Below are positions 1 to 64,000 of a DNA stretch of 64,000 bases, in pieces. Each line of letters opens with the position of its first letter. Positions within the stretch are counted from its first letter, which is position 1. Made by a program: the position numbers and the translations under genes. A model generated the notes under the pieces. It was not told the origin of the DNA, searched no databases, and saw only the letters and a program-made list of their open reading frames with translations. The DNA is from Aneurinibacillus soli (GTDB taxonomy: Bacteria; Bacillota; Bacilli; Aneurinibacillales; Aneurinibacillaceae). The stretch lies in assembly GCF_002355375.1 (NCBI RefSeq), contig NZ_AP017312.1, positions 885,001 through 949,000 on the forward strand. The letters run 5' to 3'.

Positions 1-25
1 AGAACCTAGCACATCCTTGTGCGTC

Positions 26-101
26 GGAGGATTAGCTCAGCTGGGAGAGCATCTGCCTTACAAGCAGAGGGTCGGCGGTTCGATCCCGTCATCCTCCACC
101 A
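26..101 (+). tRNA. tRNA-Val (TAC)
   Basis: Full cloverleaf with anticodon TAC in a CTTACAA loop, a GGTTCGATC T-arm and a seven-pair acceptor stem GGAGGAT/ATCCTCC. The 3' CCA is encoded. First of a 21-gene tRNA cluster. Confidence 0.95.
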
Positions 102-125
102 TATTTCTTCTATAAATCGTATTAT

Positions 126-201
126 CGCGGGGTGGAGCAGTTGGCAGCTCGTCGGGCTCATAACCCGAAGGTCGCAGGTTCAAGTCCTGCCCCCGCAACC
201 A
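126..201 (+). tRNA. Initiator tRNA-fMet (CAT)
   Basis: Anticodon CAT. The unpaired C1/A72 and the three G-C pairs closing the anticodon stem (GGG/CCC) are the initiator hallmarks. The sequence closely follows the Bacillus initiator tRNA. CCA is encoded. Confidence 0.95.
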
Positions 202-210
202 AATATATGC

Positions 211-287
<77 letters not shown>

Positions 288-387
288 TTTATTCAAAGAA
301 GTAGACGGACCTCTCACCCGAGAGGAAGTTCTGCTAAAAGCGCTCACGTCCTGTGAGCAACGCAGAACCTAGCACATCCTGTACGTC
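288..387 (+). other. Long tRNA spacer with two hairpins and a repeated segment
   Basis: This 100-nt spacer between tRNA-Asp and tRNA-Thr is longer than most others in the cluster. It can form CCTCTC/GAGAGG and GCTCAC/GTGAGC hairpins. It ends in a 24-nt segment starting AGAACCTAGCACATCC that also occurs, with small changes, at 1-25 directly before tRNA-Val. The repeat suggests that the two parts of the cluster were joined by duplication or recombination. Confidence 0.55.
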
Positions 388-460
388 GCCGGTGTAGCTC
401 AACTGGTAGAGCACCTGACTTGTAATCAGGGGGTTGAGGGTTCAAGTCCTTTCGCCGGCA
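388..460 (+). tRNA. tRNA-Thr (TGT)
   Basis: Anticodon TGT; acceptor GCCGGTG pairs with CGCCGGC. The next bases are TCA, so CCA is not encoded. About 107 nt of unassigned spacer follow before tRNA-Tyr. Confidence 0.93.
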
Positions 461-567
461 TCATTCCTTACATTCTTCCGACGCCGAATAGGCTTCCCTG
501 TTAGAATGGGACTGTAGTGCCTGAAAGGTGCACCATATTTACCATATCAATTGTTCTTTTTGTTTTT

Positions 568-652
568 GGAGGGGTAGCGAAGTGGCTAAACGCGGCGGAC
601 TGTAAATCCGCTCCCTGTGGGTTCGGCGGTTCGAATCCGTCCCCCTCCACCA
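568..652 (+). tRNA. tRNA-Tyr (GTA)
   Basis: Class II tRNA with a long variable arm and anticodon GTA. CCA is encoded. Confidence 0.95.
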
Positions 653-659
653 GTTTTAT

Positions 660-734
660 TGGGGTATAGCCAAGCGGTAAGGCAACGGACTTTGACTCCG
701 TCACTCCCTGGTTCGAATCCAGGTACCCCAGCCA
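660..734 (+). tRNA. tRNA-Gln (TTG)
   Basis: Anticodon TTG; acceptor TGGGGTA pairs with TACCCCA. CCA is encoded. Confidence 0.95.
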
Positions 735-741
735 GTAGTAT

Positions 742-817
742 GAGTCATTAGCTCAGTTGGTAGAGCACCTGACTTTTAATCAGGGTGTCACTGGTTCGAG
801 TCCAGTATGGCTCACCA
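742..817 (+). tRNA. tRNA-Lys (TTT)
   Basis: Anticodon TTT; acceptor GAGTCAT pairs with ATGGCTC through one G-U pair. CCA is encoded. Confidence 0.95.
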
Positions 818-841
818 TTTTTTACAAGGTGAATACAATAT

Positions 842-924
842 GCGGGTGTGGCGGAATTGGCAGACGCACTAGACTTAGGATCTAGCGCTTCGGCGTGGGG
901 GTTCAAGTCCCTCCACCCGCACCA
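842..924 (+). tRNA. tRNA-Leu (TAG)
   Basis: Class II tRNA with anticodon TAG and acceptor GCGGGTG/CACCCGC. CCA is encoded. Confidence 0.95.
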
Positions 925-930
925 TACAAT

Positions 931-1003
<73 letters not shown>

Positions 1004-1018
1004 TTTCTTTGTATTTCT

Positions 1019-1090
1019 GGAGGTATAGCCAAGTGGTAAGGCCAAGGTCTGCAAAACCTTTATTCCCCGGTTCAAATCCGGGTACCTCCT
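1019..1090 (+). tRNA. tRNA-Cys (GCA)
   Basis: Anticodon GCA; acceptor GGAGGTA pairs with TACCTCC, discriminator T. CCA is not encoded. Confidence 0.94.
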
Positions 1091-1101
1091 TCACGTCCCT
1101 T

Positions 1102-1186
1102 GCCGATGTGGCGGAATTGGCAGACGCGCACGACTCAAAATCGTGTTCCTTCTGGAGTGTCGGTTCGACCCCGACCATCGGTACCA
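1102..1186 (+). tRNA. tRNA-Leu (CAA)
   Basis: Class II tRNA with anticodon CAA. The acceptor stem starts with a G-U pair. CCA is encoded. Confidence 0.93.
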
Positions 1187-1190
1187 TATT

Positions 1191-1261
1191 GCGGGTGTAG
1201 TTCAATGGTAGAACATCAGCCTTCCAAGCTGAATACGTGGGTTCGATTCCCATCACCCGCT
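1191..1261 (+). tRNA. tRNA-Gly (TCC)
   Basis: Anticodon TCC; acceptor GCGGGTG pairs with CACCCGC, discriminator T. CCA is not encoded. Compare the orphan tRNA-Gly (TCC) at 32288. Confidence 0.94.
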
Positions 1262-1276
1262 TCATCTATTTCATAT

Positions 1277-1353
1277 GTGCCCGTAGCTCAATCGGATAGA
1301 GTGTCTGACTACGAATCAGAAGGTTGGGAGTTCGAGTCTCTCCGGGCACGCCA
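1277..1353 (+). tRNA. tRNA-Arg (ACG)
   Basis: Anticodon ACG, which would be modified to ICG; acceptor GTGCCCG pairs with CGGGCAC. CCA is encoded. Confidence 0.95.
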
Positions 1354-1363
1354 TATTGTATAT

Positions 1364-1440
1364 CGGGAAGTAGCTCAGCTTGGTAGAGTACCTGGTTTGG
1401 GACCAGGGTGTCGCAGGTTCGAATCCTGTCTTCCCGACCA
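1364..1440 (+). tRNA. tRNA-Pro (TGG)
   Basis: Anticodon TGG; acceptor CGGGAAG pairs with CTTCCCG. CCA is encoded. Confidence 0.95.
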
Positions 1441-1457
1441 TTTTTATATCTAAATAT

Positions 1458-1531
1458 GGCGGTGTAGCTCAGCTGGCTAGAGCGTACGGTTCATACCCGT
1501 AAGGTCGGGGGTTCGATCCCCTCCGCCGCTA
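1458..1531 (+). tRNA. Elongator tRNA-Met (CAT)
   Basis: Anticodon CAT with an elongator-type body that closely matches the Bacillus tRNA-Met rather than the lysidine-modified tRNA-Ile. CCA is not encoded. Confidence 0.92.
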
Positions 1532-1540
1532 CTTTATTAT

Positions 1541-1614
1541 AGGGGCATAGTTTAACGGTAGAACAGAGGTCTCCAAAACCTCCAGTGTGGGTTCGATTCC
1601 TACTGCCCCTGCCA
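1541..1614 (+). tRNA. tRNA-Trp (CCA)
   Basis: Anticodon CCA; acceptor AGGGGCA pairs with TGCCCCT. The terminal CCA is encoded. Confidence 0.95.
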
Positions 1615-1627
1615 TTTTCATACATGC

Positions 1628-1716
1628 GGAGGGATACCGAAGTGGTCATAACGGGGCGGTCTTGAAAACCGTTAGGGTGCAAGCCCACGCGGGTTCGAAT
1701 CCTGCTCCCTCCGCCA
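1628..1716 (+). tRNA. tRNA-Ser (TGA)
   Basis: Class II tRNA with anticodon TGA and a long variable arm. CCA is encoded. Confidence 0.95.
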
Positions 1717-1731
1717 TTATCTTTATTCTGT

Positions 1732-1805
1732 GGCGGCCGTGGCGAAGTGGTGAACGCATCGGATTGTGGCTCCGACACTCGTGGGTTCGATTCCCATCGG
1801 TCGCC
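1732..1805 (+). tRNA. tRNA-His (GTG)
   Basis: Anticodon GTG. An extra 5' G (-1) can pair with C73, the histidine identity element. The sequence then reads CAT, so a full CCA is not encoded. Confidence 0.92.
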
Positions 1806-1821
1806 CATTTATATAAAGTGT

Positions 1822-1913
1822 GGAGAAGTACCCAAGTGGCTATAAGGGGCTCCCCTGCTAAGGGAGTAGACGGGTTAAACCGTGCGAGGGTTCGAATCCC
1901 TCCTTCTCCGCCA
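1822..1913 (+). tRNA. tRNA-Ser (GCT)
   Basis: Class II tRNA with anticodon GCT and a long variable arm. CCA is encoded. Only one base separates it from tRNA-Ile. Confidence 0.94.
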
Positions 1914-1914
1914 C

Positions 1915-1991
<77 letters not shown>

Positions 1992-2005
1992 TTTATATAG
2001 ATTTT

Positions 2006-2088
2006 GCGGTCGTGGTGGAATTGGCAGACACGCTATCTTGAGGGGGTAGTGATCCATGATCGTGCGAGTTCGAGTCTCGCCGACCGCA
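2006..2088 (+). tRNA. tRNA-Leu (GAG)
   Basis: Class II tRNA with anticodon GAG in a TTGAGGG loop. CCA is not encoded. Last gene of the cluster; the terminator follows 20 nt later. Confidence 0.93.
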
Positions 2089-2108
2089 TCATATAAACGC
2101 ACGAAAAT

Positions 2109-2158
2109 AACGAAGCCCTGTGTTCTCTGTTGGATTGAGAGCACAGGGCTTCGTTTGT
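2109..2158 (+). terminator. Terminator of the tRNA cluster
   Basis: A stem of about 19 bp (arms 2109-2127 and 2137-2155) is followed by a T-rich stretch. The core CCCTGTG/CACAGGG stem recurs in the hairpin at 12488-12532. Confidence 0.88.
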
Positions 2159-2251
2159 ATTATGTGTTTGGTTTAAGGAAATGGAGTAATTTTACGCTAT
2201 TACAAAAAAATATGACAGTAGAATTAAATGATAGGTATAGGTGGGACCGAT

Positions 2252-2524
2252 GTGTTAAGTGAAGTAATATTGGAATTGGTTTCTATACAGCAAAAAGATC
2301 CATATGCACTCATATGGAGAAAACTATTTGTTATTCTATATAAAATAAAACGTAATGCTGATTTGAAGGGAAATACGGTAATTTTGTATCAAGTGAATGG
2401 GTATGACATGATCTATGAACCTGATGAAAGAAAGTTTAAATTGCAAGTAGAAGATGTTATCTTTAACTTAAAGATCGATGAACTTGTTACAGGAATATGT
2501 GAGGGAAGGTTCTTACCTTCTTGA
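2252..2524 (+). CDS. Hypothetical protein, about 90 residues
   Basis: A small acidic protein that I cannot place in a family. I prefer the GTG start at 2252, preceded by GGTGGG about six nt upstream, over the in-frame ATG at 2228, which has no clear ribosome-binding site. The sequence looks like a small alpha/beta protein with an alternating charged and hydrophobic second half and no membrane segment. It is flanked by the tRNA terminator and by its own terminator at 2557, so it is probably a single-gene unit at the edge of the accessory island. Confidence is moderate that it is a gene and nil for function. Confidence 0.5.
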   Translation: MLSEVILELVSIQQKDPYALIWRKLFVILYKIKRNADLKGNTVILYQVNGYDMIYEPDERKFKLQVEDVIFNLKIDELVTGICEGRFLPS

Positions 2525-2555
2525 GTTAAAGATAAAAAGAAATAAAAGATGAATA

Positions 2556-2604
2556 GGGTTATCCTGCAAGCAGTTGGTTGAATCGCTTGCGGGATAACCT
2601 TTTT
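2556..2604 (+). terminator. Rho-independent terminator
   Basis: Arms 2557-2571 and 2585-2599 pair almost fully (GGTTATCC then GCAAGC) and are followed by TTTTT. It ends the unit of the small hypothetical gene. Confidence 0.85.
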
Positions 2605-2685
2605 CTAATTTGCTTATTGGATATAGTCATCCGTATCGCGTTCTTTTTTCGATGGGCTCTCTTTCATCTACTCATATTAACTCAA

Positions 2686-2719
2686 TGTTGAGAAAATGTT
2701 CAGAACGGTTTGATAAGAT
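2686..2719 (+). promoter_or_regulatory. Tandem 11-bp operator and promoter, copy 1
   Basis: TGTTGAG (2686) and TGTTCAG (2697) start exactly 11 bp apart. A TAAGAT -10 hexamer starts at 2714, 17 nt after the start of the second heptamer. There is no good -35 box: the repeats occupy that region, as PhoB boxes do. It drives the first collar/acetyltransferase pair. Copies 2-4 have the same spacing. Confidence 0.7.
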
Positions 2720-2871
2720 GAAGAAGTGGTCGCAAGAGTATAGAGGGGGTGTCTATGTTAAATAGATCTGATAAGTAATTTATGTCAGAAAATTTTCTAT
2801 ATTATGAGATGCTATGTTGTAGTTCATGTTACTATCATATGGTAATTAAATCGAAAAGGGGATGTGTAAAA

Positions 2872-3459
2872 ATGGACGCTTTTATTGGAACAATTCTGCC
2901 ATGGTCAGTGAGTTGGGCACCAAGAAATTGGTTGCCGTGTGACGGTCGAGAATTGAACGTCAATCAATATCAAGCGCTGTACTCCTTGATTGGCTTCACG
3001 TACGGCGGTAATGGCACGACTACCTTTAATTTGCCGGACTTGCGTGGTCGAGTACCGATTGGAATGGGGCAACAATCAGGCAATGCCAACTTTGTCATTG
3101 GTACTAACGGAGGTGATGAGAATTCAACGCTGACCATCAACCAACTGCCGGCGCATGCGCATACTTTTTCCGGTACTGCGAACGTACACGCAGGGGCACC
3201 TGCGAATACAAATGCACCGACAACTAATACACCTGCTGCGAACACGAGCCTTTCCGTAGCTAAGGATTCAACGGGTGACGTGGCGAACATTTATAATACA
3301 AACCCACCCACGATGATGACAGCTACGATGAATGTGACGACTACAGTCATCGGAACTACGGCAGTAAGCGGTAACGGACAATCGTTCACCAACATGCAGC
3401 CGTATCAAGTTATCAATTACATCATTTGTGTAGTTGGTCTGTATCCGCAGCGTCCCTAA
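2872..3459 (+). CDS. Phage tail-collar / microcystin-dependent-type protein, copy 1
   Basis: 195 residues. Residues 1-65 form a tail-collar domain with the family motifs LPCDGR, YQALYSLIG and FNLPDLRGRVP. A Thr/Ala/Asn-rich stretch (about 100-170) follows, then a closing INYIICV...YPQRP segment. Proteins of this type are known as phage tail fibre/collar subunits and as the bacterial MdpB-like group. No other phage structural gene lies nearby, so this looks like a co-opted or orphan surface protein. The ATG at 2872 has AAAGGGG upstream; an upstream in-frame ATG (2782) lacks the domain and a good site. The stop codon overlaps the start of the acetyltransferase gene (TAATG), so the two are probably translated together. 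The unit is duplicated at 5535. Confidence 0.9.
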   Translation: MDAFIGTILPWSVSWAPRNWLPCDGRELNVNQYQALYSLIGFTYGGNGTTTFNLPDLRGRVPIGMGQQSGNANFVIGTNGGDENSTLTINQLPAHAHTFSGTANVHAGAPANTNAPTTNTPAANTSLSVAKDSTGDVANIYNTNPPTMMTATMNVTTTVIGTTAVSGNGQSFTNMQPYQVINYIICVVGLYPQRP

Positions 3460-3932
3460 TGTTTGAACATGTAGTAACCTTGCGAACTGTTGAAGAAGTG
3501 GATGAGACGATTCTTCTGCATCTTTTTTTCAACAGTAGCTCGGACTTGCAGAACATGCCAATCCCGGACGATGCCAAGAGCGTACTCGTTCGACAACAGT
3601 TCCTGGCCGAGCAATATTTTTTAAAGACGCACTTTCCTGATGCTGATGTATGCGTGATTTTTTTGAATGAACAGCCTATCGGGAGATTGAATGTGCACAG
3701 AGGGCAGGAAGCGTATCGAATTCTGGCGATTGCACTCCTTCCTGAATTCCGCAGCATGGGGATCGGAAGAAGTTTGCTAGAAGACATACTGCAAGAGGCT
3801 GCGAAATGCAGGAAAAAGGTGTGTCTGCAAGTCGCCTGGCATAACGGTTTGGCGCGGGCTCTCTATGAGCGATTGGGATTTGAAATGGTTGAAGACAAAG
3901 GGGTTTATTGCGAAATGCAATGGACTCCCTGA
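3459..3932 (+). CDS. GNAT-family N-acetyltransferase, copy 1
   Basis: 157 residues. The acetyl-CoA-binding loop is seen as LPEFRSMGIGRSLLEDIL (about residues 90-110), with a typical C-terminal YERLGFE motif. It would transfer an acetyl group from acetyl-CoA to an amine; the substrate is unknown. The start ATG overlaps the collar stop codon (TAATG), so its expression is tied to the collar protein, which makes the collar protein or something it binds a plausible substrate (inference). It differs from copy 2 at 6122 by only a handful of residues. An alternative ATG at 3426 lies inside the collar gene and lacks a ribosome-binding site. Confidence 0.9.
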   Translation: MFEHVVTLRTVEEVDETILLHLFFNSSSDLQNMPIPDDAKSVLVRQQFLAEQYFLKTHFPDADVCVIFLNEQPIGRLNVHRGQEAYRILAIALLPEFRSMGIGRSLLEDILQEAAKCRKKVCLQVAWHNGLARALYERLGFEMVEDKGVYCEMQWTP

Positions 3933-3997
3933 TTCTTGTTTTTGGGAATGGAAGAAAGAGCAATAGGGATTAAAATCAAAATTTATAGAGTAATTTT

Positions 3998-4042
3998 AAA
4001 AAGCCAGACATATTCCCTTATGGGTAGTATGTCTGGCTTTTT
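3998..4042 (+). terminator. Shared hairpin terminator, copy 1
   Basis: AAAGCCAGACAT and ATGTCTGGCTTT pair around CCCTTATGGG, followed by T's. Near-identical hairpins end three other units in this island (5206, 11958, 14431). The 20 nt in front are also shared with the copy at 11958. Confidence 0.85.
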
Positions 4043-4160
4043 AATTATGACCTTTATATACTCCCTAGTATGTACTAAGCCTGGTGAAAATGTAAAAAAT
4101 ACTCCTTGCTTCTAGTATTTGTTTCGAATATTCTTTTAAAAAATAAAGGGGGAGCTAAGA

Positions 4161-4802
4161 ATGGGGCTTATTTACAATGTATTTAAGGAACTGGATACTT
4201 TTTCGGAATTAGGAGAAATGCAGAAGCAACTTATCATAACGCTGGATGATCTTGCAAGGAGCAAAGCTACAATTTTTGAACAGGAAATTAAAGAGTCTCT
4301 CCTCGAAACGACAGAAAATCGAACCATTCCAATCAATCATATCACTTCAAAAATGACTAGAATACATACTTATACGGAGGAGTCAGCGAAACATATACTT
4401 GAAAATGTAAAAGAATCACTCAGAAATTTTGTTACAAAAGGGAACGAAAAAGTTATCGATGAGGTCGGTAATCTGATGTCAGGTGAAGTGACCAGGTTTC
4501 TGAATGAAAGTGGGGTCAACTCTAACGTATTGAAGAGATACTATGTCATGACCGAGGGGGAATCTATTATTCGTATCGACTTGCGTGGGTGGTATTCGGA
4601 AATTAACATTAAATCACTCGCGAATAAAATCGAGAAGATCTCTGCTTTTGTTGCGGTCAAGTCAGCGGTTAACTTACAAGCACTTGATTATAATGCATTC
4701 TTAAGTGTTTATCAGTATCAACTTAGCAAATCAGATCTTAATTTGACAGACATAAAAGAAGCGCTGGATGAAGCTCGTCAAATATATGCACGTTTCCGAT
4801 AA
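4161..4802 (+). CDS. Hypothetical helical protein, 213 residues
   Basis: A soluble, charged, mostly alpha-helical protein with no signal peptide or membrane segment. Residues 1-110 are rich in Glu, Lys and Ser with likely coiled-coil character. I do not recognise a family. AAAGGGGGAG lies eight nt before the ATG, which supports this start. It sits between the first collar/acetyltransferase pair and the Gly/Ala-rich peptide gene but does not have the tandem operator in front. Its A+T-rich codons differ from the housekeeping genes downstream and fit an acquired island. Confidence 0.75.
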   Translation: MGLIYNVFKELDTFSELGEMQKQLIITLDDLARSKATIFEQEIKESLLETTENRTIPINHITSKMTRIHTYTEESAKHILENVKESLRNFVTKGNEKVIDEVGNLMSGEVTRFLNESGVNSNVLKRYYVMTEGESIIRIDLRGWYSEINIKSLANKIEKISAFVAVKSAVNLQALDYNAFLSVYQYQLSKSDLNLTDIKEALDEARQIYARFR

Positions 4803-4844
4803 CTGCCTAACATTACTATGAAGCACTAGATATAGCGGCCTAAA

Positions 4845-4878
4845 TGTTCAGAATTTGTTCAGAACGGTTTGATAAGAT
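4845..4878 (+). promoter_or_regulatory. Tandem 11-bp operator and promoter, copy 2
   Basis: Two perfect TGTTCAG heptamers start at 4845 and 4856, 11 bp apart. The -10 hexamer TAAGAT starts at 4873, again 17 nt after the second heptamer starts. About 24 nt from the second heptamer onward are identical to copy 1. It drives the Gly/Ala-rich peptide gene. Confidence 0.72.
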
Positions 4879-4998
4879 GAAGTTGTGTTGTAAGTCATTG
4901 TAAGGAAGATGGTGCCTACATGCTCAGGTTGGCTATTTTTATGTTTTTTGCCCAATACATATGATTATTGCATCATGTGCATATCAGAACGCTTGCTA

Positions 4999-5235
4999 AT
5001 GAAGCTGAACATGGGCTTGTCCACATATATAGAGGGAGGAATCTCAGCTTTGGCAGGTGCTGCTGCTACCGTGGCTACCGGAGTGGCTACGGCTTTGGAT
5101 ACGGTAAGTGCGTCAGCATGGGTTTCGGTAGCTGTAGGAGTAGGAGCTGCTGTTGCAGTTGGGAGTGCTGTGAAATCTGATTTGGGATTAATAGAGGATG
5201 TAAATAAAAGCCTGACATATTCCCTTATAGGGTAG
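4999..5235 (+). CDS. Gly/Ala/Val-rich hydrophobic small protein (bacteriocin- or holin-like)
   Basis: 78 residues from ATG 4999; a start at ATG 5011 is equally possible. After a short N-terminus with an EGG motif the protein is almost entirely Ala, Gly, Val, Thr and Ser in two hydrophobic stretches, then a short polar tail. This resembles small membrane-active peptides, but no immunity or export gene is next to it and no family is recognised. Neither start has a good ribosome-binding site. AAGGAAG at 4902 would serve an ATG at 4920 that opens a 14-codon peptide in another frame. The last codons run into the terminator hairpin. It has its own copy of the tandem operator upstream. Confidence 0.5.
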   Translation: MKLNMGLSTYIEGGISALAGAAATVATGVATALDTVSASAWVSVAVGVGAAVAVGSAVKSDLGLIEDVNKSLTYSLIG

Positions 5236-5251
5236 TATATCAGGCTTTTTT
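5206..5251 (+). terminator. Shared hairpin terminator, copy 2
   Basis: AAAAGCCTGACATAT...CAGGCTTTTTT hairpin around CCCTTATAGGG. It overlaps the 3' end of the Gly/Ala-rich peptide gene. The following ~100 nt resemble the sequence after copy 4. Confidence 0.85.
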
Positions 5252-5353
5252 AGGTAACTTGAAATGATCACATAAACTAATATCCTATTTAACACGAAAA
5301 AATTTCCGAGAATACGATAGACTAATGTAATTTGTATTACATTTAATGGCTTT

Positions 5354-5387
5354 TGTTCAGAATTTGTTTAGAACGATTTGATAGAAT
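5354..5387 (+). promoter_or_regulatory. Tandem 11-bp operator and promoter, copy 3
   Basis: TGTTCAG (5354) and TGTTTAG (5365) lie 11 bp apart; TAGAAT at 5382 keeps the 17-nt spacing. It drives the second collar/acetyltransferase pair and possibly the S-layer protein gene. Confidence 0.7.
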
Positions 5388-5534
5388 AAAAAGATGTTCA
5401 CAAGAGTATAAAGGGGGGGATAACTATCAAATAAGTACCACAAGTGTAACATTTGTATTTTTTGAATTTTAGGTATTTTGTTTTTACTTTACTTATAACA
5501 TGTAGTAGTTAAATCGAAAAGGGGATGTGTAAAA

Positions 5535-6122
5535 ATGGAAGCTTTTGTTGGGACGATTTTGCCGTGGGCATTGGACTGGGCACCAGTGGGTTGGTTGCCG
5601 TGTGATGGTCGACAGTTGAACATCAATCAATATCAAGTGCTGTATTCCTTGCTTGGTATCAAGTACGGTGGCAATGGCAGTGCTACCTTTAATTTGCCGG
5701 ACTTGCGCGGGCGAGTTCCCGTTGGGATGGGGCAACAACCAGGCAATACCAACTTTGTCATTGGTACTAGCGGAGGTGCTGAGAGTTCAACGCTGACCAT
5801 CAACCAACTACCGGCGCATAATCATACTTTTTCCGGTACTGCGAATGTAAGCGTAGGGGCGCCTGCGAATACAAGCGTGCCGACGACTAATACGCCTGCT
5901 GCGAACACCAGCCTTTCCGTGGCTAAAGATTCAACGGGTGACGTGGCAAACATTTACAACACAAGTGCTCCCACAATGATGACGGCAACGATGAATGTGA
6001 CGACTACGGTCAGCGGAACTACGGCAGTAAGCGGTAACGGACAATCGTTCACCAACATGCAGCCGTACCAAGTCATCAATTACATCATTTGTGTAGAGGG
6101 TCTGTATCCACCGCGCCCATAA
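5535..6122 (+). CDS. Phage tail-collar / microcystin-dependent-type protein, copy 2
   Basis: 195 residues, the same length and architecture as the copy at 2872: collar domain with LPCDGR and FNLPDLRGRVP, a Thr/Ala/Asn-rich middle and the INYIICV...YPPRP end. The leader (AAATCGAAAAGGGGATGTG then the start) is also conserved. Most differences lie in the first 50 residues (for example VGTILPWALDWAP) and in a few Asn/Ser exchanges in the rich region, as expected for a surface protein diversifying after duplication. The stop codon again overlaps the acetyltransferase start (TAATG). Confidence 0.9.
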   Translation: MEAFVGTILPWALDWAPVGWLPCDGRQLNINQYQVLYSLLGIKYGGNGSATFNLPDLRGRVPVGMGQQPGNTNFVIGTSGGAESSTLTINQLPAHNHTFSGTANVSVGAPANTSVPTTNTPAANTSLSVAKDSTGDVANIYNTSAPTMMTATMNVTTTVSGTTAVSGNGQSFTNMQPYQVINYIICVEGLYPPRP

Positions 6123-6595
6123 TGTTCGAACACGTAGTAACCTTGCGAACTGTTGAAGAAGTGGATGAGACGATTCTTCTGCATCTTTTTTTCAACAGTA
6201 GCCCGGATTTACAGAACATGCCAATCCCGGACGATGCCAAGAGCGTACTCGTTCGACAACAGTTTCTGGCCGAGCAGTATTTTTTAAAGACGCACTTTCC
6301 TGATGCTGATGTACGCGTGATCTTTTTGAATGAACAACCCATTGGGAGATTTAATGTGCACAGAGGGCAGGAAGCGTATCGAATTCTAGCGATTGCACTC
6401 CTTCCTGAATTCCGCAGCATGGGAATCGGAAGAAGTTTGCTGGAAGACATACTGCAAGAGGCCGCGAACTGCAGGAAAAAGGTGTGTCTGCAAGTCGCCT
6501 GGCATAACGGTTCGGCGCGGGCTCTCTATGAGCGATTGGGATTTGAAATGGTTGAAGACAAAGGAGTTTATTGCGAAATGCAATGGACTCCCTGA
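6122..6595 (+). CDS. GNAT-family N-acetyltransferase, copy 2
   Basis: 157 residues, nearly identical to the copy at 3459. I see about five substitutions, for example VRVIF for VCVIF, GRFNV for GRLNV and NGSAR for NGLAR. The acetyl-CoA loop FRSMGIGRS and the C-terminal YERLGFE motif are intact. Translation is coupled to the collar gene through TAATG. It is more conserved between copies than its collar partner, which suggests recent duplication with selection acting mainly on the collar. Downstream, instead of the shared terminator, the S-layer protein gene follows. Confidence 0.9.
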   Translation: MFEHVVTLRTVEEVDETILLHLFFNSSPDLQNMPIPDDAKSVLVRQQFLAEQYFLKTHFPDADVRVIFLNEQPIGRFNVHRGQEAYRILAIALLPEFRSMGIGRSLLEDILQEAANCRKKVCLQVAWHNGSARALYERLGFEMVEDKGVYCEMQWTP

Positions 6596-6713
6596 TCCTT
6601 GTTTTGAGGAATGGGAGACAGCTCAATAGGGTTCAAAATGAAAATTTTTACTTATTTAAAGGTAACGCTTTGTATGTTTGGTATTACTATTACAAGTAAG
6701 GGAGGGGGCCGCT

Positions 6714-9700
6714 ATGGTAAAAAGAAAGTCATCCTTTAAAGGGATGATATGGTTGTCCTTGCTTTGCATGGTGATGACTCTTGCATTACCAGTACAATTG
6801 GTGTTTTACCCGAAACCGGCTTACGCGGCAACGACACCTAATAGTGAGAATTTTAATACTATACCGACTGATTCAGCAACTACATCACCGCGGATCATAG
6901 GTGATTGGACGTTTAGCATGGTTAGTACTGCAGGGGGGACGCCTAGGACCCAAATTAAACAGGTAAGTCCTAACACGACGAATGACTTGTTATTCACGGG
7001 GACCGTGGGAGCTGCTGCGAATGAGTATGCTTGTGTTCAATCAAACACAGGAGGAGCTTTCAAACTTCTTTCTTTTCAAGTCATCGAGCGGAATGGTACT
7101 GCGGATCAATATAAAGTCGTAGGGTATCTTGGGGGGAAACCTGTAGCAGGGGCTGAAAAATCATTCAATCCCATATCTGGTAGTTTTTTCTCGGTCGATG
7201 TATCGAGTGATTCCGCTTGGCAAAATATTGATGAGTTTCGAATTTATGCGAAGACCACAATTAAGCTAGAAATTGATGATCTTATTGTCACCGATCCAAA
7301 TGCGGCAATGCCAAGCATTGGTACGCAGCCAGCGGACAAAACAGTGAACGTGGAAGATTCCACGTCTCTGAGTGTTGCGGCAAGTGTGAGTGACGGAGGG
7401 ACGTTGAGCTATCAGTGGTACAGCAACAATACAAACAGCAACAGTGGAGGCACAGCCATTACCGGAGCGACGAACGCAACGTATGCACCACTGACGGGCA
7501 CAGCGGGAACGACGTACTACTATGTAGTAGTGACAAACACGAACAATAGTGTAGCGGGAACTAAAACAGCAACGGTCACGAGTAGCGTGGCGAAGGTAAC
7601 GGTGAACTCGAACACAGCCACGTACACGGTGACGTATAACGGCAACGGAAGTACGGGAGGAAGCGTGCCAACGGATGTCGGTAGCTATGCGTCCGGGGAC
7701 ACGGTAACCGTAAAAGGAAACACGGAGAGTCTGGTGAAGTCGGGGTACACGTTTGCAGGCTGGAATACAGCATCAAATGGAAGTGGAACAAGTTATGCAT
7801 TAGGCGATACGTTCCTAATAGGAAGTACGAATGTAACGCTATATGCGAAGTGGACGACGAATCAGCCATTAGTTTCAGTGACTGTTGGAAGTAGCTCGGG
7901 TGCTAAAGGAACGATTGTTGAAATTCCCATTTCGATTGATACACCATCATTAGGAATTGATAATTATCTCTTCACGCTAGACTATGATATTGCTAAGCTA
8001 CAATTCATAGAAGCGGTTGATAAACGGAATAGTAAAAATTTTTGGGGAGAGGATGAAAGTTTAGGTATATTTGATAATTACACAACGCCGATTACAACAG
8101 CAGGAGAATTATTTGTAGTCAAATTTAAGGTGTTATCCGACGAAGAGGTCATTCCAGTTAATATCGATGTGTCGAATTCCGTTATAAAGGATGCTAACCA
8201 AATTCCTTTCACAACTACCTTTACGAATGGGAAAGTAACGCCTACTCATACAGTAGCATTCAACAGTAACGGAGGAAGTACGGTAACGAGCCAGACGGTA
8301 GCGCATGGCAACCAAGCAAGTAAGCCGACAGATCCGACGAAAGCCGGGAATACGTTTGGCGGATGGTACAGCGACGCGGGATTGACGAATGCGTTCAACT
8401 TTAGTACCACGATTACGGGAGATACGACGTTGTATGGGAAGTGGACGGCGAATAGCTATACGGTGACATTCAACAGCAACGGAGGAAGTGCGGTAACGAA
8501 CCAGACAGTGGTGCATGGAGGAACAGCGAGTGAGCCGACAGCGCCGACGAAAGTGGGGTATACGTTTGGCGGCTGGTACAGTGACGCGGGACTGACGAAT
8601 GCGTTCAACTTTAGTACCACGATTACGGGAGATACGACGTTGTATGCGAAATGGACATCGAATAACTATACGGTGACATTCAACAGCAACGGAGGAAGTA
8701 CGGTAACGAGCCAGACGGTGGCGCATGGCAACCAAGCAAGTAAGCCGACAGACCCGACGAAAGCGGGAAATACGTTTGGCGGATGGTACAGCGACGCGGG
8801 ATTGACGAACGCGTTCAACTTTAGTACCACGATTACAGAAGATACAACGTTGTATGCGAAGTGGACGGCGAATGACTACACGGTGACATTCAGCAGCAAC
8901 GGAGGAAGTACGGTAACGAGCCAGACGGTGGCGCATGGCAACCAAGCAAGTGAGCCGAGTGCGCCGACGAAAGCGGGAAATACGTTTGGCGGATGGTACA
9001 GCGACGCGGGATTGACGAACGCGTTCAGCTTTAGTACCACGATTACGGGAGATACGACGTTGTATGCGAAGTGGACGGCGAATGACTACACGGTGACATT
9101 CAGCAGCAACGGAGGAAGTACGGTAACGAGCCAGACGGTGGCGCATGGCAACCAAGCAAGTAAGCCGACAGACCCGACGAAAGCGGGAAATACGTTTGGC
9201 GGATGGTACAGCGACGCGGGATTGACGAATGCGTTCAACTTTAGTACCACGATTACGGGAGATACGACGTTGTATGCGAAGTGGACATCGAATGACTACA
9301 CGGTGACATTCAATAGCAACGGAGGCAGCGCGGTAACGAGCCAGACGGTAGCGCATGGCAACCAAGCAAGTAAGCCAACAGATCCGACGAAAGCGGGGAA
9401 TACGTTTGGCGGATGGTACAGCGACGCGGGATTGACGAACGCGTTCAACTTTAGTACCACGATTACGGGAGATACGACGTTGTATGCGAAGTGGACATCG
9501 AATGACTACACGGTGACATTCAATAGCAACGGAGGAAGCGCGGTAACGAGCCAGACGGTAGCGCATGGCAACCAAGCAAGTAAGCCGACAGACCCGACAA
9601 AAGCGGGGAATACGTTTGGCGGATGGTACAGCGACGCGGGATTGACGAACGCGTTCAACTTTAGTACCACGATTACGGGAGATACGACGTTGTATGCGAA

Positions 9701-11927
9701 GTGGACGGCGAATAGCTATACGGTCACGTTTAACAGCAACGGAGGAAGTGCGGTAACGAACCAGACAGTGGTGCATGAAGGAACAGCGAGTGAGCCGACA
9801 GCGCCGACAAAAACGGGGTATACGTTTGGCGGCTGGTACAGTGACGCGGGCTTGACGAATGCGTTCAACTTTAGTACGACAATTACGGAAGATACGACGT
9901 TGTATGGGAAGTGGACGGCGAATAGCTATACGGTCATGTTTAACAGCAACGGAGGCAGCGCGGTAACGAGCCAGACGGTAGCGCATGGCAACCAAGCAAG
10001 TAAGCCGACAGACCCGACGAAAGCGGGGTATACGTTTGGCGGGTGGTACAGTGACGCAGGATTGACGAATGCGTTCAGCTTTAGTACCACGATTACGGGA
10101 GATACGACGTTGTATGCGAAGTGGACATCGAATGACTATACGGTGACATTCAACAGCAACGGGGGAAGTACGGTAGCGAACCAGACGGTGGCACATGGAG
10201 GAACAGCGAGTGAGCCGACAGCGCCAACGAAAGCGGGGAATACGTTTGGCGGTTGGTACAGTGACGCGGGGTTGACGAATGCGTTTGCGTTTACGACTGT
10301 GATTACGGAAAATACGACGTTGTATGCGAAGTGGACCACGAGTATTACTGCAGTTACGAGTATTGTACTTGATAAACCTAGTCTCAATTTAAAAGTTGGT
10401 GGGGCAACAGGTACATTAATGGCGACTGTACTTCCAGCAGATGCGACAAACAAGCAGGTCACATGGTCATCAAGCAATGAATCAGTTGCGACAGTAGATG
10501 CAAATGGAGTGGTAACACCAAAGGCGGCGGGAACGACTACGATTACCGTCAAAACAGTAGACGGCAACAAAACGGCAACGTGCCTAGTGACAGTACAGCC
10601 GGCATCTTCTGGTGGTAGTGGCGGAAGCAGTACACCTGCACAGCCTTCCACCCCAAGTACTCCGAGTGCACCTACCACCGGGGTTGAGGTTCTTGTCAAC
10701 GGGAAAGTTGAAAATGCGGGAATCGCCACAGCATCCAAAGTGAATGACCAGACCGTAACAACGATTGCGGTTGATCCGAAAAAGCTGGATGCTAAGTTGG
10801 AAGCGGAAGGTCAGCATGCGGTCATCACGATTCCGGTGAAGACGAACTCCGACATTCTCGTTGGAGAATTGACCGGCCAGATGGTCAAAAACATGGAACA
10901 AAAGCAGGCGGTTGTGGAAATCAAAACCGAGAAGGCATCGTATACGCTACCTGCCCAGCAGATCAACATTGACGCCGTATCCGAGCAAATCGGCAAGAGT
11001 GTGAACCTGCAAGACATTAAAGTAAAGATCGAGATTTCCAAACCGACAGCGGAAACGGCGAAGATCGTGGAAAACTCCGCAGCAAAAGGTGAGTTTACGA
11101 TCGTAGCCCCACCTGTCAATTTCACGGTAAAAGGAACATATGGGGATAAAACAATTAATGTCTCCAAGTTCAATGCGTACGTAGAAAGAACCATTGCCAT
11201 TCCGGATGGGATAGACCCGAACAAAATCACAACAGGCGTCGTTGTTGACCCGGATGGAACCGCTCGTCATGTACCGACTAAGATCGTTGTCATTGATGGT
11301 AAGTATTTTGCCAAAATCAATAGTTTGACAAACAGTACGTATTCGGTTGTCTGGCATCCTCTCGAGTTTAAAGATGTCGAGAAACACTGGGCGAAGAATG
11401 CGGTGAATGACATGGGTTCACGGATGGTGATCAGCGGCGTCGGTCATGATCTCTTCAATCCGGACCAGGATATTACGCGTGCAGAGTTTGCGGCAATCAT
11501 GGTTCGTGGGTTAGGGATTAAGCAAGAGGATGGTGTCGCACCATTTGCGGATGTAAAAGCAGCAGATTGGTACAGCGGGGCGGTGCAAACCGCATACAAG
11601 TACAATCTGATCCGTGGATTTACAGATGGCACATTCCGTCCGAATGACAAGATTACGCGGGAGCAGGCGATGGCGATTATCGCCAAAGCGATGAAAATCA
11701 CCGATCTGCAAGCGAAACTTCAGCCTAAAGAAGCAGGAGAACTGTTGCTTCCATTCATAGATGCGAAACAGGCATCGGAGTGGGCGAAGGAAGGGGTTGC
11801 AGATTGCGTGCAATCAGGTCTTGTTTCCGGTAGAAATGGTCAGCAACTGGCACCAAAAGAGTTTATCTCGAGAGCAGAGGTTGCGGCGATTGTTCAGCGA
11901 CTTTTACAAAAGTCTGAGTTGATTTAA
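6714..11927 (+). CDS. S-layer-anchored surface protein with ten InlB-type repeats
   Basis: 1737 residues, exported and bound to the cell wall. A signal peptide ends near residue 38 (AYA/ATT). Order: an N-terminal beta domain (about 40-195); an Ig-like domain (200-305); one Listeria-Bacteroides (InlB B-type) repeat (305-382); a cohesin-like beta domain (384-510); ten nearly identical 70-residue InlB-type repeats (about 513-1211, marked by GGWYSDAGLTNAF and TLYAKWT); a Big_2 domain (1214-1298); a Ser/Gly/Pro/Thr linker; an alpha/beta domain; and three SLH domains (1550-1737) that would bind pyruvylated wall polymer. The start ATG 6714 follows GGGAGGGGG; an earlier in-frame ATG lacks this. The 210-bp DNA repeats are prone to recombination, so repeat number may vary. 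Its terminator is the one used by the collar units. Confidence 0.93.
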   Translation: MVKRKSSFKGMIWLSLLCMVMTLALPVQLVFYPKPAYAATTPNSENFNTIPTDSATTSPRIIGDWTFSMVSTAGGTPRTQIKQVSPNTTNDLLFTGTVGAAANEYACVQSNTGGAFKLLSFQVIERNGTADQYKVVGYLGGKPVAGAEKSFNPISGSFFSVDVSSDSAWQNIDEFRIYAKTTIKLEIDDLIVTDPNAAMPSIGTQPADKTVNVEDSTSLSVAASVSDGGTLSYQWYSNNTNSNSGGTAITGATNATYAPLTGTAGTTYYYVVVTNTNNSVAGTKTATVTSSVAKVTVNSNTATYTVTYNGNGSTGGSVPTDVGSYASGDTVTVKGNTESLVKSGYTFAGWNTASNGSGTSYALGDTFLIGSTNVTLYAKWTTNQPLVSVTVGSSSGAKGTIVEIPISIDTPSLGIDNYLFTLDYDIAKLQFIEAVDKRNSKNFWGEDESLGIFDNYTTPITTAGELFVVKFKVLSDEEVIPVNIDVSNSVIKDANQIPFTTTFTNGKVTPTHTVAFNSNGGSTVTSQTVAHGNQASKPTDPTKAGNTFGGWYSDAGLTNAFNFSTTITGDTTLYGKWTANSYTVTFNSNGGSAVTNQTVVHGGTASEPTAPTKVGYTFGGWYSDAGLTNAFNFSTTITGDTTLYAKWTSNNYTVTFNSNGGSTVTSQTVAHGNQASKPTDPTKAGNTFGGWYSDAGLTNAFNFSTTITEDTTLYAKWTANDYTVTFSSNGGSTVTSQTVAHGNQASEPSAPTKAGNTFGGWYSDAGLTNAFSFSTTITGDTTLYAKWTANDYTVTFSSNGGSTVTSQTVAHGNQASKPTDPTKAGNTFGGWYSDAGLTNAFNFSTTITGDTTLYAKWTSNDYTVTFNSNGGSAVTSQTVAHGNQASKPTDPTKAGNTFGGWYSDAGLTNAFNFSTTITGDTTLYAKWTSNDYTVTFNSNGGSAVTSQTVAHGNQASKPTDPTKAGNTFGGWYSDAGLTNAFNFSTTITGDTTLYAKWTANSYTVTFNSNGGSAVTNQTVVHEGTASEPTAPTKTGYTFGGWYSDAGLTNAFNFSTTITEDTTLYGKWTANSYTVMFNSNGGSAVTSQTVAHGNQASKPTDPTKAGYTFGGWYSDAGLTNAFSFSTTITGDTTLYAKWTSNDYTVTFNSNGGSTVANQTVAHGGTASEPTAPTKAGNTFGGWYSDAGLTNAFAFTTVITENTTLYAKWTTSITAVTSIVLDKPSLNLKVGGATGTLMATVLPADATNKQVTWSSSNESVATVDANGVVTPKAAGTTTITVKTVDGNKTATCLVTVQPASSGGSGGSSTPAQPSTPSTPSAPTTGVEVLVNGKVENAGIATASKVNDQTVTTIAVDPKKLDAKLEAEGQHAVITIPVKTNSDILVGELTGQMVKNMEQKQAVVEIKTEKASYTLPAQQINIDAVSEQIGKSVNLQDIKVKIEISKPTAETAKIVENSAAKGEFTIVAPPVNFTVKGTYGDKTINVSKFNAYVERTIAIPDGIDPNKITTGVVVDPDGTARHVPTKIVVIDGKYFAKINSLTNSTYSVVWHPLEFKDVEKHWAKNAVNDMGSRMVISGVGHDLFNPDQDITRAEFAAIMVRGLGIKQEDGVAPFADVKAADWYSGAVQTAYKYNLIRGFTDGTFRPNDKITREQAMAIIAKAMKITDLQAKLQPKEAGELLLPFIDAKQASEWAKEGVADCVQSGLVSGRNGQQLAPKEFISRAEVAAIVQRLLQKSELI
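8250..10346 (+). repeat. Ten tandem 210-bp repeats
   Basis: Ten in-frame units of 210 bp, each coding one 70-residue InlB-type repeat. Two sub-types alternate irregularly: one with AHGNQASKPTDPTKAGNT and one with VVHGGTASEPTAPTK. Several neighbours are almost identical at the DNA level, which points to recent unequal exchange. The long open frame on the opposite strand (8133-10196) is only a by-product of this repetition. Confidence 0.92.
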
Positions 11928-11957
11928 CGAAAGAGGCAAGATTTATAGAGTAATTTT

Positions 11958-12004
11958 AAAGAGCCTGACATATTCCCTTATAGGGTAGTATGTTAGGTTT
12001 TTTT
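11958..12004 (+). terminator. Shared hairpin terminator, copy 3
   Basis: GAGCCTGACATATTCCC...GGGTAGTATGTTAGG hairpin followed by T's, with the same 20-nt preamble as copy 1. It ends the S-layer protein gene. Confidence 0.82.
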
Positions 12005-12487
12005 AGTTCCAGTAAATTGATTTATGTGGCTTACTATCATTTTAGAGATCTGAAAATTGTTCTGTTAATAGGCATGTAGTAGAGCTCTAATTATGAGGAT
12101 TAAACAATTTTGCGAGCGTAAAAATAAATAAAAAAAGAGAAAATGAATGATAAACGGATTAATAAGATGCTATGTGGAGATATAAGGAGGTAAACAATCT
12201 ATTCCGTTGTTTTAATTATTAAGAATATTTGTTATATTTATTTTACACCAACAACAGGTGGACAACCTTCTACTCAACCCACTACACCTGAATGGATGTG
12301 ATGACGATGATTGCAGAGGGTAAAATTCAATGGATGCTTGCTCCAGGTAAATAGGGAAAGGCGATGTACACAGCAGTCGAATAACGAAAGAAGGAAGGTG
12401 TGACACTTCTCGAGATCGTTAGGGGTGTACAGGTATATAAACTAAAGTAGGAAAGGAGAACGAAAAGTTGAATAGCGAGGAAATACA
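12005..12487 (+). other. Gene-poor stretch with a decayed coding remnant
   Basis: No intact gene. Around 12184 there is an AGGAGG site, then an open frame from 12194 without a usable start codon. It includes TPTTGGQPSTQPTTPEW, a linker-like Pro/Thr/Gln run typical of secreted proteins, and stops at 12300. A second short frame (DVMTMIAEGKIQWMLAPGK) follows with a shift. This looks like the debris of a secreted modular protein, but the evidence is thin. Confidence 0.35.
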
Positions 12488-12540
12488 AACGTAGCCCTGT
12501 GCTCTCAATGATCGAGAACACAGGGCTACGTTATTTTTAT
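12488..12540 (+). terminator. Strong hairpin terminator related to the tRNA-cluster terminator
   Basis: Arms 12488-12506 and 12514-12532 form a stem of about 19 bp followed by T's. The CCCTGTG/CACAGGG core matches the hairpin at 2109, 10 kb away at the other side of the island. Confidence 0.8.
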
Positions 12541-12754
12541 TACTCCCTAGTATTTTCAGTGAAAGTAAAACCCCGTTGATATTCAACGAGGTTCGTAAAT
12601 TACATGTTTAAGTTTCCTTTTAGTTACATGAACAACCTATAAACTGGAAGTTGCTTTGCGGTTCGTAGCAGTTTTTCTGGTACTACCCATAGTACTGCTA
12701 AGGGAGGATAATCAGGAGGAAAATAAAAAAAGTCATAACAAAACCCCACTTTAC

Positions 12755-12771
12755 ATACCATAGGTGGGTAT
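12755..12771 (+). promoter_or_regulatory. Possible CsoR-type dyad ahead of the PfpI-like gene
   Basis: ATACC-N7-GGTAT is a 17-bp dyad resembling operators of the CsoR/CstR repressors. It lies about 150 bp before the PfpI-like gene and overlaps a possible -10 (TATAGTAT). The match is by eye only. Confidence 0.3.
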
Positions 12772-12920
12772 AGTATTATCTTTTAGTAGGTACATAAATA
12801 TGGTAAATAATTGTGGTATTAATTAATACTTGGTGATGAATTTGATTATTTCCAAACATCTTTATACCCTGCCCCGGTATAGTAAGTTAGGAAGTACATG
12901 GTATTAAGGAGGAAAATAAA

Positions 12921-14294
12921 ATGAAGAGATTATTACTACGTTTGGTTGTTTATGTATTGAGTTTCGGTGTGTTTGTGGGAGGGATTGGGACGTTTGGGTA
13001 TGTTCGCTCTAATCAGGAATATTGGATTCCCACTCGGCCAACACCAATCCCTGCTTTACAAGGCCTGAGCGTGCCTGAACATAATCCAAAAAAACCCACA
13101 GTAGCTGTCCTTTTATCCAATCCGACGACAGAAGTGATTGATTTTATGATTCCGTATGAAATGTTTGCGATGACTGAGGCTTATAACGTATATGCAGTTG
13201 CTCCGGACAAAAACATGAAAACACTCTCTGGTGGTCTGGATCTGATGCCGCACTATTCTTTTGATGAACTGGATCGATTATTAGGAAAAAGTCCCGACCT
13301 TATTGTGATCCCGGCCATGCCTATGGTTGACGAAGCAAAATATAAACCTATCCGGGAATGGATACAAAAACATTCTGATACGAAGTTGTTAAGTATTTGC
13401 GCTGGGGGGTTGAATCTGGCCGATACAGGTTTATTAAAAGGGAAAGAAGCAACTACCGATTGGAAAAGTTTTGATTTTAAGGAAACCAATAAATATCCTG
13501 AAACAAAATGGAGAAGGGATGTGCGTTATGTCGCAGACGGGAACATCGTTTCTTCAGCAGCCCTCACTTCAGGAATTGATGCCGTCCTCTATGTGATCTC
13601 ACAACAATTAGGCGAACCTATGGCGGAGAAAATAGCGAAAGAGATGAATTACCCTTCTTATCATTTCGTAAAAAATCCGAAGGTAGACCCTAATTATGTT
13701 GATCAAACCGAATTGATTTATTCGTTCAACCTAGCATTCCAATGGAACAAAAAAAACACAGGGGTATTGCTGTATAACGGGATGGATGAAGGAGCACTTA
13801 CGGCGATATTTGATACTTATGCCAACTCTGGAACAACAAAAGTGTTTACCATTTCCAGCTCACAACAGCCTATCGTTACAAAGTATAATCTAAACCTGAT
13901 CGCCAGATATCAAATGTCAAATGCCCCGAAATTAGACAAAATGTTTGTCACAGGAACGCAGGCAAAAACATTAGCTGCGGAGGATGTAAAACAGTGGAAC
14001 GAAAAGGGCAACACAAAAGAGATTCGCTTCTTGCACAGTGATTCGACGCACCGATTTGTATTCGATGCACCTCTTGAAGATTTAGCCAAGCAAGAAGATA
14101 TTCTAACCGCTAAATATGGTGCCAAACGACTCGAATACCGTGCCGAACATCTAAATTTTGAAGGCAGGTCGTTTTCCTTTGAAGCCTTCGGGATCCTATT
14201 TTCGCTTAGTATACTAGCAGCGCTGGTAGCTTTCTATATTGATAGACGATTCATCATGAAGAAAAAGACAACAACTAACGGGTGCGACTATTGA
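12921..14294 (+). CDS. Membrane-anchored DJ-1/PfpI-family protein with two domains
   Basis: 457 residues. A membrane segment lies near the N-terminus (5-28) and another near the C-terminus (about 422-442). Between them is a DJ-1/PfpI (glutaminase-I-like) domain (about 58-235) with the nucleophile-elbow motif LLSICAGGLNLADTGLL, where Cys is the expected active-site residue, followed by the KEATTDW signature seen in AraC-associated members. A second, degenerate copy (about 258-390) has no such cysteine. The DNA-binding domain of the AraC group is absent. Members of the superfamily include proteases, glyoxalases and sensors, so function is open. AGGAGG precedes the ATG by nine nt. It is a monocistronic unit closed by the terminator at 14310. 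Confidence 0.85.
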   Translation: MKRLLLRLVVYVLSFGVFVGGIGTFGYVRSNQEYWIPTRPTPIPALQGLSVPEHNPKKPTVAVLLSNPTTEVIDFMIPYEMFAMTEAYNVYAVAPDKNMKTLSGGLDLMPHYSFDELDRLLGKSPDLIVIPAMPMVDEAKYKPIREWIQKHSDTKLLSICAGGLNLADTGLLKGKEATTDWKSFDFKETNKYPETKWRRDVRYVADGNIVSSAALTSGIDAVLYVISQQLGEPMAEKIAKEMNYPSYHFVKNPKVDPNYVDQTELIYSFNLAFQWNKKNTGVLLYNGMDEGALTAIFDTYANSGTTKVFTISSSQQPIVTKYNLNLIARYQMSNAPKLDKMFVTGTQAKTLAAEDVKQWNEKGNTKEIRFLHSDSTHRFVFDAPLEDLAKQEDILTAKYGAKRLEYRAEHLNFEGRSFSFEAFGILFSLSILAALVAFYIDRRFIMKKKTTTNGCDY

Positions 14295-14309
14295 GTAAAG
14301 AAAAATAAG

Positions 14310-14350
14310 AAAGCCGATTTTCCTTAGCATAGTGGAAATCGGCTTTTTCT
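14310..14350 (+). terminator. Rho-independent terminator
   Basis: AAGCCGATTTTCC and GGAAATCGGCTT pair, followed by TTTTTC. Ends the PfpI-like gene. Confidence 0.9.
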
Positions 14351-14430
14351 ATGTAAAAAATCGCTTAGCATACAAAATTCGCGTTTTGCTGGCGAGATCA
14401 CAGGTATCATGAGCTACCTTGCAGTCTATG

Positions 14431-14479
14431 ATAGCGACCCTGTCACTACCCCTTATAGGGTAGTATGTCAGGCTTTTTT
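14431..14479 (+). terminator. Shared hairpin terminator, copy 4 (no gene in front)
   Basis: ACTACCCCTTATAGGGTAGT hairpin with the GTCAGGCTTTTTTA end of the family. It sits about 80 nt after another terminator with no gene between, so it is a leftover of a lost or moved gene. Confidence 0.7.
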
Positions 14480-14580
14480 AGTAACTTGGAATGACCAGAT
14501 AAACTACTATCCTATTCAACATCAAAAAATTTTTAAAAAGACGAGAGACTAACGGTATTTATATTACATTTAATGGGGTT

Positions 14581-14614
14581 TGTTCAGAATTTGTTCAGAG
14601 GAATAGTGTACTAT
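14581..14614 (+). promoter_or_regulatory. Tandem 11-bp operator and promoter, copy 4
   Basis: Perfect TGTTCAG heptamers start at 14581 and 14592. TACTAT starts at 14609, exactly 17 nt after the second. A TTAATGG lies one further 11-bp step upstream, as in copy 3. It drives the DUF1842-like and miniature collar genes. Confidence 0.68.
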
Positions 14615-14691
14615 TGGTTATGCACACGTATATTACTTCATGTTTCTTTTTTATGATTTTATAATTAATCGGAGAAAGAAGGGAAAAAGTA

Positions 14692-15105
14692 ATGAGTACA
14701 AATGTACAAGAAGGATTGTTTCTTGCCCGTTATCAAATCGGAGGTGATAAACTAGGCGCTCCTTTACTTCAACTCGATTTAGCTGTAAGTACCCCAAAAG
14801 AGCTGGTTAGTGGACTTGGCCATATCACCCAAGCAGTAAATCCACCAATTGACTACACGTACCATGTACAAGGAAATTTCACGTACATGACCGTTATGCC
14901 TAATAATACGCACATTTTAGTGGTAGGCAACGGAACGCAAGAAAGTATTCTTCCTGGTGTAGACAACAGCTCAGATTCTCCTACTTTAACGTTCAGAATT
15001 ATTTTAGAAGGAGATTGGAAATCAGGGGTAGCAAATTATCAATATCTTGATGCAGCTGGGAATGTACATCACATTTCAGATGCACCTGTGAAAATAGTAG
15101 AATAG
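14692..15105 (+). CDS. DUF1842-like protein
   Basis: 137 residues, a predicted all-beta protein without a signal peptide. The opening EGLFLARYQIG, the ITQAVNPPIDY motif and the FTYMTVMP strand are what I remember of the DUF1842 family, whose function is unknown; the assignment is tentative. It is the first gene behind the fourth operator copy and is followed after 50 nt by the miniature collar gene, so the two probably form one operon. The start has GGAGAAAGAAGGG upstream. Confidence 0.72.
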   Translation: MSTNVQEGLFLARYQIGGDKLGAPLLQLDLAVSTPKELVSGLGHITQAVNPPIDYTYHVQGNFTYMTVMPNNTHILVVGNGTQESILPGVDNSSDSPTLTFRIILEGDWKSGVANYQYLDAAGNVHHISDAPVKIVE

Positions 15106-15155
15106 ATAATATCTCATTCAAAACGAAAAAAATTTCGAAAAGGAGTATAAGATAT

Positions 15156-15404
15156 ATGGAAATTTTTATGGGGAGTATTATACAATGGCCAATGGATCGA
15201 GCGCCTGAGGGTTGGAAGCTTTGTGATGGTCAATTACTACCAATTATTCAATATCAAGAACTGTATTCTCTAATAGGCAACAAATACGGTGGTGACGGAA
15301 GAACAAACTTTGCTTTACCCGACTTGCGTGGACGATCCGCCAATCCTGCGACAGCTATGAATTACATCATTTGCATAAACGGAAGCTATCCTGGCAGACC
15401 ATAA
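15156..15404 (+). CDS. Miniature tail-collar protein
   Basis: 82 residues. It keeps the collar domain (LCDGQ, YQELYSLIG, FALPDLRGR) and then jumps, after only a few residues, to the family's C-terminal end (MNYIICINGSYPGRP). About 110 residues, including the whole Thr/Ala/Asn-rich region present in the copies at 2872 and 5535, are missing. Because the reading frame and both ends are intact this looks like an in-frame internal deletion that is still a functional gene. AAAAGGAG lies upstream. No acetyltransferase follows; a terminator comes within 10 nt. Confidence 0.85.
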   Translation: MEIFMGSIIQWPMDRAPEGWKLCDGQLLPIIQYQELYSLIGNKYGGDGRTNFALPDLRGRSANPATAMNYIICINGSYPGRP

Positions 15405-15411
15405 CTATAAA

Positions 15412-15455
15412 GAATCCCCACTATCTAAGCTATAGGTATAGTGGGGATTTCTGTT
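15412..15455 (+). terminator. Rho-independent terminator
   Basis: AATCCCCACTAT and ATAGTGGGGATT pair, with a T-rich tail. Closes the DUF1842-like/mini-collar operon and marks the right edge of the accessory island. Confidence 0.85.
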
Positions 15456-15564
15456 TCTAAGCTTCTTTAGTCTTGGATGCAATCACCCGCATCGAGTATA
15501 ATTGTAATGGGTGTGCATAATACTATTATGTGGAAAAGCATCGAAAATAAGGAGGCTACTCTTC

Positions 15565-16017
15565 ATGAAATTGCGTGATGAAATGCCGGAATTTACAGGT
15601 GTGGCTGAGTGGGTAAATGGCAGCGTGGCAAAAGCCGAGCTGGCGGGTGCGCCTGTACTTGTTCATTTCTGGTCGATTAGCTGCCATTCCTGCAAAGAGA
15701 CGCTGCCACAGCTGATTGAATGGCGTGATCAGTACCGGGATAAGGGGCTTCGTGTAATCAGTATTCATATGCCTCGTTCGGAAAAAGACACAGAAGTTGG
15801 CCCTGTTAAAGAAGCGATTCAGCAGTATGGTTTAACGCACCCTGTTGCAATTGATAACAACCATAAAATCGTGGACGCGTATCAAAACCAGTATGTTCCG
15901 GCTTACTACCTGTTCGACGAAGAACAGAAACTCCGTCATTATCAGGCAGGAGAGAAGGGGCTTAGCATGCTTGCGAAACGTTTGAGCCGCGTGATGGGAT
16001 CGGAGGAATTGGCATAA
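15565..16017 (+). CDS. Thioredoxin-like (TlpA/redoxin) protein
   Basis: 150 residues, thioredoxin fold with a CHSC active site ([13 protein letters not shown], about residues 35-47) that would do thiol-disulfide exchange. It has no signal peptide, so it acts in the cytosol, unlike most TlpA/ResA proteins. ATG 15565 follows AAGGAGG; an upstream in-frame start is unlikely. The stop codon overlaps the gcvH start (TAATG), which suggests coupled translation with the glycine-cleavage H protein and perhaps a redox role around lipoyl groups (inference). Confidence 0.88.
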
Positions 16018-16397
16018 TGAATCTACCAACCAATTTGAAATACAGCGAAGAACACGAGTGGGTGCGTGTGGAAGGAAACAAAGCATACATCGGCATTACC
16101 GAATTCGCACAGTCAGAACTCGGTGACATCGTATTTGTAGAGCTTCCGTCTGTTGGGACAGATGTGAAGCAGGACGACCCGTTCGGAAGTGTCGAGTCCG
16201 TGAAAACGGTATCAGAACTGTATGCTCCGGTTAGTGGCAAAGTGATCGAAGTGAACAAGGAGCTTGAGGATTCGCCTGAGCTTGTCAACGAATCACCCTA
16301 TGAGAAAGCGTGGATGATTGCCGTTGAACTGTCTGATCCATCTGAACTGGATAAATTAATGGATGCGGCTGCATACGAAGCGATGACGAAAGAATAA
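16017..16397 (+). CDS. gcvH: Glycine cleavage system H protein
   Basis: 126 residues, the usual length. It carries the aminomethyl group on a lipoyl arm in the glycine cleavage complex; in Firmicutes it is also a hub for lipoyl transfer. The lipoylation site is the Lys in [18 protein letters not shown], about residue 63. The start is fixed by the TAATG overlap with the thioredoxin-like gene and GGAGGAATT upstream. No gcvP or gcvT is in this window. Confidence 0.95.
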
Positions 16398-16412
16398 AAG
16401 ATTGGTACGATA

Positions 16413-16446
16413 GCAGGAGGAGGCCGCTGTGCCGACTCCTGTTTTT
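16413..16446 (+). terminator. Likely terminator after gcvH
   Basis: CAGGAG and CTCCTG pair around a GC-rich loop, followed by TTTTT. Confidence 0.65.
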
Positions 16447-16471
16447 CATTCTGGTAACAAGGTGGGACGCC

Positions 16472-17023
16472 ATGAGCTTTCACGGACAACATATCCTTCC
16501 AGCCGCCCGCGATATGAAAGATTTTGAGAAAATCCTTGAGAGTCCATATGAGTATGGCGTTTTTCTCGATACGCATATCGCCCGGCTCAAAAGCCTGTAC
16601 AAAGCCGCACACGATGCGAAGAAAAAAATGTTCCTGCATGCGGATCTTGTCCATGGCTTGAAAAATGATGAATACGCAACGGAATACATCTGTCAGGAAT
16701 TCAAGCCTGTCGGTGTCATCTCAACCCGAGCCAATGTTATTTTGAAAGCCCGGCAAAAAGGCGTGCTGGCTATTCAACGTGTATTTTTGCTTGATACAAA
16801 CGCGCTTGAAAAAAGCTATACGCTTCTAGAAAAGACGAAACCAGACTATATTGAGGTGCTGCCAGGTGCGATACCGCATATCATTACCGAGGTGAAGCAG
16901 CGGGCAGGCATTCCTATTTTTGCGGGCGGCTTGATACGGACAAGAGAAGATGTAGAGCGGGCGCTCGCCGCCGGTGCAACAGCAGTAACAACTTCTAATC
17001 GCGAGCTCTGGGATATGTATTGA
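16472..17023 (+). CDS. glpP: Glycerol-3-phosphate-responsive antiterminator
   Basis: 183 residues with the TIM-barrel-like family motifs FLHADLVHGL, GVISTRANVI, PDYIEVLPGAIPHII and AGGLIRTREDV, all along the length. In Bacillus, GlpP bound to glycerol-3-phosphate acts on leader mRNAs to prevent termination ahead of glpFK and glpD. Both targets follow here with leader hairpins at 17082 and 19556. GGTGGG precedes the ATG. The stop codon TGA is part of the cre site for the next promoter. Confidence 0.95.
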   Translation: MSFHGQHILPAARDMKDFEKILESPYEYGVFLDTHIARLKSLYKAAHDAKKKMFLHADLVHGLKNDEYATEYICQEFKPVGVISTRANVILKARQKGVLAIQRVFLLDTNALEKSYTLLEKTKPDYIEVLPGAIPHIITEVKQRAGIPIFAGGLIRTREDVERALAAGATAVTTSNRELWDMY

Positions 17024-17048
17024 CAACGTTTTCATTTTGACATATCAT
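17020..17048 (+). promoter_or_regulatory. glpF promoter with overlapping CcpA (cre) site
   Basis: TTGACA (17020) and TATCAT (17043) are 17 bp apart. TGACAACGTTTTCA (17021-17034) fits the cre consensus TGWNANCGNTNWCA at every position and covers the -35 box. CcpA binding should therefore repress glpFK when a preferred sugar is present. Confidence 0.85.
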
Positions 17049-17081
17049 AGGAAACAAGTTAATACATGTGACGGAGAAATG

Positions 17082-17143
17082 GAGACTCACACGAATGTCC
17101 TTTTTACAAGAAAGGGCGTTTCGTTGTGAGTCTCTTTTTCTTT
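17082..17143 (+). promoter_or_regulatory. GlpP-controlled leader terminator before glpF
   Basis: GAGACTCACACGAA (17082) pairs with TTCGTTGTGAGTCTC (17120-17134), then TTTTTC. It lies between the promoter and glpF and would stop transcription unless GlpP acts. Confidence 0.85.
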
Positions 17144-17177
17144 TGTCTAAAACAAAAAAAGAGAAGGGGACAGTACG

Positions 17178-19503
<2,326 letters not shown>

Positions 19504-19555
19504 TCGGTAACCGTGATATACTAAACATAAGTTAATAAATCGGTTGGAGCTTAGG

Positions 19556-19619
19556 AGAGACCACACTGCGCGATGATGATTCATGAGGATGATCGTCGTG
19601 TATGTTGTGGTCTCTTTTT
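19556..19619 (+). promoter_or_regulatory. GlpP-controlled leader terminator before glpD
   Basis: AGAGACCACAC (19556) pairs with GTTGTGGTCTCT (19604-19615), with an inner GATGATGATT/GATGATCGTC stem, then TTTTT. The sequence resembles the glpF leader hairpin, as expected for a shared GlpP target. Confidence 0.85.
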
Positions 19620-19648
19620 GCGTCCGTATGCCCATAGGAGGAATAAAC

Positions 19649-21322
19649 ATGGCCCAAACATTTTCTGGACGAAAACGTACTGAACAATTGGCTGCAATGA
19701 ATGGACACGTATATGACATGATCATAATCGGCGGTGGGATTACAGGTGCCGGGATTGCGCTGGATGCGACGACGCGTGGGATGAATGTTGCGGTATTTGA
19801 GATGCAGGATTTCGCAGCGGGCACATCAAGCCGCTCCACGAAGCTTGTGCATGGTGGATTGCGGTACCTGAAACAGTTCGAAGTGAAAATGGTGGCGGAA
19901 GTCGGAAAAGAACGAGCGATTGTGTATGAGAATGGACCGCACGTCACAACACCGGAGTGGATGCTTCTTCCCATGCACAAAGGCGGCACATTTGGACCGT
20001 TCAGTACATCAATCGGCCTGCGTGTGTATGACTTCCTCGCCGGAGTAAAACGTTCCGAGCGACGTTCGATGCTGAGTGTAGAGCAGACGCTTGTGAAAGA
20101 GCCGCTTGTGAAACAGGATGGTCTTAAAGGCGGCGGCTATTATGTGGAATACCGGACCGATGATGCGCGTCTGACGATTGAAGTGATGAAAGAAGCTGTG
20201 CACCGTGGTGCTGCGGCGGTTAATTACGCGAAAGTGGATGCGTTCATTTATGATGAAGCAGGCAAAGTAAACGGGGTACGCGTCATTGATTTGCTGACAG
20301 GTACGGAATACGAAGTACACGCGAAAAGAATCGTCAATGCAGCTGGTCCGTGGGTCGATACCCTGCGGGAGAAGGATGGCTCTAGAACAGGCAAGAAGCT
20401 GCAATTATCGAAAGGCGTGCACATTGTTATCGACCAGTCGCGCTTTCCGCTGAAGCAGGCGATTTACTTCGATACACCGGACGGACGCATGGTATTTGCG
20501 ATTCCACGCGATGGGAAGGCGTATGTGGGAACAACAGATACGTTTTATAAGGAGGACGCGGTACATCCAAAAATGACGGTTGCGGACCGTAAGTATGTCA
20601 TTGATGCGATTAACTATATGTTCCCGAGTGTAAAGATTACGGAAGACGATGTTGAATCAAGCTGGGCTGGTGTTCGCCCACTTATTTATGAGGAAGGAAA
20701 ATCCGCTTCTGAGATCTCGCGCAAAGATGAAATCTGGCAGTCTGCATCTGGTCTCATTACGATTGCAGGCGGCAAGCTGACAGGCTACCGCAAGATGGCC
20801 GAGTTAGTCGTGGACCTGGTGGCGAACTTGCTGAAGCAAGAAGGGCAAGGCAGCTACAAGGCGTGCAGTACGAAGCATATGTCGATTTCCGGCGGTGCTG
20901 TCGGCGGCTCGGCAGGGTTTCCGGCATTTGTGCAGCGGAAGGCAGATGAAGGAGTGGGGCATGGTCTAACACGTGAGCAGGCACAGCATCTGGCGCACAT
21001 GTACGGCTCAAACGTTGACCATCTATATGACATCATCGCCAAGCGTGGAGCAGAAGCGCAAGGAGCAGGGCTTGCGCTTGATGTATTTGCGCAGCTTGTA
21101 TATGCGATCGAACAGGAAATGGTCGTGAAGCCGGTTGATTTCTTTATTCGTCGTACAGGTGCATTGTTCTTTACTATTGGCTGGGTGAGGGCATGGAAAA
21201 CCCCGGTCATCGCGTATATGGCCCAATATCTCGGCTGGAGCAATACGGAGGAGCAGATGTACACAGATGAGCTTGAGCAGCGCCTGACAGAGGCTGTCGT
21301 TCCGGTCGATCTACCACAATGA
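19649..21322 (+). CDS. glpD: Aerobic glycerol-3-phosphate dehydrogenase
   Basis: 557 residues, FAD-dependent and membrane-associated. It oxidises glycerol-3-phosphate to dihydroxyacetone phosphate and passes electrons to quinone. The FAD-binding motif [19 protein letters not shown] is near residue 27; [18 protein letters not shown] and the C-terminal domain (about 410-550) are family features. ATG 19649 follows TAGGAGGA; in-frame ATG codons upstream lie inside the leader hairpin. It is its own unit behind the second GlpP leader. Confidence 0.95.
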
Positions 21323-21379
21323 GTAAGCTTGTTTGATTTTGCACATCCTACTCGTAACTTCAGGAAAGGTGGGATGTGC

Positions 21380-21613
21380 ATGTCAGATGTGAATCGTGTT
21401 GACATCACCGATAAAGTGCGTGGTGAAGTAACGGAAGACTGTATTGTACTAACACTCAATGGCCAGGAAATTGGCCAGCTTCCGTTCAATTCAGCTGACT
21501 GTTGTATGAACGCAGGTTATGCAATCGATCAGCAACGTATTTTTCGGATGGATGTGGCAGATACGGTGTATCATTCAAGCTATGTGGACGGGTGTGACAT
21601 GGGGTGGTGCTAG
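21380..21613 (+). CDS. Hypothetical small Cys-containing protein
   Basis: 77 residues, acidic, with CCMNAGYA in the middle and a CDMGWC C-terminus, so a metal- or redox-related role is possible. I know no family. GGTGGG lies eight nt before the ATG at 21380; an ATG two codons earlier is too close. A hairpin overlapping the stop codon probably ends transcription. Confidence 0.7.
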   Translation: MSDVNRVDITDKVRGEVTEDCIVLTLNGQEIGQLPFNSADCCMNAGYAIDQQRIFRMDVADTVYHSSYVDGCDMGWC

Positions 21614-21631
21614 AGAGCACCTCCCTTTTTT
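21601..21631 (+). terminator. Terminator overlapping a stop codon
   Basis: GTGGTGCT and AGCACCTC pair over a short AGAG loop, then TTTTTT. The stem includes the last codons of the upstream gene. Confidence 0.7.
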
Positions 21632-21725
21632 ACCTGAATTTATTGGTGTTAAAAAGGGATACAGATTGATAGAATAGAATTATAGATAGAGTATTAGCGT
21701 TGCAGTACGCAGAGGAGGAGTCCGG

Positions 21726-22151
21726 ATGAGCTTTTGCTGTGGAGCGAGCATGATTGGTGCACTGGGAAGCCTGCGCCATTATAAGACACAGATTCATAAT
21801 GTCCCGATTTTATACTGTCCAGTATGCAACCGTATTGATGTTCATCCTGATATAGAGGAAGAGTACGATATTCTTGCTGAATATGCACATGCGGATTTGG
21901 CTCCTGAAGTTGATTTCCGTGAATATGTGACAGGTGACAGTGTTGATAAACTTTTTGAGAACTGTGTATCGGTTGATAACGGAAATATTTCACAAGTTTT
22001 GCGTATGCAGATTGATAATGCCCTTGACCTGATGACGATTGCCAAGCAGCTTGACGATAAGGTGTGGAGTGAGGAATTAAAGAACCGATTGAATAAGTTG
22101 AGCCGTCGGTTAAGCCGCTGGGAAGCCCAGAGTAACAAATCCATGCCGTAA
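21726..22151 (+). CDS. Hypothetical protein with zinc-ribbon-like cysteines
   Basis: 141 residues. CC near the N-terminus and YCPVCNR (about residues 30-36) could form a zinc knuckle of the YgiT type. The rest is acidic and helical and ends in a basic amphipathic helix (RLNKLSRRLSRWEA). AGAGGAGGAG precedes the ATG. It is a single-gene unit with a terminator at 22171. No function can be given. Confidence 0.75.
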   Translation: MSFCCGASMIGALGSLRHYKTQIHNVPILYCPVCNRIDVHPDIEEEYDILAEYAHADLAPEVDFREYVTGDSVDKLFENCVSVDNGNISQVLRMQIDNALDLMTIAKQLDDKVWSEELKNRLNKLSRRLSRWEAQSNKSMP

Positions 22152-22170
22152 GACCTGCTTGCCGAATAGG

Positions 22171-22206
22171 AAACCATCGCTCTACAATAGAGTGATGGTT
22201 TTTTGT
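22171..22206 (+). terminator. Rho-independent terminator
   Basis: AACCATCGCTCT and AGAGTGATGGTT pair, followed by TTTTTT. Confidence 0.9.
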
Positions 22207-22224
22207 ATTTGCATACATTTCTCT

Positions 22225-22253
22225 CCCCCCATAAAGTCGGGAGAGTGGGCGAA
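22225..22253 (+). promoter_or_regulatory. Possible SigI-dependent autoregulatory promoter
   Basis: CCCCCC at 22225 and CGAA at 22250 recall the C-rich -35 and CGAA -10 used by SigI-type sigma factors, directly before sigI. Spacing was judged by eye only. Confidence 0.4.
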
Positions 22254-22277
22254 TACATATGAAACGAGGTGAACATC

Positions 22278-23144
22278 GTGTTACTCACGCTTTTCCTGGG
22301 GAAATGGCGCCGAAAATCACAAACTCCCAGGGAGAATGACAACCAGCATCTGTATCAATTAATTGAACGAATACACCAGGGAGAGGATGAGTGGCGCAAT
22401 GAGCTTCTGGAGCAGTATCGGCCCTTTATCGGCACAGCTGTTTCCAAAGTATGCAAGCGATACATTCATCAGTCACAAGATGAGGAATTCAGCATTGGAC
22501 TTGAAGCATTCAATGAAGCGATTACCGGGTATTCCGTAGAGAAAGGAAGCTCGTTCTTGTCTTTCGCTGATCTGGTTATCCGTCGTCGTGTGATTGATTT
22601 TATTCGGAAAAACAGGCAGCGAATATCGATGGTGTCGCTTGATGAATCGGCAGACCCACAAGCTCCTGAATATAATGTATGGGACGTGCAGGCAGCGGTA
22701 GAGCGGCATCAGCTTGAGCAGGAGGCTGAGTATCGGCGGGAAGAAATCTTTCATTACCGCGAACGGTTGCAGCAGTTCGAGATCGAACTCGAAGATCTAC
22801 CGGACTATACACCGCAGCATGCAGACGCCCGCATCAATATGATCCACATTGCTCGCATAATTGCCGAGAAACCGGAACTCCGGCAGTCCTTTCTGGAGAA
22901 GAAAAAAATCCCGGTTAAGTATCTCCTGCAATACATCACCTTCTCGCGCAAGACCGTAGAACGGAACCGCAATTATATTGTGGCCATTACTGTACTTTTT
23001 ATTGAGGATTATCAGTATTTACGCTCCTACATTCAGACAGAGGATATAGAGGGAAAGGGGGAGCCGCGCGATGAAGAAGGGCATCGTGCTCAAGCGGCAG
23101 GATCATTACTGGATTGTGATGACGCCGGACGGGGGATTTCATAG
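22278..23144 (+). CDS. sigI: RNA polymerase sigma factor SigI
   Basis: 288 residues. The order and motifs fit SigI: a region-2-like part with YRPFIGTAVSKVCKRYI, EFSIGLEAFNEAITGY and FLSFADLVIRRRVIDFIRKN (about 45-115), then the SigI-specific C-terminal domain with KTVERNRNYIVAI (about 220-235). In Bacillus it responds to heat and envelope stress, and in clostridia to polysaccharides. I prefer the GTG at 22278, six nt after GAGGTG; the GTG at 22269 is the alternative. The 3' end overlaps rsgI by 74 nt in another frame, and the C-terminal ~25 residues in the overlap look unlike the family. Confidence 0.92.
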   Translation: MLLTLFLGKWRRKSQTPRENDNQHLYQLIERIHQGEDEWRNELLEQYRPFIGTAVSKVCKRYIHQSQDEEFSIGLEAFNEAITGYSVEKGSSFLSFADLVIRRRVIDFIRKNRQRISMVSLDESADPQAPEYNVWDVQAAVERHQLEQEAEYRREEIFHYRERLQQFEIELEDLPDYTPQHADARINMIHIARIIAEKPELRQSFLEKKKIPVKYLLQYITFSRKTVERNRNYIVAITVLFIEDYQYLRSYIQTEDIEGKGEPRDEEGHRAQAAGSLLDCDDAGRGIS

Positions 23145-24258
23145 AATTCCTCCTGACAGCCGTGAAGTGATAGAAGGGGAAGAAATTGAATTTGCCCTGC
23201 CTCAGGAACAACGGGTTCGGACTGTGCGTCGCCCGTGGAGAAATGTAACATATGCAGCGGCGGCTTGCCTGCTACTTTTGTTATCCGGGATACCGCTTTG
23301 GAACATGTTGTTTACGACTGCATATGCCGCTGTTTCCATTGATATTAATCCGAGTTTTGAACTCGAGGTCAACAAACAGTATCAGGTGACGGATCTGCAT
23401 GCGCTAAATAAGGAAGCAGAGGCACTTGCCCCTTCAATTGAGTGGAAGAACAGGGAACTGACCACTGTAACATCTGACATTATTCAAGATGCCCGGCAGA
23501 GTGGTTTCTTGAAGCGGAATCAAGATATTCTTATTGTGCCGGTGGGACTTGATAGTGCGGAAGCGTCTCAGGAAGTGCTTCAGAAGATTGAACAACACGC
23601 ATCTATACTGGCCAAGCAGGGGGGCGAAGGTGTAACCGTTACTCTTATGGAGAGTACAAAGGAAGCCCGCCAGCAAGCGCAGAAGGAAGGAATGTCTGTT
23701 GGGAAATACGCGCTGTATGATTCCGTGCGCCACATGGACCATCCTTTTTCAGTTGACCAGATCAAGAAGTTGAGCATTACCGAGATTTCATCGGCGATTG
23801 GCGGGATAGACCGTGTGCCAAATACAAAGCGTTACACGAATCAGCCCGCACGCAAGCCAGATGCCACACCGAAACCAGCTGCACAACCGGAAGTGAAGAG
23901 TATGAAGTCGACTGTTACCCAGCAGACACGCAAGGAAGCAAAAGCGGATACAAGAAAGAGACATCCAGTATATTCCAAAAAGTCAGATCATACGTCTGCT
24001 ACGCAAGAAAGCGGTCCGAAGACAAAAGTTATTCCGAAAGCTGTGACGGAAGAGACGAAGCATAAGGCGGAAGCGCAAGCGAAGAGAGAATCGGGGCGTA
24101 CAGAGGAAGAGAAAAAGTACAAGTCAGATTACGGCCAGCTTCAGCAGAGACAGAATCAAGACGGGCAGGGTGTTGATGAAGACGAGAGGAAGCGTAATGA
24201 CGCTTACAAAAAAGAGCGGGAGAACAAACAGCCCAATTTCTCAGCGCCGTTTCAATAA
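23071..24258 (+). CDS. rsgI: Anti-sigma-I factor RsgI
   Basis: 395 residues. The N-terminal cytosolic domain (1-55, KKGIVLKRQDHYWIVMTPDG) binds SigI in the family. A single membrane segment follows (about 66-90), then the conserved external domain opening with AAVSIDINPSFELEVNK. The last ~150 residues are Lys/Glu/Gln-rich and low in complexity, in place of the carbohydrate-binding modules seen in clostridial RsgI. GGGGGAG lies within the end of sigI, so production of the two is coupled. A terminator follows at once. Confidence 0.92.
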   Translation: MKKGIVLKRQDHYWIVMTPDGGFHRIPPDSREVIEGEEIEFALPQEQRVRTVRRPWRNVTYAAAACLLLLLSGIPLWNMLFTTAYAAVSIDINPSFELEVNKQYQVTDLHALNKEAEALAPSIEWKNRELTTVTSDIIQDARQSGFLKRNQDILIVPVGLDSAEASQEVLQKIEQHASILAKQGGEGVTVTLMESTKEARQQAQKEGMSVGKYALYDSVRHMDHPFSVDQIKKLSITEISSAIGGIDRVPNTKRYTNQPARKPDATPKPAAQPEVKSMKSTVTQQTRKEAKADTRKRHPVYSKKSDHTSATQESGPKTKVIPKAVTEETKHKAEAQAKRESGRTEEEKKYKSDYGQLQQRQNQDGQGVDEDERKRNDAYKKERENKQPNFSAPFQ

Positions 24259-24271
24259 GGATAACTAGACA

Positions 24272-24308
24272 AACAGCAGCTTGCATCGGGCAGGCTGCTG
24301 TTTTTTTC
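24272..24308 (+). terminator. Terminator of sigI-rsgI
   Basis: AACAGCAGC and GGCTGCTGTT pair, then a run of T's. Confidence 0.9.
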
Positions 24309-24384
24309 GCTAATAATTGCCTGTCTGAAGGACATGCTTAGAATAAGGCCAAAAGCATGCTTGCTGGGTTAGGTATTGCTCAAC

Positions 24385-24607
24385 GTGTGGTGGAGGAGCG
24401 GGATCGGGCGGGGCCTCGTCACTTCGGTACGCTTACAGAGAAGTTAGGACTGTCCGCTCCAGATGCCAGGCGAACTCGCCCACAAAAGATGCCTGCGATG
24501 TATTTGCACAGAAGCATTGTGGGCAAAAGTCCGTTCGCCTGGCCCCTTCCGCTGGGGAGTCGCGTACAGGCGTTCCGTTGCCCCGCCCGATCCCGCTCCT
24601 AGCACAC
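24385..24607 (+). repeat. Structured palindromic element, copy A
   Basis: About 223 bp. The outer arms 24394-24414 and 24580-24600 are perfect 21-bp inverted repeats (GGAGCGGGATCGGGC...). Inner stems AGGCGAAC/GTTCGCCT (24468, 24533) and GCCCACAA/TTGTGGGC (24478, 24517) are also perfect. No protein gene fits the region. It aligns with the reverse complement of copy B over much of its length, with paired changes in the stems. Confidence 0.8.
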
Positions 24608-24749
24608 TTTGGTTAAACACCATCAAGCAATATCAAGACGTTGAGCTTTGCTATGCAGGTAAAAAAATAAGGAAGCTGTCTTTCAAAAATTCAGTGTCTA
24701 TCGAGCAAATCCATTCTGGCGACGAGAGTCTTTTTATAAACCGAAACGT

Positions 24750-24970
24750 TGTGCGGGGAGTGGGAGAAGGGAGGAGCAAGAGAGTGCCTGTACGTGCCTA
24801 CTCAGCGTAGGGAGAACGGCGAACGGGCCTTTGCCCGCAATCCTTCGGCGAATCAGCAGCGTAGGCGTTTCTTTGCGGGCGAGTTCGCCGGGCTCCCGGA
24901 GCGGACAGCTGCCGCTTCCTTGCAAGCGTACCGAAGCGAACGGCTCATCCCTTCGCCCACTCCCTTATCA
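24750..24970 (-). repeat. Structured palindromic element, copy B (inverted)
   Basis: About 220 bp in the opposite orientation to copy A. Outer arms 24756-24772 and 24948-24964 pair with one mismatch in 17. Inner stems CGGCGAAC/GTTCGCCG (24817, 24883) and GCCCGCAA/TTGCGGGC (24833, 24873) match those of copy A with compensating changes. Both copies share the core with CTTCGGTACGCTT. The rest of 24971-25250 shows no gene. Confidence 0.8.
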
Positions 24971-25327
24971 CCATACGTTCTCGATCCACAAAAAAAGCCG
25001 CCCCGCTCGCTTATGGGACAGCCCTCTTTCTGAAATAAGGACACATAGTAGGAATGTACTTCTTGCGGAGCGTAACCGAGTGACAGAGATCTTCTCGTTT
25101 CCGCTTCGCCACTATACTTTGTACAGCCACAATTCCCAAAGTCCTTCATTAACATACCGGCACATAACACTTTCCAAACAATTTTGTTTAAAAAATATGG
25201 CTATATGTCTTTCCTTGATTTTCAACTATGATATACTATATATTAAAAGATGGATTTGTACAATTTGTTTACAATACGTGGCACTCTAATGCCATGTTTA
25301 CCTTGTATAACTGGAGGGAATTCAACT

Positions 25328-26116
25328 ATGGCAGGAACACCGCATTTACAGATAAACGACTTACGCGTCGCAATTGACGATAAACAAATTCTAAAAGGAT
25401 TGAACCTTGAGATTAAGGGTGGCGAAGTACATGCCATTATGGGGCCGAACGGAACGGGTAAATCGACACTTGCCTCCTCCATCATGGGCCATCCGAAATA
25501 TACAGTCACAGGCGGCTCCGTTATTCTTGACGGTGAAGACGTACTGGACATGGAAGTGGACGAGCGTGCACGTAAGGGACTGTTCCTTGCGATGCAGTAT
25601 CCGAGTGAGATTAGTGGCGTAACGAATGCTGACTTCCTCCGTAGTGCCATTAACGCACGCCAGGAAGAAGGCAAAGAGATCTCCCTGATCAAGTTCATTC
25701 GCCAGATGGATAAGCAGATGGAAGCGCTTGAGATGGATTCTTCTTTCTCGCAGCGCTATGTAAATGAAGGCTTCTCTGGTGGGGAGAAGAAACGTAATGA
25801 AATTCTCCAGATGTCGATGATCAAGCCGCGGATCGCGATTCTTGATGAGATTGATTCTGGTCTTGATATTGATGCTTTGAAAGTAGTAGCTCGTGGCGTA
25901 AACGAACTGCGCAGCCCGGAGATGGGTGTGCTGATGATTACCCATTACCAGCGCCTGCTTAACTACATTAAGCCTGACTTCATTCATGTAATGATGCAAG
26001 GACGTATCGTGAAATCAGGTGGTCCGGAGCTTGCACTCAAGCTTGAAGAAAACGGCTATGACTGGATTAAAGAAGAGCTTGGCATTCAGGATGAAACTGT
26101 AGACGCAGAAGCGTAA
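25328..26116 (+). CDS. sufC: Fe-S cluster assembly ATPase
   Basis: 262 residues, ABC-type ATPase of the SufBCD scaffold complex. Walker A GPNGTGKST (about residue 40), signature FSGGEKKRNEI (about 150) and Walker B AILDEIDSGLD (about 175) are intact. GGAGGG lies eight nt before ATG 25328; an earlier in-frame start (25250) would add residues unlike the family. First gene of sufCDSUB, the main Fe-S assembly operon in Bacillales. Confidence 0.97.
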   Translation: MAGTPHLQINDLRVAIDDKQILKGLNLEIKGGEVHAIMGPNGTGKSTLASSIMGHPKYTVTGGSVILDGEDVLDMEVDERARKGLFLAMQYPSEISGVTNADFLRSAINARQEEGKEISLIKFIRQMDKQMEALEMDSSFSQRYVNEGFSGGEKKRNEILQMSMIKPRIAILDEIDSGLDIDALKVVARGVNELRSPEMGVLMITHYQRLLNYIKPDFIHVMMQGRIVKSGGPELALKLEENGYDWIKEELGIQDETVDAEA

Positions 26117-26133
26117 GTAAGGAGGGTACAAAC

Positions 26134-29064
<2,931 letters not shown>

Positions 29065-29111
29065 CATCACGACCATGAGGAGGCGTAGCGCCTCGCAAGG
29101 AGGAACGATCA

Positions 29112-30512
29112 ATGAGTAAAAAAGCACCTGAATTATCTTCAGAGTATCAATATGGGTTTCATGATAAAGATATCTCCGTATTCCGTGCGAAAAAGGGATT
29201 GACAAAGGAAATCGTCGAAGAAATCTCTCGGATTAAAGGCGAAGAACAGTGGATGCTCGACTTCCGCATGAAATCCCTTGAGATTTTTGAGAGCCTTGCG
29301 ATGCCACAGTGGGGCGGAGATTTGACAGAACTTGATTTTAACAGCATTACGTACTACGTGAAGCCGTCCGAGAAACAGGGACGTGACTGGAGCGAAGTAC
29401 CGGAAGAAATCAAGAATACATTCGATCGTCTGGGCATTCCGGAAGCGGAGCAGAAATACCTTGCAGGTGTATCTGCCCAGTACGAATCTGAAGTTGTGTA
29501 CCACAATATGCAGGAAGACCTCGAAAAAATGGGGGTTATTTTCTGCGATATGGATTCGGCTGTTCGTGAGCATCCAGAGATCGTTAAGCAATACTTCAGT
29601 AAAGTAATTCCACCAACCGATAACAAGTTTGCTGCATTGAACAGCGCCGTTTGGTCAGGTGGAAGCTTTATTTATGTACCGCCGGGCATCAAATGCGAAA
29701 CACCGCTGCAAGCATACTTCCGCATTAACTCCGAGAACATGGGGCAGTTCGAGCGTACGTTGATTATTGCAGACGAAGACAGCTTCGTACACTATGTAGA
29801 AGGCTGTACAGCACCAATCTACGGTACCGATTCTCTCCACAGTGCGGTTGTTGAGATCATCGTGAAGAAAGGTGCCCGTTGCCGTTATACAACGATCCAG
29901 AACTGGTCATCGAACGTTTACAACCTCGTTACGAAGCGTGCGGTTGCAGAAGAAGATGCGACCATGGAGTGGATTGATGGTAACATCGGCAGCAAGCTGA
30001 CGATGAAATATCCAGCTGTTGTCATGACTGGCCCACGTGCGAAAGGTGTCGTAATCTCCATCGCCGTAGCAGGTAAAGGTCAGCATCAGGATGCGGGAGC
30101 CAAAATGGTTCACTTAGCACCGGATTGCAGCTCGACTATCATATCAAAAAGTATTAGTAAGCATGGTGGGAAAGTAACATACCGTGGACTTTCTAGCTTT
30201 GGCCGCAAATCGGAAGGGTCTAAGTCTAACATCAAATGTGATACGATTATTCTCGATAAGTTGTCTACATCGGATACGATTCCATACAACGAAATTTTGA
30301 ATAATAATATTACACTTGAGCATGAAGCAACTGTTTCGAAAGTAAGCGAAGAGCAACTCTTCTATTTGATGAGCCGTGGTCTTAAAGAAGAGGAAGCGAC
30401 TCAGATGATTATCATGGGCTTCATCGAACCGTTTACGAAAGAACTTCCGATGGAATATGCGGTAGAGATGAACCGTTTGATCCAGTTCGAAATGGAAGGT
30501 AGTATCGGATAA
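29112..30512 (+). CDS. sufB: Fe-S cluster assembly scaffold
   Basis: 466 residues. SufB binds the nascent cluster with SufC and SufD. Family motifs include [41 protein letters not shown] with its conserved Cys, and the C-terminal [27 protein letters not shown] precedes the ATG after a short spacer that can form a GAGGCG/CGCCTC hairpin. Last gene of the operon. Confidence 0.97.
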
Positions 30513-30524
30513 CCTTTATATATC

Positions 30525-30565
30525 AAGGGGGTGAATGCTTGAAAAGGGCATTTGCCCCCTTTTTG
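30525..30565 (+). terminator. Terminator of the suf operon
   Basis: AAGGGGGTGAATGC and GCATTTGCCCCCTT pair, then TTT. Confidence 0.85.
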
Positions 30566-30573
30566 CCCTCTTA

Positions 30574-31012
30574 TTAGATTTCGATGTATTGCTCATACAG
30601 AGTTAGAGCATCATCTTCAATCTTTTTAGTAATGTGTAGATACGTGTCTGCTGTGACTTTCACGCTTGCGTGCCCAAGTCGCTCGGACACATATTTTATA
30701 TTTGCGCCAGCTTCCAGCAAATGGACAGCATGGGTGTGTCGGAGTGCATGAGGGGAAAATACCGGAACGCCTGACCGTTTACATACGACTTTAAAATATT
30801 CACGGACCACGTTTGTTCGAAGCCAGCGCCCGTCATGCTGGTGAAAGATAATATTCTCGGTTGTTGCCTTGTAGTTTTTGTAGCGTAGGTAAACTTCCTT
30901 TTGGTTGATCTTGTGCCGTTTCATCAACTTCACAGTGGCATCATCCAGCTTAACTACACGGTCACTCTTTTTGGATTTTGGTGTGGACAGATACGGGGTT
31001 GAGTTTAAAGGA
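30574..31012 (-). pseudogene. Tyrosine recombinase (phage integrase), C-terminal fragment
   Basis: Only the C-terminal third of an integrase is left. The frame holds HALRHTHAVHLLEAG, RLGHASVKVTADTYLHI and the final Tyr nucleophile, that is, the R..H..Y part of the active site. The first catalytic Arg and the DNA-binding N-terminal domain are absent. The homologous frame starts at about 31012 (STPKSKKSDRVVKL) after an upstream stop; the first ATG (30933) is internal. It begins nine nt after the suf terminator and marks the edge of an old integrated element. Confidence 0.85.
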
Positions 31013-31394
31013 TCAAGATATATCTTTTAGCTGGTAATTTCCTCATCGGGGTAATGTTATAAGGCTGAAGAGAGCAATACAGTAGCTGAGGTATCGTGTT
31101 TTATAGAAAAAGTAGCTGGCTTGTTAACTTTATAGTATGGAGTTATCTAGGTTTAGTGGCGATGTAGCTGAATTCCAAGTAGGAACTGGTTGATATATAA
31201 TATATCAATTTATGTATCTGGATTTGCAGTCATGAAATATTGCTTTTTTTCAACTTTTTTTCCAAGTGCTAATGGTTTTACCTTTGTCCTACTTTTAAAG
31301 AATGAGCCAAAACTGTTTCTCTAGACCCACACGAACTTAATCCAGTACAATGTCAAAGTGCTGGATCAAAATTGTGTGAGAAGGAGAGGGTGAC
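31013..31394. other. Intergenic region without recognised genes
   Basis: About 380 bp of A+T-rich sequence. I see no intact frame, RNA or clear hairpin. AAGGAGAGGG near 31381 is the ribosome-binding site of the broken transporter gene that follows. Confidence 0.5.
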
Positions 31395-32058
31395 ATGAAA
31401 AATTCGTCTTCATTAATCGCATTATGGATCAGTCTTATTAGTAATGTGATATTAACCGTATTAAAGAGTGTTGTCGGATATTTATTCAACAGTCAGGTAC
31501 TTATCGCTGACGGAATTCATAATGCTATGGAAACAAGGACTCTATGTTTATTGTATTCGACTCGGAAAAGCACAAAATAGCAAAAGTTTAATTGCAACTG
31601 CAAATGATCACATTGCTGATGTTTATGCATCTATTGCTGCTGTGGTAGGTATTGGTGCGACATTGATTGGTGAGCGTTATGACATATCATTTGCTCAGTA
31701 TGGGGGTCCGATTGCTGGAATGATCGTCTTCTATTTTGTTCTGAAAATGGCCTACGAAATGGGGAAAGAATCCATTGGGATTCTAATGGAAGAAAACGTA
31801 CCTTCAGAGCAATTGATTCAGTTAGAAAGCATTGTTCGCTCGATCCCACAAGTAAAACGAATCGATCGAATTCGAGCAAGAGAGCACGGTCATTATATTA
31901 TTGTCGATGTAAGAGTGGGCGTTTCAAATGATTTAACGATTAAAGAGGGGCACGATATTAGCCGCTTGATCAAGAATTCAACTAAAAATGAAATTCAAAA
32001 TGTTGAAGAAGTACTGGTGCATTTAAACCCATGGTATGAAGAGGATGCTATACACTAA
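31395..32058 (+). pseudogene. Cation diffusion facilitator (CDF) transporter, broken
   Basis: Two overlapping frames carry parts of one CDF metal-ion exporter. The first (from ATG 31395) has TM1 and the start of the metal site, VLIADGIHNA. The second (to 32058) resumes at KQGLYVYCIRLGKAQNSKSLIATANDHIADVYAS and runs through to the C-terminal cytosolic domain (VHLNPWYEE). About 60 residues with membrane helices 2 and 3 are missing at the junction (near 31527), with a frame change. A deletion destroyed the gene. The metal-site Asp/His residues of the second half (NDHIADV) remain. Confidence 0.85.
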
Positions 32059-32287
32059 AGTAATCCTTTTATGAAGGTTTAAAGTAGCAAAATTTCAGTG
32101 ATGATTGATGAAGAAGTCCTTTCTCTAAACGAATATGCATTACATAAGCTAAGTCGATGAGTTGCTCATACCGAGCGGCTTTTTATTTTGCCTTGATGGC
32201 AAAAGCAAAATGAGAACCGTGGTTGACGCCGGAAGGGTAGTCGACTCTACAATCCCGGCCATTCCTTCTGGGTGATTGATAGAGAAT
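32059..32287 (+). other. Gene-free spacer before the orphan tRNA
   Basis: No frame or RNA recognised. Short inverted repeats such as CCGGAAGG/CCTTCTGG are present near 32230-32275 without a T-run. Confidence 0.4.
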
Positions 32288-32358
32288 GCGGGTATAGTTC
32301 AACGGTAGAACGACGAACTTCCATTCGTTATACAGGTTCGACTCCTGCTGCCTGCTTT
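32288..32358 (+). tRNA. Orphan tRNA-Gly (TCC), divergent
   Basis: Acceptor GCGGGTA pairs with TGCCTGC using G-U pairs. The anticodon stem ACGAA/TTCGT surrounds CTTCCAT (anticodon TCC). The T-arm ACAGG/CCTGC has one mismatch. CCA is not encoded. It stands alone, 30 kb from the tRNA cluster and inside a decayed island, and its stems are weaker than those of the cluster copy at 1191. It may be a phage-borne or degenerating gene. Confidence 0.7.
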
Positions 32359-32673
32359 AAAAAATAAAATCTAATATCTACCTTAATCAATACCTTCAGA
32401 CAAGGGAAGATGACCATGAGGCCCTTTTTCTTTCGAATCTAAGCCATCTCATGATGAACTAGACCAAGCTATCGAAAAGATATTCGGATTATAGTAGACC
32501 TTTAAATCGTTTATCATCAGTTAACGGGGAGGACACATTTAATTATATAATCTAGCTAAGCGTGGTAATGTTTGAAACTGCCACGCAATTTTTCATTTCG
32601 TCAATATCATACAAGAGACTTAGAACAGAATGTGCTAGACTTACTTTCTAAATATCGAAAGGAGTTTGTTCAC

Positions 32674-33498
32674 ATGGGACAAGAAGAAAGAACAGTGCGC
32701 TTTGATCATGATTTACAAATTGAAGCCTACCGGTTTCAGGGTATCATGCAAAAATTTCCGAACCATTTCCATGAATACTATGTGATTGGCTTTATAGAGA
32801 GTGGCCAAAGACAATTATCTTGCAAGAATAAAGATTATGTAATAGGTACAGGTGATATTGTATTTTTTAATCCTCTAGATAATCATGCATGCGAACAGAT
32901 TGACAACAAACTATTAGACTATCGCTGCTTGAATATTAAGCCTGAAGTCATGCGAAAAGTGACAAAAGAGATTACTGGAAAAGATTATCTCCCTCGTTTT
33001 ACGAATCCTGTTTCTTATCGGAGTGAACAAGCTAATTTATTGCATAATCTTCACCAGATGATTATGGCTGAATTGCCAGATTTCGAGAAAGAAGAAGCTT
33101 TTTATTTTCTCATGGAGCAACTAATTCAAAAATATACCGAAGAACACGCAGAAACAAAACATGAAGGGATCGATCAGGAGACTGAAAAGGTCTGTCACTA
33201 CCTAGAGGTACATTATGCTGAACATGTTGCATTAGATGATTTAGCTAATATTTCTAATATGAACAAATATTCTTTGTTGCGGTCCTTTACTCGTATTCGT
33301 GGAATTACCCCATATCGTTATTTACAAACAGTGCGCATCAATGAAGCCAAGAAACTATTGGAGAAGGGTGTAAAACCATTAGACGCTGCCATGCAGACCG
33401 GTTTTGTGGATCAAAGTCATTTTAGCAATTTCTTTATAGAGTTTATCGGACTGACGCCCGGACAATACCGGAACATTTTTATCAACAATGATAAATAG
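32674..33498 (+). CDS. AraC-family transcriptional regulator
   Basis: 274 residues. An N-terminal cupin-like sensing domain (about 20-110, FPNHFHEYYVIGFIESGQ) is followed by two helix-turn-helix motifs (about 180-270) ending in FSNFFIEFIGLTPGQYR. ATG 32674 follows AAAGGAG; a TTG 102 nt upstream is possible but weak. It precedes, in the same direction, an EamA transporter gene and a DUF2000 gene, and probably controls them in response to a small molecule. Confidence 0.9.
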   Translation: MGQEERTVRFDHDLQIEAYRFQGIMQKFPNHFHEYYVIGFIESGQRQLSCKNKDYVIGTGDIVFFNPLDNHACEQIDNKLLDYRCLNIKPEVMRKVTKEITGKDYLPRFTNPVSYRSEQANLLHNLHQMIMAELPDFEKEEAFYFLMEQLIQKYTEEHAETKHEGIDQETEKVCHYLEVHYAEHVALDDLANISNMNKYSLLRSFTRIRGITPYRYLQTVRINEAKKLLEKGVKPLDAAMQTGFVDQSHFSNFFIEFIGLTPGQYRNIFINNDK

Positions 33499-33525
33499 TC
33501 GGTTGTCAAAGGAAAGGACAAGAAA

Positions 33526-34443
33526 ATGAAGAACAAAACGGCTGGTCATTTATCAGCAATTATTACCGTTTTAATTTGGGGTACAACTTACATTTCCACA
33601 AAAATATTATTATATGATTTTTCCCCGATAGAGATTTTATTTTTTCGTTTCACTATAGGGTTTATTGCCTTAATGATTATATATCCGTATCGGTTGAAGG
33701 TAACTGATAAAAAACTTGAATTCTTATTTGTATGTGCTGGTTTATGTGGTGTCACTTTGTATTACCTTTTAGAAAATATTGCCCTAACCTTTACAATGGC
33801 TTCTAATGTAGGCGTAATAAGTGCCGTAGTCCCATTTTTCACAGCCATTCTCACCTATCTATTTTTGAAAGACGAACCGTTGCGAGTCAATTTCTTCATT
33901 GGATTTGTTGTTGCCATGGCCGGCATTTGCCTGATCAGTTTTAATGGAACTTCAAATTTTCAACTAAACCCATTGGGCGATTTGTTAGCAGTAGCAGCTG
34001 CGCTGGTTTGGGCCGTTTATTCTGTATTGACTAGAAAAATCAGCCATTACGGTTATAACACGATTCAAACGACAAGAAGGGTATTTTTTTACGGGATCTT
34101 ATTTATGATTCCTGTACTATTCTTGTTTGACTTTAAACTGGGACTGGAACGCTTCACAAACCCTGTTTCTTTATTCAATATTTTATTTTTGGGGCTTGGA
34201 GCTTCCGCTCTTTGCTTTGTTACCTGGAATTTTGCAGTTAAAGTATTAGGAGCTGTTAAAACCAGCATTTATATTTACATGGTTCCCGTCATTACGGTAG
34301 TTACCTCAATCATTGTATTACACGAAGAAATGACATGGTTGGCTGCTTTCGGAACGATTCTTACATTAACTGGACTTTTTATTTCAGAAAGCAAAATCAA
34401 TTTGAAGAACAAAGGGGAATGGGCAAATGGATATACAAAATAA
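33526..34443 (+). CDS. EamA/DMT-family transporter
   Basis: 305 residues, ten predicted membrane helices in two EamA repeats (first starts LIWGTTYISTKILL, second LAVAAALVWAVYSVLTRKI). The family exports amino acids, purines or other metabolites; the substrate here is unknown. It starts 27 nt after the AraC gene and overlaps the DUF2000 gene by 17 nt, so the three form an operon. Confidence 0.9.
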   Translation: MKNKTAGHLSAIITVLIWGTTYISTKILLYDFSPIEILFFRFTIGFIALMIIYPYRLKVTDKKLEFLFVCAGLCGVTLYYLLENIALTFTMASNVGVISAVVPFFTAILTYLFLKDEPLRVNFFIGFVVAMAGICLISFNGTSNFQLNPLGDLLAVAAALVWAVYSVLTRKISHYGYNTIQTTRRVFFYGILFMIPVLFLFDFKLGLERFTNPVSLFNILFLGLGASALCFVTWNFAVKVLGAVKTSIYIYMVPVITVVTSIIVLHEEMTWLAAFGTILTLTGLFISESKINLKNKGEWANGYTK

Positions 34444-34846
34444 AAAATGCGTAATGGTGATTGATTCCGAATTGTCTATCGGATTGATTGCCAATACATC
34501 GGCTGTGCTAGCTTTAACATTAGGGAAGAAAATTGATGGACTTATTGGACCAGACGTGGTTGACGGGGAAGGAAATTCTCATGAAGGAATTACAAACACA
34601 CCCATTTCTATACTAAAAGGTTCAGAAAGTTTGATTAAAGAATTGAGAGAAAAGATCTCTGCTGAGTTTCCTGATCTCCTGCTTGTCGACTTTTCTAATG
34701 TTGCTCAAATGTCAAAACATTACGATGACTATACCGATAAAATTGCTGCATGCACCAAAAATGACTTGAAGTATCTTGGTATTGCCCTTTATGGGAATAA
34801 AAAGAGCATTAACAAATTAACCGGAAGCCTTCCACTTTTACGCTAA
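34427..34846 (+). CDS. DUF2000-family protein
   Basis: 139 residues, a small alpha/beta protein with KCVMVIDSELSIGLIANTSAVLALTLG at the start, the DUF2000 signature. Related proteins are structurally like peptidyl-tRNA hydrolase 2, but no activity is established. It often sits with AraC and EamA genes, as here. The start overlaps the transporter gene with GGGGAATGGGC upstream. Confidence 0.85.
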   Translation: MDIQNKKCVMVIDSELSIGLIANTSAVLALTLGKKIDGLIGPDVVDGEGNSHEGITNTPISILKGSESLIKELREKISAEFPDLLLVDFSNVAQMSKHYDDYTDKIAACTKNDLKYLGIALYGNKKSINKLTGSLPLLR

Positions 34847-34889
34847 ATAGAAGAATTCGATGTGACTGGAATTTAGGACATCCTCTCCT

Positions 34890-35003
34890 CATAGCGCTAC
34901 TATCACAGACAACGTAAACGGAAATGTAGATGCAGGGAACAGTATAACGTGTGGGAACATTGGTGGCAATGCAGATGCTGGCAATAGCATATATAGGCGA
35001 TAA
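34890..35003 (+). pseudogene. Fragment of a beta-repeat (bactofilin-like) protein
   Basis: A short frame repeats VNGNVDAGNSI / IGGNADAGNSI, the right-handed beta-solenoid pattern of bactofilin/polymer-forming proteins. It has no start codon and is closed upstream by a stop. It is a leftover C-terminus of a lost gene. Confidence 0.5.
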
Positions 35004-35009
35004 GAGGAT

Positions 35010-35195
35010 GTGTACAGTAAACAAGTAAAAATAGGCCAGACCCGCGCAGCAATTGGAAATCATGTGTACAGAAGTACTGGCAAAAGGAAAAAGAAAAGGG
35101 GTGAAAGTCCTTTTAATAGTACAACAACCCCTTCTCAAACTTTCGAGCAATTGCTTAAAAAGAATGAACAGTTGAGGGTGTCAGCTACGAAGTAA
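35010..35195 (+). CDS. Possible small basic protein, 61 residues
   Basis: A GTG-started frame with a Lys/Arg-rich middle (STGKRKKKRGESP) and a helical end (TFEQLLKKNEQLRV). GAGG lies only two nt before the GTG, which is close. It is followed directly by a terminator. Codon use looks coding, but the start is uncertain and no family is recognised. Confidence 0.38.
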   Translation: MYSKQVKIGQTRAAIGNHVYRSTGKRKKKRGESPFNSTTTPSQTFEQLLKKNEQLRVSATK

Positions 35196-35209
35196 GTTCC
35201 AACCAGAAA

Positions 35210-35246
35210 AGGCTTACCTCTATGATTCATGAGGTAGGTCTTTTTC
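35210..35246 (+). terminator. Rho-independent terminator
   Basis: TTACCTC and GAGGTAG pair over TATGATTCAT, followed by TTTTTC. Confidence 0.75.
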
Positions 35247-35389
35247 TTTTGTATAACGTTACGACCGAGCCAGCGTAACAGTCACTTCATCTGATGCGGT
35301 TTCGTTGGTTGGCTTGTAATGTTAAGCCGGTATTTAAACCAGTATATGTAATTTATATAAGGTTACTAAAAAGGGGGATGTTTACTTAA

Positions 35390-35761
35390 ATGGTTAAATT
35401 AAGGGTTGATTTTTTAGTCGGTATTTTTATGCTAACATTCGTAATGGTCTGTACATCTAATAAGAGCTCACAGACATTTGTAGAAAGCTCTGAAGCACTT
35501 GTCGATAATCGAGAAAGTTCTAAAGAAACGAATGAATCTTGGATAACATCTGAACTCTCAACCTATAAATTTCAAGTTCCTTCAAGTAGCAAGACGATGA
35601 CTGAAAAGGACGTCAAGGATACAATGTCCTTTAATAAAGTAGAGCGAGGGTTTTGCCGTCCTAAGCATGACGTAAAAAGGCTCTTTTATTTTGTCTGGAG
35701 GTGGGTGACTAATATGGAAATACGAAAAATATCAGTCAGCAACATCAATCCAGCACCGTAA
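35390..35761 (+). CDS. Hypothetical, possibly a truncated lipoprotein
   Basis: 123 codons from ATG 35390. The first 21 residues are hydrophobic and end at a Cys (FVMVCTSN), which would fit a lipoprotein signal of poor quality. The middle is Ser/Glu/Thr-rich. After about residue 88 the frame runs through what looks like non-coding sequence and then coincides with the start of the ParB-like pseudogene, so the gene has probably lost its own 3' end. Confidence 0.4.
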   Translation: MVKLRVDFLVGIFMLTFVMVCTSNKSSQTFVESSEALVDNRESSKETNESWITSELSTYKFQVPSSSKTMTEKDVKDTMSFNKVERGFCRPKHDVKRLFYFVWRWVTNMEIRKISVSNINPAP

Positions 35762-35974
35762 AATCCGCGTGCTGACCTGCAGCCCGACGATCCAGAATAA
35801 GAAAAGCTAAAGCGTTCCATTGCGGAGTTCGGATATGTCGAACTGCTTGTCTGGAATGAACGTACTAGCAATCTAGTCGGCGGCCACCAGCGTTTTAAGA
35901 TTTTACTCGAGCAAGGTCATATCGAAATCGAAGTGTCAGGTGTGAACCTGGACGAAGTGCGTGAGAAGGGCTAA
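35714..35974 (+). pseudogene. ParB/Srx-domain protein with two in-frame stops
   Basis: The frame from ATG 35714 (after GGAGG) encodes a ParB N-terminal domain of the phage/plasmid type: MEIRKISVSNINPAP, then LKRSIAEFGYVELLVWNER and NLVGGHQRFKILLEQG. Two TAA codons stand where the family has Tyr (after INPAP, and in DPE-x-EKL). Everything else remains in one frame. The protein would be short (86 codons), so the C-terminal part is also gone. Most likely a phage remnant. Confidence 0.8.
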
Positions 35975-35994
35975 TCAATCTCATATGTGCAGGA

Positions 35995-36027
35995 AAACTC
36001 CCGAATCAATCGTTCGGGAGTTTTTTG
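35995..36027 (+). terminator. Rho-independent terminator
   Basis: AAACTCCCGAA and TTCGGGAGTTT pair, with more T's. Confidence 0.9.
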
Positions 36028-36082
36028 TGTGTTATGATAATCGTATACTATAGAGAAAGGCCAACAGAAAGCGAGGAAACCT

Positions 36083-36910
36083 ATGTCTGCTTTTAGTTTC
36101 GTTATTCTGACGCTCGTCGGGATTTTTGCGGGGGCATTCGGGAGTATGCTGGGCCTGGGTGGTGGGATTATTCTTGTTCCGGCCTTATTCTATCTTCCAT
36201 CCCTCATACCGGGCGTACCACCTATTACGCCACAGCTTGCTGTCGGCACATCGCTTATGCTTATTATCATCACAGCACTGTCTTCCACGCTCAGCTATTC
36301 AAAAAAGAAGCTGCTAGACGTTTCGAGTGCGTTGTTGTTTTTTATCGGGAGCGCGCCAGGTTCTATCCTGGGGGCATGGCTGTCTACACGTTTTGATTCG
36401 AAATCATTTACGGTGTACTACGGATTTTTTATGCTACTTATGCTTGTTATTCTTACCTATCGCAAGCGCCTGTCTCCGCGCAGCTTGAACTGGAAAACAA
36501 CGAAGACGTATGTTGATGTCTCAGGGCAAACCTATACGTATGGGTACTCTAGGCCACTGGCGATTGCGATCGCATTTGTCGTGGGAACGCTGTCAAGTGT
36601 GTTTGGAATCGGCGGCGGTGCGATGCTTGTTCCGTTCATGCTGGTGTTGTTTCGCTTTCCGCCACATATCGCGACTGCGACTTCTATGCTTGTCATCCTG
36701 CTGTCTTCGATTGTCGGTAGTGTGACGCATGTGGCATTTGGACATATTGTGTGGAGTGCTGTTCTTGCGATAGCACCTGGTGCCTGGATTGGGGGTAAGC
36801 TGGGCAGTACACTGGCCAGCAAAATACCTAGCAATCGAATTGAGTTGATTTTGCGATTTGTCCTGTTGATTCTTGCGGTCCGCATGATCTGGGAGGGACT
36901 AACCATATAG
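36083..36910 (+). CDS. TSUP-family membrane permease (YunE-like)
   Basis: 275 residues with about eight membrane helices and the twin GxGGG motifs of the TauE/SafE family: GSMLGLGGGIILVP (about residue 20) and SVFGIGGGAMLVPF (about 173). Members move sulfur-containing or other anions. Neighbouring YunC, and YunB further on, suggest the equivalent of Bacillus YunE. GAAAGCGAGGAAA precedes the ATG. Confidence 0.9.
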   Translation: MSAFSFVILTLVGIFAGAFGSMLGLGGGIILVPALFYLPSLIPGVPPITPQLAVGTSLMLIIITALSSTLSYSKKKLLDVSSALLFFIGSAPGSILGAWLSTRFDSKSFTVYYGFFMLLMLVILTYRKRLSPRSLNWKTTKTYVDVSGQTYTYGYSRPLAIAIAFVVGTLSSVFGIGGGAMLVPFMLVLFRFPPHIATATSMLVILLSSIVGSVTHVAFGHIVWSAVLAIAPGAWIGGKLGSTLASKIPSNRIELILRFVLLILAVRMIWEGLTI

Positions 36911-36964
36911 GGATTTATCGTACATACATAGAGAGAAAATAAAAAATAGGAGGGGGATACTTAT

Positions 36965-37222
36965 ATGAAATTAGTGAATGACATTTATAACATGTATCGT
37001 GATAAACTGATTGGGGAAGAAGAGGACGTAACAACGCTTGTAATGGGGCTTTTGCATGAACGTACGAAAGAAGAAATGATGAGCTGGGTTAACGACATGC
37101 AGGAGACGGAAGTGTACCAGATGCTTGGGTTATATTTGTTGGAGATGCTGCGCTTAAAGCTAGCGGATGAAGGAATTCCATTACAACCACGCCAGGATGC
37201 AGGTGCACAACGGTTTCACTAA
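36965..37222 (+). CDS. Small conserved protein of Bacilli
   Basis: 85 residues, acidic and helical, no membrane segment. It opens MKLVNDIYNMYRDKL and may belong to the DUF6154 group, but I am not certain of that name. AGGAGGGGG precedes the ATG. It lies between the TSUP permease and yunC, all on one strand. Confidence 0.8.
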   Translation: MKLVNDIYNMYRDKLIGEEEDVTTLVMGLLHERTKEEMMSWVNDMQETEVYQMLGLYLLEMLRLKLADEGIPLQPRQDAGAQRFH

Positions 37223-37285
37223 ACGAGACACCATTACTGTATGGGCCACATACTGTGGAGAGAATGAGAAAGAAGGGGGACTGCT

Positions 37286-37591
37286 ATGATGATGGAGATG
37301 AAACCGCTACTCATTGAGGGGCATCAAGTAACAGCTGTTACGGTACAGCTTCCGAAAACAACGTTGCTTGCAATTACAACAGATAAAGGCTATATTATGT
37401 GCGGAGCGCTTGATGTCGGGCTATTGAATGCGAAGCTAGCTGACAGAGGGATTCTTGCAGGACGTGCGGTTGGCGTGCGAACGATTGAGCAGCTCCTGGA
37501 AGCACCTCTAGAATCAGTGACGATTGCAGCTCGGGAACTAGGCATTACGGCTGGAATGGCCGGTAGAGATGCGTTACTGAAAATGATGTAA
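37286..37591 (+). CDS. yunC: YunC-like DUF1805 protein
   Basis: 101 residues. The DUF1805 motifs are TDKGYIMCGALDVGLLN (about residues 32-48) and the end AGMAGRDALLKMM. The Bacillus homologue has a known fold but no known activity. GAAGGGGG precedes ATG 37286; two more Met codons follow closely. Confidence 0.9.
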   Translation: MMMEMKPLLIEGHQVTAVTVQLPKTTLLAITTDKGYIMCGALDVGLLNAKLADRGILAGRAVGVRTIEQLLEAPLESVTIAARELGITAGMAGRDALLKMM

Positions 37592-37599
37592 AATGTATG

Positions 37600-37627
37600 A
37601 AAAGCTTTCCATTTGGAAGGCTTTTTT
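37600..37627 (+). terminator. Rho-independent terminator after yunC
   Basis: AAAGCTTTCC and GGAAGGCTTT pair over ATTT, then T's. Confidence 0.75.
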
Positions 37628-37671
37628 ATGTATAATGAGCGTATAAGACTAGAGACAAGGGGCAAAAGATT

Positions 37672-38763
37672 ATGAGACTGCTCTCCATAACTCGTTGTGA
37701 GCCTGGAATGAAGTTGGCTAAGCCCATTTTTACAGACACAGGGGCAGTGTTGCTGAATACAGAAGTTTCGCTTACAAGCACGATGATCCGCCGACTTCAG
37801 GAGAAGGGGATCAATACTTTATACATATATGACGACGCTACGAAAGATATAGAAGCGGGGGAAGTAGTATCCGAGAAAGTCAGACGGGAAGCAGCCCGTG
37901 CGATTTACCACAATTTTAATGAAATTGTGGGGTCGGATCAGAAGTGGAAAGCTCGTCTTTCACCAGGGGCCATTACGGACTTTCGCAATATATTTGAAAA
38001 TATTTTATCTGATTTGAAGCACAATCGACAGGCAATGAACTTACTGACAAATATTTGTGCACAGGATCATTATATTTATGCGCATTCTTTGAATGTAGCG
38101 ATTTATGCGGCAGCACTTGCGCTGCATCTTGGTTATGCGGACAAGGATATCGTTGAACTTGGGATGGGAGCGCTTCTTCATGATATTGGCAAGCTACACG
38201 TTCCGGGGGAAGTCCTGTATAAGCCGGGACGCCTTACAGATGATGAATTTATCGAAATGAAAAAGCATGCTGAGTATGGCTTTGAATTTCTGCGCAATCA
38301 GGAAGGAGTGTCTCTGCTTGCCGCACATTGTGCCTTTCAGCACCATGAGCGGCTGGATGGAACAGGCTATCCGCGTGGGCTGAAAGGGGACGAAATTCAT
38401 CGCTACGCCCGTGTTATGGCTGTGTGTGATGTGTTCGACGCGCTGACAACGAATCGTGTGTACCGATCTGCTATGCTGCCACATGACGCGATGGAGATTT
38501 TATATACGGGTTCGGGCACGCATTTTGAACCGGAAATGGTAGAAGCTTTCCGCCGTACGGTTGCGATTTATCCGATTGGATTGACCGTGCAACTTAATAC
38601 AGGAGAAACAGGAGTTGTAGTAGATTACAATCGCAATGTACCGGCACGCCCGGTCGTGCGTGTAATCCGACTTCCAGATGGCAGTGTACCGTCCCGTTAT
38701 TATGAAATTGATTTAGCTAAAGAATTGACAGTCATGATTGTGAAATGCGATGCTATTTTATAG
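37672..38763 (+). CDS. HD-GYP domain protein
   Basis: 363 residues. The HD-GYP domain (about 120-300) has HSLNVAIYA, LLHDIGKLHVP, HHERLDGTGYPRGL and DVFDALTTNR, that is, both the HD and the GYP signatures. The domain typically hydrolyses cyclic di-GMP. The N-terminal 100 residues resemble the DUF3391-like region found with such domains. GGGGC lies before the ATG. A ThyX-like gene follows after 28 nt. Confidence 0.92.
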   Translation: MRLLSITRCEPGMKLAKPIFTDTGAVLLNTEVSLTSTMIRRLQEKGINTLYIYDDATKDIEAGEVVSEKVRREAARAIYHNFNEIVGSDQKWKARLSPGAITDFRNIFENILSDLKHNRQAMNLLTNICAQDHYIYAHSLNVAIYAAALALHLGYADKDIVELGMGALLHDIGKLHVPGEVLYKPGRLTDDEFIEMKKHAEYGFEFLRNQEGVSLLAAHCAFQHHERLDGTGYPRGLKGDEIHRYARVMAVCDVFDALTTNRVYRSAMLPHDAMEILYTGSGTHFEPEMVEAFRRTVAIYPIGLTVQLNTGETGVVVDYNRNVPARPVVRVIRLPDGSVPSRYYEIDLAKELTVMIVKCDAIL

Positions 38764-38791
38764 CGCTTTTTTTGAATGAGGTGTATCGATC

Positions 38792-40186
38792 ATGAAATTA
38801 GAAAATTATGTAACGAGTATAGAGGATAATGTATATGCAATTAAGAATGTGCCGACGGAAGTAGTCGGCACTGTTTTTGCCAAAGTAAGTCGTAGCCCAC
38901 GCAGTTTTCGAGACAATCTATTCGAGTTGATCAAGGAAGATATGCTGCATTTACCCGATGTGGATATGATTGCGATGTTTAAACAGTCGAATGCACATGC
39001 CGGTGGGTTTATGAAAAAATGGGGTGTCGATTATGGACACTCAAGCATCAAGGAGCATGCGTTTGCACAGTTTTGTATCGAAGGGGTATCCCGCTGGTTT
39101 ACAGAAGCGCTAGAGACCGTACAGGCAGCGAAGTGGCTGTCATTTACCGAGTTTAGTCTGCGATATCAGAAGCCGGAAGACTTTGTGGTTCCGGTTGAGT
39201 TGGACGAGCATCCGGAAATAAAAGAACGTTATATAGCATTTGGTCAGAGATGCTTCGAATGCTATGAAGAGCTCGTTCCGCTCTTCTTTGCATTGATTAA
39301 AGCGAAAAATCCAGAGATGAAAGATGGTGCGGCAGAGAAATTGGCGTATGAGAATGCGCGCAATGCTCTGCCGCTCGCAACGAAATCAAACGTTGCGATT
39401 ACGGGCAATGCACGGGCAATTTCAGACGCGATTGCTGAGCTTCTTGCACATGAAGGATATAGCCAGGAATTCGTAGAGACGGCAGAGAAGGTTCGGATTC
39501 ATACAACGGAAGTGTTGCCATCTTTGATTAGTCATACGGAAGCAACACCGTTCCACCGTTCGTACGTGGCAGATTTTTATCATCGTCGTGCAGTGAAGCA
39601 GACAGAACTTCCGTTATATAGTGGCCCATTCGTAGAAGTAGAAGATGCTGCACCTGCGCTTGCATTTGTGCATAATGCCGACATGACGCTGGGTGATGCC
39701 TCTCTGATGAACCGCTTCAATGAACTGCCGGCGGTAACGCGTGCGTTTGGCAAGCGGATAGCGGTTGTGTGTTCAGAAGGGTGCCACCATCAGATCATTC
39801 GCCACCGTGCATTTGATTTCTCGATTCAGCTTCCGGATACACGGTACGGTTTTATTCTGCCGCAGGAGGTAGTAGAAGCGACTGGCGCTGAGACAGCGGA
39901 TCGTATTACGGATATATGCCTATCTCTGCACGCTGAGTCGCATGAATTGTACGAAGCACTCGTTGTAGCTGGACTCATCGGGATTGCCCCATATGTTGTC
40001 CTGAATGGCAACGCCCGCCGTCTGCCGTTCTACGCCAACATGTATGGACTCGCACACTTCGTCACGTTGCGAAAGGAAGAATACGCCCAGGATGAGATCC
40101 GCAGCGTTGCCGGCCAGCTTGAACATGTTTTCACCGACATGCAGCAGCTTCCGGGCTTCGAGTTGGACCGTCATACAAAGAAATAA
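38792..40186 (+). CDS. Double-domain ThyX-like (FAD-dependent thymidylate synthase family) protein
   Basis: 464 residues, about twice the usual ThyX length, built of two ThyX-type halves. In the first (about 60-150) the RHR motif is replaced: VSRWFTEALETVQAAKWLSFTEFSLRYQKPEDFVVP. In the second (about 330-360) it is kept, in QIIRHRAFDFSIQLPDTRYGFILP, but the spacing to the next Arg-Tyr is unusual. True ThyX enzymes make dTMP with FAD and methylenetetrahydrofolate as tetramers of single domains. Whether this one does is open. GAATGAGGTG precedes the ATG. Confidence 0.82.
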   Translation: MKLENYVTSIEDNVYAIKNVPTEVVGTVFAKVSRSPRSFRDNLFELIKEDMLHLPDVDMIAMFKQSNAHAGGFMKKWGVDYGHSSIKEHAFAQFCIEGVSRWFTEALETVQAAKWLSFTEFSLRYQKPEDFVVPVELDEHPEIKERYIAFGQRCFECYEELVPLFFALIKAKNPEMKDGAAEKLAYENARNALPLATKSNVAITGNARAISDAIAELLAHEGYSQEFVETAEKVRIHTTEVLPSLISHTEATPFHRSYVADFYHRRAVKQTELPLYSGPFVEVEDAAPALAFVHNADMTLGDASLMNRFNELPAVTRAFGKRIAVVCSEGCHHQIIRHRAFDFSIQLPDTRYGFILPQEVVEATGAETADRITDICLSLHAESHELYEALVVAGLIGIAPYVVLNGNARRLPFYANMYGLAHFVTLRKEEYAQDEIRSVAGQLEHVFTDMQQLPGFELDRHTKK

Positions 40187-40199
40187 TGCGTTTGATCAC

Positions 40200-40238
40200 A
40201 GAGCTGTTCCATGTAGTAACGTGGCAGCTCTTTTTTTC
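40200..40238 (+). terminator. Rho-independent terminator
   Basis: AGAGCTG and CAGCTCT pair around an extra CCA/TGG helix, then seven T's. Confidence 0.88.
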
Positions 40239-40335
40239 CTATCGTTCGTAAAACTGTTAGAATTACTATGGTACTAAAGTCGTTATACCTGCTATAAATA
40301 AAGAAAAGGATAGATCGAAGAGGAGATGAAAGCAC

Positions 40336-41400
40336 TTGAGTGGAGTAGGGGAAGCGGTAGATGCGAAGGACCATCTTTATCTGGCTTCAATTGTTTTTGA
40401 GCATTCAAGTGACGGGATTTTAATTACAGATGCTTCCGCTGTCATCATAAGCGTGAATCCTGCTTTTACACGTGTAACGGGCTACAGGCCTCATGAGGTG
40501 GTGGGAAAGACTCCGCGTGTTTTGCGTTCGGGAAAACAGCCGTCCGCTTTTTATTATCACATGTGGCGTTCGCTACAGGAAAAAGGAAGCTGGCAAGGCG
40601 AAGTATGGAATCGACACAAGAATGGCGATGCCTATCTGGAATTTCTTCGGATTACAACGATTAAAGATCGGACGGGAAGCGTGCTGTATTACATGGCAGT
40701 ATTTGCCGATATTACGGAACGGGAGCAACTGCGTAACGAACTGCTACAGACAGCGAAGATTCAGCGGGAGCTTCTTCCAAAGCCGCTTCAAGATGCTAGG
40801 ATTACATTAAAAAGCATTTATCGGCCGTATCGCTATGTAAGCGGAGACCTATATGGGTACAAGTGGACCCGAGATAAAAATAAGCTATTTGGTTTTTTGA
40901 TCGATGTGATGGGGCATGGGGTAGCAACTGCTCTTCAGACATCGGCGCTACGCATTCTTTTTCGCCAGGCCTTTGAGAGTAGTCATTCGCTAGCGGAGAG
41001 ACTTGCTTACATTAATCATGAGGCGATGTGTTTGTTTACCGATGATGCGTTTGCTGCTGCGATTTGTTTTGAGATTGACTTTACAGCTCAGACACTTACA
41101 TATGCATCAGCGGGGATCACTTATTTTCTGGCGTATACGGACCAGGTGGAAGGGCTTATTAAAGCATCTGGCATGTTCCTTGGTATTATGGATGGCGTGC
41201 AATATGAACAGCATGTGCTACCATTTGCTTCGGGAGACCGCTTTTTCTTTCTCACAGATGGCTTGTTTGATATGCTTCCGCTTTCATTTGCCGGGGAGGG
41301 AAAAGGTTCGTTTGGTCATACGGTGGAAATGCTTGAACGAATGGCATATAGCAATGAATGCACAGATGATGCATCAGCCATTTGCTTACAGATACGATAG
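40336..41400 (+). CDS. PAS-domain protein phosphatase (PP2C/SpoIIE type)
   Basis: 354 residues. PAS sensor domain (about 10-130: LITDASAVIISVNPAFTRVTGY) followed by a SpoIIE-type PP2C phosphatase (about 150-354: YVSGDLYGY, GFLIDVMGHGVATAL, GDRFFFLTDGLFDM), with the metal-binding Asp residues present. It should remove phosphate from a STAS antagonist protein, as RsbU and RsbP do. The start is probably TTG 40336, about ten nt after GAGGAG. It is the first gene of a four-gene partner-switching cluster. Confidence 0.9.
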   Translation: MSGVGEAVDAKDHLYLASIVFEHSSDGILITDASAVIISVNPAFTRVTGYRPHEVVGKTPRVLRSGKQPSAFYYHMWRSLQEKGSWQGEVWNRHKNGDAYLEFLRITTIKDRTGSVLYYMAVFADITEREQLRNELLQTAKIQRELLPKPLQDARITLKSIYRPYRYVSGDLYGYKWTRDKNKLFGFLIDVMGHGVATALQTSALRILFRQAFESSHSLAERLAYINHEAMCLFTDDAFAAAICFEIDFTAQTLTYASAGITYFLAYTDQVEGLIKASGMFLGIMDGVQYEQHVLPFASGDRFFFLTDGLFDMLPLSFAGEGKGSFGHTVEMLERMAYSNECTDDASAICLQIR

Positions 41401-41433
41401 ATGGGGTGAGGAGAGAAAGAGGAGGGATCAGTT

Positions 41434-41901
41434 ATGCGGGAGCTGCAGCTTGTCTGTATAAAGAAACAGGAGCTTCCTTTCATACGGGAACAGATCAGTA
41501 CGTTCATCCGGGAGACGGTACCCGATGATAGTGTGCTGCTTGAGATCGCTGTCAATGAGGCGATTAATAATGCGATGCGGTACGGCAACAGAGGAGAGCC
41601 GCGGTCCGTGACCATTCGGCTACATAGTACAGGAAAGCGACTAGTGGTTCGGGTACGGGATGATGGAGAAGGATTCAAGGGAAACGAACGATTGCAAAAG
41701 CTATCATATGCTTATTACTCTACTCATGAAGAATTATATAAAGAATCAGGACGAGGTCTCTATATTATGAAGACGGTGACCGATTATATAAAATATAATG
41801 AAAAAGGTAACGAGGTTATGCTAGTGAAATATACAGATTCATGCCGAAAGTCATCTTCTGTAATAGATTGCTCGCTCGTTGCTTTAGGAGATAATAGCTA
41901 G
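41434..41901 (+). CDS. RsbW-like anti-sigma / serine kinase
   Basis: 155 residues, GHKL-type ATPase of the anti-sigma group. The N box EIAVNEAINNAMRYG, G1 box DDGEGF and G2 box SGRGLYIMK are intact. It should phosphorylate the STAS protein encoded at 43619 and bind an unknown target. No sigma factor gene is in the cluster. GAGGAGGGATC precedes the ATG. Confidence 0.9.
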   Translation: MRELQLVCIKKQELPFIREQISTFIRETVPDDSVLLEIAVNEAINNAMRYGNRGEPRSVTIRLHSTGKRLVVRVRDDGEGFKGNERLQKLSYAYYSTHEELYKESGRGLYIMKTVTDYIKYNEKGNEVMLVKYTDSCRKSSSVIDCSLVALGDNS

Positions 41902-41922
41902 AAGAACAGGAGGGAAGATGGC

Positions 41923-43605
41923 TTGAATATCAGAAAAAAGCTGGTCATTGCGAATTTGTGTATTGTCGTATTTATGCTGGCTATGGCGGGATACTCCAAT
42001 TTTTCATTGCTGAAAATTAATGGAAATGGCGATGATATGTATCATAAGCGGGTGATTCCGATATCGCAGCTTGGACAAATTGGTAAATACGCGGAGAACA
42101 CACGGGTAAGTATGTTATCTTCAGTAGTCTCTCAAAAACCACAATTAACAGAAAAGGCAGAAGCAAACCTTGTGCAGATCGCTACCATTATGAAAGAATA
42201 TAGTAGTAGTGACCTAACGGAAGAAGAAAGAAGTTTGTTTACCCGCTTCTCTACTTCCTGGAAAGAGTTCGAAACGATTGTGCACAATAATATAAAGCTT
42301 GTTCAGGCGGGCAAGTATGAGGAAGCACGAGCTGGATTGCAGAAGGGAGGCGTACCGTTCGGCAAGGCAAGTGATGATCTTATGAGCTTAATGAAGCTAA
42401 ATGAAAAAGTGGCCGAACAGCTCATGAATCAGAACGAGGAATCGTACCAATCTACTCATCTTATTCTTATTATCTTAAGTGTGCTGTCTGTTCTGGCTGC
42501 GGTAGGAATTGCTATGGCATCGGGTACAGTCATCTCCAAACCATTGCAGAAGCTGGCAGAGCAGGCCCGTCGGATTGCTGAGAATGATTTAACTGTAGCT
42601 GACATAGAAGTAAAAAGTAACGATGAGATCGGCCAGCTATCTCACTCCTTTAATCAGATGAAGAAAAATCTTCATTCCATTGTTGGCGGTGTACATCGTG
42701 GCGTAGAAGAACTGTCAGCTAGTTCGCAAGAAATGGCGGCTTCAAGCGAGCAGGTAAGTGCAGGTGTCCAGGAAGTAACGGCCAGCATTCATGAGGTGGC
42801 GAGTGCGGCAGAGGCCGGAAGTCAGGCGGTTGTGGATGCTTCGAAGGTGCTGCTTGAGCTCTCCTCGCTCATTCAGATTGCGAAGGATAAGGCGAACAGT
42901 GCGGCTGAGAATTCTGATGAGACACTGCGCACAGCCGAAAATGGCAAAAACATTGTAGCGGATACGGTCCGGCGCATGGAAAGTATTCAGACGAGAACAG
43001 CAGAAACCGAGACGTTAATTGCTACACTGAATGAGTACTCCAAGGAAATCGAACTGATTACCGATACGATTACGCAGCTTGCAGCTCAGACCAACCTGCT
43101 GGCGCTGAATGCGGCGATTGAAGCTGCGCGTGCCGGAGAAGCAGGCAAAGGATTTGCTGTTGTAGCGGATGAAGTGCGCAAGCTTGCGGAGCAGTCGAAT
43201 GCGGGAGCTGTCCAGGTAGCTGAGCTTGTACAAAAAATTTCAGAAAGTACGCTTCGTGCGGTTACGGCGACCCAGCAGAGCCGGACAGAAGTAGAAGAAG
43301 GCACGGTAATTGTGGCACAGGCAGGGGAAGCGTTATCTGACATTTTGCAAGCTGTATCGGCCACAGAGAAAGAAGTGCGCAGCATCGTCGAAGTAACTGA
43401 CGAAGAAGTGGCTGGTTCTGATAAAATTATTCAGTTGATTCACTCCCTGGCAACAATTGTCGAGAATACGGCTGATCATGCACAGCAAGTATCCGCTACG
43501 ACGGAGCAGGTATCTGCCTCGATGCAGACGATTGCGGCAAGTGCGGAAGAGACAAGTGCGATGGCGGTTGAACTGCGGTCGAGAGTGGACCAATTCAAAG
43601 TATAA
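41923..43605 (+). CDS. Methyl-accepting chemotaxis protein
   Basis: 560 residues. TM1 (about 8-28), an external four-helix-type sensor (30-185), TM2 (about 186-206), a HAMP domain (207-260) and a long cytosolic coiled coil with the hairpin tip [24 protein letters not shown] and [18 protein letters not shown], which contacts CheA/CheW. The TTG start lies eight nt after AGGAGGG. It is placed between the kinase and the STAS gene of a partner-switching set, an unusual position for a chemoreceptor. Confidence 0.95.
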
Positions 43606-43618
43606 GAACAGGAGAGGA

Positions 43619-43936
43619 GTGTCAGTCGTACATATGATAGAAGATATTGTGTTAGCCAATCACGAAGTACGTGTTACACTGCGAGGCAACATTTATGTAG
43701 AGCAGGCATCCTCTATTCGCGAGCAGCTGCTGGACTATATGGAAGAGGGCCATAAGAATTTTATGATTAATGTTGCAGCTGTAGACTATATTGATAGCTC
43801 AGGACTTGGCGTACTTGTGGCACTTCACAAGCGGACGCAGCAGGTAGGCGGGCAGCTTACTATTCAAGGGTTGCACGGAGTTGTCAAAGAGTTGTTTGAG
43901 TTGACGCGGCTTACCAAAGTATTTACGATTGTATAG
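43619..43936 (+). CDS. STAS-domain anti-sigma factor antagonist
   Basis: About 105 residues, STAS fold with AAVDYIDSSGLGVLVALHKR, where the second Ser is the expected phosphorylation site. It would switch partners with the RsbW-like kinase depending on its phosphorylation. I prefer GTG 43619, which has AGGAG close upstream; ATG 43634 is the alternative but is 13 nt from it. Last gene of the cluster. Confidence 0.88.
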   Translation: MSVVHMIEDIVLANHEVRVTLRGNIYVEQASSIREQLLDYMEEGHKNFMINVAAVDYIDSSGLGVLVALHKRTQQVGGQLTIQGLHGVVKELFELTRLTKVFTIV

Positions 43937-43944
43937 TCCCATAC

Positions 43945-43980
43945 AAGCATGCCGGCTATTATAAGCTGGCGTGCTTTTTT
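43945..43980 (+). terminator. Rho-independent terminator
   Basis: AAGCATGCCGGCT and AGCTGGCGTGCTT pair, then TTTT. Confidence 0.9.
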
Positions 43981-44036
43981 CATGCAGTTGTAAAAGTGCA
44001 GGAAGCGGAGTACGATTGGAGGCGGAGGAGAGACAT

Positions 44037-45116
44037 ATGGATACCAAACAAAAGAGAAAAGCAGGGATGGAAGCAGCTGTTATTGGCCTTGCTGGAGCTC
44101 TGCTGTTCATGCTGCTACATATTCCGCTACCCTGGATTCTTGGACCGCTTACTGCTGTGATGGTTTGGAGACTGTCTACTGGACGCGTATTGTACTGGCC
44201 GACTGTTCTGCGTTCATCCGGACTACTGGTGCTTGGCTCCATGTTGGGAGCTGCTTTTACACATGAAACGGTTGTACAGATCATTCAGCAGCTTCCGTAT
44301 ATGGCTGCTGCTACAATCGCTACCGTCTTGTTCAGCCTTTCGCTCGGGGTATGGGTAGCATATCGAACGGGTCTGACGTTACCAAGTGGTGTGTTTGGTA
44401 GTGTGCCGGGCGGGTTATCACAGATGCTTGTTCTGAGTGAGGAAGTCGAAGGAGTAGACGCGACTGTGGTCGCATTTATGCAGACGATTCGCGTGATGAG
44501 CGTTATTTTTGCGGTTCCATTTCTCACGATTCACGGCATAGGAGCCGAACAAGTTGTGTCGACTGGTTCTAGCGGTGGAGGAGCTGTAAATATAGAGGGA
44601 TGGACGTATGTATTGTATGCGGCGGTTGCACTCGGAGGAGCGTGGGCAGGCAGAAAAATTGGCTTGCCGACCAGTGTGCTCACCGGACCACTATTAGCAA
44701 CGGCGTGTTGTGCTATTTTTTATATGCCGGTACCACCGCTGCCACCTATGATTATTTTGTTATCCCAGTTTGCGATTGGCGTTCATATTGGCTTACAGAT
44801 GAAGCCACACATGCTTGGAAACGTCAAAAAACTGGGAGGATATACGATAACCAGCAGCTTGCTGCTCATTTTATTCTCTTTGTTCGTTGCCTGGTTGCTG
44901 ACAAAAGTATCGTCGATGACGCTGTCCACCGCATTTTTAAGTACCGCTCCGGGTGGAATTGCCGAGATGGGAGTAACGGCATCGATGGTCCATGCTGATC
45001 TGTCGATGGTAAGTGGGTACCAGCTTTTTCGGGTCTTTTTTGTTATTTTTGCAGTTCCGCCTATGCTGGCCTGGTGGATGCGTCGTCTACAGAAGAAGGA
45101 AACAAGCATATCGTAA
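44037..45116 (+). CDS. AbrB-type membrane protein
   Basis: 359 residues with about ten membrane helices in two similar halves, as in the AbrB duplication family. Homologues are often mislabelled ammonia monooxygenase or AbrB regulator. The motifs PWILGPLTAVMVWRL and the paired GSVPGGLSQML and STAPGGIAEMG mark the two repeats. They are probably transporters; the substrate is unknown. GGAGGAG precedes ATG 44037; an earlier in-frame start would add an untypical tail. Confidence 0.85.
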   Translation: MDTKQKRKAGMEAAVIGLAGALLFMLLHIPLPWILGPLTAVMVWRLSTGRVLYWPTVLRSSGLLVLGSMLGAAFTHETVVQIIQQLPYMAAATIATVLFSLSLGVWVAYRTGLTLPSGVFGSVPGGLSQMLVLSEEVEGVDATVVAFMQTIRVMSVIFAVPFLTIHGIGAEQVVSTGSSGGGAVNIEGWTYVLYAAVALGGAWAGRKIGLPTSVLTGPLLATACCAIFYMPVPPLPPMIILLSQFAIGVHIGLQMKPHMLGNVKKLGGYTITSSLLLILFSLFVAWLLTKVSSMTLSTAFLSTAPGGIAEMGVTASMVHADLSMVSGYQLFRVFFVIFAVPPMLAWWMRRLQKKETSIS

Positions 45117-45254
45117 CGAAGTTGCGAAAAAAAACAGGAAAATGTGTCTAATTTTCGAACATTATCCAGAAAAACTTCTTTTTTTCGCCAATATTCGATA
45201 GAATGAGAGCGTTGTTAAGAGAAAGAGAAAAATAAAGGTGTGAAGTTACAAAAA

Positions 45255-45375
45255 TTTACTTGCCGAATTCACGTACTGTGAAGCGGGGGGAAAGTATTAT
45301 TTTTGGGGTGAATCTGCGTATGCGGACAGAGACCTTATCCTCTGAACCCGTCAACTAACCTCGTAGGCTCGAAGG
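45255..45375 (+). promoter_or_regulatory. Cyclic-di-AMP (ydaO-yuaA) riboswitch 1
   Basis: Conserved blocks of the family in order: GGGGGGAAA (45285), GGGGTGAATCTGCG (45305) and GAACCCGTCAACTAACCTCG (45344), closing with TAGGC. It lies directly before a cell-wall hydrolase gene, the classic location. No T-run follows and the ribosome-binding site is immediately downstream, so control is probably at translation or at a site I do not see. Confidence 0.85.
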
Positions 45376-45388
45376 GAGTAAATCGTTC

Positions 45389-45853
45389 TTGAAAAGAAAG
45401 AATTTTTTGTCTTTTTTACTTGCCGCCTCTATTACAGTCACAGGTCTATCTTTACCATTTGGAGCAGATACAGCATTTGCTGCTTCACATGGAACGCTTG
45501 TCTCAAAAGCGAAAAGCCTCATTGGAACACCGTATAAGTTCGGAGGCACAACACGTAAAGGATTTGATTGTTCAGGGTTTTTAAATTATGTATTTAAAAC
45601 CGAGAACATTGCGCTTCCACGTACAGCAAGCGGGATGTATGAGAAGGGAACGCCGGTTTCACGTTCGTCATTGCGGACAGGAGACCTCGTCTTTTTCAAA
45701 ACATCGCGCAGCGGAGGAATTTCTCATGCAGGCATGTATATTGGCAATGGGAAGTTCGTACATTCCGCAAGCAGTAGTGGTGTATCGATCAGCAGTCTCA
45801 ATGATAAATATTATTGGGCAAACCGCTATGCAGGTGCGCGTCGCGTGAATTGA
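45389..45853 (+). CDS. Secreted NlpC/P60 endopeptidase
   Basis: 154 residues with a signal peptide (1-31, cut near AFAA/SHG). The NlpC/P60 domain has the catalytic Cys in KGFDCSGFLNYVF, the His in ISHAGMYIGNGKFVHS and a following partner residue. It would cut the stem peptide between D-glutamate and diaminopimelate. The start is TTG 45389, ten nt after AGGGAG. The riboswitch upstream ties its expression to cyclic di-AMP. Confidence 0.93.
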   Translation: MKRKNFLSFLLAASITVTGLSLPFGADTAFAASHGTLVSKAKSLIGTPYKFGGTTRKGFDCSGFLNYVFKTENIALPRTASGMYEKGTPVSRSSLRTGDLVFFKTSRSGGISHAGMYIGNGKFVHSASSSGVSISSLNDKYYWANRYAGARRVN

Positions 45854-45879
45854 TATCCATACATAACTTTCGCAAAGGA

Positions 45880-45916
45880 CTCTCAACTGCAAACTGTGCG
45901 GTTGGGGGTTTTTTTA
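45880..45916 (+). terminator. Terminator between the convergent hydrolase and kdpD genes
   Basis: CTCAACTGCA pairs with TGCGGTTGGG, then a run of T's on the plus strand. The kdpD stop is at its right edge. Confidence 0.8.
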
Positions 45917-47059
45917 TTCCCGGTAATCGACGCCATCGGCTACGATTAAAATATCGACAAATCGGGTGTTTTTCATGATTCGGTTTATGATGGAGCCTTT
46001 GATGATTTCTTCCCAGCGGGAGCGGGCAGACTGCCCGAGTACCATCTGCGTAATGCCTTTTTCATTAACGAAGTCGATCATAATCTGTTCGGGCTTTTTT
46101 CCTCCCAGCGCTCGAATATGAAATTCTGCACCAAGGTCACGCGCGATTTGTTCCAGTTCTCGGTGCTGTTTGCGGGTTGCTGCATTGAGACGATCAACTG
46201 GAGCGAGTGGAATGGTCAGAATGTACAGCTCACATTTCAGGCGATGAGCAATTCGCCAGCCACGGCGGATCAGGCGTTCGGCATTTGGTCGGTAGTTGAC
46301 GCAGACAAGAATTTTTTCGTTCGCGCCTTTCATCAGTTCAATGCCTCGCTCAAGTTTGTAAGACTCAAGTCGTTCATCGACATCGTCGGCTACTTCTCGG
46401 AGTGCAATCTCTCGCAGGGCGTTCAGATTGCCGACCCGGAAAAAGCTATGCAGTGATTGCTCCACTTTTTCGGGACGGTAGATCAGGCCGGATTTTAGCC
46501 GCTCGCGCAGTTTTTCCGGTGAGGTATCAATAAGTTGTATTTCGTCTGCTTCACGCAGAATCCAGTCCGGCACGCGTTCTCGTACTTTGACGCCCGTTAG
46601 CTGTTCGACGGTACAGTTCAAACTTTCGAGATGCTGGATATTGACAGCGGTTAGGACATTAATACCCGCTTTGATCATTTCCATTACATCTTCATATCGC
46701 TTTTGATTTTTCGTGCCCGGTACATTGGTGTGCGCCAGTTCATCAATAATGACGTATTGTGGATGGCGCGCGAGAATGCCTGCAAGGTCGAGTTCTTCCA
46801 GTTCTTTTCCTTTGTAGGAAATGGTCTGAAGGGGGAAGAGCGGTAGATTCCCGATTTGATCGGCTGTCTCGACGCGGCCATGTGTTTCCACAAGTCCTAC
46901 AATAATATCAACTCCCTGGGTAAGCAGATCATTGCCTTCCCGTAGCATCGCATACGTTTTTCCGACACCAGGAGCGGCCCCAACAAAAATTTTCAGATGG
47001 CCGCGGCTTTCCTTTTCAATCAATTGTAAGTATTGTTCCGGTGATTTTCGTTTCATCAT
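45914..47059 (-). CDS. kdpD: Short KdpD (sensor and USP domains only)
   Basis: 381 residues. It keeps the KdpD N-terminal domain with Walker A GAAPGVGKTYAML (about residue 28), DELAHTNVPG (about 105) and RYEDVMEMI, then a USP domain (about 250-370; KILVCVNYRPNAERLIRRG, VLGQSARSRWEEIIKGS). The four membrane helices and the histidine kinase of full KdpD are absent, and no kdpE is next to it. Such short forms are known in some cyanobacteria and bacilli. USP domains of KdpD can bind cyclic di-AMP in other Firmicutes, which would match the riboswitches here. Last gene of the kdp operon; GAGG precedes the start. Confidence 0.92.
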   Translation of the reverse strand: MMKRKSPEQYLQLIEKESRGHLKIFVGAAPGVGKTYAMLREGNDLLTQGVDIIVGLVETHGRVETADQIGNLPLFPLQTISYKGKELEELDLAGILARHPQYVIIDELAHTNVPGTKNQKRYEDVMEMIKAGINVLTAVNIQHLESLNCTVEQLTGVKVRERVPDWILREADEIQLIDTSPEKLRERLKSGLIYRPEKVEQSLHSFFRVGNLNALREIALREVADDVDERLESYKLERGIELMKGANEKILVCVNYRPNAERLIRRGWRIAHRLKCELYILTIPLAPVDRLNAATRKQHRELEQIARDLGAEFHIRALGGKKPEQIMIDFVNEKGITQMVLGQSARSRWEEIIKGSIINRIMKNTRFVDILIVADGVDYRE

Positions 47060-47111
47060 CGTATAACCTCCAAAAGCCGTCTTCCTGTAGCAGGAAGGCG
47101 GCTGTGTGTAC

Positions 47112-47675
47112 TTATTTAATAGAAGAAAGAAGGTCTTGGTTGAGTGCTAGCACGTTCACACGCGGTTCTCCGAAAATACCAAGTGAGCGATTTTCCGTGT
47201 GAGTATCTACAAGTTGATTTAGTTTTGCTTCTGTGAGACCCGTTGCTTTAGCAATACGAGGAATTTGTGCTCGGGCTGCGGCAGGTGACAGATGCGGATC
47301 AAAGCCGGAAGCGGATGTGGTAATGAGATCAGCCGGAATCGAAGACACAAGGGCTGGATTGTCTTTTTGGACTGTATTGATGGCCTCTTTTACAGTTTTT
47401 ACGTAGTCGGGACTGGCTACAGCAGCATTCGTAGCGGCTGATGCAGTTGGATCATAGTGCGCTGCTGATGCGCGCGGGTGGAACAGCTTCGGCGATGTGA
47501 AATTCTGGGCGAGCAGTTCGGAGCCGACGATATGCCCATTCTCTGTTACGAGACTTCCTTCCGCTTGATGCGGGAACAACACTTGAGCGACTGCTGTTGT
47601 GGCGAGTGGATAAATCAGCCCACACAGCAGCATGAGAATAAGAGAAGTGCGAAAAGCCGTCCATACAGATGTCAT
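47112..47675 (-). CDS. kdpC: Potassium-transporting ATPase subunit C
   Basis: 187 residues with one N-terminal membrane helix and the family motifs GSELLAQNFTSPKLFHPRASAAHYDPTAS and SGFDPHLSPAAARAQIPRIA. It joins KdpA and KdpB. The start at 47675 follows AAGGAG by six nt; the frame could begin 18 nt earlier but without a ribosome-binding site. Confidence 0.95.
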   Translation of the reverse strand: MTSVWTAFRTSLILMLLCGLIYPLATTAVAQVLFPHQAEGSLVTENGHIVGSELLAQNFTSPKLFHPRASAAHYDPTASAATNAAVASPDYVKTVKEAINTVQKDNPALVSSIPADLITTSASGFDPHLSPAAARAQIPRIAKATGLTEAKLNQLVDTHTENRSLGIFGEPRVNVLALNQDLLSSIK

Positions 47676-47700
47676 GTGAATTCTCCTTATCATTCGCCTG

Positions 47701-49737
47701 CTAGAGAAGCGTGGCGAGAATGAGATCGATTACTTTAATACCGACGAATGGGACAAGTACACCGCCTACTCCATAGAGAAGAAGATTGCGTGTTAGCAGC
47801 CGGTTTGCATTCATTGCCTGATACTTTGTGCCCCGCATCGCAATCGGGATGAGCAGCGGGATGATCACGGCGTTAAAGATGAGTGCCGAGAGAATCGCTG
47901 ATTGCGGTGATGCGAGATGCATAATGTTAAGCGACTGAAGCTGCGGAAGAGCCAGAATGAACAATGCTGGAATGATCGCGAAGTATTTGGCGATATCATT
48001 CGCGATTGAGAATGTTGTCAGTGAGCCACGTGTGATCAGCAGTTGTTTGCCGATCGCGATAACGGACAGAAGCTTTGTCGGATCAGAGTCCAGATCGATC
48101 ATGTTGGCTGCTTCTTTCGCTGCCATTGTGCCGGAATTCATAGCTAAGCCTACATCGGCTTGAGCGAGAGCGGGTGCGTCGTTCGTGCCGTCTCCAGTCA
48201 TCGCGACTAATTTGCCCTGTGCCTGTTCTTTTTTGATGGCTGCGATTTTATCTTCCGGTTTTGCTTCTGCAATAAACTCATCTACGCCTGCTTCTTTTGC
48301 AATGGTAGCGGCAGTGAGTGGATTGTCTCCGGTACACATAACGGTTTTGATTCCCATCGCCCGCAACTCAGCGAACCGTTCTTTCAAGCCAGGCTTTACA
48401 GTGTCTTTTAGGTAAATCAGTCCAAGAATGCGATTGTTGACTGTGACAGCAAGCGGTGTTCCGCCTGCACGGGCGATATGACCGGCTTTTTCGTCGAGAT
48501 CAGACGGGATGGTACCGTTCTGAGCGGCGATCCATTTTTTTATGGCATCGACCGCGCCTTTACGAATCGTTGTGCCGCCTGGTAGGTTCAGACCGGACAT
48601 GCGTGTCTCAGCGGTGAATTCCATAATGTCAGCTTCTGCATACTCATGTTCGTTCCAGACTGCACCAATTTGGTGAGCCAACTCAACAATCGACCGGCCT
48701 TCCGGTGTTTCATCTTTGACGGATGATTGGAGAGCGGCCAGGGTCATATCTGAATGGGACACATCACTAACCGGGATGAATTCAGCTGCCATTCGGTTGC
48801 CGAATGTGATTGTGCCTGTTTTATCCAGAATCATCGTATCGATATCTCCTGCTGCTTCTACTGCTTTGCCGGACATCGCAAGTACGTTAAACTGCGTGAC
48901 TCGGTTCATACCGGCGATGCCGATTGCGGACAACAGACCGCCGATTGTCGTAGGGATTAGACAGACTAGCAGGGCGATTAATGTAGCTACATCGAGTTGC
49001 ACTGTGAGATAATTCGCCAGCGGAACGAGTGTGACGATGACCACCAGAAAAATGAGTGTAAGAACGGTTAGTAGCGTCGTTAGCGCGATCTCGTTTGGTG
49101 TTTTCTGGCGGGATGCACCTTCGACAAGCGAGATCATTTTATCGAGAAATGATTCGCCTGGATCGGATGTAACACGCATAACGATGGAATCAGATACGAC
49201 TCGTGTGCCCCCGGTGACGGATGAGAAATCCCCACCTGCTTCTTTAATAACCGGGGCTGACTCACCTGTAATGGCTGATTCATCAATCGAAGCGAGTCCT
49301 TCGATGATTTCGCCGTCAGATGGAATCATGTCGTACGTGTCCACGCGCACGATATCTCCTTTGCGTAGCTGAGTGGATGAGACTTCACGAATTGAACCGT
49401 CTTTCTGTACCAGGCGGGCGATGGTGTCGGACTTCGTCTGGCGCAGACTGTCTGCTTGTGCCCGGCCCCGTCCTTCCGCGAGTGCTTCTGCGAAGTTGGC
49501 AAACAGGACAGTGAACAGAAGAATCAGAAATACGGCGATGTTGTAGCCCCGGCTAACTGTGCTTGGTCCGAAGGCATCCGGCAGGAAAGAAAGAATGAGT
49601 GTAATAAAGGTTCCGATTTCTACAATGAACATGACAGGGTTTTTCATCATGACCATTGGATTCAGTTTTTTGAATGAATCAATGATAGCCTGTGACACAA
49701 TTTGCTTATCTAGCAGTGACTTCGATTGATTGGCCAT
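47701..49737 (-). CDS. kdpB: Potassium-transporting P-type ATPase subunit B
   Basis: 678 residues, P-type ATPase. The phosphorylated Asp is in [15 protein letters not shown], the actuator loop is TGESAPV, and the hinge is [16 protein letters not shown]. It powers K+ uptake through KdpA. AGGAGGA precedes the start. kdpC follows after 25 nt. Confidence 0.97.
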
Positions 49738-49767
49738 TGTGGCTTCCTCCTCTTTTGCATCTAGTTC

Positions 49768-51444
49768 CTAAAACATTCCTAAATGTTCTGCTATCGGGCC
49801 AAGGGCGAGTGCCGGGAAAAAGGTAAGGGCACCAATAACCATAATGATGACGAGCAGAATAACAGCGAACAGCGGTGTATCTGTTCGGAAAGTACCAACA
49901 GTCACGGCTACAGGTTGTTTCATAGCGAGAGACCCTGCGATGGCAAGCATCGCGATGATGGAGATGTAGCGTCCGAACAACATAACCAGGCCGATAGCCA
50001 TGTTATAGAAATTCGTGTTAGCACCAAGACCGGCGAATGCAGAGCCATTATTCGCAGCCCCTGATGTGAAGGCATATAGCACTTCAGAGATGCCGTGTGA
50101 TCCGCCGTTCAAAATGGACGCCATCGATTCCGGGCGTAGGAATGCGATAGCCGTTGGAACGAGAATGATGACCGGATGGGTAAGCAAGGCAATCGAAGCA
50201 AGTTTGATTTCTTTCGCCTCAATTTTTTTGCCGAGAAACTCCGGTGTTCGTCCAACCATCAATCCACAAATAAATACGGTCAGGATGACATAGAGCAACC
50301 CGTTTAACAACCCGACACCTTTGCCGCCGAACACGTTATTTAGCATCATTTGTGCGAGCGGAACCATACCGCCAAGCGGGGTAAGTGAATCGTGCATATT
50401 ATTAACGGAGCCTGTTGTAGCCGCTGTTGTTACGGTTGTAAACAGAGCCGAGCCAGCGAGTCCGAAGCGAACTTCTTTGCCTTCCATATTGCCGCTGATC
50501 CCAAGTGCTTGCAGGGCTGATGTACCTTTGTATTCTGCGAAAAACACGACGGAGAGCATGGTGAGAAAAATGATGCTCATCGCAGCGAACACGGTCCAAC
50601 CCTGTCGTTTGTTTTGTACCATTACGCCGAATGTGTATACGAGTGCAGTTGGTAACAGCATCATGCATATCATGTGAACGAGATTCGTGAGTGCTGTTGG
50701 GTTTTCGAATGGATGAGCTGCGTTCATGCCGAAGTAGCCGCCGCCATTTGTACCTAGATGTTTGATTGATTCAAGCGAAGCTACCGGACCGCGTGTAATC
50801 GTTTGTTCAGCTCCACTGAGTGTTGTAGCTGTTATAGCACCGTGAATCGTTTGTGGTGATCCTTGGAAAACCAGGAACAGGGCAACGAAAAACGAGAGTG
50901 GCAGAAGAACGCGCGTAATGGATCGGGTAAGATCGACGTAGAAGTTGCCTAGATCATCTTTGCGTCCGGACAGCCCGCGAATAAAAGCGATGGCTACAGC
51001 AAAGCCGGTTGCCGCTGAGGTAAACATCGGAAAGGTAATCGCAAGCATCTGTGAGAAATACGAGAGTCCGTTCTCTCCGCTGTATGCCTGCCAGTTTGTA
51101 TTTGTGATGAATGAAGCTGCTGTATTAAAGGCAAGAGCACTTGGCATATTGTCGATGCCATCTGGATTGAGCGGCAAATATTTTTGTAGCCGCAGTACAG
51201 CATACATCATTAGGAGCATGATAAAGTTGCTTACAAGTACAGCAATCGTATAAGTTTTCCAACCCATCGGCTTATTTTCTTTAACACCTATGAGTCGATA
51301 GATCAAGCGCTCGAACGGTCCGAAGATGCGATCAAGAGCAGTTTTGTTATAATCAAATACATGTACGAGGTAGCATCCTACGGGTTTTACTAGCAAAAGA
51401 AAGATTGTTAGCGAGATAGCCACCTGCACCATTCCCATTGTCAT
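49768..51444 (-). CDS. kdpA: Potassium-transporting ATPase subunit A
   Basis: 558 residues with about ten membrane helices, the K+-selective channel-like subunit. Selectivity-filter segments such as TNTNWQAYSGE and GTNGGGYFGMNAAHPFENP are present. AGGAGGA lies seven nt before ATG 51444. Confidence 0.97.
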   Translation of the reverse strand: MTMGMVQVAISLTIFLLLVKPVGCYLVHVFDYNKTALDRIFGPFERLIYRLIGVKENKPMGWKTYTIAVLVSNFIMLLMMYAVLRLQKYLPLNPDGIDNMPSALAFNTAASFITNTNWQAYSGENGLSYFSQMLAITFPMFTSAATGFAVAIAFIRGLSGRKDDLGNFYVDLTRSITRVLLPLSFFVALFLVFQGSPQTIHGAITATTLSGAEQTITRGPVASLESIKHLGTNGGGYFGMNAAHPFENPTALTNLVHMICMMLLPTALVYTFGVMVQNKRQGWTVFAAMSIIFLTMLSVVFFAEYKGTSALQALGISGNMEGKEVRFGLAGSALFTTVTTAATTGSVNNMHDSLTPLGGMVPLAQMMLNNVFGGKGVGLLNGLLYVILTVFICGLMVGRTPEFLGKKIEAKEIKLASIALLTHPVIILVPTAIAFLRPESMASILNGGSHGISEVLYAFTSGAANNGSAFAGLGANTNFYNMAIGLVMLFGRYISIIAMLAIAGSLAMKQPVAVTVGTFRTDTPLFAVILLVIIMVIGALTFFPALALGPIAEHLGMF

Positions 51445-51468
51445 GTCGGATTCCTCCTGTAAGGACCA

Positions 51469-51546
51469 TTAAAATTTTTCTGGATTAATAAGGACAAAAC
51501 CTAAATAAATCACCAGTATAAGCACGATGATTCCTGCGATTACCAT
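51469..51546 (-). CDS. kdpF: KdpF, small stabilising subunit
   Basis: 25 residues: a single membrane helix (VIAGIIVLILVIYLGFVL) and the end INPEKF typical of KdpF. GGAAGGGG precedes the ATG. It lies between a 28-codon micro-ORF and kdpA, the classical kdpF position. Confidence 0.9.
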   Translation of the reverse strand: MVIAGIIVLILVIYLGFVLINPEKF

Positions 51547-51563
51547 TGTGATACGCCCCTTCC

Positions 51564-51650
51564 TTACGCTCTTTCACAAAATATAGTAAAGCCGGCAAAC
51601 AAGAGAAATGATACAGCGAATAGTCCGACCGTCACAAAATCATTGAACAA
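51564..51650 (-). CDS. Membrane micro-ORF upstream of kdpF
   Basis: 28 codons from TTG 51650, seven nt after AGGAGGGAAC. One predicted membrane helix (VGLFAVSFLLFAGFTIF) with a charged CERA end. It precedes kdpF by 17 nt in the same direction. It is not KdpF itself, which is next. It could be a second small subunit or a leader peptide. The strong ribosome-binding site is the main support. Confidence 0.6.
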   Translation of the reverse strand: MFNDFVTVGLFAVSFLLFAGFTIFCERA

Positions 51651-51957
51651 GCATGTTCCCTCCTTTCATGAAAATTGGAATAAAAAATAGACCGACAATA
51701 TCTCCTTCTCTATCAGAAAATGACATGCGGAAATGAACTCTGTAAACGCGCATTCGGGAAAGGATGCTGCGTTCAGGCGTGTTCTGCACGATCATCGATC
51801 TGTCAGAGAAAAAGTATCATCGGTCTACCGAATGCCCATCCGTGCCCTGCACGGACCTGCATCAAGTCCCCCTGTTCTTTTTCATTGTTGTAATGTAAAC
51901 AAAGAAAAAAGACCTGCAAGCAATTTGAATAAATGGTTTTGTTTGCCGTAAAAAGGC

Positions 51958-52135
51958 AACAAAAAAACCATCCTCAACAGGCGGTCTATGACCTCCTTCG
52001 CTTTAGCCGACGAAGTTAGCTGACGGGTAGGATGGCGAAAGAGTATTCTCATCCTTCTCTGCAAAAGCAGAGATTAACCCCAAAAGATTGGTTCCTCCGT
52101 TCCCGGCGCGCCGGGACTAGGCCGAATATGCGGTT
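51958..52135 (-). promoter_or_regulatory. Cyclic-di-AMP (ydaO-yuaA) riboswitch 2, before kdp
   Basis: On the minus strand the blocks run GGAACGGAGGAACC, GGGGTTAATCTCTGC and ACCCGTCAGCTAACTTCGTC, as in the family. After the aptamer comes AGGATGG and a run of T's (51961-51967). AGGATGG can pair with CCATCCT (52028-52034) inside the aptamer region, a terminator-type expression platform. High cyclic di-AMP should stop transcription into kdpFABC. Confidence 0.85.
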
Positions 52136-52345
52136 GCTTCATGTGCTTAATTATACGAGTGGGTTGGAATAAAAATAAAACCGTGAATATAGCGAAAATA
52201 GGAACAAAAGCGACGATTTATGCGGGAAAATAAGGATAAAATACTCACAATCGAATCAACACTCGTTTTTTTAACGTTTTTTATCACTTTACAAAGTTCT
52301 AGTATCGGGAGTAAGATACTACCATCATTTTAATACATATATAGT

Positions 52346-52482
52346 TAGAGCGCTGAGTCCCGGATAGGGAACGGGGGAACCAACTGTACAAGGTAGATAT
52401 TTGTACACGGGGTGAATCGCGGCAGAGCCGTGTAGGGCGACTTTTCACGTCCGAATCCGACAGCTAACCTCGTAAGCGTGTG
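52346..52482 (+). promoter_or_regulatory. Cyclic-di-AMP (ydaO-yuaA) riboswitch 3
   Basis: GGGAACGGGGGAACC (52368), CACGGGGTGAATCGCGG (52406) and CCGAATCCGACAGCTAACCT (52451) followed by CGTAAGC match the family well. The ribosome-binding site of the DUF2294 gene follows at once, so the switch may act on translation. It is divergent from riboswitch 2, about 210 nt away. Confidence 0.87.
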
Positions 52483-52497
52483 AGAGGAGTTAGAGAA

Positions 52498-52878
52498 ATG
52501 GGGCAAGTAGTAAAAAGCCAGATGGAATCAACGATTAGTGAGGCGTATATTAAGTTTTTACGCGGTATGCTTGGCAGGGGACCAAAGGAAACTAAAACAT
52601 ACATTATCCGTGATATGGTGATTGTCCGGTTGAAGGATGTATTAACCCAGGAAGAAAAAGCGCTGTCCACTACAGAACGGGGGCGTCCGCTCGTCAAGCA
52701 AATGCGGCGGATTCTCAGAGAGACGCATAGCGTGCAGACCGAAGAAATCATCTCAGTTATTACAGGCTGCCAGGTTATCTCAAGCCATAGTGATATTAGT
52801 ACAAAGCTTGGGGAGCAAGTCGAGATGTTCATATTGGATTGCGATCTTGAAAAGAAATGCAAAGTCAAAACGGAATAG
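52498..52878 (+). CDS. DUF2294-family protein
   Basis: 126 residues, small alpha/beta protein. The motifs GRGPKETKTYIIRDMVIVRL and ITGCQVISSHSDIST are those of DUF2294. Its function is not established. AGAGGAG precedes ATG 52498. Control by a cyclic-di-AMP riboswitch and a kdp operon next door suggest a part in ion or osmotic balance (inference). Confidence 0.87.
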   Translation: MGQVVKSQMESTISEAYIKFLRGMLGRGPKETKTYIIRDMVIVRLKDVLTQEEKALSTTERGRPLVKQMRRILRETHSVQTEEIISVITGCQVISSHSDISTKLGEQVEMFILDCDLEKKCKVKTE

Positions 52879-52882
52879 AATT

Positions 52883-52916
52883 GAGGCCGTCCGAGTGGGG
52901 ACGGCCTCTTTTTTTG
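52883..52916 (+). terminator. Rho-independent terminator
   Basis: GAGGCCGTCC and GGACGGCCTC pair over GAGTGG, then eight T's. Confidence 0.93.
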
Positions 52917-52973
52917 CATCTTCTAGTAATGGACGGCTGTGCATATATTTAGCAGGGGAGAGGAGGGGGACAC

Positions 52974-53708
52974 ATGAAGCGACGAAAAAATCGTTCGGTA
53001 CGTGCGCCAATACCATCACGCTATATGTTTCTCATCTCTCTTGTTATTTTTCTCGGATTATCGATTCAGACATTCTATTATATTGAGAAGAATCTTGAAC
53101 CGGTCATTCGGGATATCGCCCGTGCTCGTGTCGAACAGATGGCGACGAAAACACTTCATGATGCGATTAGTGAGAAAATCGTAAAAGAGACGAATTTTAA
53201 AGAGCTTGTTCAGGTGCAAAAAGATAAAAACGGAAAGGTTCAAGTGGCGTCATTTGATTATGACCGTTATGCACATATTGTAGCCAGTGTAACAGAAAAT
53301 GTTGAGCATACGTTAGAGAAATTAGAACAAGCGCCAGAAAAAATCCCGCTTGGGCAAGCGTTGCGCAGTAACCTGCTTGCCCAGTACGGACCAGACATCC
53401 CGATTACGCTTGTTCCATATGGAAGCGCTCACGTCGAGTTGAAGCCGGAAGTAAAAGAAGCGGGAATTAATATGGTACTGGTTACGGTTTACGTCGTCGT
53501 GCATACGAAAATTAAAATTGTCATTCCGTTTACGACAGAACCCGCCTCGATTACGATGGAAATCCCGATCTCGAATGCATTGATTGTGGGGGATGTCCCG
53601 CAATTTTATTATGATGGGAACGGTAGAGCTGTTGGAAGTGAAGTGCCGGGAGCGGTTCCGCCTGCTATTCCGCCTGTTCAAATGAATGTTGAAAATAAGC
53701 GAAATTAA
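52974..53708 (+). CDS. yunB: Sporulation protein YunB
   Basis: 244 residues. One N-terminal membrane helix (about 18-38) is followed by an external domain with IARARVEQMATKTLHDAI and the end motifs PFTTEPASITMEIPISNALIVGDVPQFYY, as in Bacillus YunB, which is made in the mother cell and needed for normal spores. AGGAGGGGG precedes the ATG. It is a mark of a spore-forming host. Confidence 0.93.
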   Translation: MKRRKNRSVRAPIPSRYMFLISLVIFLGLSIQTFYYIEKNLEPVIRDIARARVEQMATKTLHDAISEKIVKETNFKELVQVQKDKNGKVQVASFDYDRYAHIVASVTENVEHTLEKLEQAPEKIPLGQALRSNLLAQYGPDIPITLVPYGSAHVELKPEVKEAGINMVLVTVYVVVHTKIKIVIPFTTEPASITMEIPISNALIVGDVPQFYYDGNGRAVGSEVPGAVPPAIPPVQMNVENKRN

Positions 53709-53788
53709 CAATATTGTAACAATTAATTCACAATATGGATTAAAATCCCTGTATTATTTTTGTAATATATAGAAAAAGGAGGGGTAGT

Positions 53789-54034
53789 ATGGGAGGGGTA
53801 TTGGGTAGCTGTGAACGTTATATGTCTCAAGATCGGAAGCAGACTTTATTACAAACACTTGTAGAGTATGCTTATAGTGAACCAAGCAGCCTGGTGGAAG
53901 AATGTATGAAGAGCACGGGTATTTCCCATCTGTTCGAACTTGATAAACTATGTACAGAGCTTAAGATTGAGCGTAAGCTATATGATTATTATATTTATGA
54001 CGATTACCAGCGGATTAAAGTAGCCCTTTATTAA
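53789..54034 (+). CDS. Hypothetical protein, 81 residues
   Basis: Acidic, Tyr-rich C-terminus (KLYDYYIYDDYQ), no membrane segment, no family recognised. AAAGGAGGGG seven nt before the ATG argues that it is real. It stands alone between yunB and the convergent nos genes. Confidence 0.72.
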   Translation: MGGVLGSCERYMSQDRKQTLLQTLVEYAYSEPSSLVEECMKSTGISHLFELDKLCTELKIERKLYDYYIYDDYQRIKVALY

Positions 54035-54143
54035 TAGAGAATTTGAAAATTTTTTTGTAAGAAGGTTTAACAAACGGGAAGAAGGGGAATAGTATACAAT
54101 ACTAGTATGAAAATTTTTCTCTCTCTTTCTCCCCCTATACATT

Positions 54144-54177
54144 CGCCCCTGCCGGAAATGGCAGGGGCGCTTTTTTT
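54144..54177 (+). terminator. Terminator between convergent genes
   Basis: CGCCCCTGCC and GGCAGGGGCG pair over GGAAAT, then seven T's on the plus strand. The stop codon of the reverse-strand gene lies in its tail. Confidence 0.88.
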
Positions 54178-54844
54178 ATGCACGGAGCAGATCGAGAAAA
54201 CGTTGTTCCGGTGTGCGCGTATCTTGTTTCCAGTTCTCAGCAGGTTCGTCTGCGATGAGCTGGCCTTCATGCAGCAGAATAATCCGATCTGCTACAGCGA
54301 GTACATCATGCAGCAAGTGGGAGGAGAACACAATCGTTTTACCTTGTTCCCGGCAGGTGAGCACTTGCTGTTTCCACTCTTCCACCCAGAACGGATCAAG
54401 CCCATTGCCTGGCTCATCCATTAAGAGAATGTCCGGATTGCCAAGCATCATCTGAGCGAACAGCAGGCGTTGCAGCATGCCACGTGAAAAGGCAGATGGC
54501 TCTTTATCGGCTGCTTGCGCGAGTCCTGTCATGGTGAGCACCTCATCGACTTCCCGGCGGTCGCATCCTTTCAGGTCGGCAAGATAACACAGCCAACGGC
54601 GGGCACTGACGCCAGGAGGAACAGTAATAGCATCGGGCATAAAGCCGGTACTATTGCGGGTAAGCCCGCTAATCGTGCCGCCATCTGCGTGAAGTGTACC
54701 TGCCATTATATGAAGCAAGGTGCTTTTACCTGCGCCATTGCCGCCGCACAGCGCTACACACGAGCCGGAGGCAATCGACAGGCTCAAGGGTGCGAGTGCG
54801 GTCTGAGGTCCGTATTTTTTCGTAATTTGTTCAATGGTAATCAT
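54176..54844 (-). CDS. nosF: NosF-like ABC transporter ATPase
   Basis: 222 residues. Walker A GGNGAGKST (about residue 36), signature FSRGMLQRLLFAQ (about 118) and Walker B DILLMDEPGNGLDP are intact. With NosY and NosD it serves copper-site assembly or sulfur supply of nitrous oxide reductase. It starts seven nt after nosY. Last gene of nosDLYF here. Confidence 0.88.
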   Translation of the reverse strand: MITIEQITKKYGPQTALAPLSLSIASGSCVALCGGNGAGKSTLLHIMAGTLHADGGTISGLTRNSTGFMPDAITVPPGVSARRWLCYLADLKGCDRREVDEVLTMTGLAQAADKEPSAFSRGMLQRLLFAQMMLGNPDILLMDEPGNGLDPFWVEEWKQQVLTCREQGKTIVFSSHLLHDVLAVADRIILLHEGQLIADEPAENWKQDTRTPEQRFLDLLRA

Positions 54845-54850
54845 GAAGCA

Positions 54851-55699
54851 TCATCCTCTCCCGCGTCGTATGCGTGCTGTTGCAAAATGAAGCGGAGTAG
54901 CTATATACAGAAGTATAATGGTGGTTGCTGTCGCAATTCCCGCAGCGGAGTTAAACCACTGTTCCCAGTAGTAGAAGGCAGGGCCATAAATATAGCCATC
55001 CCCTCGCCAGAATACGGAAGCGATTCGGACAGCTTCCACGGGATTCAGCACAAGTGCACCAGCCAGAACCGACTGCTGCGCCGAAGTTGGGGCAAAAGGC
55101 AGGACGGCAAGCAGAACCATGCTGTATACATAAACCGAAACAAACCAGATCAGCAGGCTAGCCGCAACGGCACCAAGCCGACTCTGGACCCGTCCCCCGA
55201 TCCATAGACCAATCGCGCTGCATATGCCGCACAGTGCAATCCCCATAGCAAGTAGCGGGAGCGTGTGAGAGATCGTAGCTCCCGGCAGAAGAAATAGGCC
55301 GAGAAGTTGAGCAATACCAAAACCGACGAGTAATGTCAGCAGGAAAGCACCGAATAGTCCGAAGAATTTGCCAAGGATATAGCAGGCCGGTGGCAATGGA
55401 TACGTGCGCAAGAGCCCGGTCATGCCATCGTTTCGTTCTGATGCAAGTGAAAGAGACGCAATGGTGAGACTCATAAGTGGTGCAAGCTGGAGCATGAGAT
55501 TCATCTGGGACGCCGCTTGACGGGTGAAGCCGGACGCATCACCACCAGCAGGCATCAGACGAGCCTCCCAGATCAGCATGAACATGTTCAGCAGGGCGAA
55601 CAAAACAGCGAATGCTGCCAGCCAGCGGCTGTGCAGCAAGGTTCGCAGTTCATAAGCAGCAACGGCTGCCAGTTGTCGAAAAACGCTAGGGTTCTTCAT
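54851..55699 (-). CDS. nosY: NosY-like ABC permease
   Basis: 282 residues, six predicted membrane helices, ABC-2 type. FRQLAAVAAYELRTLLHSRW at the start and the following NosF gene identify it. The gene begins directly after nosL, so the two are translationally linked. Confidence 0.87.
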   Translation of the reverse strand: MKNPSVFRQLAAVAAYELRTLLHSRWLAAFAVLFALLNMFMLIWEARLMPAGGDASGFTRQAASQMNLMLQLAPLMSLTIASLSLASERNDGMTGLLRTYPLPPACYILGKFFGLFGAFLLTLLVGFGIAQLLGLFLLPGATISHTLPLLAMGIALCGICSAIGLWIGGRVQSRLGAVAASLLIWFVSVYVYSMVLLAVLPFAPTSAQQSVLAGALVLNPVEAVRIASVFWRGDGYIYGPAFYYWEQWFNSAAGIATATTIILLYIATPLHFATARIRRGRG

Positions 55700-55701
55700 T
55701 G

Positions 55702-56274
55702 TTATTGATGAGCCGTTTTCATGTTCATGTCGCCTTGCTGCATATGGTGTTGTCCGGCTTCATTTTGTTTCATTTGACCGTGTTTCATGCCTTCCATCGG
55801 CATCATGTTGCCTTTGTCCATTTTCCAGTCATATTTTTGTAAATCAGTATAACTCATTACAGTGCCGGTCCCTTTTTCTTTTACAAAAGCATTGGATGCA
55901 GCAGTGTCTTTGAAGGCATGCACCCCGTAGCCCATTGGTGTTGGAACGGTACTTGCGAGCACATACGATGCATTTTCAAGTTTCAGCCATTCTTTAGACT
56001 GGCTGTCTTGAACGAAACTAGCGGCAATCTTATCTTCTTTATGTTCGCTTTCATACTTGTGAAGGCAACCAAGGTCGTCGAATTTTAAAGCTTTGCCATC
56101 TGCTGTTACGTATTGGGCAGCATAGCCATTATTTTTAATCGCCATATGGCACTGGGTGCATGTGTCCACTTTTTCGTCAATCGGCTGCGGCTGTGCTTCT
56201 GCTTTTTGGCCGCAGGCTGCCAGGACAACTACCAGGCAGAAAGAAAGAATGCTCATCCAGAATCGTTTTGTCAT
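55702..56274 (-). CDS. nosL: NosL copper-binding lipoprotein
   Basis: 190 residues. The signal ends in the lipobox LAACG. The NosL part (about 30-150) has DTCTQCHMAIKNNGYAAQYV, where Cys and Met bind Cu(I), and FDDLGCLHKY. A Met/His/Gln-rich tail (about 155-190) should bind more copper and is longer than in many homologues. GAGGAGGA precedes the start. Confidence 0.92.
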   Translation of the reverse strand: MTKRFWMSILSFCLVVVLAACGQKAEAQPQPIDEKVDTCTQCHMAIKNNGYAAQYVTADGKALKFDDLGCLHKYESEHKEDKIAASFVQDSQSKEWLKLENASYVLASTVPTPMGYGVHAFKDTAASNAFVKEKGTGTVMSYTDLQKYDWKMDKGNMMPMEGMKHGQMKQNEAGQHHMQQGDMNMKTAHQ

Positions 56275-56306
56275 GTTTGTTCCTCCTCAGTATTTTATAC
56301 AAAGTT

Positions 56307-57542
56307 TTATGAAGTAGCTGGTGGTAGCAGCAACGGATAGCGGTCGAATGTTCCGTCGGACCCGGTCAGCTGTTCAAGCAATTGTTGGAGCGGGCTAGCA
56401 TAAAAAATTGCCAGTAGTGGGTTCTGATCCATTGTCTTCAGCATACCGTCCGCCATGCGGTATGGACTGTCTCCGATGTTGTCTCCATTTAGATCGAATC
56501 CGCTGTAGTCATCCCAGTAATTCCCTATTTTATTCAAACTCCATACATCCGCATTCCAATTCGCTTTACCACCAATTGGACGCACATTGCCTGTAAAAAT
56601 ATTGCGGGTCAGATGGGTATCCAGTACGTTACCGACACGCTTGACGCCAATCGCGTTCTCTGCGATGCGGTTGTTGCTGATGGTCACACCATCGGTCATG
56701 TCAAGAGCAAGTCCGATTGAATTGCGAGTTAGCTGGTTGTTGGTAACAGTTGCCCCGCGCGCATCATACAGAAACAGAGCATATCCTTCGCTGTTGCGCT
56801 GGCCCGAAAAAATGTTACCTGTAATCCGTGTATTCTCCCCATCCATTACCATGGCACCAATCGTACTGTTTGTTGCCTGATTATGCTCAAGTGTGTTGCG
56901 ATCGGAAAACATGACGTGGTAGCCGTAGCGTGAATTTGTTACAGAGTTGTTGCGGACGATATTGTCATACGTACCGTCAAAATAAACACCGTCTTGCATG
57001 TCATACAAGTGGTTGTTTTCCAGTACATGTTTGCCTTTACCCGTCAACTGAATCCCGTTGCCCCGCTGCGGGAGCGGAATGTCATTTCGACCTTTGATGA
57101 TGTTGGACTCAGCTTTGGACCCGGTGCTACGATCAAAGTGAATCCCAAACGCATCGGTTTGAATTGTATTGTTACGCAGGATGGCATGATTGCCGGAGAC
57201 TTTGATTGCAGCATCAAAGTCGGCTACTGATTCTCCGGTCCCACGGATGGTCAGACCCTGCACCGTTACGTTATCCGCTTCAATGAGGAGTACGCTTCCC
57301 TCATGGTTGCCTTCTAGCACCGCACCTGGCTCAGCAAGAAGCGTGATAGATTTGGTGATACGTACAGGTCCTTCATATGTGCCAGCGGGAAGTGTCAGTG
57401 TGTCTCCAGGCTTCGCGGATGCAAGCATGGAGGAAAGTGATGGTGCTGCCTGGACATGTACAGGCGTTCCTGCAAGTAGGGCGCACATCATCAAGATAGC
57501 AAGCCAGTAGGTGCGAATACGGCATCCCCCTCCGTTCATCAT
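56307..57542 (-). CDS. nosD: NosD beta-helix maturation protein
   Basis: 411 residues, signal peptide (cut near VQAAP) and a right-handed parallel beta-helix made of NosD repeats such as NRIAENAIGV and NTIQTDAFGIHFDRS. It works with NosF and NosY in maturing N2O reductase. The start is unclear. ATG 57542 and the next ATG have no ribosome-binding site, while GGAGGGGG inside the frame stands seven nt before an ATT codon; a rare ATT start or a missed site are both possible. Confidence 0.9.
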   Translation of the reverse strand: MMNGGGCRIRTYWLAILMMCALLAGTPVHVQAAPSLSSMLASAKPGDTLTLPAGTYEGPVRITKSITLLAEPGAVLEGNHEGSVLLIEADNVTVQGLTIRGTGESVADFDAAIKVSGNHAILRNNTIQTDAFGIHFDRSTGSKAESNIIKGRNDIPLPQRGNGIQLTGKGKHVLENNHLYDMQDGVYFDGTYDNIVRNNSVTNSRYGYHVMFSDRNTLEHNQATNSTIGAMVMDGENTRITGNIFSGQRNSEGYALFLYDARGATVTNNQLTRNSIGLALDMTDGVTISNNRIAENAIGVKRVGNVLDTHLTRNIFTGNVRPIGGKANWNADVWSLNKIGNYWDDYSGFDLNGDNIGDSPYRMADGMLKTMDQNPLLAIFYASPLQQLLEQLTGSDGTFDRYPLLLPPATS

Positions 57543-57681
57543 CTGAATTCGTGTACAAGCATATCAGAGCGCAGTGAGAAGCAGGTGAAAAAAATGTGAG
57601 GAATTTTTCACAAAATGAATCTACATTTATGATGTGATAAGATGACTGTTATTATAGAAAGAAAAGAGGGAGGAATCGGCT

Positions 57682-58977
57682 ATGAGGATGGTTGATATCA
57701 TTGAGAAGAAGCGAGATGGAGGCGAGCTAAATCCAGAAGAGATCGAGTTCGCTATTAGTGGCTATACGCGTGGTGACATACCGGATTATCAGATGGCTGC
57801 GCTGACGATGGCGATTTTTTTTCGGGATATGAGTCCGGCAGAGCGCGCGGAACTGACGATGGCGATGGTGCGCTCGGGTGATCAGATTGATCTGTCCGGT
57901 ATTGAAGGCATTAAAGTTGATAAGCATAGTACGGGTGGAGTCGGGGATACAACCACTCTCGTACTGGCTCCGCTTGTCGCATCTGTCGGTGTTCCGGTCG
58001 CAAAAATGTCCGGTCGCGGTCTTGGACATACCGGCGGCACAATTGACAAGCTTGAATCCATTCCAGGTTTTCATGTGGAAATCGATAACTCAACCTTTAA
58101 CGATCTCGTAAACCGCAACAAAGTCGCAGTCGTCGGGCAGAGTGGGAATTTGACCCCGGCTGATAAAAAACTATATGCACTTCGCGATGTGACGGCAACA
58201 GTTAATTCGATTCCACTGATCGCAAGCTCCATTATGAGTAAAAAAATTGCCTCCGGTGCAAATGCGATTGTACTTGATGTAAAAACAGGCAGCGGGGCAT
58301 TCATGAAGGACATTGAAGCGGCGCGAGAGCTGGCACGTGCGATGATGGAGATCGGTAACAGTGTAGGACGTCGTACGGTAGCGATCCTGTCTGACATGAG
58401 CCAGCCGCTTGGTTATGCAGTCGGCAATGCACTGGAAGTAAAAGAAGCGATCAATACGTTGCGTGGCCAGGGACCAAAAGATTTGGAAGAACTTTGTCTT
58501 GTACTTGGCAGTGAGATGGTATATCTAGGAGGGAAGGCGGACAGTCCAAAAGCGGCGCGTGCGATGCTTCTGGAATCGATCCGGAGCGGCAGAGCGCTTG
58601 AGACATTCCGGACGTTTATTTGTGCACAGGGAGGAGACCCGTCTGTTGTTGAGCATCCAGATCAACTGCCAACGGCCCCTTACCAGATTGAGATCAAAGC
58701 ACAGGAATGCGGGGATGTCTCATCCATTCAGGCAGACGCAATTGGGACAGCTGCCATGCTTCTAGGAGCGGGACGTGCTACGAAAGACTCTGTGATTGAT
58801 CTGGCGGTTGGCATCGTGCTGGTAAGAAAAGTTGGGGATTCTGTCGAAAGAGGCGATACACTGGCGGTTCTCCACAGCAATACGAAGCAGGCAGAGGAAG
58901 TAGTGCGGCGTGTGCAGGCGGCGTATGCGATTAGCTCGCAAAAAGTGTCTGCGCCTTCACTGTTGTACAAGTTGTGA
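57682..58977 (+). CDS. pdp: Pyrimidine-nucleoside phosphorylase
   Basis: 431 residues. Splits uridine, thymidine and deoxyuridine with phosphate. The family signature [21 protein letters not shown] (about residues 109-129) and [17 protein letters not shown] are present. GAGGGAGGA precedes the ATG. A lone gene, perhaps linked in metabolism to the ThyX-like protein 18 kb away. Confidence 0.95.
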
Positions 58978-59108
58978 AATGCAAGCGAATAAATCTAACA
59001 ATATACAAAAAATCCGGAAACGGACAGGAATTTACACGAAATTTATGCTATAGTTTAAATCATCATAGGGAGTTAGTTAAGATGGTTTAGAAATTTCTTT
59101 AGGGGGTT

Positions 59109-60098
59109 ATGGGTTTGACAATTCCATCATTAAAAATTGCACATATGACAGCGCCGGTTCCGGTTATGCAGGGAGGCATGGGGGTTAAGATCTCGCTGAG
59201 TAATCTGGCCGCTGCCGTAGCGAATGCGGGAGGAATCGGAATTATTTCTGGAACCGGCATTCCAATCGAGGAAATGAGAGCCCATATCCGCCGTGCACGT
59301 GAATTGACAAATGGAAAGGGATACATTGGCGTTAACGTTCTGTTTGCGATGAATCATTTTCCGGAAACAATTAAAGCCGCAATGGAAGAAAAAGTGGATT
59401 TCGTTATTTCCGGCGCTGGTTTTTCTCGTGATATGTATGCCTGGGGCCGTGAATATGGCGTCCCGGTTATCTCGATTGTATCATCGGCGAAGCTCGCGAA
59501 ATTAGCAGAACGGCTCGGTGCTGCTGCCATTGTAGTCGAAGGCTTTGAAGCGGGTGGACACTTGGGGACAGACCGTCCGCTGTTTGACATTCTTCCAGAA
59601 GTTATTGAAGCGGTTAACGTTCCGGTTATTGCGGCGGGTGGAATTATGACAGGCTATGATATTGACCGAGCTCTTCGTATGGGAGCTGCCGGTGTACAGA
59701 TGGGCACCCGTTTTGTAGCAAGCGTAGAATGTGATGCGCCAGATGTATTTAAGCAGAAATACGTTGAAACAACAGAAGATACTGAAGTTGTGCTTGTAAA
59801 AACAACCGTGGGTCTGCATGGCCGTGCGATTCGTAATGCATTTACGGATTCGATTAGCGGGGATAACAAGCTCAAAATTGATAAATGTCATGACTGTTTG
59901 AAACATTGTTCGTATCGCTTTTGTACACTCGATTCCTTGCTGAGATCTGTTGAAGGCGATGTAGATACCGGACTTGTATTCTCGGGTGCTCGTGTGCAAG
60001 AGATTAAGGAAATTCTTCCGGTGCAGACGATTATCAATAACTTAGTGCGGGAATATGAAGACGCACAGCAACAACAGGAAATTGCGGTGAATAATTAG
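59109..60098 (+). CDS. Nitronate monooxygenase / FabK-like flavoprotein
   Basis: 329 residues, TIM-barrel FMN enzyme. PVMQGGMGVKIS at the start, EGFEAGGHLG (about 148) with the conserved His, and AAGGIMTGYDIDRALRMGAAGVQMGTRF (about 176-205) are family features. Near residue 259 it carries CHDCLKHCSYRFC, a four-cysteine pattern that could hold a metal or Fe-S cluster. Nitronate oxidation versus enoyl-ACP reduction cannot be told apart by eye. AGGGGG is two nt before the ATG but eight before a TTG at 59115, which may be the true start. Confidence 0.85.
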   Translation: MGLTIPSLKIAHMTAPVPVMQGGMGVKISLSNLAAAVANAGGIGIISGTGIPIEEMRAHIRRARELTNGKGYIGVNVLFAMNHFPETIKAAMEEKVDFVISGAGFSRDMYAWGREYGVPVISIVSSAKLAKLAERLGAAAIVVEGFEAGGHLGTDRPLFDILPEVIEAVNVPVIAAGGIMTGYDIDRALRMGAAGVQMGTRFVASVECDAPDVFKQKYVETTEDTEVVLVKTTVGLHGRAIRNAFTDSISGDNKLKIDKCHDCLKHCSYRFCTLDSLLRSVEGDVDTGLVFSGARVQEIKEILPVQTIINNLVREYEDAQQQQEIAVNN

Positions 60099-60102
60099 AA
60101 CA

Positions 60103-60137
60103 AAGGCAGTTATTCCATTGGGGATAACTGCCTTATT
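60103..60137 (+). terminator. Rho-independent terminator
   Basis: AAGGCAGTTATTCC and GGGATAACTGCCTT pair over a short loop. Confidence 0.82.
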
Positions 60138-60170
60138 CAGGTTATCGAGAAAGTATCTTTTCACAAATTG

Positions 60171-60210
60171 ACACAAACAACCGACCTGCATTGCGGTCGG
60201 TTGTTTGTGT
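60171..60210 (-). terminator. Hairpin behind the L,D-transpeptidase gene
   Basis: ACACAAACAACCGACC pairs with GGTCGGTTGTTTGTGT, a perfect 16-bp stem. It lies seven nt beyond the stop of the reverse-strand gene. Confidence 0.75.
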
Positions 60211-60216
60211 TGTGCT

Positions 60217-60552
60217 TTACTTGGCTCGGATCGTGACTTGTGTACCGATTGGAACGATTGCTGCAAGCTGTAATACGTCGTTGTTGTACATGCGGATGCA
60301 GCCATGGGATACGAGGTGCCCGATTGACCACGGGGCATTTGTCCCATGGATGCCGTAATGCGGGCGGCTGAGCCCCATCCACATCGCCCCGAATGGGCCT
60401 CCAGGATTGGGAGCTTTGTTGATGATTGTGTATACACCAAGCGGTGTCGCTGTCAGGATTTTGCCGAGTCCTACCGGATAGGAGCGGATTACTTTGCTGT
60501 CTTGTAGGAGATGAAGTTGTCTTTGTTGCAAGGATACGATAATGGAGTACAT
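60217..60552 (-). CDS. L,D-transpeptidase (YkuD type)
   Basis: 111 residues, a bare catalytic domain. The active-site motif [24 protein letters not shown] has the catalytic Cys in SHGCIRM. It forms 3-3 cross-links or attaches proteins in peptidoglycan. There is no signal peptide and no LysM domain, as in some spore-related members. AGGTGA precedes ATG 60552; a GTG nine nt earlier is part of that site. Confidence 0.9.
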
Positions 60553-60616
60553 ATGTCTCACCTGGATTATCGTATTGAGGCGGGAAGTGATGTGCTCCTA
60601 CGAACTGTTTTTTGAT

Positions 60617-61531
60617 TTAGATCGGAAGTTTTTGCTTGGCGGCGATGGTTTTTTGCCAGGTGTAATAATTGGTTAAGAATACCCCTGCAAGTACGACAGT
60701 TGCCCCGACAAGTGTGAAGCCATGAACCGTTTCGCCGAGCAGGAGATAGCCGACAATTACGGCGATCACGGGTGATACGTATGTCCACGTAGCCGGAAAC
60801 AGAGGATTCGTAACTTTGACGAGCCAGTAATAAATGCTTGAGGCAATGAGAGACCCAAACACAATCAGATAGAGAAGCGGCAGAACAGATGCTTGTGTGA
60901 GTCCAGTTGACGGAAATGGATGGGGCTCAAGCCAGAATGAAAGGATAAAAAGAAACAAGCTTCCAGAAAGCATCTGAACCCCGTTCATAACAGCAGGTGA
61001 AACACCACGATCAATTACATGTCGGGCTTGCACGGTACCGAGTGCATAAAAAAATTCAGCGATCAAAATAATGACAACACCGATTAGCCATTGTTTGGTC
61101 ACGATAATACCTTTTGCAAGTTCAGGCCATACAATCAGGGCAACTCCGAAAAATCCAAGAACCATACCGAACTTTTCCACTTGCGGTACCTTTTTGCGAT
61201 ACACCATAACAGTTGTAATGGTTACCATAAGAGGAGTAGAGGCGGCGAGCAGAGCAGTGAAGCTCGATGAGACGAACTGTTCTGCCCAGTAGACAGCAGC
61301 AAATTCAATTCCCGTCATGCACAGGCCAACGGATGCCATCTCAAGATAGTCGCGCGGACGGGATGGGAAGCGCTGGCGTCGGAATAGCAAAAACAGCAGG
61401 ATAATCAGAGCTGCTGTGCCAAAACGGGCTCCAGCGTACCAGAACGGTGAAAATCCAGCATTTAGACCCAACTTAATCGCAAGAAATGTAGTGCCATAAA
61501 TGAGGCACATCAGTAGATAAGCAAACAACAT
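60617..61531 (-). CDS. EamA/DMT-family transporter
   Basis: 304 residues, ten predicted membrane helices in two EamA repeats (LLMCLIYGTTFLAIKLGL; IILIAEFFYALGTVQARHVI). The substrate is unknown. It is divergent from the MocR-type regulator at 61642, whose control it probably shares. Confidence 0.9.
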   Translation of the reverse strand: MLFAYLLMCLIYGTTFLAIKLGLNAGFSPFWYAGARFGTAALIILLFLLFRRQRFPSRPRDYLEMASVGLCMTGIEFAAVYWAEQFVSSSFTALLAASTPLMVTITTVMVYRKKVPQVEKFGMVLGFFGVALIVWPELAKGIIVTKQWLIGVVIILIAEFFYALGTVQARHVIDRGVSPAVMNGVQMLSGSLFLFILSFWLEPHPFPSTGLTQASVLPLLYLIVFGSLIASSIYYWLVKVTNPLFPATWTYVSPVIAVIVGYLLLGETVHGFTLVGATVVLAGVFLTNYYTWQKTIAAKQKLPI

Positions 61532-61641
61532 AGTATCTTCTCCCTTGTTTAAAAAATCATTGTATGTGTGCTGAATCTACTATACGATGATTGTGACCAT
61601 AACAGTAAACGGTACACTATAACACTTTGAGGGGGAGAAGG

Positions 61642-63132
61642 ATGCATATTGATCTGGATCGGAAATCAGGCATTCCACTTACCGAACAAATCCGGCAGTC
61701 CATTGCCGATCGTATACGCTGTGGACTGCTTGCGCCCGGTGTGCGCCTGCCGTCGGTGCGGAAGCTTGCAGCAGAGCTTTCCATCAGTCTGGTAACAGCT
61801 GTTCAGGCATATGAGCGACTTGCACAGGATGGATTGGTTATCAGACAGCAAGGCAGGGGAACGTATGTATATCAGGATGAGACAGAGGCAGAGGGGGAAG
61901 CGCAGACGGATTGGCAGTTGTCGATTATGGACTATGTGCCGCGTGCCCGATTCTGGCAGCACCATCATCTACAATCTTCTGTTGTTCCATCTGTGCAGCT
62001 CAAACTGTCAGCAGCAGAAATTAATCGGGAGCTGTTTCCGATTGAGGAGATGGCAGAAGAACTATATCGATTGATTCAGAAAGAGCCCTGGATTATAAGC
62101 GAATACGGCCCGATTCAAGGCGATGCCCAACTGCGGGGAGCGATCGCCGAGTATTTGCACCGTCATCATGGGATACGAATTACGAAAGAAGAAATGCTTG
62201 TGACGAACGGCTCCCAGCAGGGGATTGATATTGTAGCCCGGACATTTGTCGGGCCAGGGGATGTAGTGGCGGTTGAAGCCCCTACATATATGGCCGCTAT
62301 TGATGTGTTTCGTGGGCGAGGTGCAACCATTCTGTCGGTTCCGGTAGATGAGGAAGGGATGCGGGTCGATTTATTGACTGCCATGTGCGATGTACGTCCA
62401 CCCAAGCTGATTTATACGACACCTTCGTTTCATAATCCAACAGGTAGCGTGTTAAGTATGCGTCGTCGAAAGCAACTGCTCGATCTGGCACAGAGTTACA
62501 ATTGTCTGATTGCAGAAGATGACGCATTTAGTGATATGTATTTTGGTGAGGCTCCACCTCCATCGCTGAAAAGCATGGATCAGAGCGGGCATGTTATTTA
62601 CCTCAAAAGCTTCAGCAAGCTTCTCTCGCCTGGTGCACGGGTCGCAATCGCCGCTGCGACTGGAAGTGTATTGACGCGCCTGATTAGCTCGAAGGCGATT
62701 ACGGATTTGGGAACCCCGCTTTTGACGCAGAAGGCGATGTTACCCTTTTTTCAGAATGGTCGCATTGAAGCGCATCTCGTACGCATGCGTGCCCGACTCT
62801 ATGAGAAGCGGAATATTGTGCTGAATACATTGACGCGCTATGCTCCGTCTGGTGTGACATGGACGAAGCCGATGGGAGGGCTTAATCTATGGGTAAGCGT
62901 TCCATCACGTATTCAGACGGATATCGTACTCGGAGAAGCGCTCAGACGTGGGGTCGCCTTTTTGCCGGGCTCCGTGTTTTATGCAGGGGAACCGGAGAGT
63001 CATCATTTGCGGATTGTCTTTTCCTATTTGCCTGATGATCAATTGCAGGAAGCCATTAAAACACTATGTGAAGTGCTAGCCCAGGCTATCGAGCAAAAAA
63101 AAGAGGAATATAGCATAAATCCGCTTGTTTAA
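61642..63132 (+). CDS. MocR-type GntR/aminotransferase regulator
   Basis: 496 residues. The GntR winged helix (about 1-75: GIPLTEQIRQSIADRI...VRLPSVRKLAAEL) is fused to a class I aminotransferase-like domain (about 110-490). The PLP lysine lies in YLKSFSKLLSPGARV, with NPTG as in FHNPTGSVLSM. Such proteins sense PLP or amino acids. The divergent EamA gene is its likely target. GGGGGAGAAGG precedes ATG 61642. Confidence 0.92.
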   Translation: MHIDLDRKSGIPLTEQIRQSIADRIRCGLLAPGVRLPSVRKLAAELSISLVTAVQAYERLAQDGLVIRQQGRGTYVYQDETEAEGEAQTDWQLSIMDYVPRARFWQHHHLQSSVVPSVQLKLSAAEINRELFPIEEMAEELYRLIQKEPWIISEYGPIQGDAQLRGAIAEYLHRHHGIRITKEEMLVTNGSQQGIDIVARTFVGPGDVVAVEAPTYMAAIDVFRGRGATILSVPVDEEGMRVDLLTAMCDVRPPKLIYTTPSFHNPTGSVLSMRRRKQLLDLAQSYNCLIAEDDAFSDMYFGEAPPPSLKSMDQSGHVIYLKSFSKLLSPGARVAIAAATGSVLTRLISSKAITDLGTPLLTQKAMLPFFQNGRIEAHLVRMRARLYEKRNIVLNTLTRYAPSGVTWTKPMGGLNLWVSVPSRIQTDIVLGEALRRGVAFLPGSVFYAGEPESHHLRIVFSYLPDDQLQEAIKTLCEVLAQAIEQKKEEYSINPLV

Positions 63133-63278
63133 GAATTTTCCGAACAAATTTCGACAGTTTGGAAACATATATCCATTGTTTCATTTGTCTGAACACGGTA
63201 AAATTGCATACTTGGATGGTATTATAAATTGTGTCTATATAGTGAAAAATCGCTTGCTTGATGGGAGATGTTATCATC

Positions 63279-64000
63279 ATGGAAACAAACGAAACACAAC
63301 ATTTCGATGTCGTGATCGTAGGTGGCGGGTTAGCTGGTTTATCGACAGCAGCTTACTTAGCGAAGAACGGAAAAAAGGTAGTGGTTCTCGAACGTGGAAA
63401 TCTAGGTGGACGCGCTGTTACATTGAAACTTAAAGGATTTTCGTTTAATTTTGGCGCACATGCCATTTATGGACGCGATTCGTCTGTACTTAAGAAATTT
63501 GAAAAAGATCTCGGCATTCAGATTACGTGGAAAGATTTTGAGCCGAGCAAGGCGAAATATGACATTGGAGATCGGCTGTCAGCTATGCCAGCTAATATTC
63601 AAGGGTTGTTCCGCACATCGATTCTGAACAGTCTAGGTAAGGTGAAGTTCACCTTCAATATTTTCAAAACGATGCTTCATATGGAAAAAGGTCATCCGCA
63701 TATGTCGATCGAGAAGTGGATGGAAGAAAAGCAAGTGAGTGAAGATGTGAAAAACATGATGCTCACACTTGCTTCGTCTAACTTCTTTACCCGCGAGCCG
63801 GAGCGCATTCCGTCTGATGTGTTCTTCACATATTACCAACGCCTGTTTACATCTAATAAGCCGGTTGCCTATATTGGGGGCGGCTGGCAGGCCCTTATCG
63901 CTGAATTTGTTCGGGTGATTGAAGAGAATAATGGTGTAGTGATCACAAAGGCGAAAGCGGAATCGATTGAGGATGATGGCGATCGTGTAACAAAGGTACA
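63279..64000 (+). CDS. FAD-dependent oxidoreductase, phytoene-desaturase-like (cut by window end)
   Basis: At least 240 residues; the frame is open at the end of the window. The FAD-binding motif VVIVGGGLAGLSTAAYLAKNG (about residues 11-31), the GGRAVTLKLKGFSFNFGAHAIY region and PVAYIGGGWQALIAEF match amine-oxidase/phytoene-desaturase-like flavoproteins. The substrate cannot be told. GGGAGAT lies about ten nt before the ATG. Confidence 0.88.
   Translation, partial: METNETQHFDVVIVGGGLAGLSTAAYLAKNGKKVVVLERGNLGGRAVTLKLKGFSFNFGAHAIYGRDSSVLKKFEKDLGIQITWKDFEPSKAKYDIGDRLSAMPANIQGLFRTSILNSLGKVKFTFNIFKTMLHMEKGHPHMSIEKWMEEKQVSEDVKNMMLTLASSNFFTREPERIPSDVFFTYYQRLFTSNKPVAYIGGGWQALIAEFVRVIEENNGVVITKAKAESIEDDGDRVTKV

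Follow-up and report, generated by a model that had tools for sequence, protein, structure and literature searches.

Palindromic repeat units of Aneurinibacillus soli and other Bacilli: a gene-less family probably moved by IS1182 transposases and aimed at terminator hairpins

The closest described counterparts of the element treated here are staphylococcal mobile elements that enter DNA hairpins. IS1272 is reported to replace inverted repeats, i.e., stem-loops, without duplicating its target, and the model drawn for it includes alternative pathways in which the stem-loop or its loop is duplicated (PMC5678879). Terminators are named among the targets of IS1272 and TnSha1 (PMC4923244). Here we describe a repeat family of Bacilli that is probably a non-autonomous, MITE-type palindromic family aimed at terminators, with IS1182 transposases as its movers, a reading drawn from comparison of sequences.

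We highlight a copy in the window, the whole stretch of 64,000 nucleotides analyzed from the A. soli chromosome (Table 1). It belongs to a noncoding repeat type of about 740 bp, and its left end has decayed. Alignment of 30 copies with their flanks set the boundaries and extended homology far past positions 24385-24970, to which the earlier note had confined itself. A full element comprises, in order, a left terminal hairpin with a T run, half A, a middle region of about 150 bp, an inverted half B and a right terminal hairpin. The two inverted palindromes of the earlier note, together with their arms and the quoted stem changes, are present in the sequence; they are real inverted copies of about 210 bp (68 nt at 78% between the halves), but instead of two separate elements of about 220 bp they make up a single element, each being one half of it, with a middle and terminal hairpins in addition. 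Both palindromes fold better than all 200 of their shuffles (z -7.5 for half A and -3.2 for half B), and the listed ORFs that overlap the window copy reach at most 152 aa.

Table 1. Parts of the element in the window, with the neighboring hairpin (positions are those of the window).
Feature	Position	Strand	Basis or remark
Whole element	24361..25022	+	nhmmer, 733 bits; profile positions 48-720 of 723; left terminal hairpin decayed
Terminator-like hairpin, outside the element	24274..24307	+	behind upstream ORF 23071-24258; inverted repeat 24262-24284/24290-24312, then T run
Half A, long imperfect palindrome	24394..24600	+	inverted-repeat arms, fold
Arms of half A	24394-24414/24580-24600		perfect 21-bp inverted repeat within a 39-nt match at 82%
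Conserved core of half A	24426..24568		covariance model R1, 165 bits
Unique middle	24601..24755	+	conserved in aligned copies; about 150 bp
Half B, inverted diverged copy of half A	24756..24964	-	inverted-repeat arms, fold
Arms of half B	24756-24777/24943-24964		22 nt at 91%
Conserved core of half B	24789..24932	-	covariance model R1, 153 bits
Right terminal hairpin	24990..25027	+	A run, stem, T run; terminator-like, degenerate here; read from alignment with other copies

Elsewhere in the window, a weak reverse-strand match to the left part of the element lies just downstream of it (25057-25132; E 7e-4, 14.8 bits). There are also three c-di-AMP riboswitch matches (45251-45383, 51990-52133 and 52341-52493), of which two are near neighbors on opposite strands, and a dense tRNA cluster at 26-2088 with one Bacillaceae-1 RNA match at 318-385.

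The element is abundant in its own genome, which is a single contig of 4.12 Mb. Half A alone returned at least 61 matches there (the best 40 of 177 candidates being scored), and a profile built from 10 full-length copies delineated 77 clusters in 783,030 bp of this genome and 47 in 656,928 bp of that of a sister species, fragments and internally deleted copies included, the stretches being those that surround copies and predicted orthologous sites. At about 270-740 bp and in this number, without coding capacity, the copies have the format of MITEs. The covariance-model search that the earlier note proposed, run with a model of the 143-bp core built from 59 sequences (R1), found copies well beyond the window site: at least 150 core matches in the A. 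soli genome, where 150 of 1258 candidates were scored and all matched. Among the other six genomes of the genus (G001-G006), the sister species (G006) has 91 (150 candidates scored), G005 six and G003 two, and G001, G002 and G004 gave no R1 match. Further afield, the core was found in 24 of 250 sampled Bacilli genomes from four families, six of them in the family of A. soli and 18 in three others (12 in f23, 1 in f24 and 5 in f30), and a phylum-wide sample of 249 returned only the window's own genome (0 of 248 others); samples of more than 40 genomes were searched with stricter filters, at which weak matches are lost. Twelve of the core-positive genomes have 3 to 52 matches each (150 candidates scored). 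Units occur singly or as inverted pairs, with many internal deletions and half-half hybrids. An extended pattern of the unit ends marks 64 sites in A. soli, 53 in the sister species and none in the five further genomes of the genus, and each of the 20 sites inspected of these 117 (10 per genome) proved to be a profile match, a partial element or a fragment of an end. The element had no match in plasmid, phage or viral collections. The 78 ORFs around 20 distant copies included three pairs of mutual matches and no gene shared by three or more loci, and among the open-licence papers listed we found no title or abstract describing the element. A 190-bp repeat of the B. subtilis genome may be a relative.

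An IS110-family element (NF033542, 207 bits, cut-off 140) occupies the same spot of half B (profile about 552-559) in five A. soli copies, two of them seen only in part (1004304-1005940, 2049141-2050768, 2915173-2916800, after 3610317 and after 3617943). At 3213864-3214728 an insertion of about 865 bp in the middle region contains broken pieces, one of them similar to an IS1595 transposase though short of the cut-off (47.5 bits against 75).

The copies are not placed at random with respect to genes. Convergent gene pairs hold 48 of 107 clusters, against a baseline of 150 of 1096 other pairs (odds ratio 5.1, p 2e-13); the remaining clusters lie between codirectional genes (29 and 23) or divergent genes (7). 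These 107 are clusters with a score of at least 100 and neighbors on both sides, eight clusters inside predicted ORFs being excluded, and the gene calls come from rough long-ORF heuristics. Since convergent pairs carry terminators anyway, this bias alone is no proof of targeting.

Comparison with the sister species, which shares the gene order of A. soli (most long blocks at 82-93% identity), permits a closer view of individual sites. Of 49 orthologous sites compared, 27 are occupied in both genomes, in five of which the sister species retains only a 49-68-bp fragment, and 22 are species-specific (16 in A. soli only, 6 in the sister species only). The site of the window copy is empty in the sister species and carries a strong terminator-like hairpin instead, and a clear hairpin was seen by eye in 7 of 16 empty alleles inspected. 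Conversely, the sister-species element at 655166-655890 stands where A. soli has an 18-bp perfect palindrome, with a precision of about 3 bp. A second element (1865633-1866357) occupies the place of an A. soli hairpin of which the basal AGAAG..CTTCT is kept; this site is less clean, as about 0.5 kb more on its right is present in the sister species only. These two sites suggest that the element replaced a terminator hairpin, once precisely and once less cleanly. Precision is lacking at other sites, one of which (3018324) shows no hairpin. Target duplications of at least 5 bp were absent from all 37 copies of the two species with both ends, and direct repeats of whole hairpins flank 2 of 110 of their clusters compared with 7 of 1089 in the background.

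A different pattern is found in distant relatives. In G240 and G204 the element is a single unit of about 270 bp that starts near TCAGNNTGYWGACAAAG and ends with its inverse, and the same hairpin, different at each site, stands outside both ends. Of 63 distant copies, 26 lie between long direct repeats, compared with 1 of 743 cross-pairings above the threshold, in a search devised after the unit flanks had been read. The 63 are a subset of the copies (19 of 25 from G240, 9 of 12 from G204, 3 of 31 from G054, and so on) that leaves aside the second match of L249 and of L234 as well as some loci of G003, G004 and G005. By genome, the repeats flank 16 of 19 copies in G240, 6 of 9 in G204, 3 of 3 in G054 and 1 of 5 in G107, the last being weak and not a hairpin; they flank none in G036 (5 copies), G050 (4), G212 (5), G185 (4), G008 (5), G195 (1), G005 (2) or G007 (1). 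Hairpin duplication around single-palindrome copies is accordingly seen in 25 of 31 cases in G240, G204 and G054 together, i.e., in 3 of the 12 genomes tested. The earlier note had suggested a check for target-site duplications; duplicated hairpins were seen in these three genomes, and no duplications in A. soli and its sister species. That note had also considered a mobile repeat family, a proposal that gains support from copy number, from the species-specific occupancy of orthologous sites and from these duplications in relatives.

A link to a transposase comes from G204. Among the matches listed for this genome, the unit-end pattern occurs in pairs about 1.54 kb apart, and the 11 pairs read delimit ten elements of 1.53-1.55 kb and one of 2.76 kb with, by eye, a second transposase-like frame. 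Like the units, they end in the 17-bp sequence TCAGCCTGTAGACAAAG or one close to it, and for one of them the frame was identified as that of an IS1182 transposase (491 bits with NF033551, cut-off 270). A duplicated hairpin abuts both ends in 8 of the 11. Among the other three, L324 and L325 lie about 6 kb apart, and the hairpin to the left of the former is the same as that to the right of the latter, a pattern as after rearrangement between the two copies; the single cross-pairing above threshold among 110 fits this case. L328 has no matching hairpin pair. In A. soli and its sister species, the unit ends GAGGCTGTCTCAAAAG / GAGGCTGTCYCAAAAGC agree over 14-16 bp with one end of an IS1182 group in G005 and less well with its other end, so that these units share an end with an autonomous element of another species only. 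The ends of that group look, by eye, foldable into terminator-like hairpins, and its four copies showed no duplication. In the 493-aa IS1182 group of G005, the copies L199-L201 appear to lie within the loops of hairpins and to have a portion of the loop repeated on either side of them.

The A. soli genome itself gave no IS1182 match and its sister species remnants only, which leaves the A. soli dimers without a resident mobilizer. IS1182 does not track the element within the genus either, as G001 and G004 hold 9 and 13 IS1182 matches and no core match. Moreover, unit ends differ between A. soli and G204 or G240 though the cores are homologous. Given the end match in G005, the missing duplications and the lack of IS1182 in A. 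soli, the best reading for this lineage is replacement insertion by an IS1182 element since lost; we infer that such an element once moved the A. soli dimers.

We propose the following model. The basic unit is an imperfect palindrome of about 270 bp, a "half-element" with the conserved 143-bp core, whose high-copy form in the genus of A. soli is an inverted pair of about 740 bp with terminator-like hairpin ends. IS1182-family transposases, presumably acting in trans, would recognize the unit ends and insert the units at stem-loops, above all intrinsic terminators. In the relatives G204, G240 and G054 the target hairpin stands in duplicate on either side of the insertion, and in the lineage of A. 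soli the end hairpins of the element itself would replace it, as for IS1272. Insertion at terminators would make copies gather behind stop codons, where their end hairpins, which probably terminate transcription, may take over this function.

The earlier note had placed a structured RNA under selection beside the mobile repeat, and the element could be pictured as a transcribed, structured noncoding RNA family, selected for its fold and spread as a by-product. The strong folds would suit this, and paired changes are indeed frequent. On consensus folds, two-sided Watson-Crick changes amount to 243 cells in 84 copies of half A and 156 in 69 of half B (shuffle means 66 and 55), and on hand-named helices, which for A1 include a CCCACAA/TTGTGGG helix absent from the automatic structure, the 59 core sequences have 87 (shuffle mean 34.9; none of 500 shuffles as high). 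A pair quoted as changing from A-T to G-C does covary (30 AU, 27 GC and 2 unpaired). The 25 matches from other genomes, in an alignment fitted to the covariance model and hence leaning towards structure, have 205 two-sided cells, above all 500 shuffles (mean 65.5). The core also carries unpaired motifs conserved across families, namely GAAG..ACTGTCCGCT, AAAA and CTTCCGCT.

A selected RNA should show more G.U, and compensatory change did not proceed through such pairs. Only 5 of 1337 cells in the 59 core sequences are G.U and 101 are unpaired; uncompensated stem changes in further copies are what the earlier note had set beforehand as speaking against selection for the fold. The 25 foreign matches have 5 G.U and 28 unpaired cells of 570. 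Standard pair types are not above those of shuffles in the core sequences (17 versus 17.1), and the 51 types of the 25-match set (versus 47.1) were reached by 50 of 500 shuffles. One-sided changes favor A.C over G.U, 264 versus 168 in half A and 214 versus 147 in half B (478 versus 315 in total; the p of 8e-9 presumes independent cells, a condition that does not hold here), an excess of which mutation bias could be the source of a part. Comparison of each copy with its own reverse complement reveals no clear G.U preference (GT 208/AC 288 and GT 104/AC 178; GT 62/AC 50 in 22 distant copies). RNAalifold gave few pairs, and Rfam no match to the element. On the G.U and A.C counts we rejected a structured RNA, which we regard as very unlikely. 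What keeps the palindrome seems to act on the DNA itself, whether it is selection on active copies, template-switch repair or the two together; the element behaves as DNA and not as an RNA gene.

The units might instead be REP/BIME-like, i.e., palindromes moved by a Y1 tyrosine transposase (RAYT), often in inverted pairs and without target duplication. They do occur singly or in inverted pairs, like REP doublets, and Y1 transposase matches exist in A. soli (two) and its sister species (one). However, the 3.4-kb loci around those Y1 genes contain no element match, Y1 genes do not track the element (12 matches in G001, which has no core), the units exceed the 20-40 bp palindromes of that class, and the duplicated hairpins, like the end that units and IS1182 have in common in G204, point elsewhere; we give this origin little credence. 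Least convincing, and in our view quite improbable, is a passive repeat whose two-sided changes come from template-switch repair of quasi-palindromes and which spreads by recombination without a dedicated mobilizer. This fits two-sided changes without G.U intermediates and the many deletions and hybrids but by itself yields no hairpin target duplication, hairpin replacement or species-specific insertion; it is disfavored for the spread and may explain part of the covariation.

Altogether, an IS1182-moved, terminator-directed MITE family remains our preferred reading. We speculate, tentatively and with more doubt than conviction, that the 143-bp core, with its unpaired motifs and mostly Watson-Crick covariation in four families of Bacilli, is a functional cruciform or hairpin DNA recognized by a protein and set on different IS1182 ends in each host; it could then form a class of its own, as a structured DNA parasite or as an element used by the host that makes terminators into mobile insulators. 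In this family nature provides many copies that illustrate a group of transposases seemingly guided by the shape of DNA and not by its sequence, and hairpin duplication in some genomes next to the replacement suggested in others makes the mechanism proposed for IS1272 testable. A mobile element could in this way rebuild terminators across a genome. Covariation in a repeat, in turn, need not mean RNA, and counting G.U against A.C helps to separate the two.

Other repeats share traits with the family. REP/BIME sequences with their RAYT are likewise gene-less palindromes, single or paired, of 20-40 bp, with a GTAG tag and a Y1 transposase, in contrast to the units of about 270 bp and the IS1182 link found here (PMC3733652). 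The bcr1 repeat of the Bacillus cereus group is also a chromosomal stem-loop repeat of Bacillales, of 147-167 bp in the table of PMC2267715, and is set apart from our element by its description, not by sequence. QMITE2 harbors an IS1111 element (PMC10969869), much as half B does an IS110-family element. SPRITE, BOX and RUP of pneumococcus are likewise multi-copy, intergenic and MITE-like with strong folds and an enrichment between convergent genes; SPRITE is terminator-like, as are the ends of our element. They are typically shorter than 200 bp, the ends of BOX and RUP resemble ISSpn2 and IS630-Spn1, and the sections of PMC3049150 drawn on describe no hairpin target duplication, unlike the units of G204, G240 and G054. 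The nearest likeness is to IS1272 and TnSha1, staphylococcal members of the IS1182 family, in hairpin targets that are often terminators, in replacement without target duplication and in the transposase itself (PMC5678879; PMC4923244). Those elements carry a transposase or a cargo gene, whereas the units here are gene-less and palindromic (PMC5678879; PMC4923244). The duplicated hairpins of G204, G240 and G054 differ from IS1272 and TnSha1 and correspond to an alternative pathway of the model in PMC5678879, and the arrangement of L199-L201 corresponds to the third pathway drawn there.
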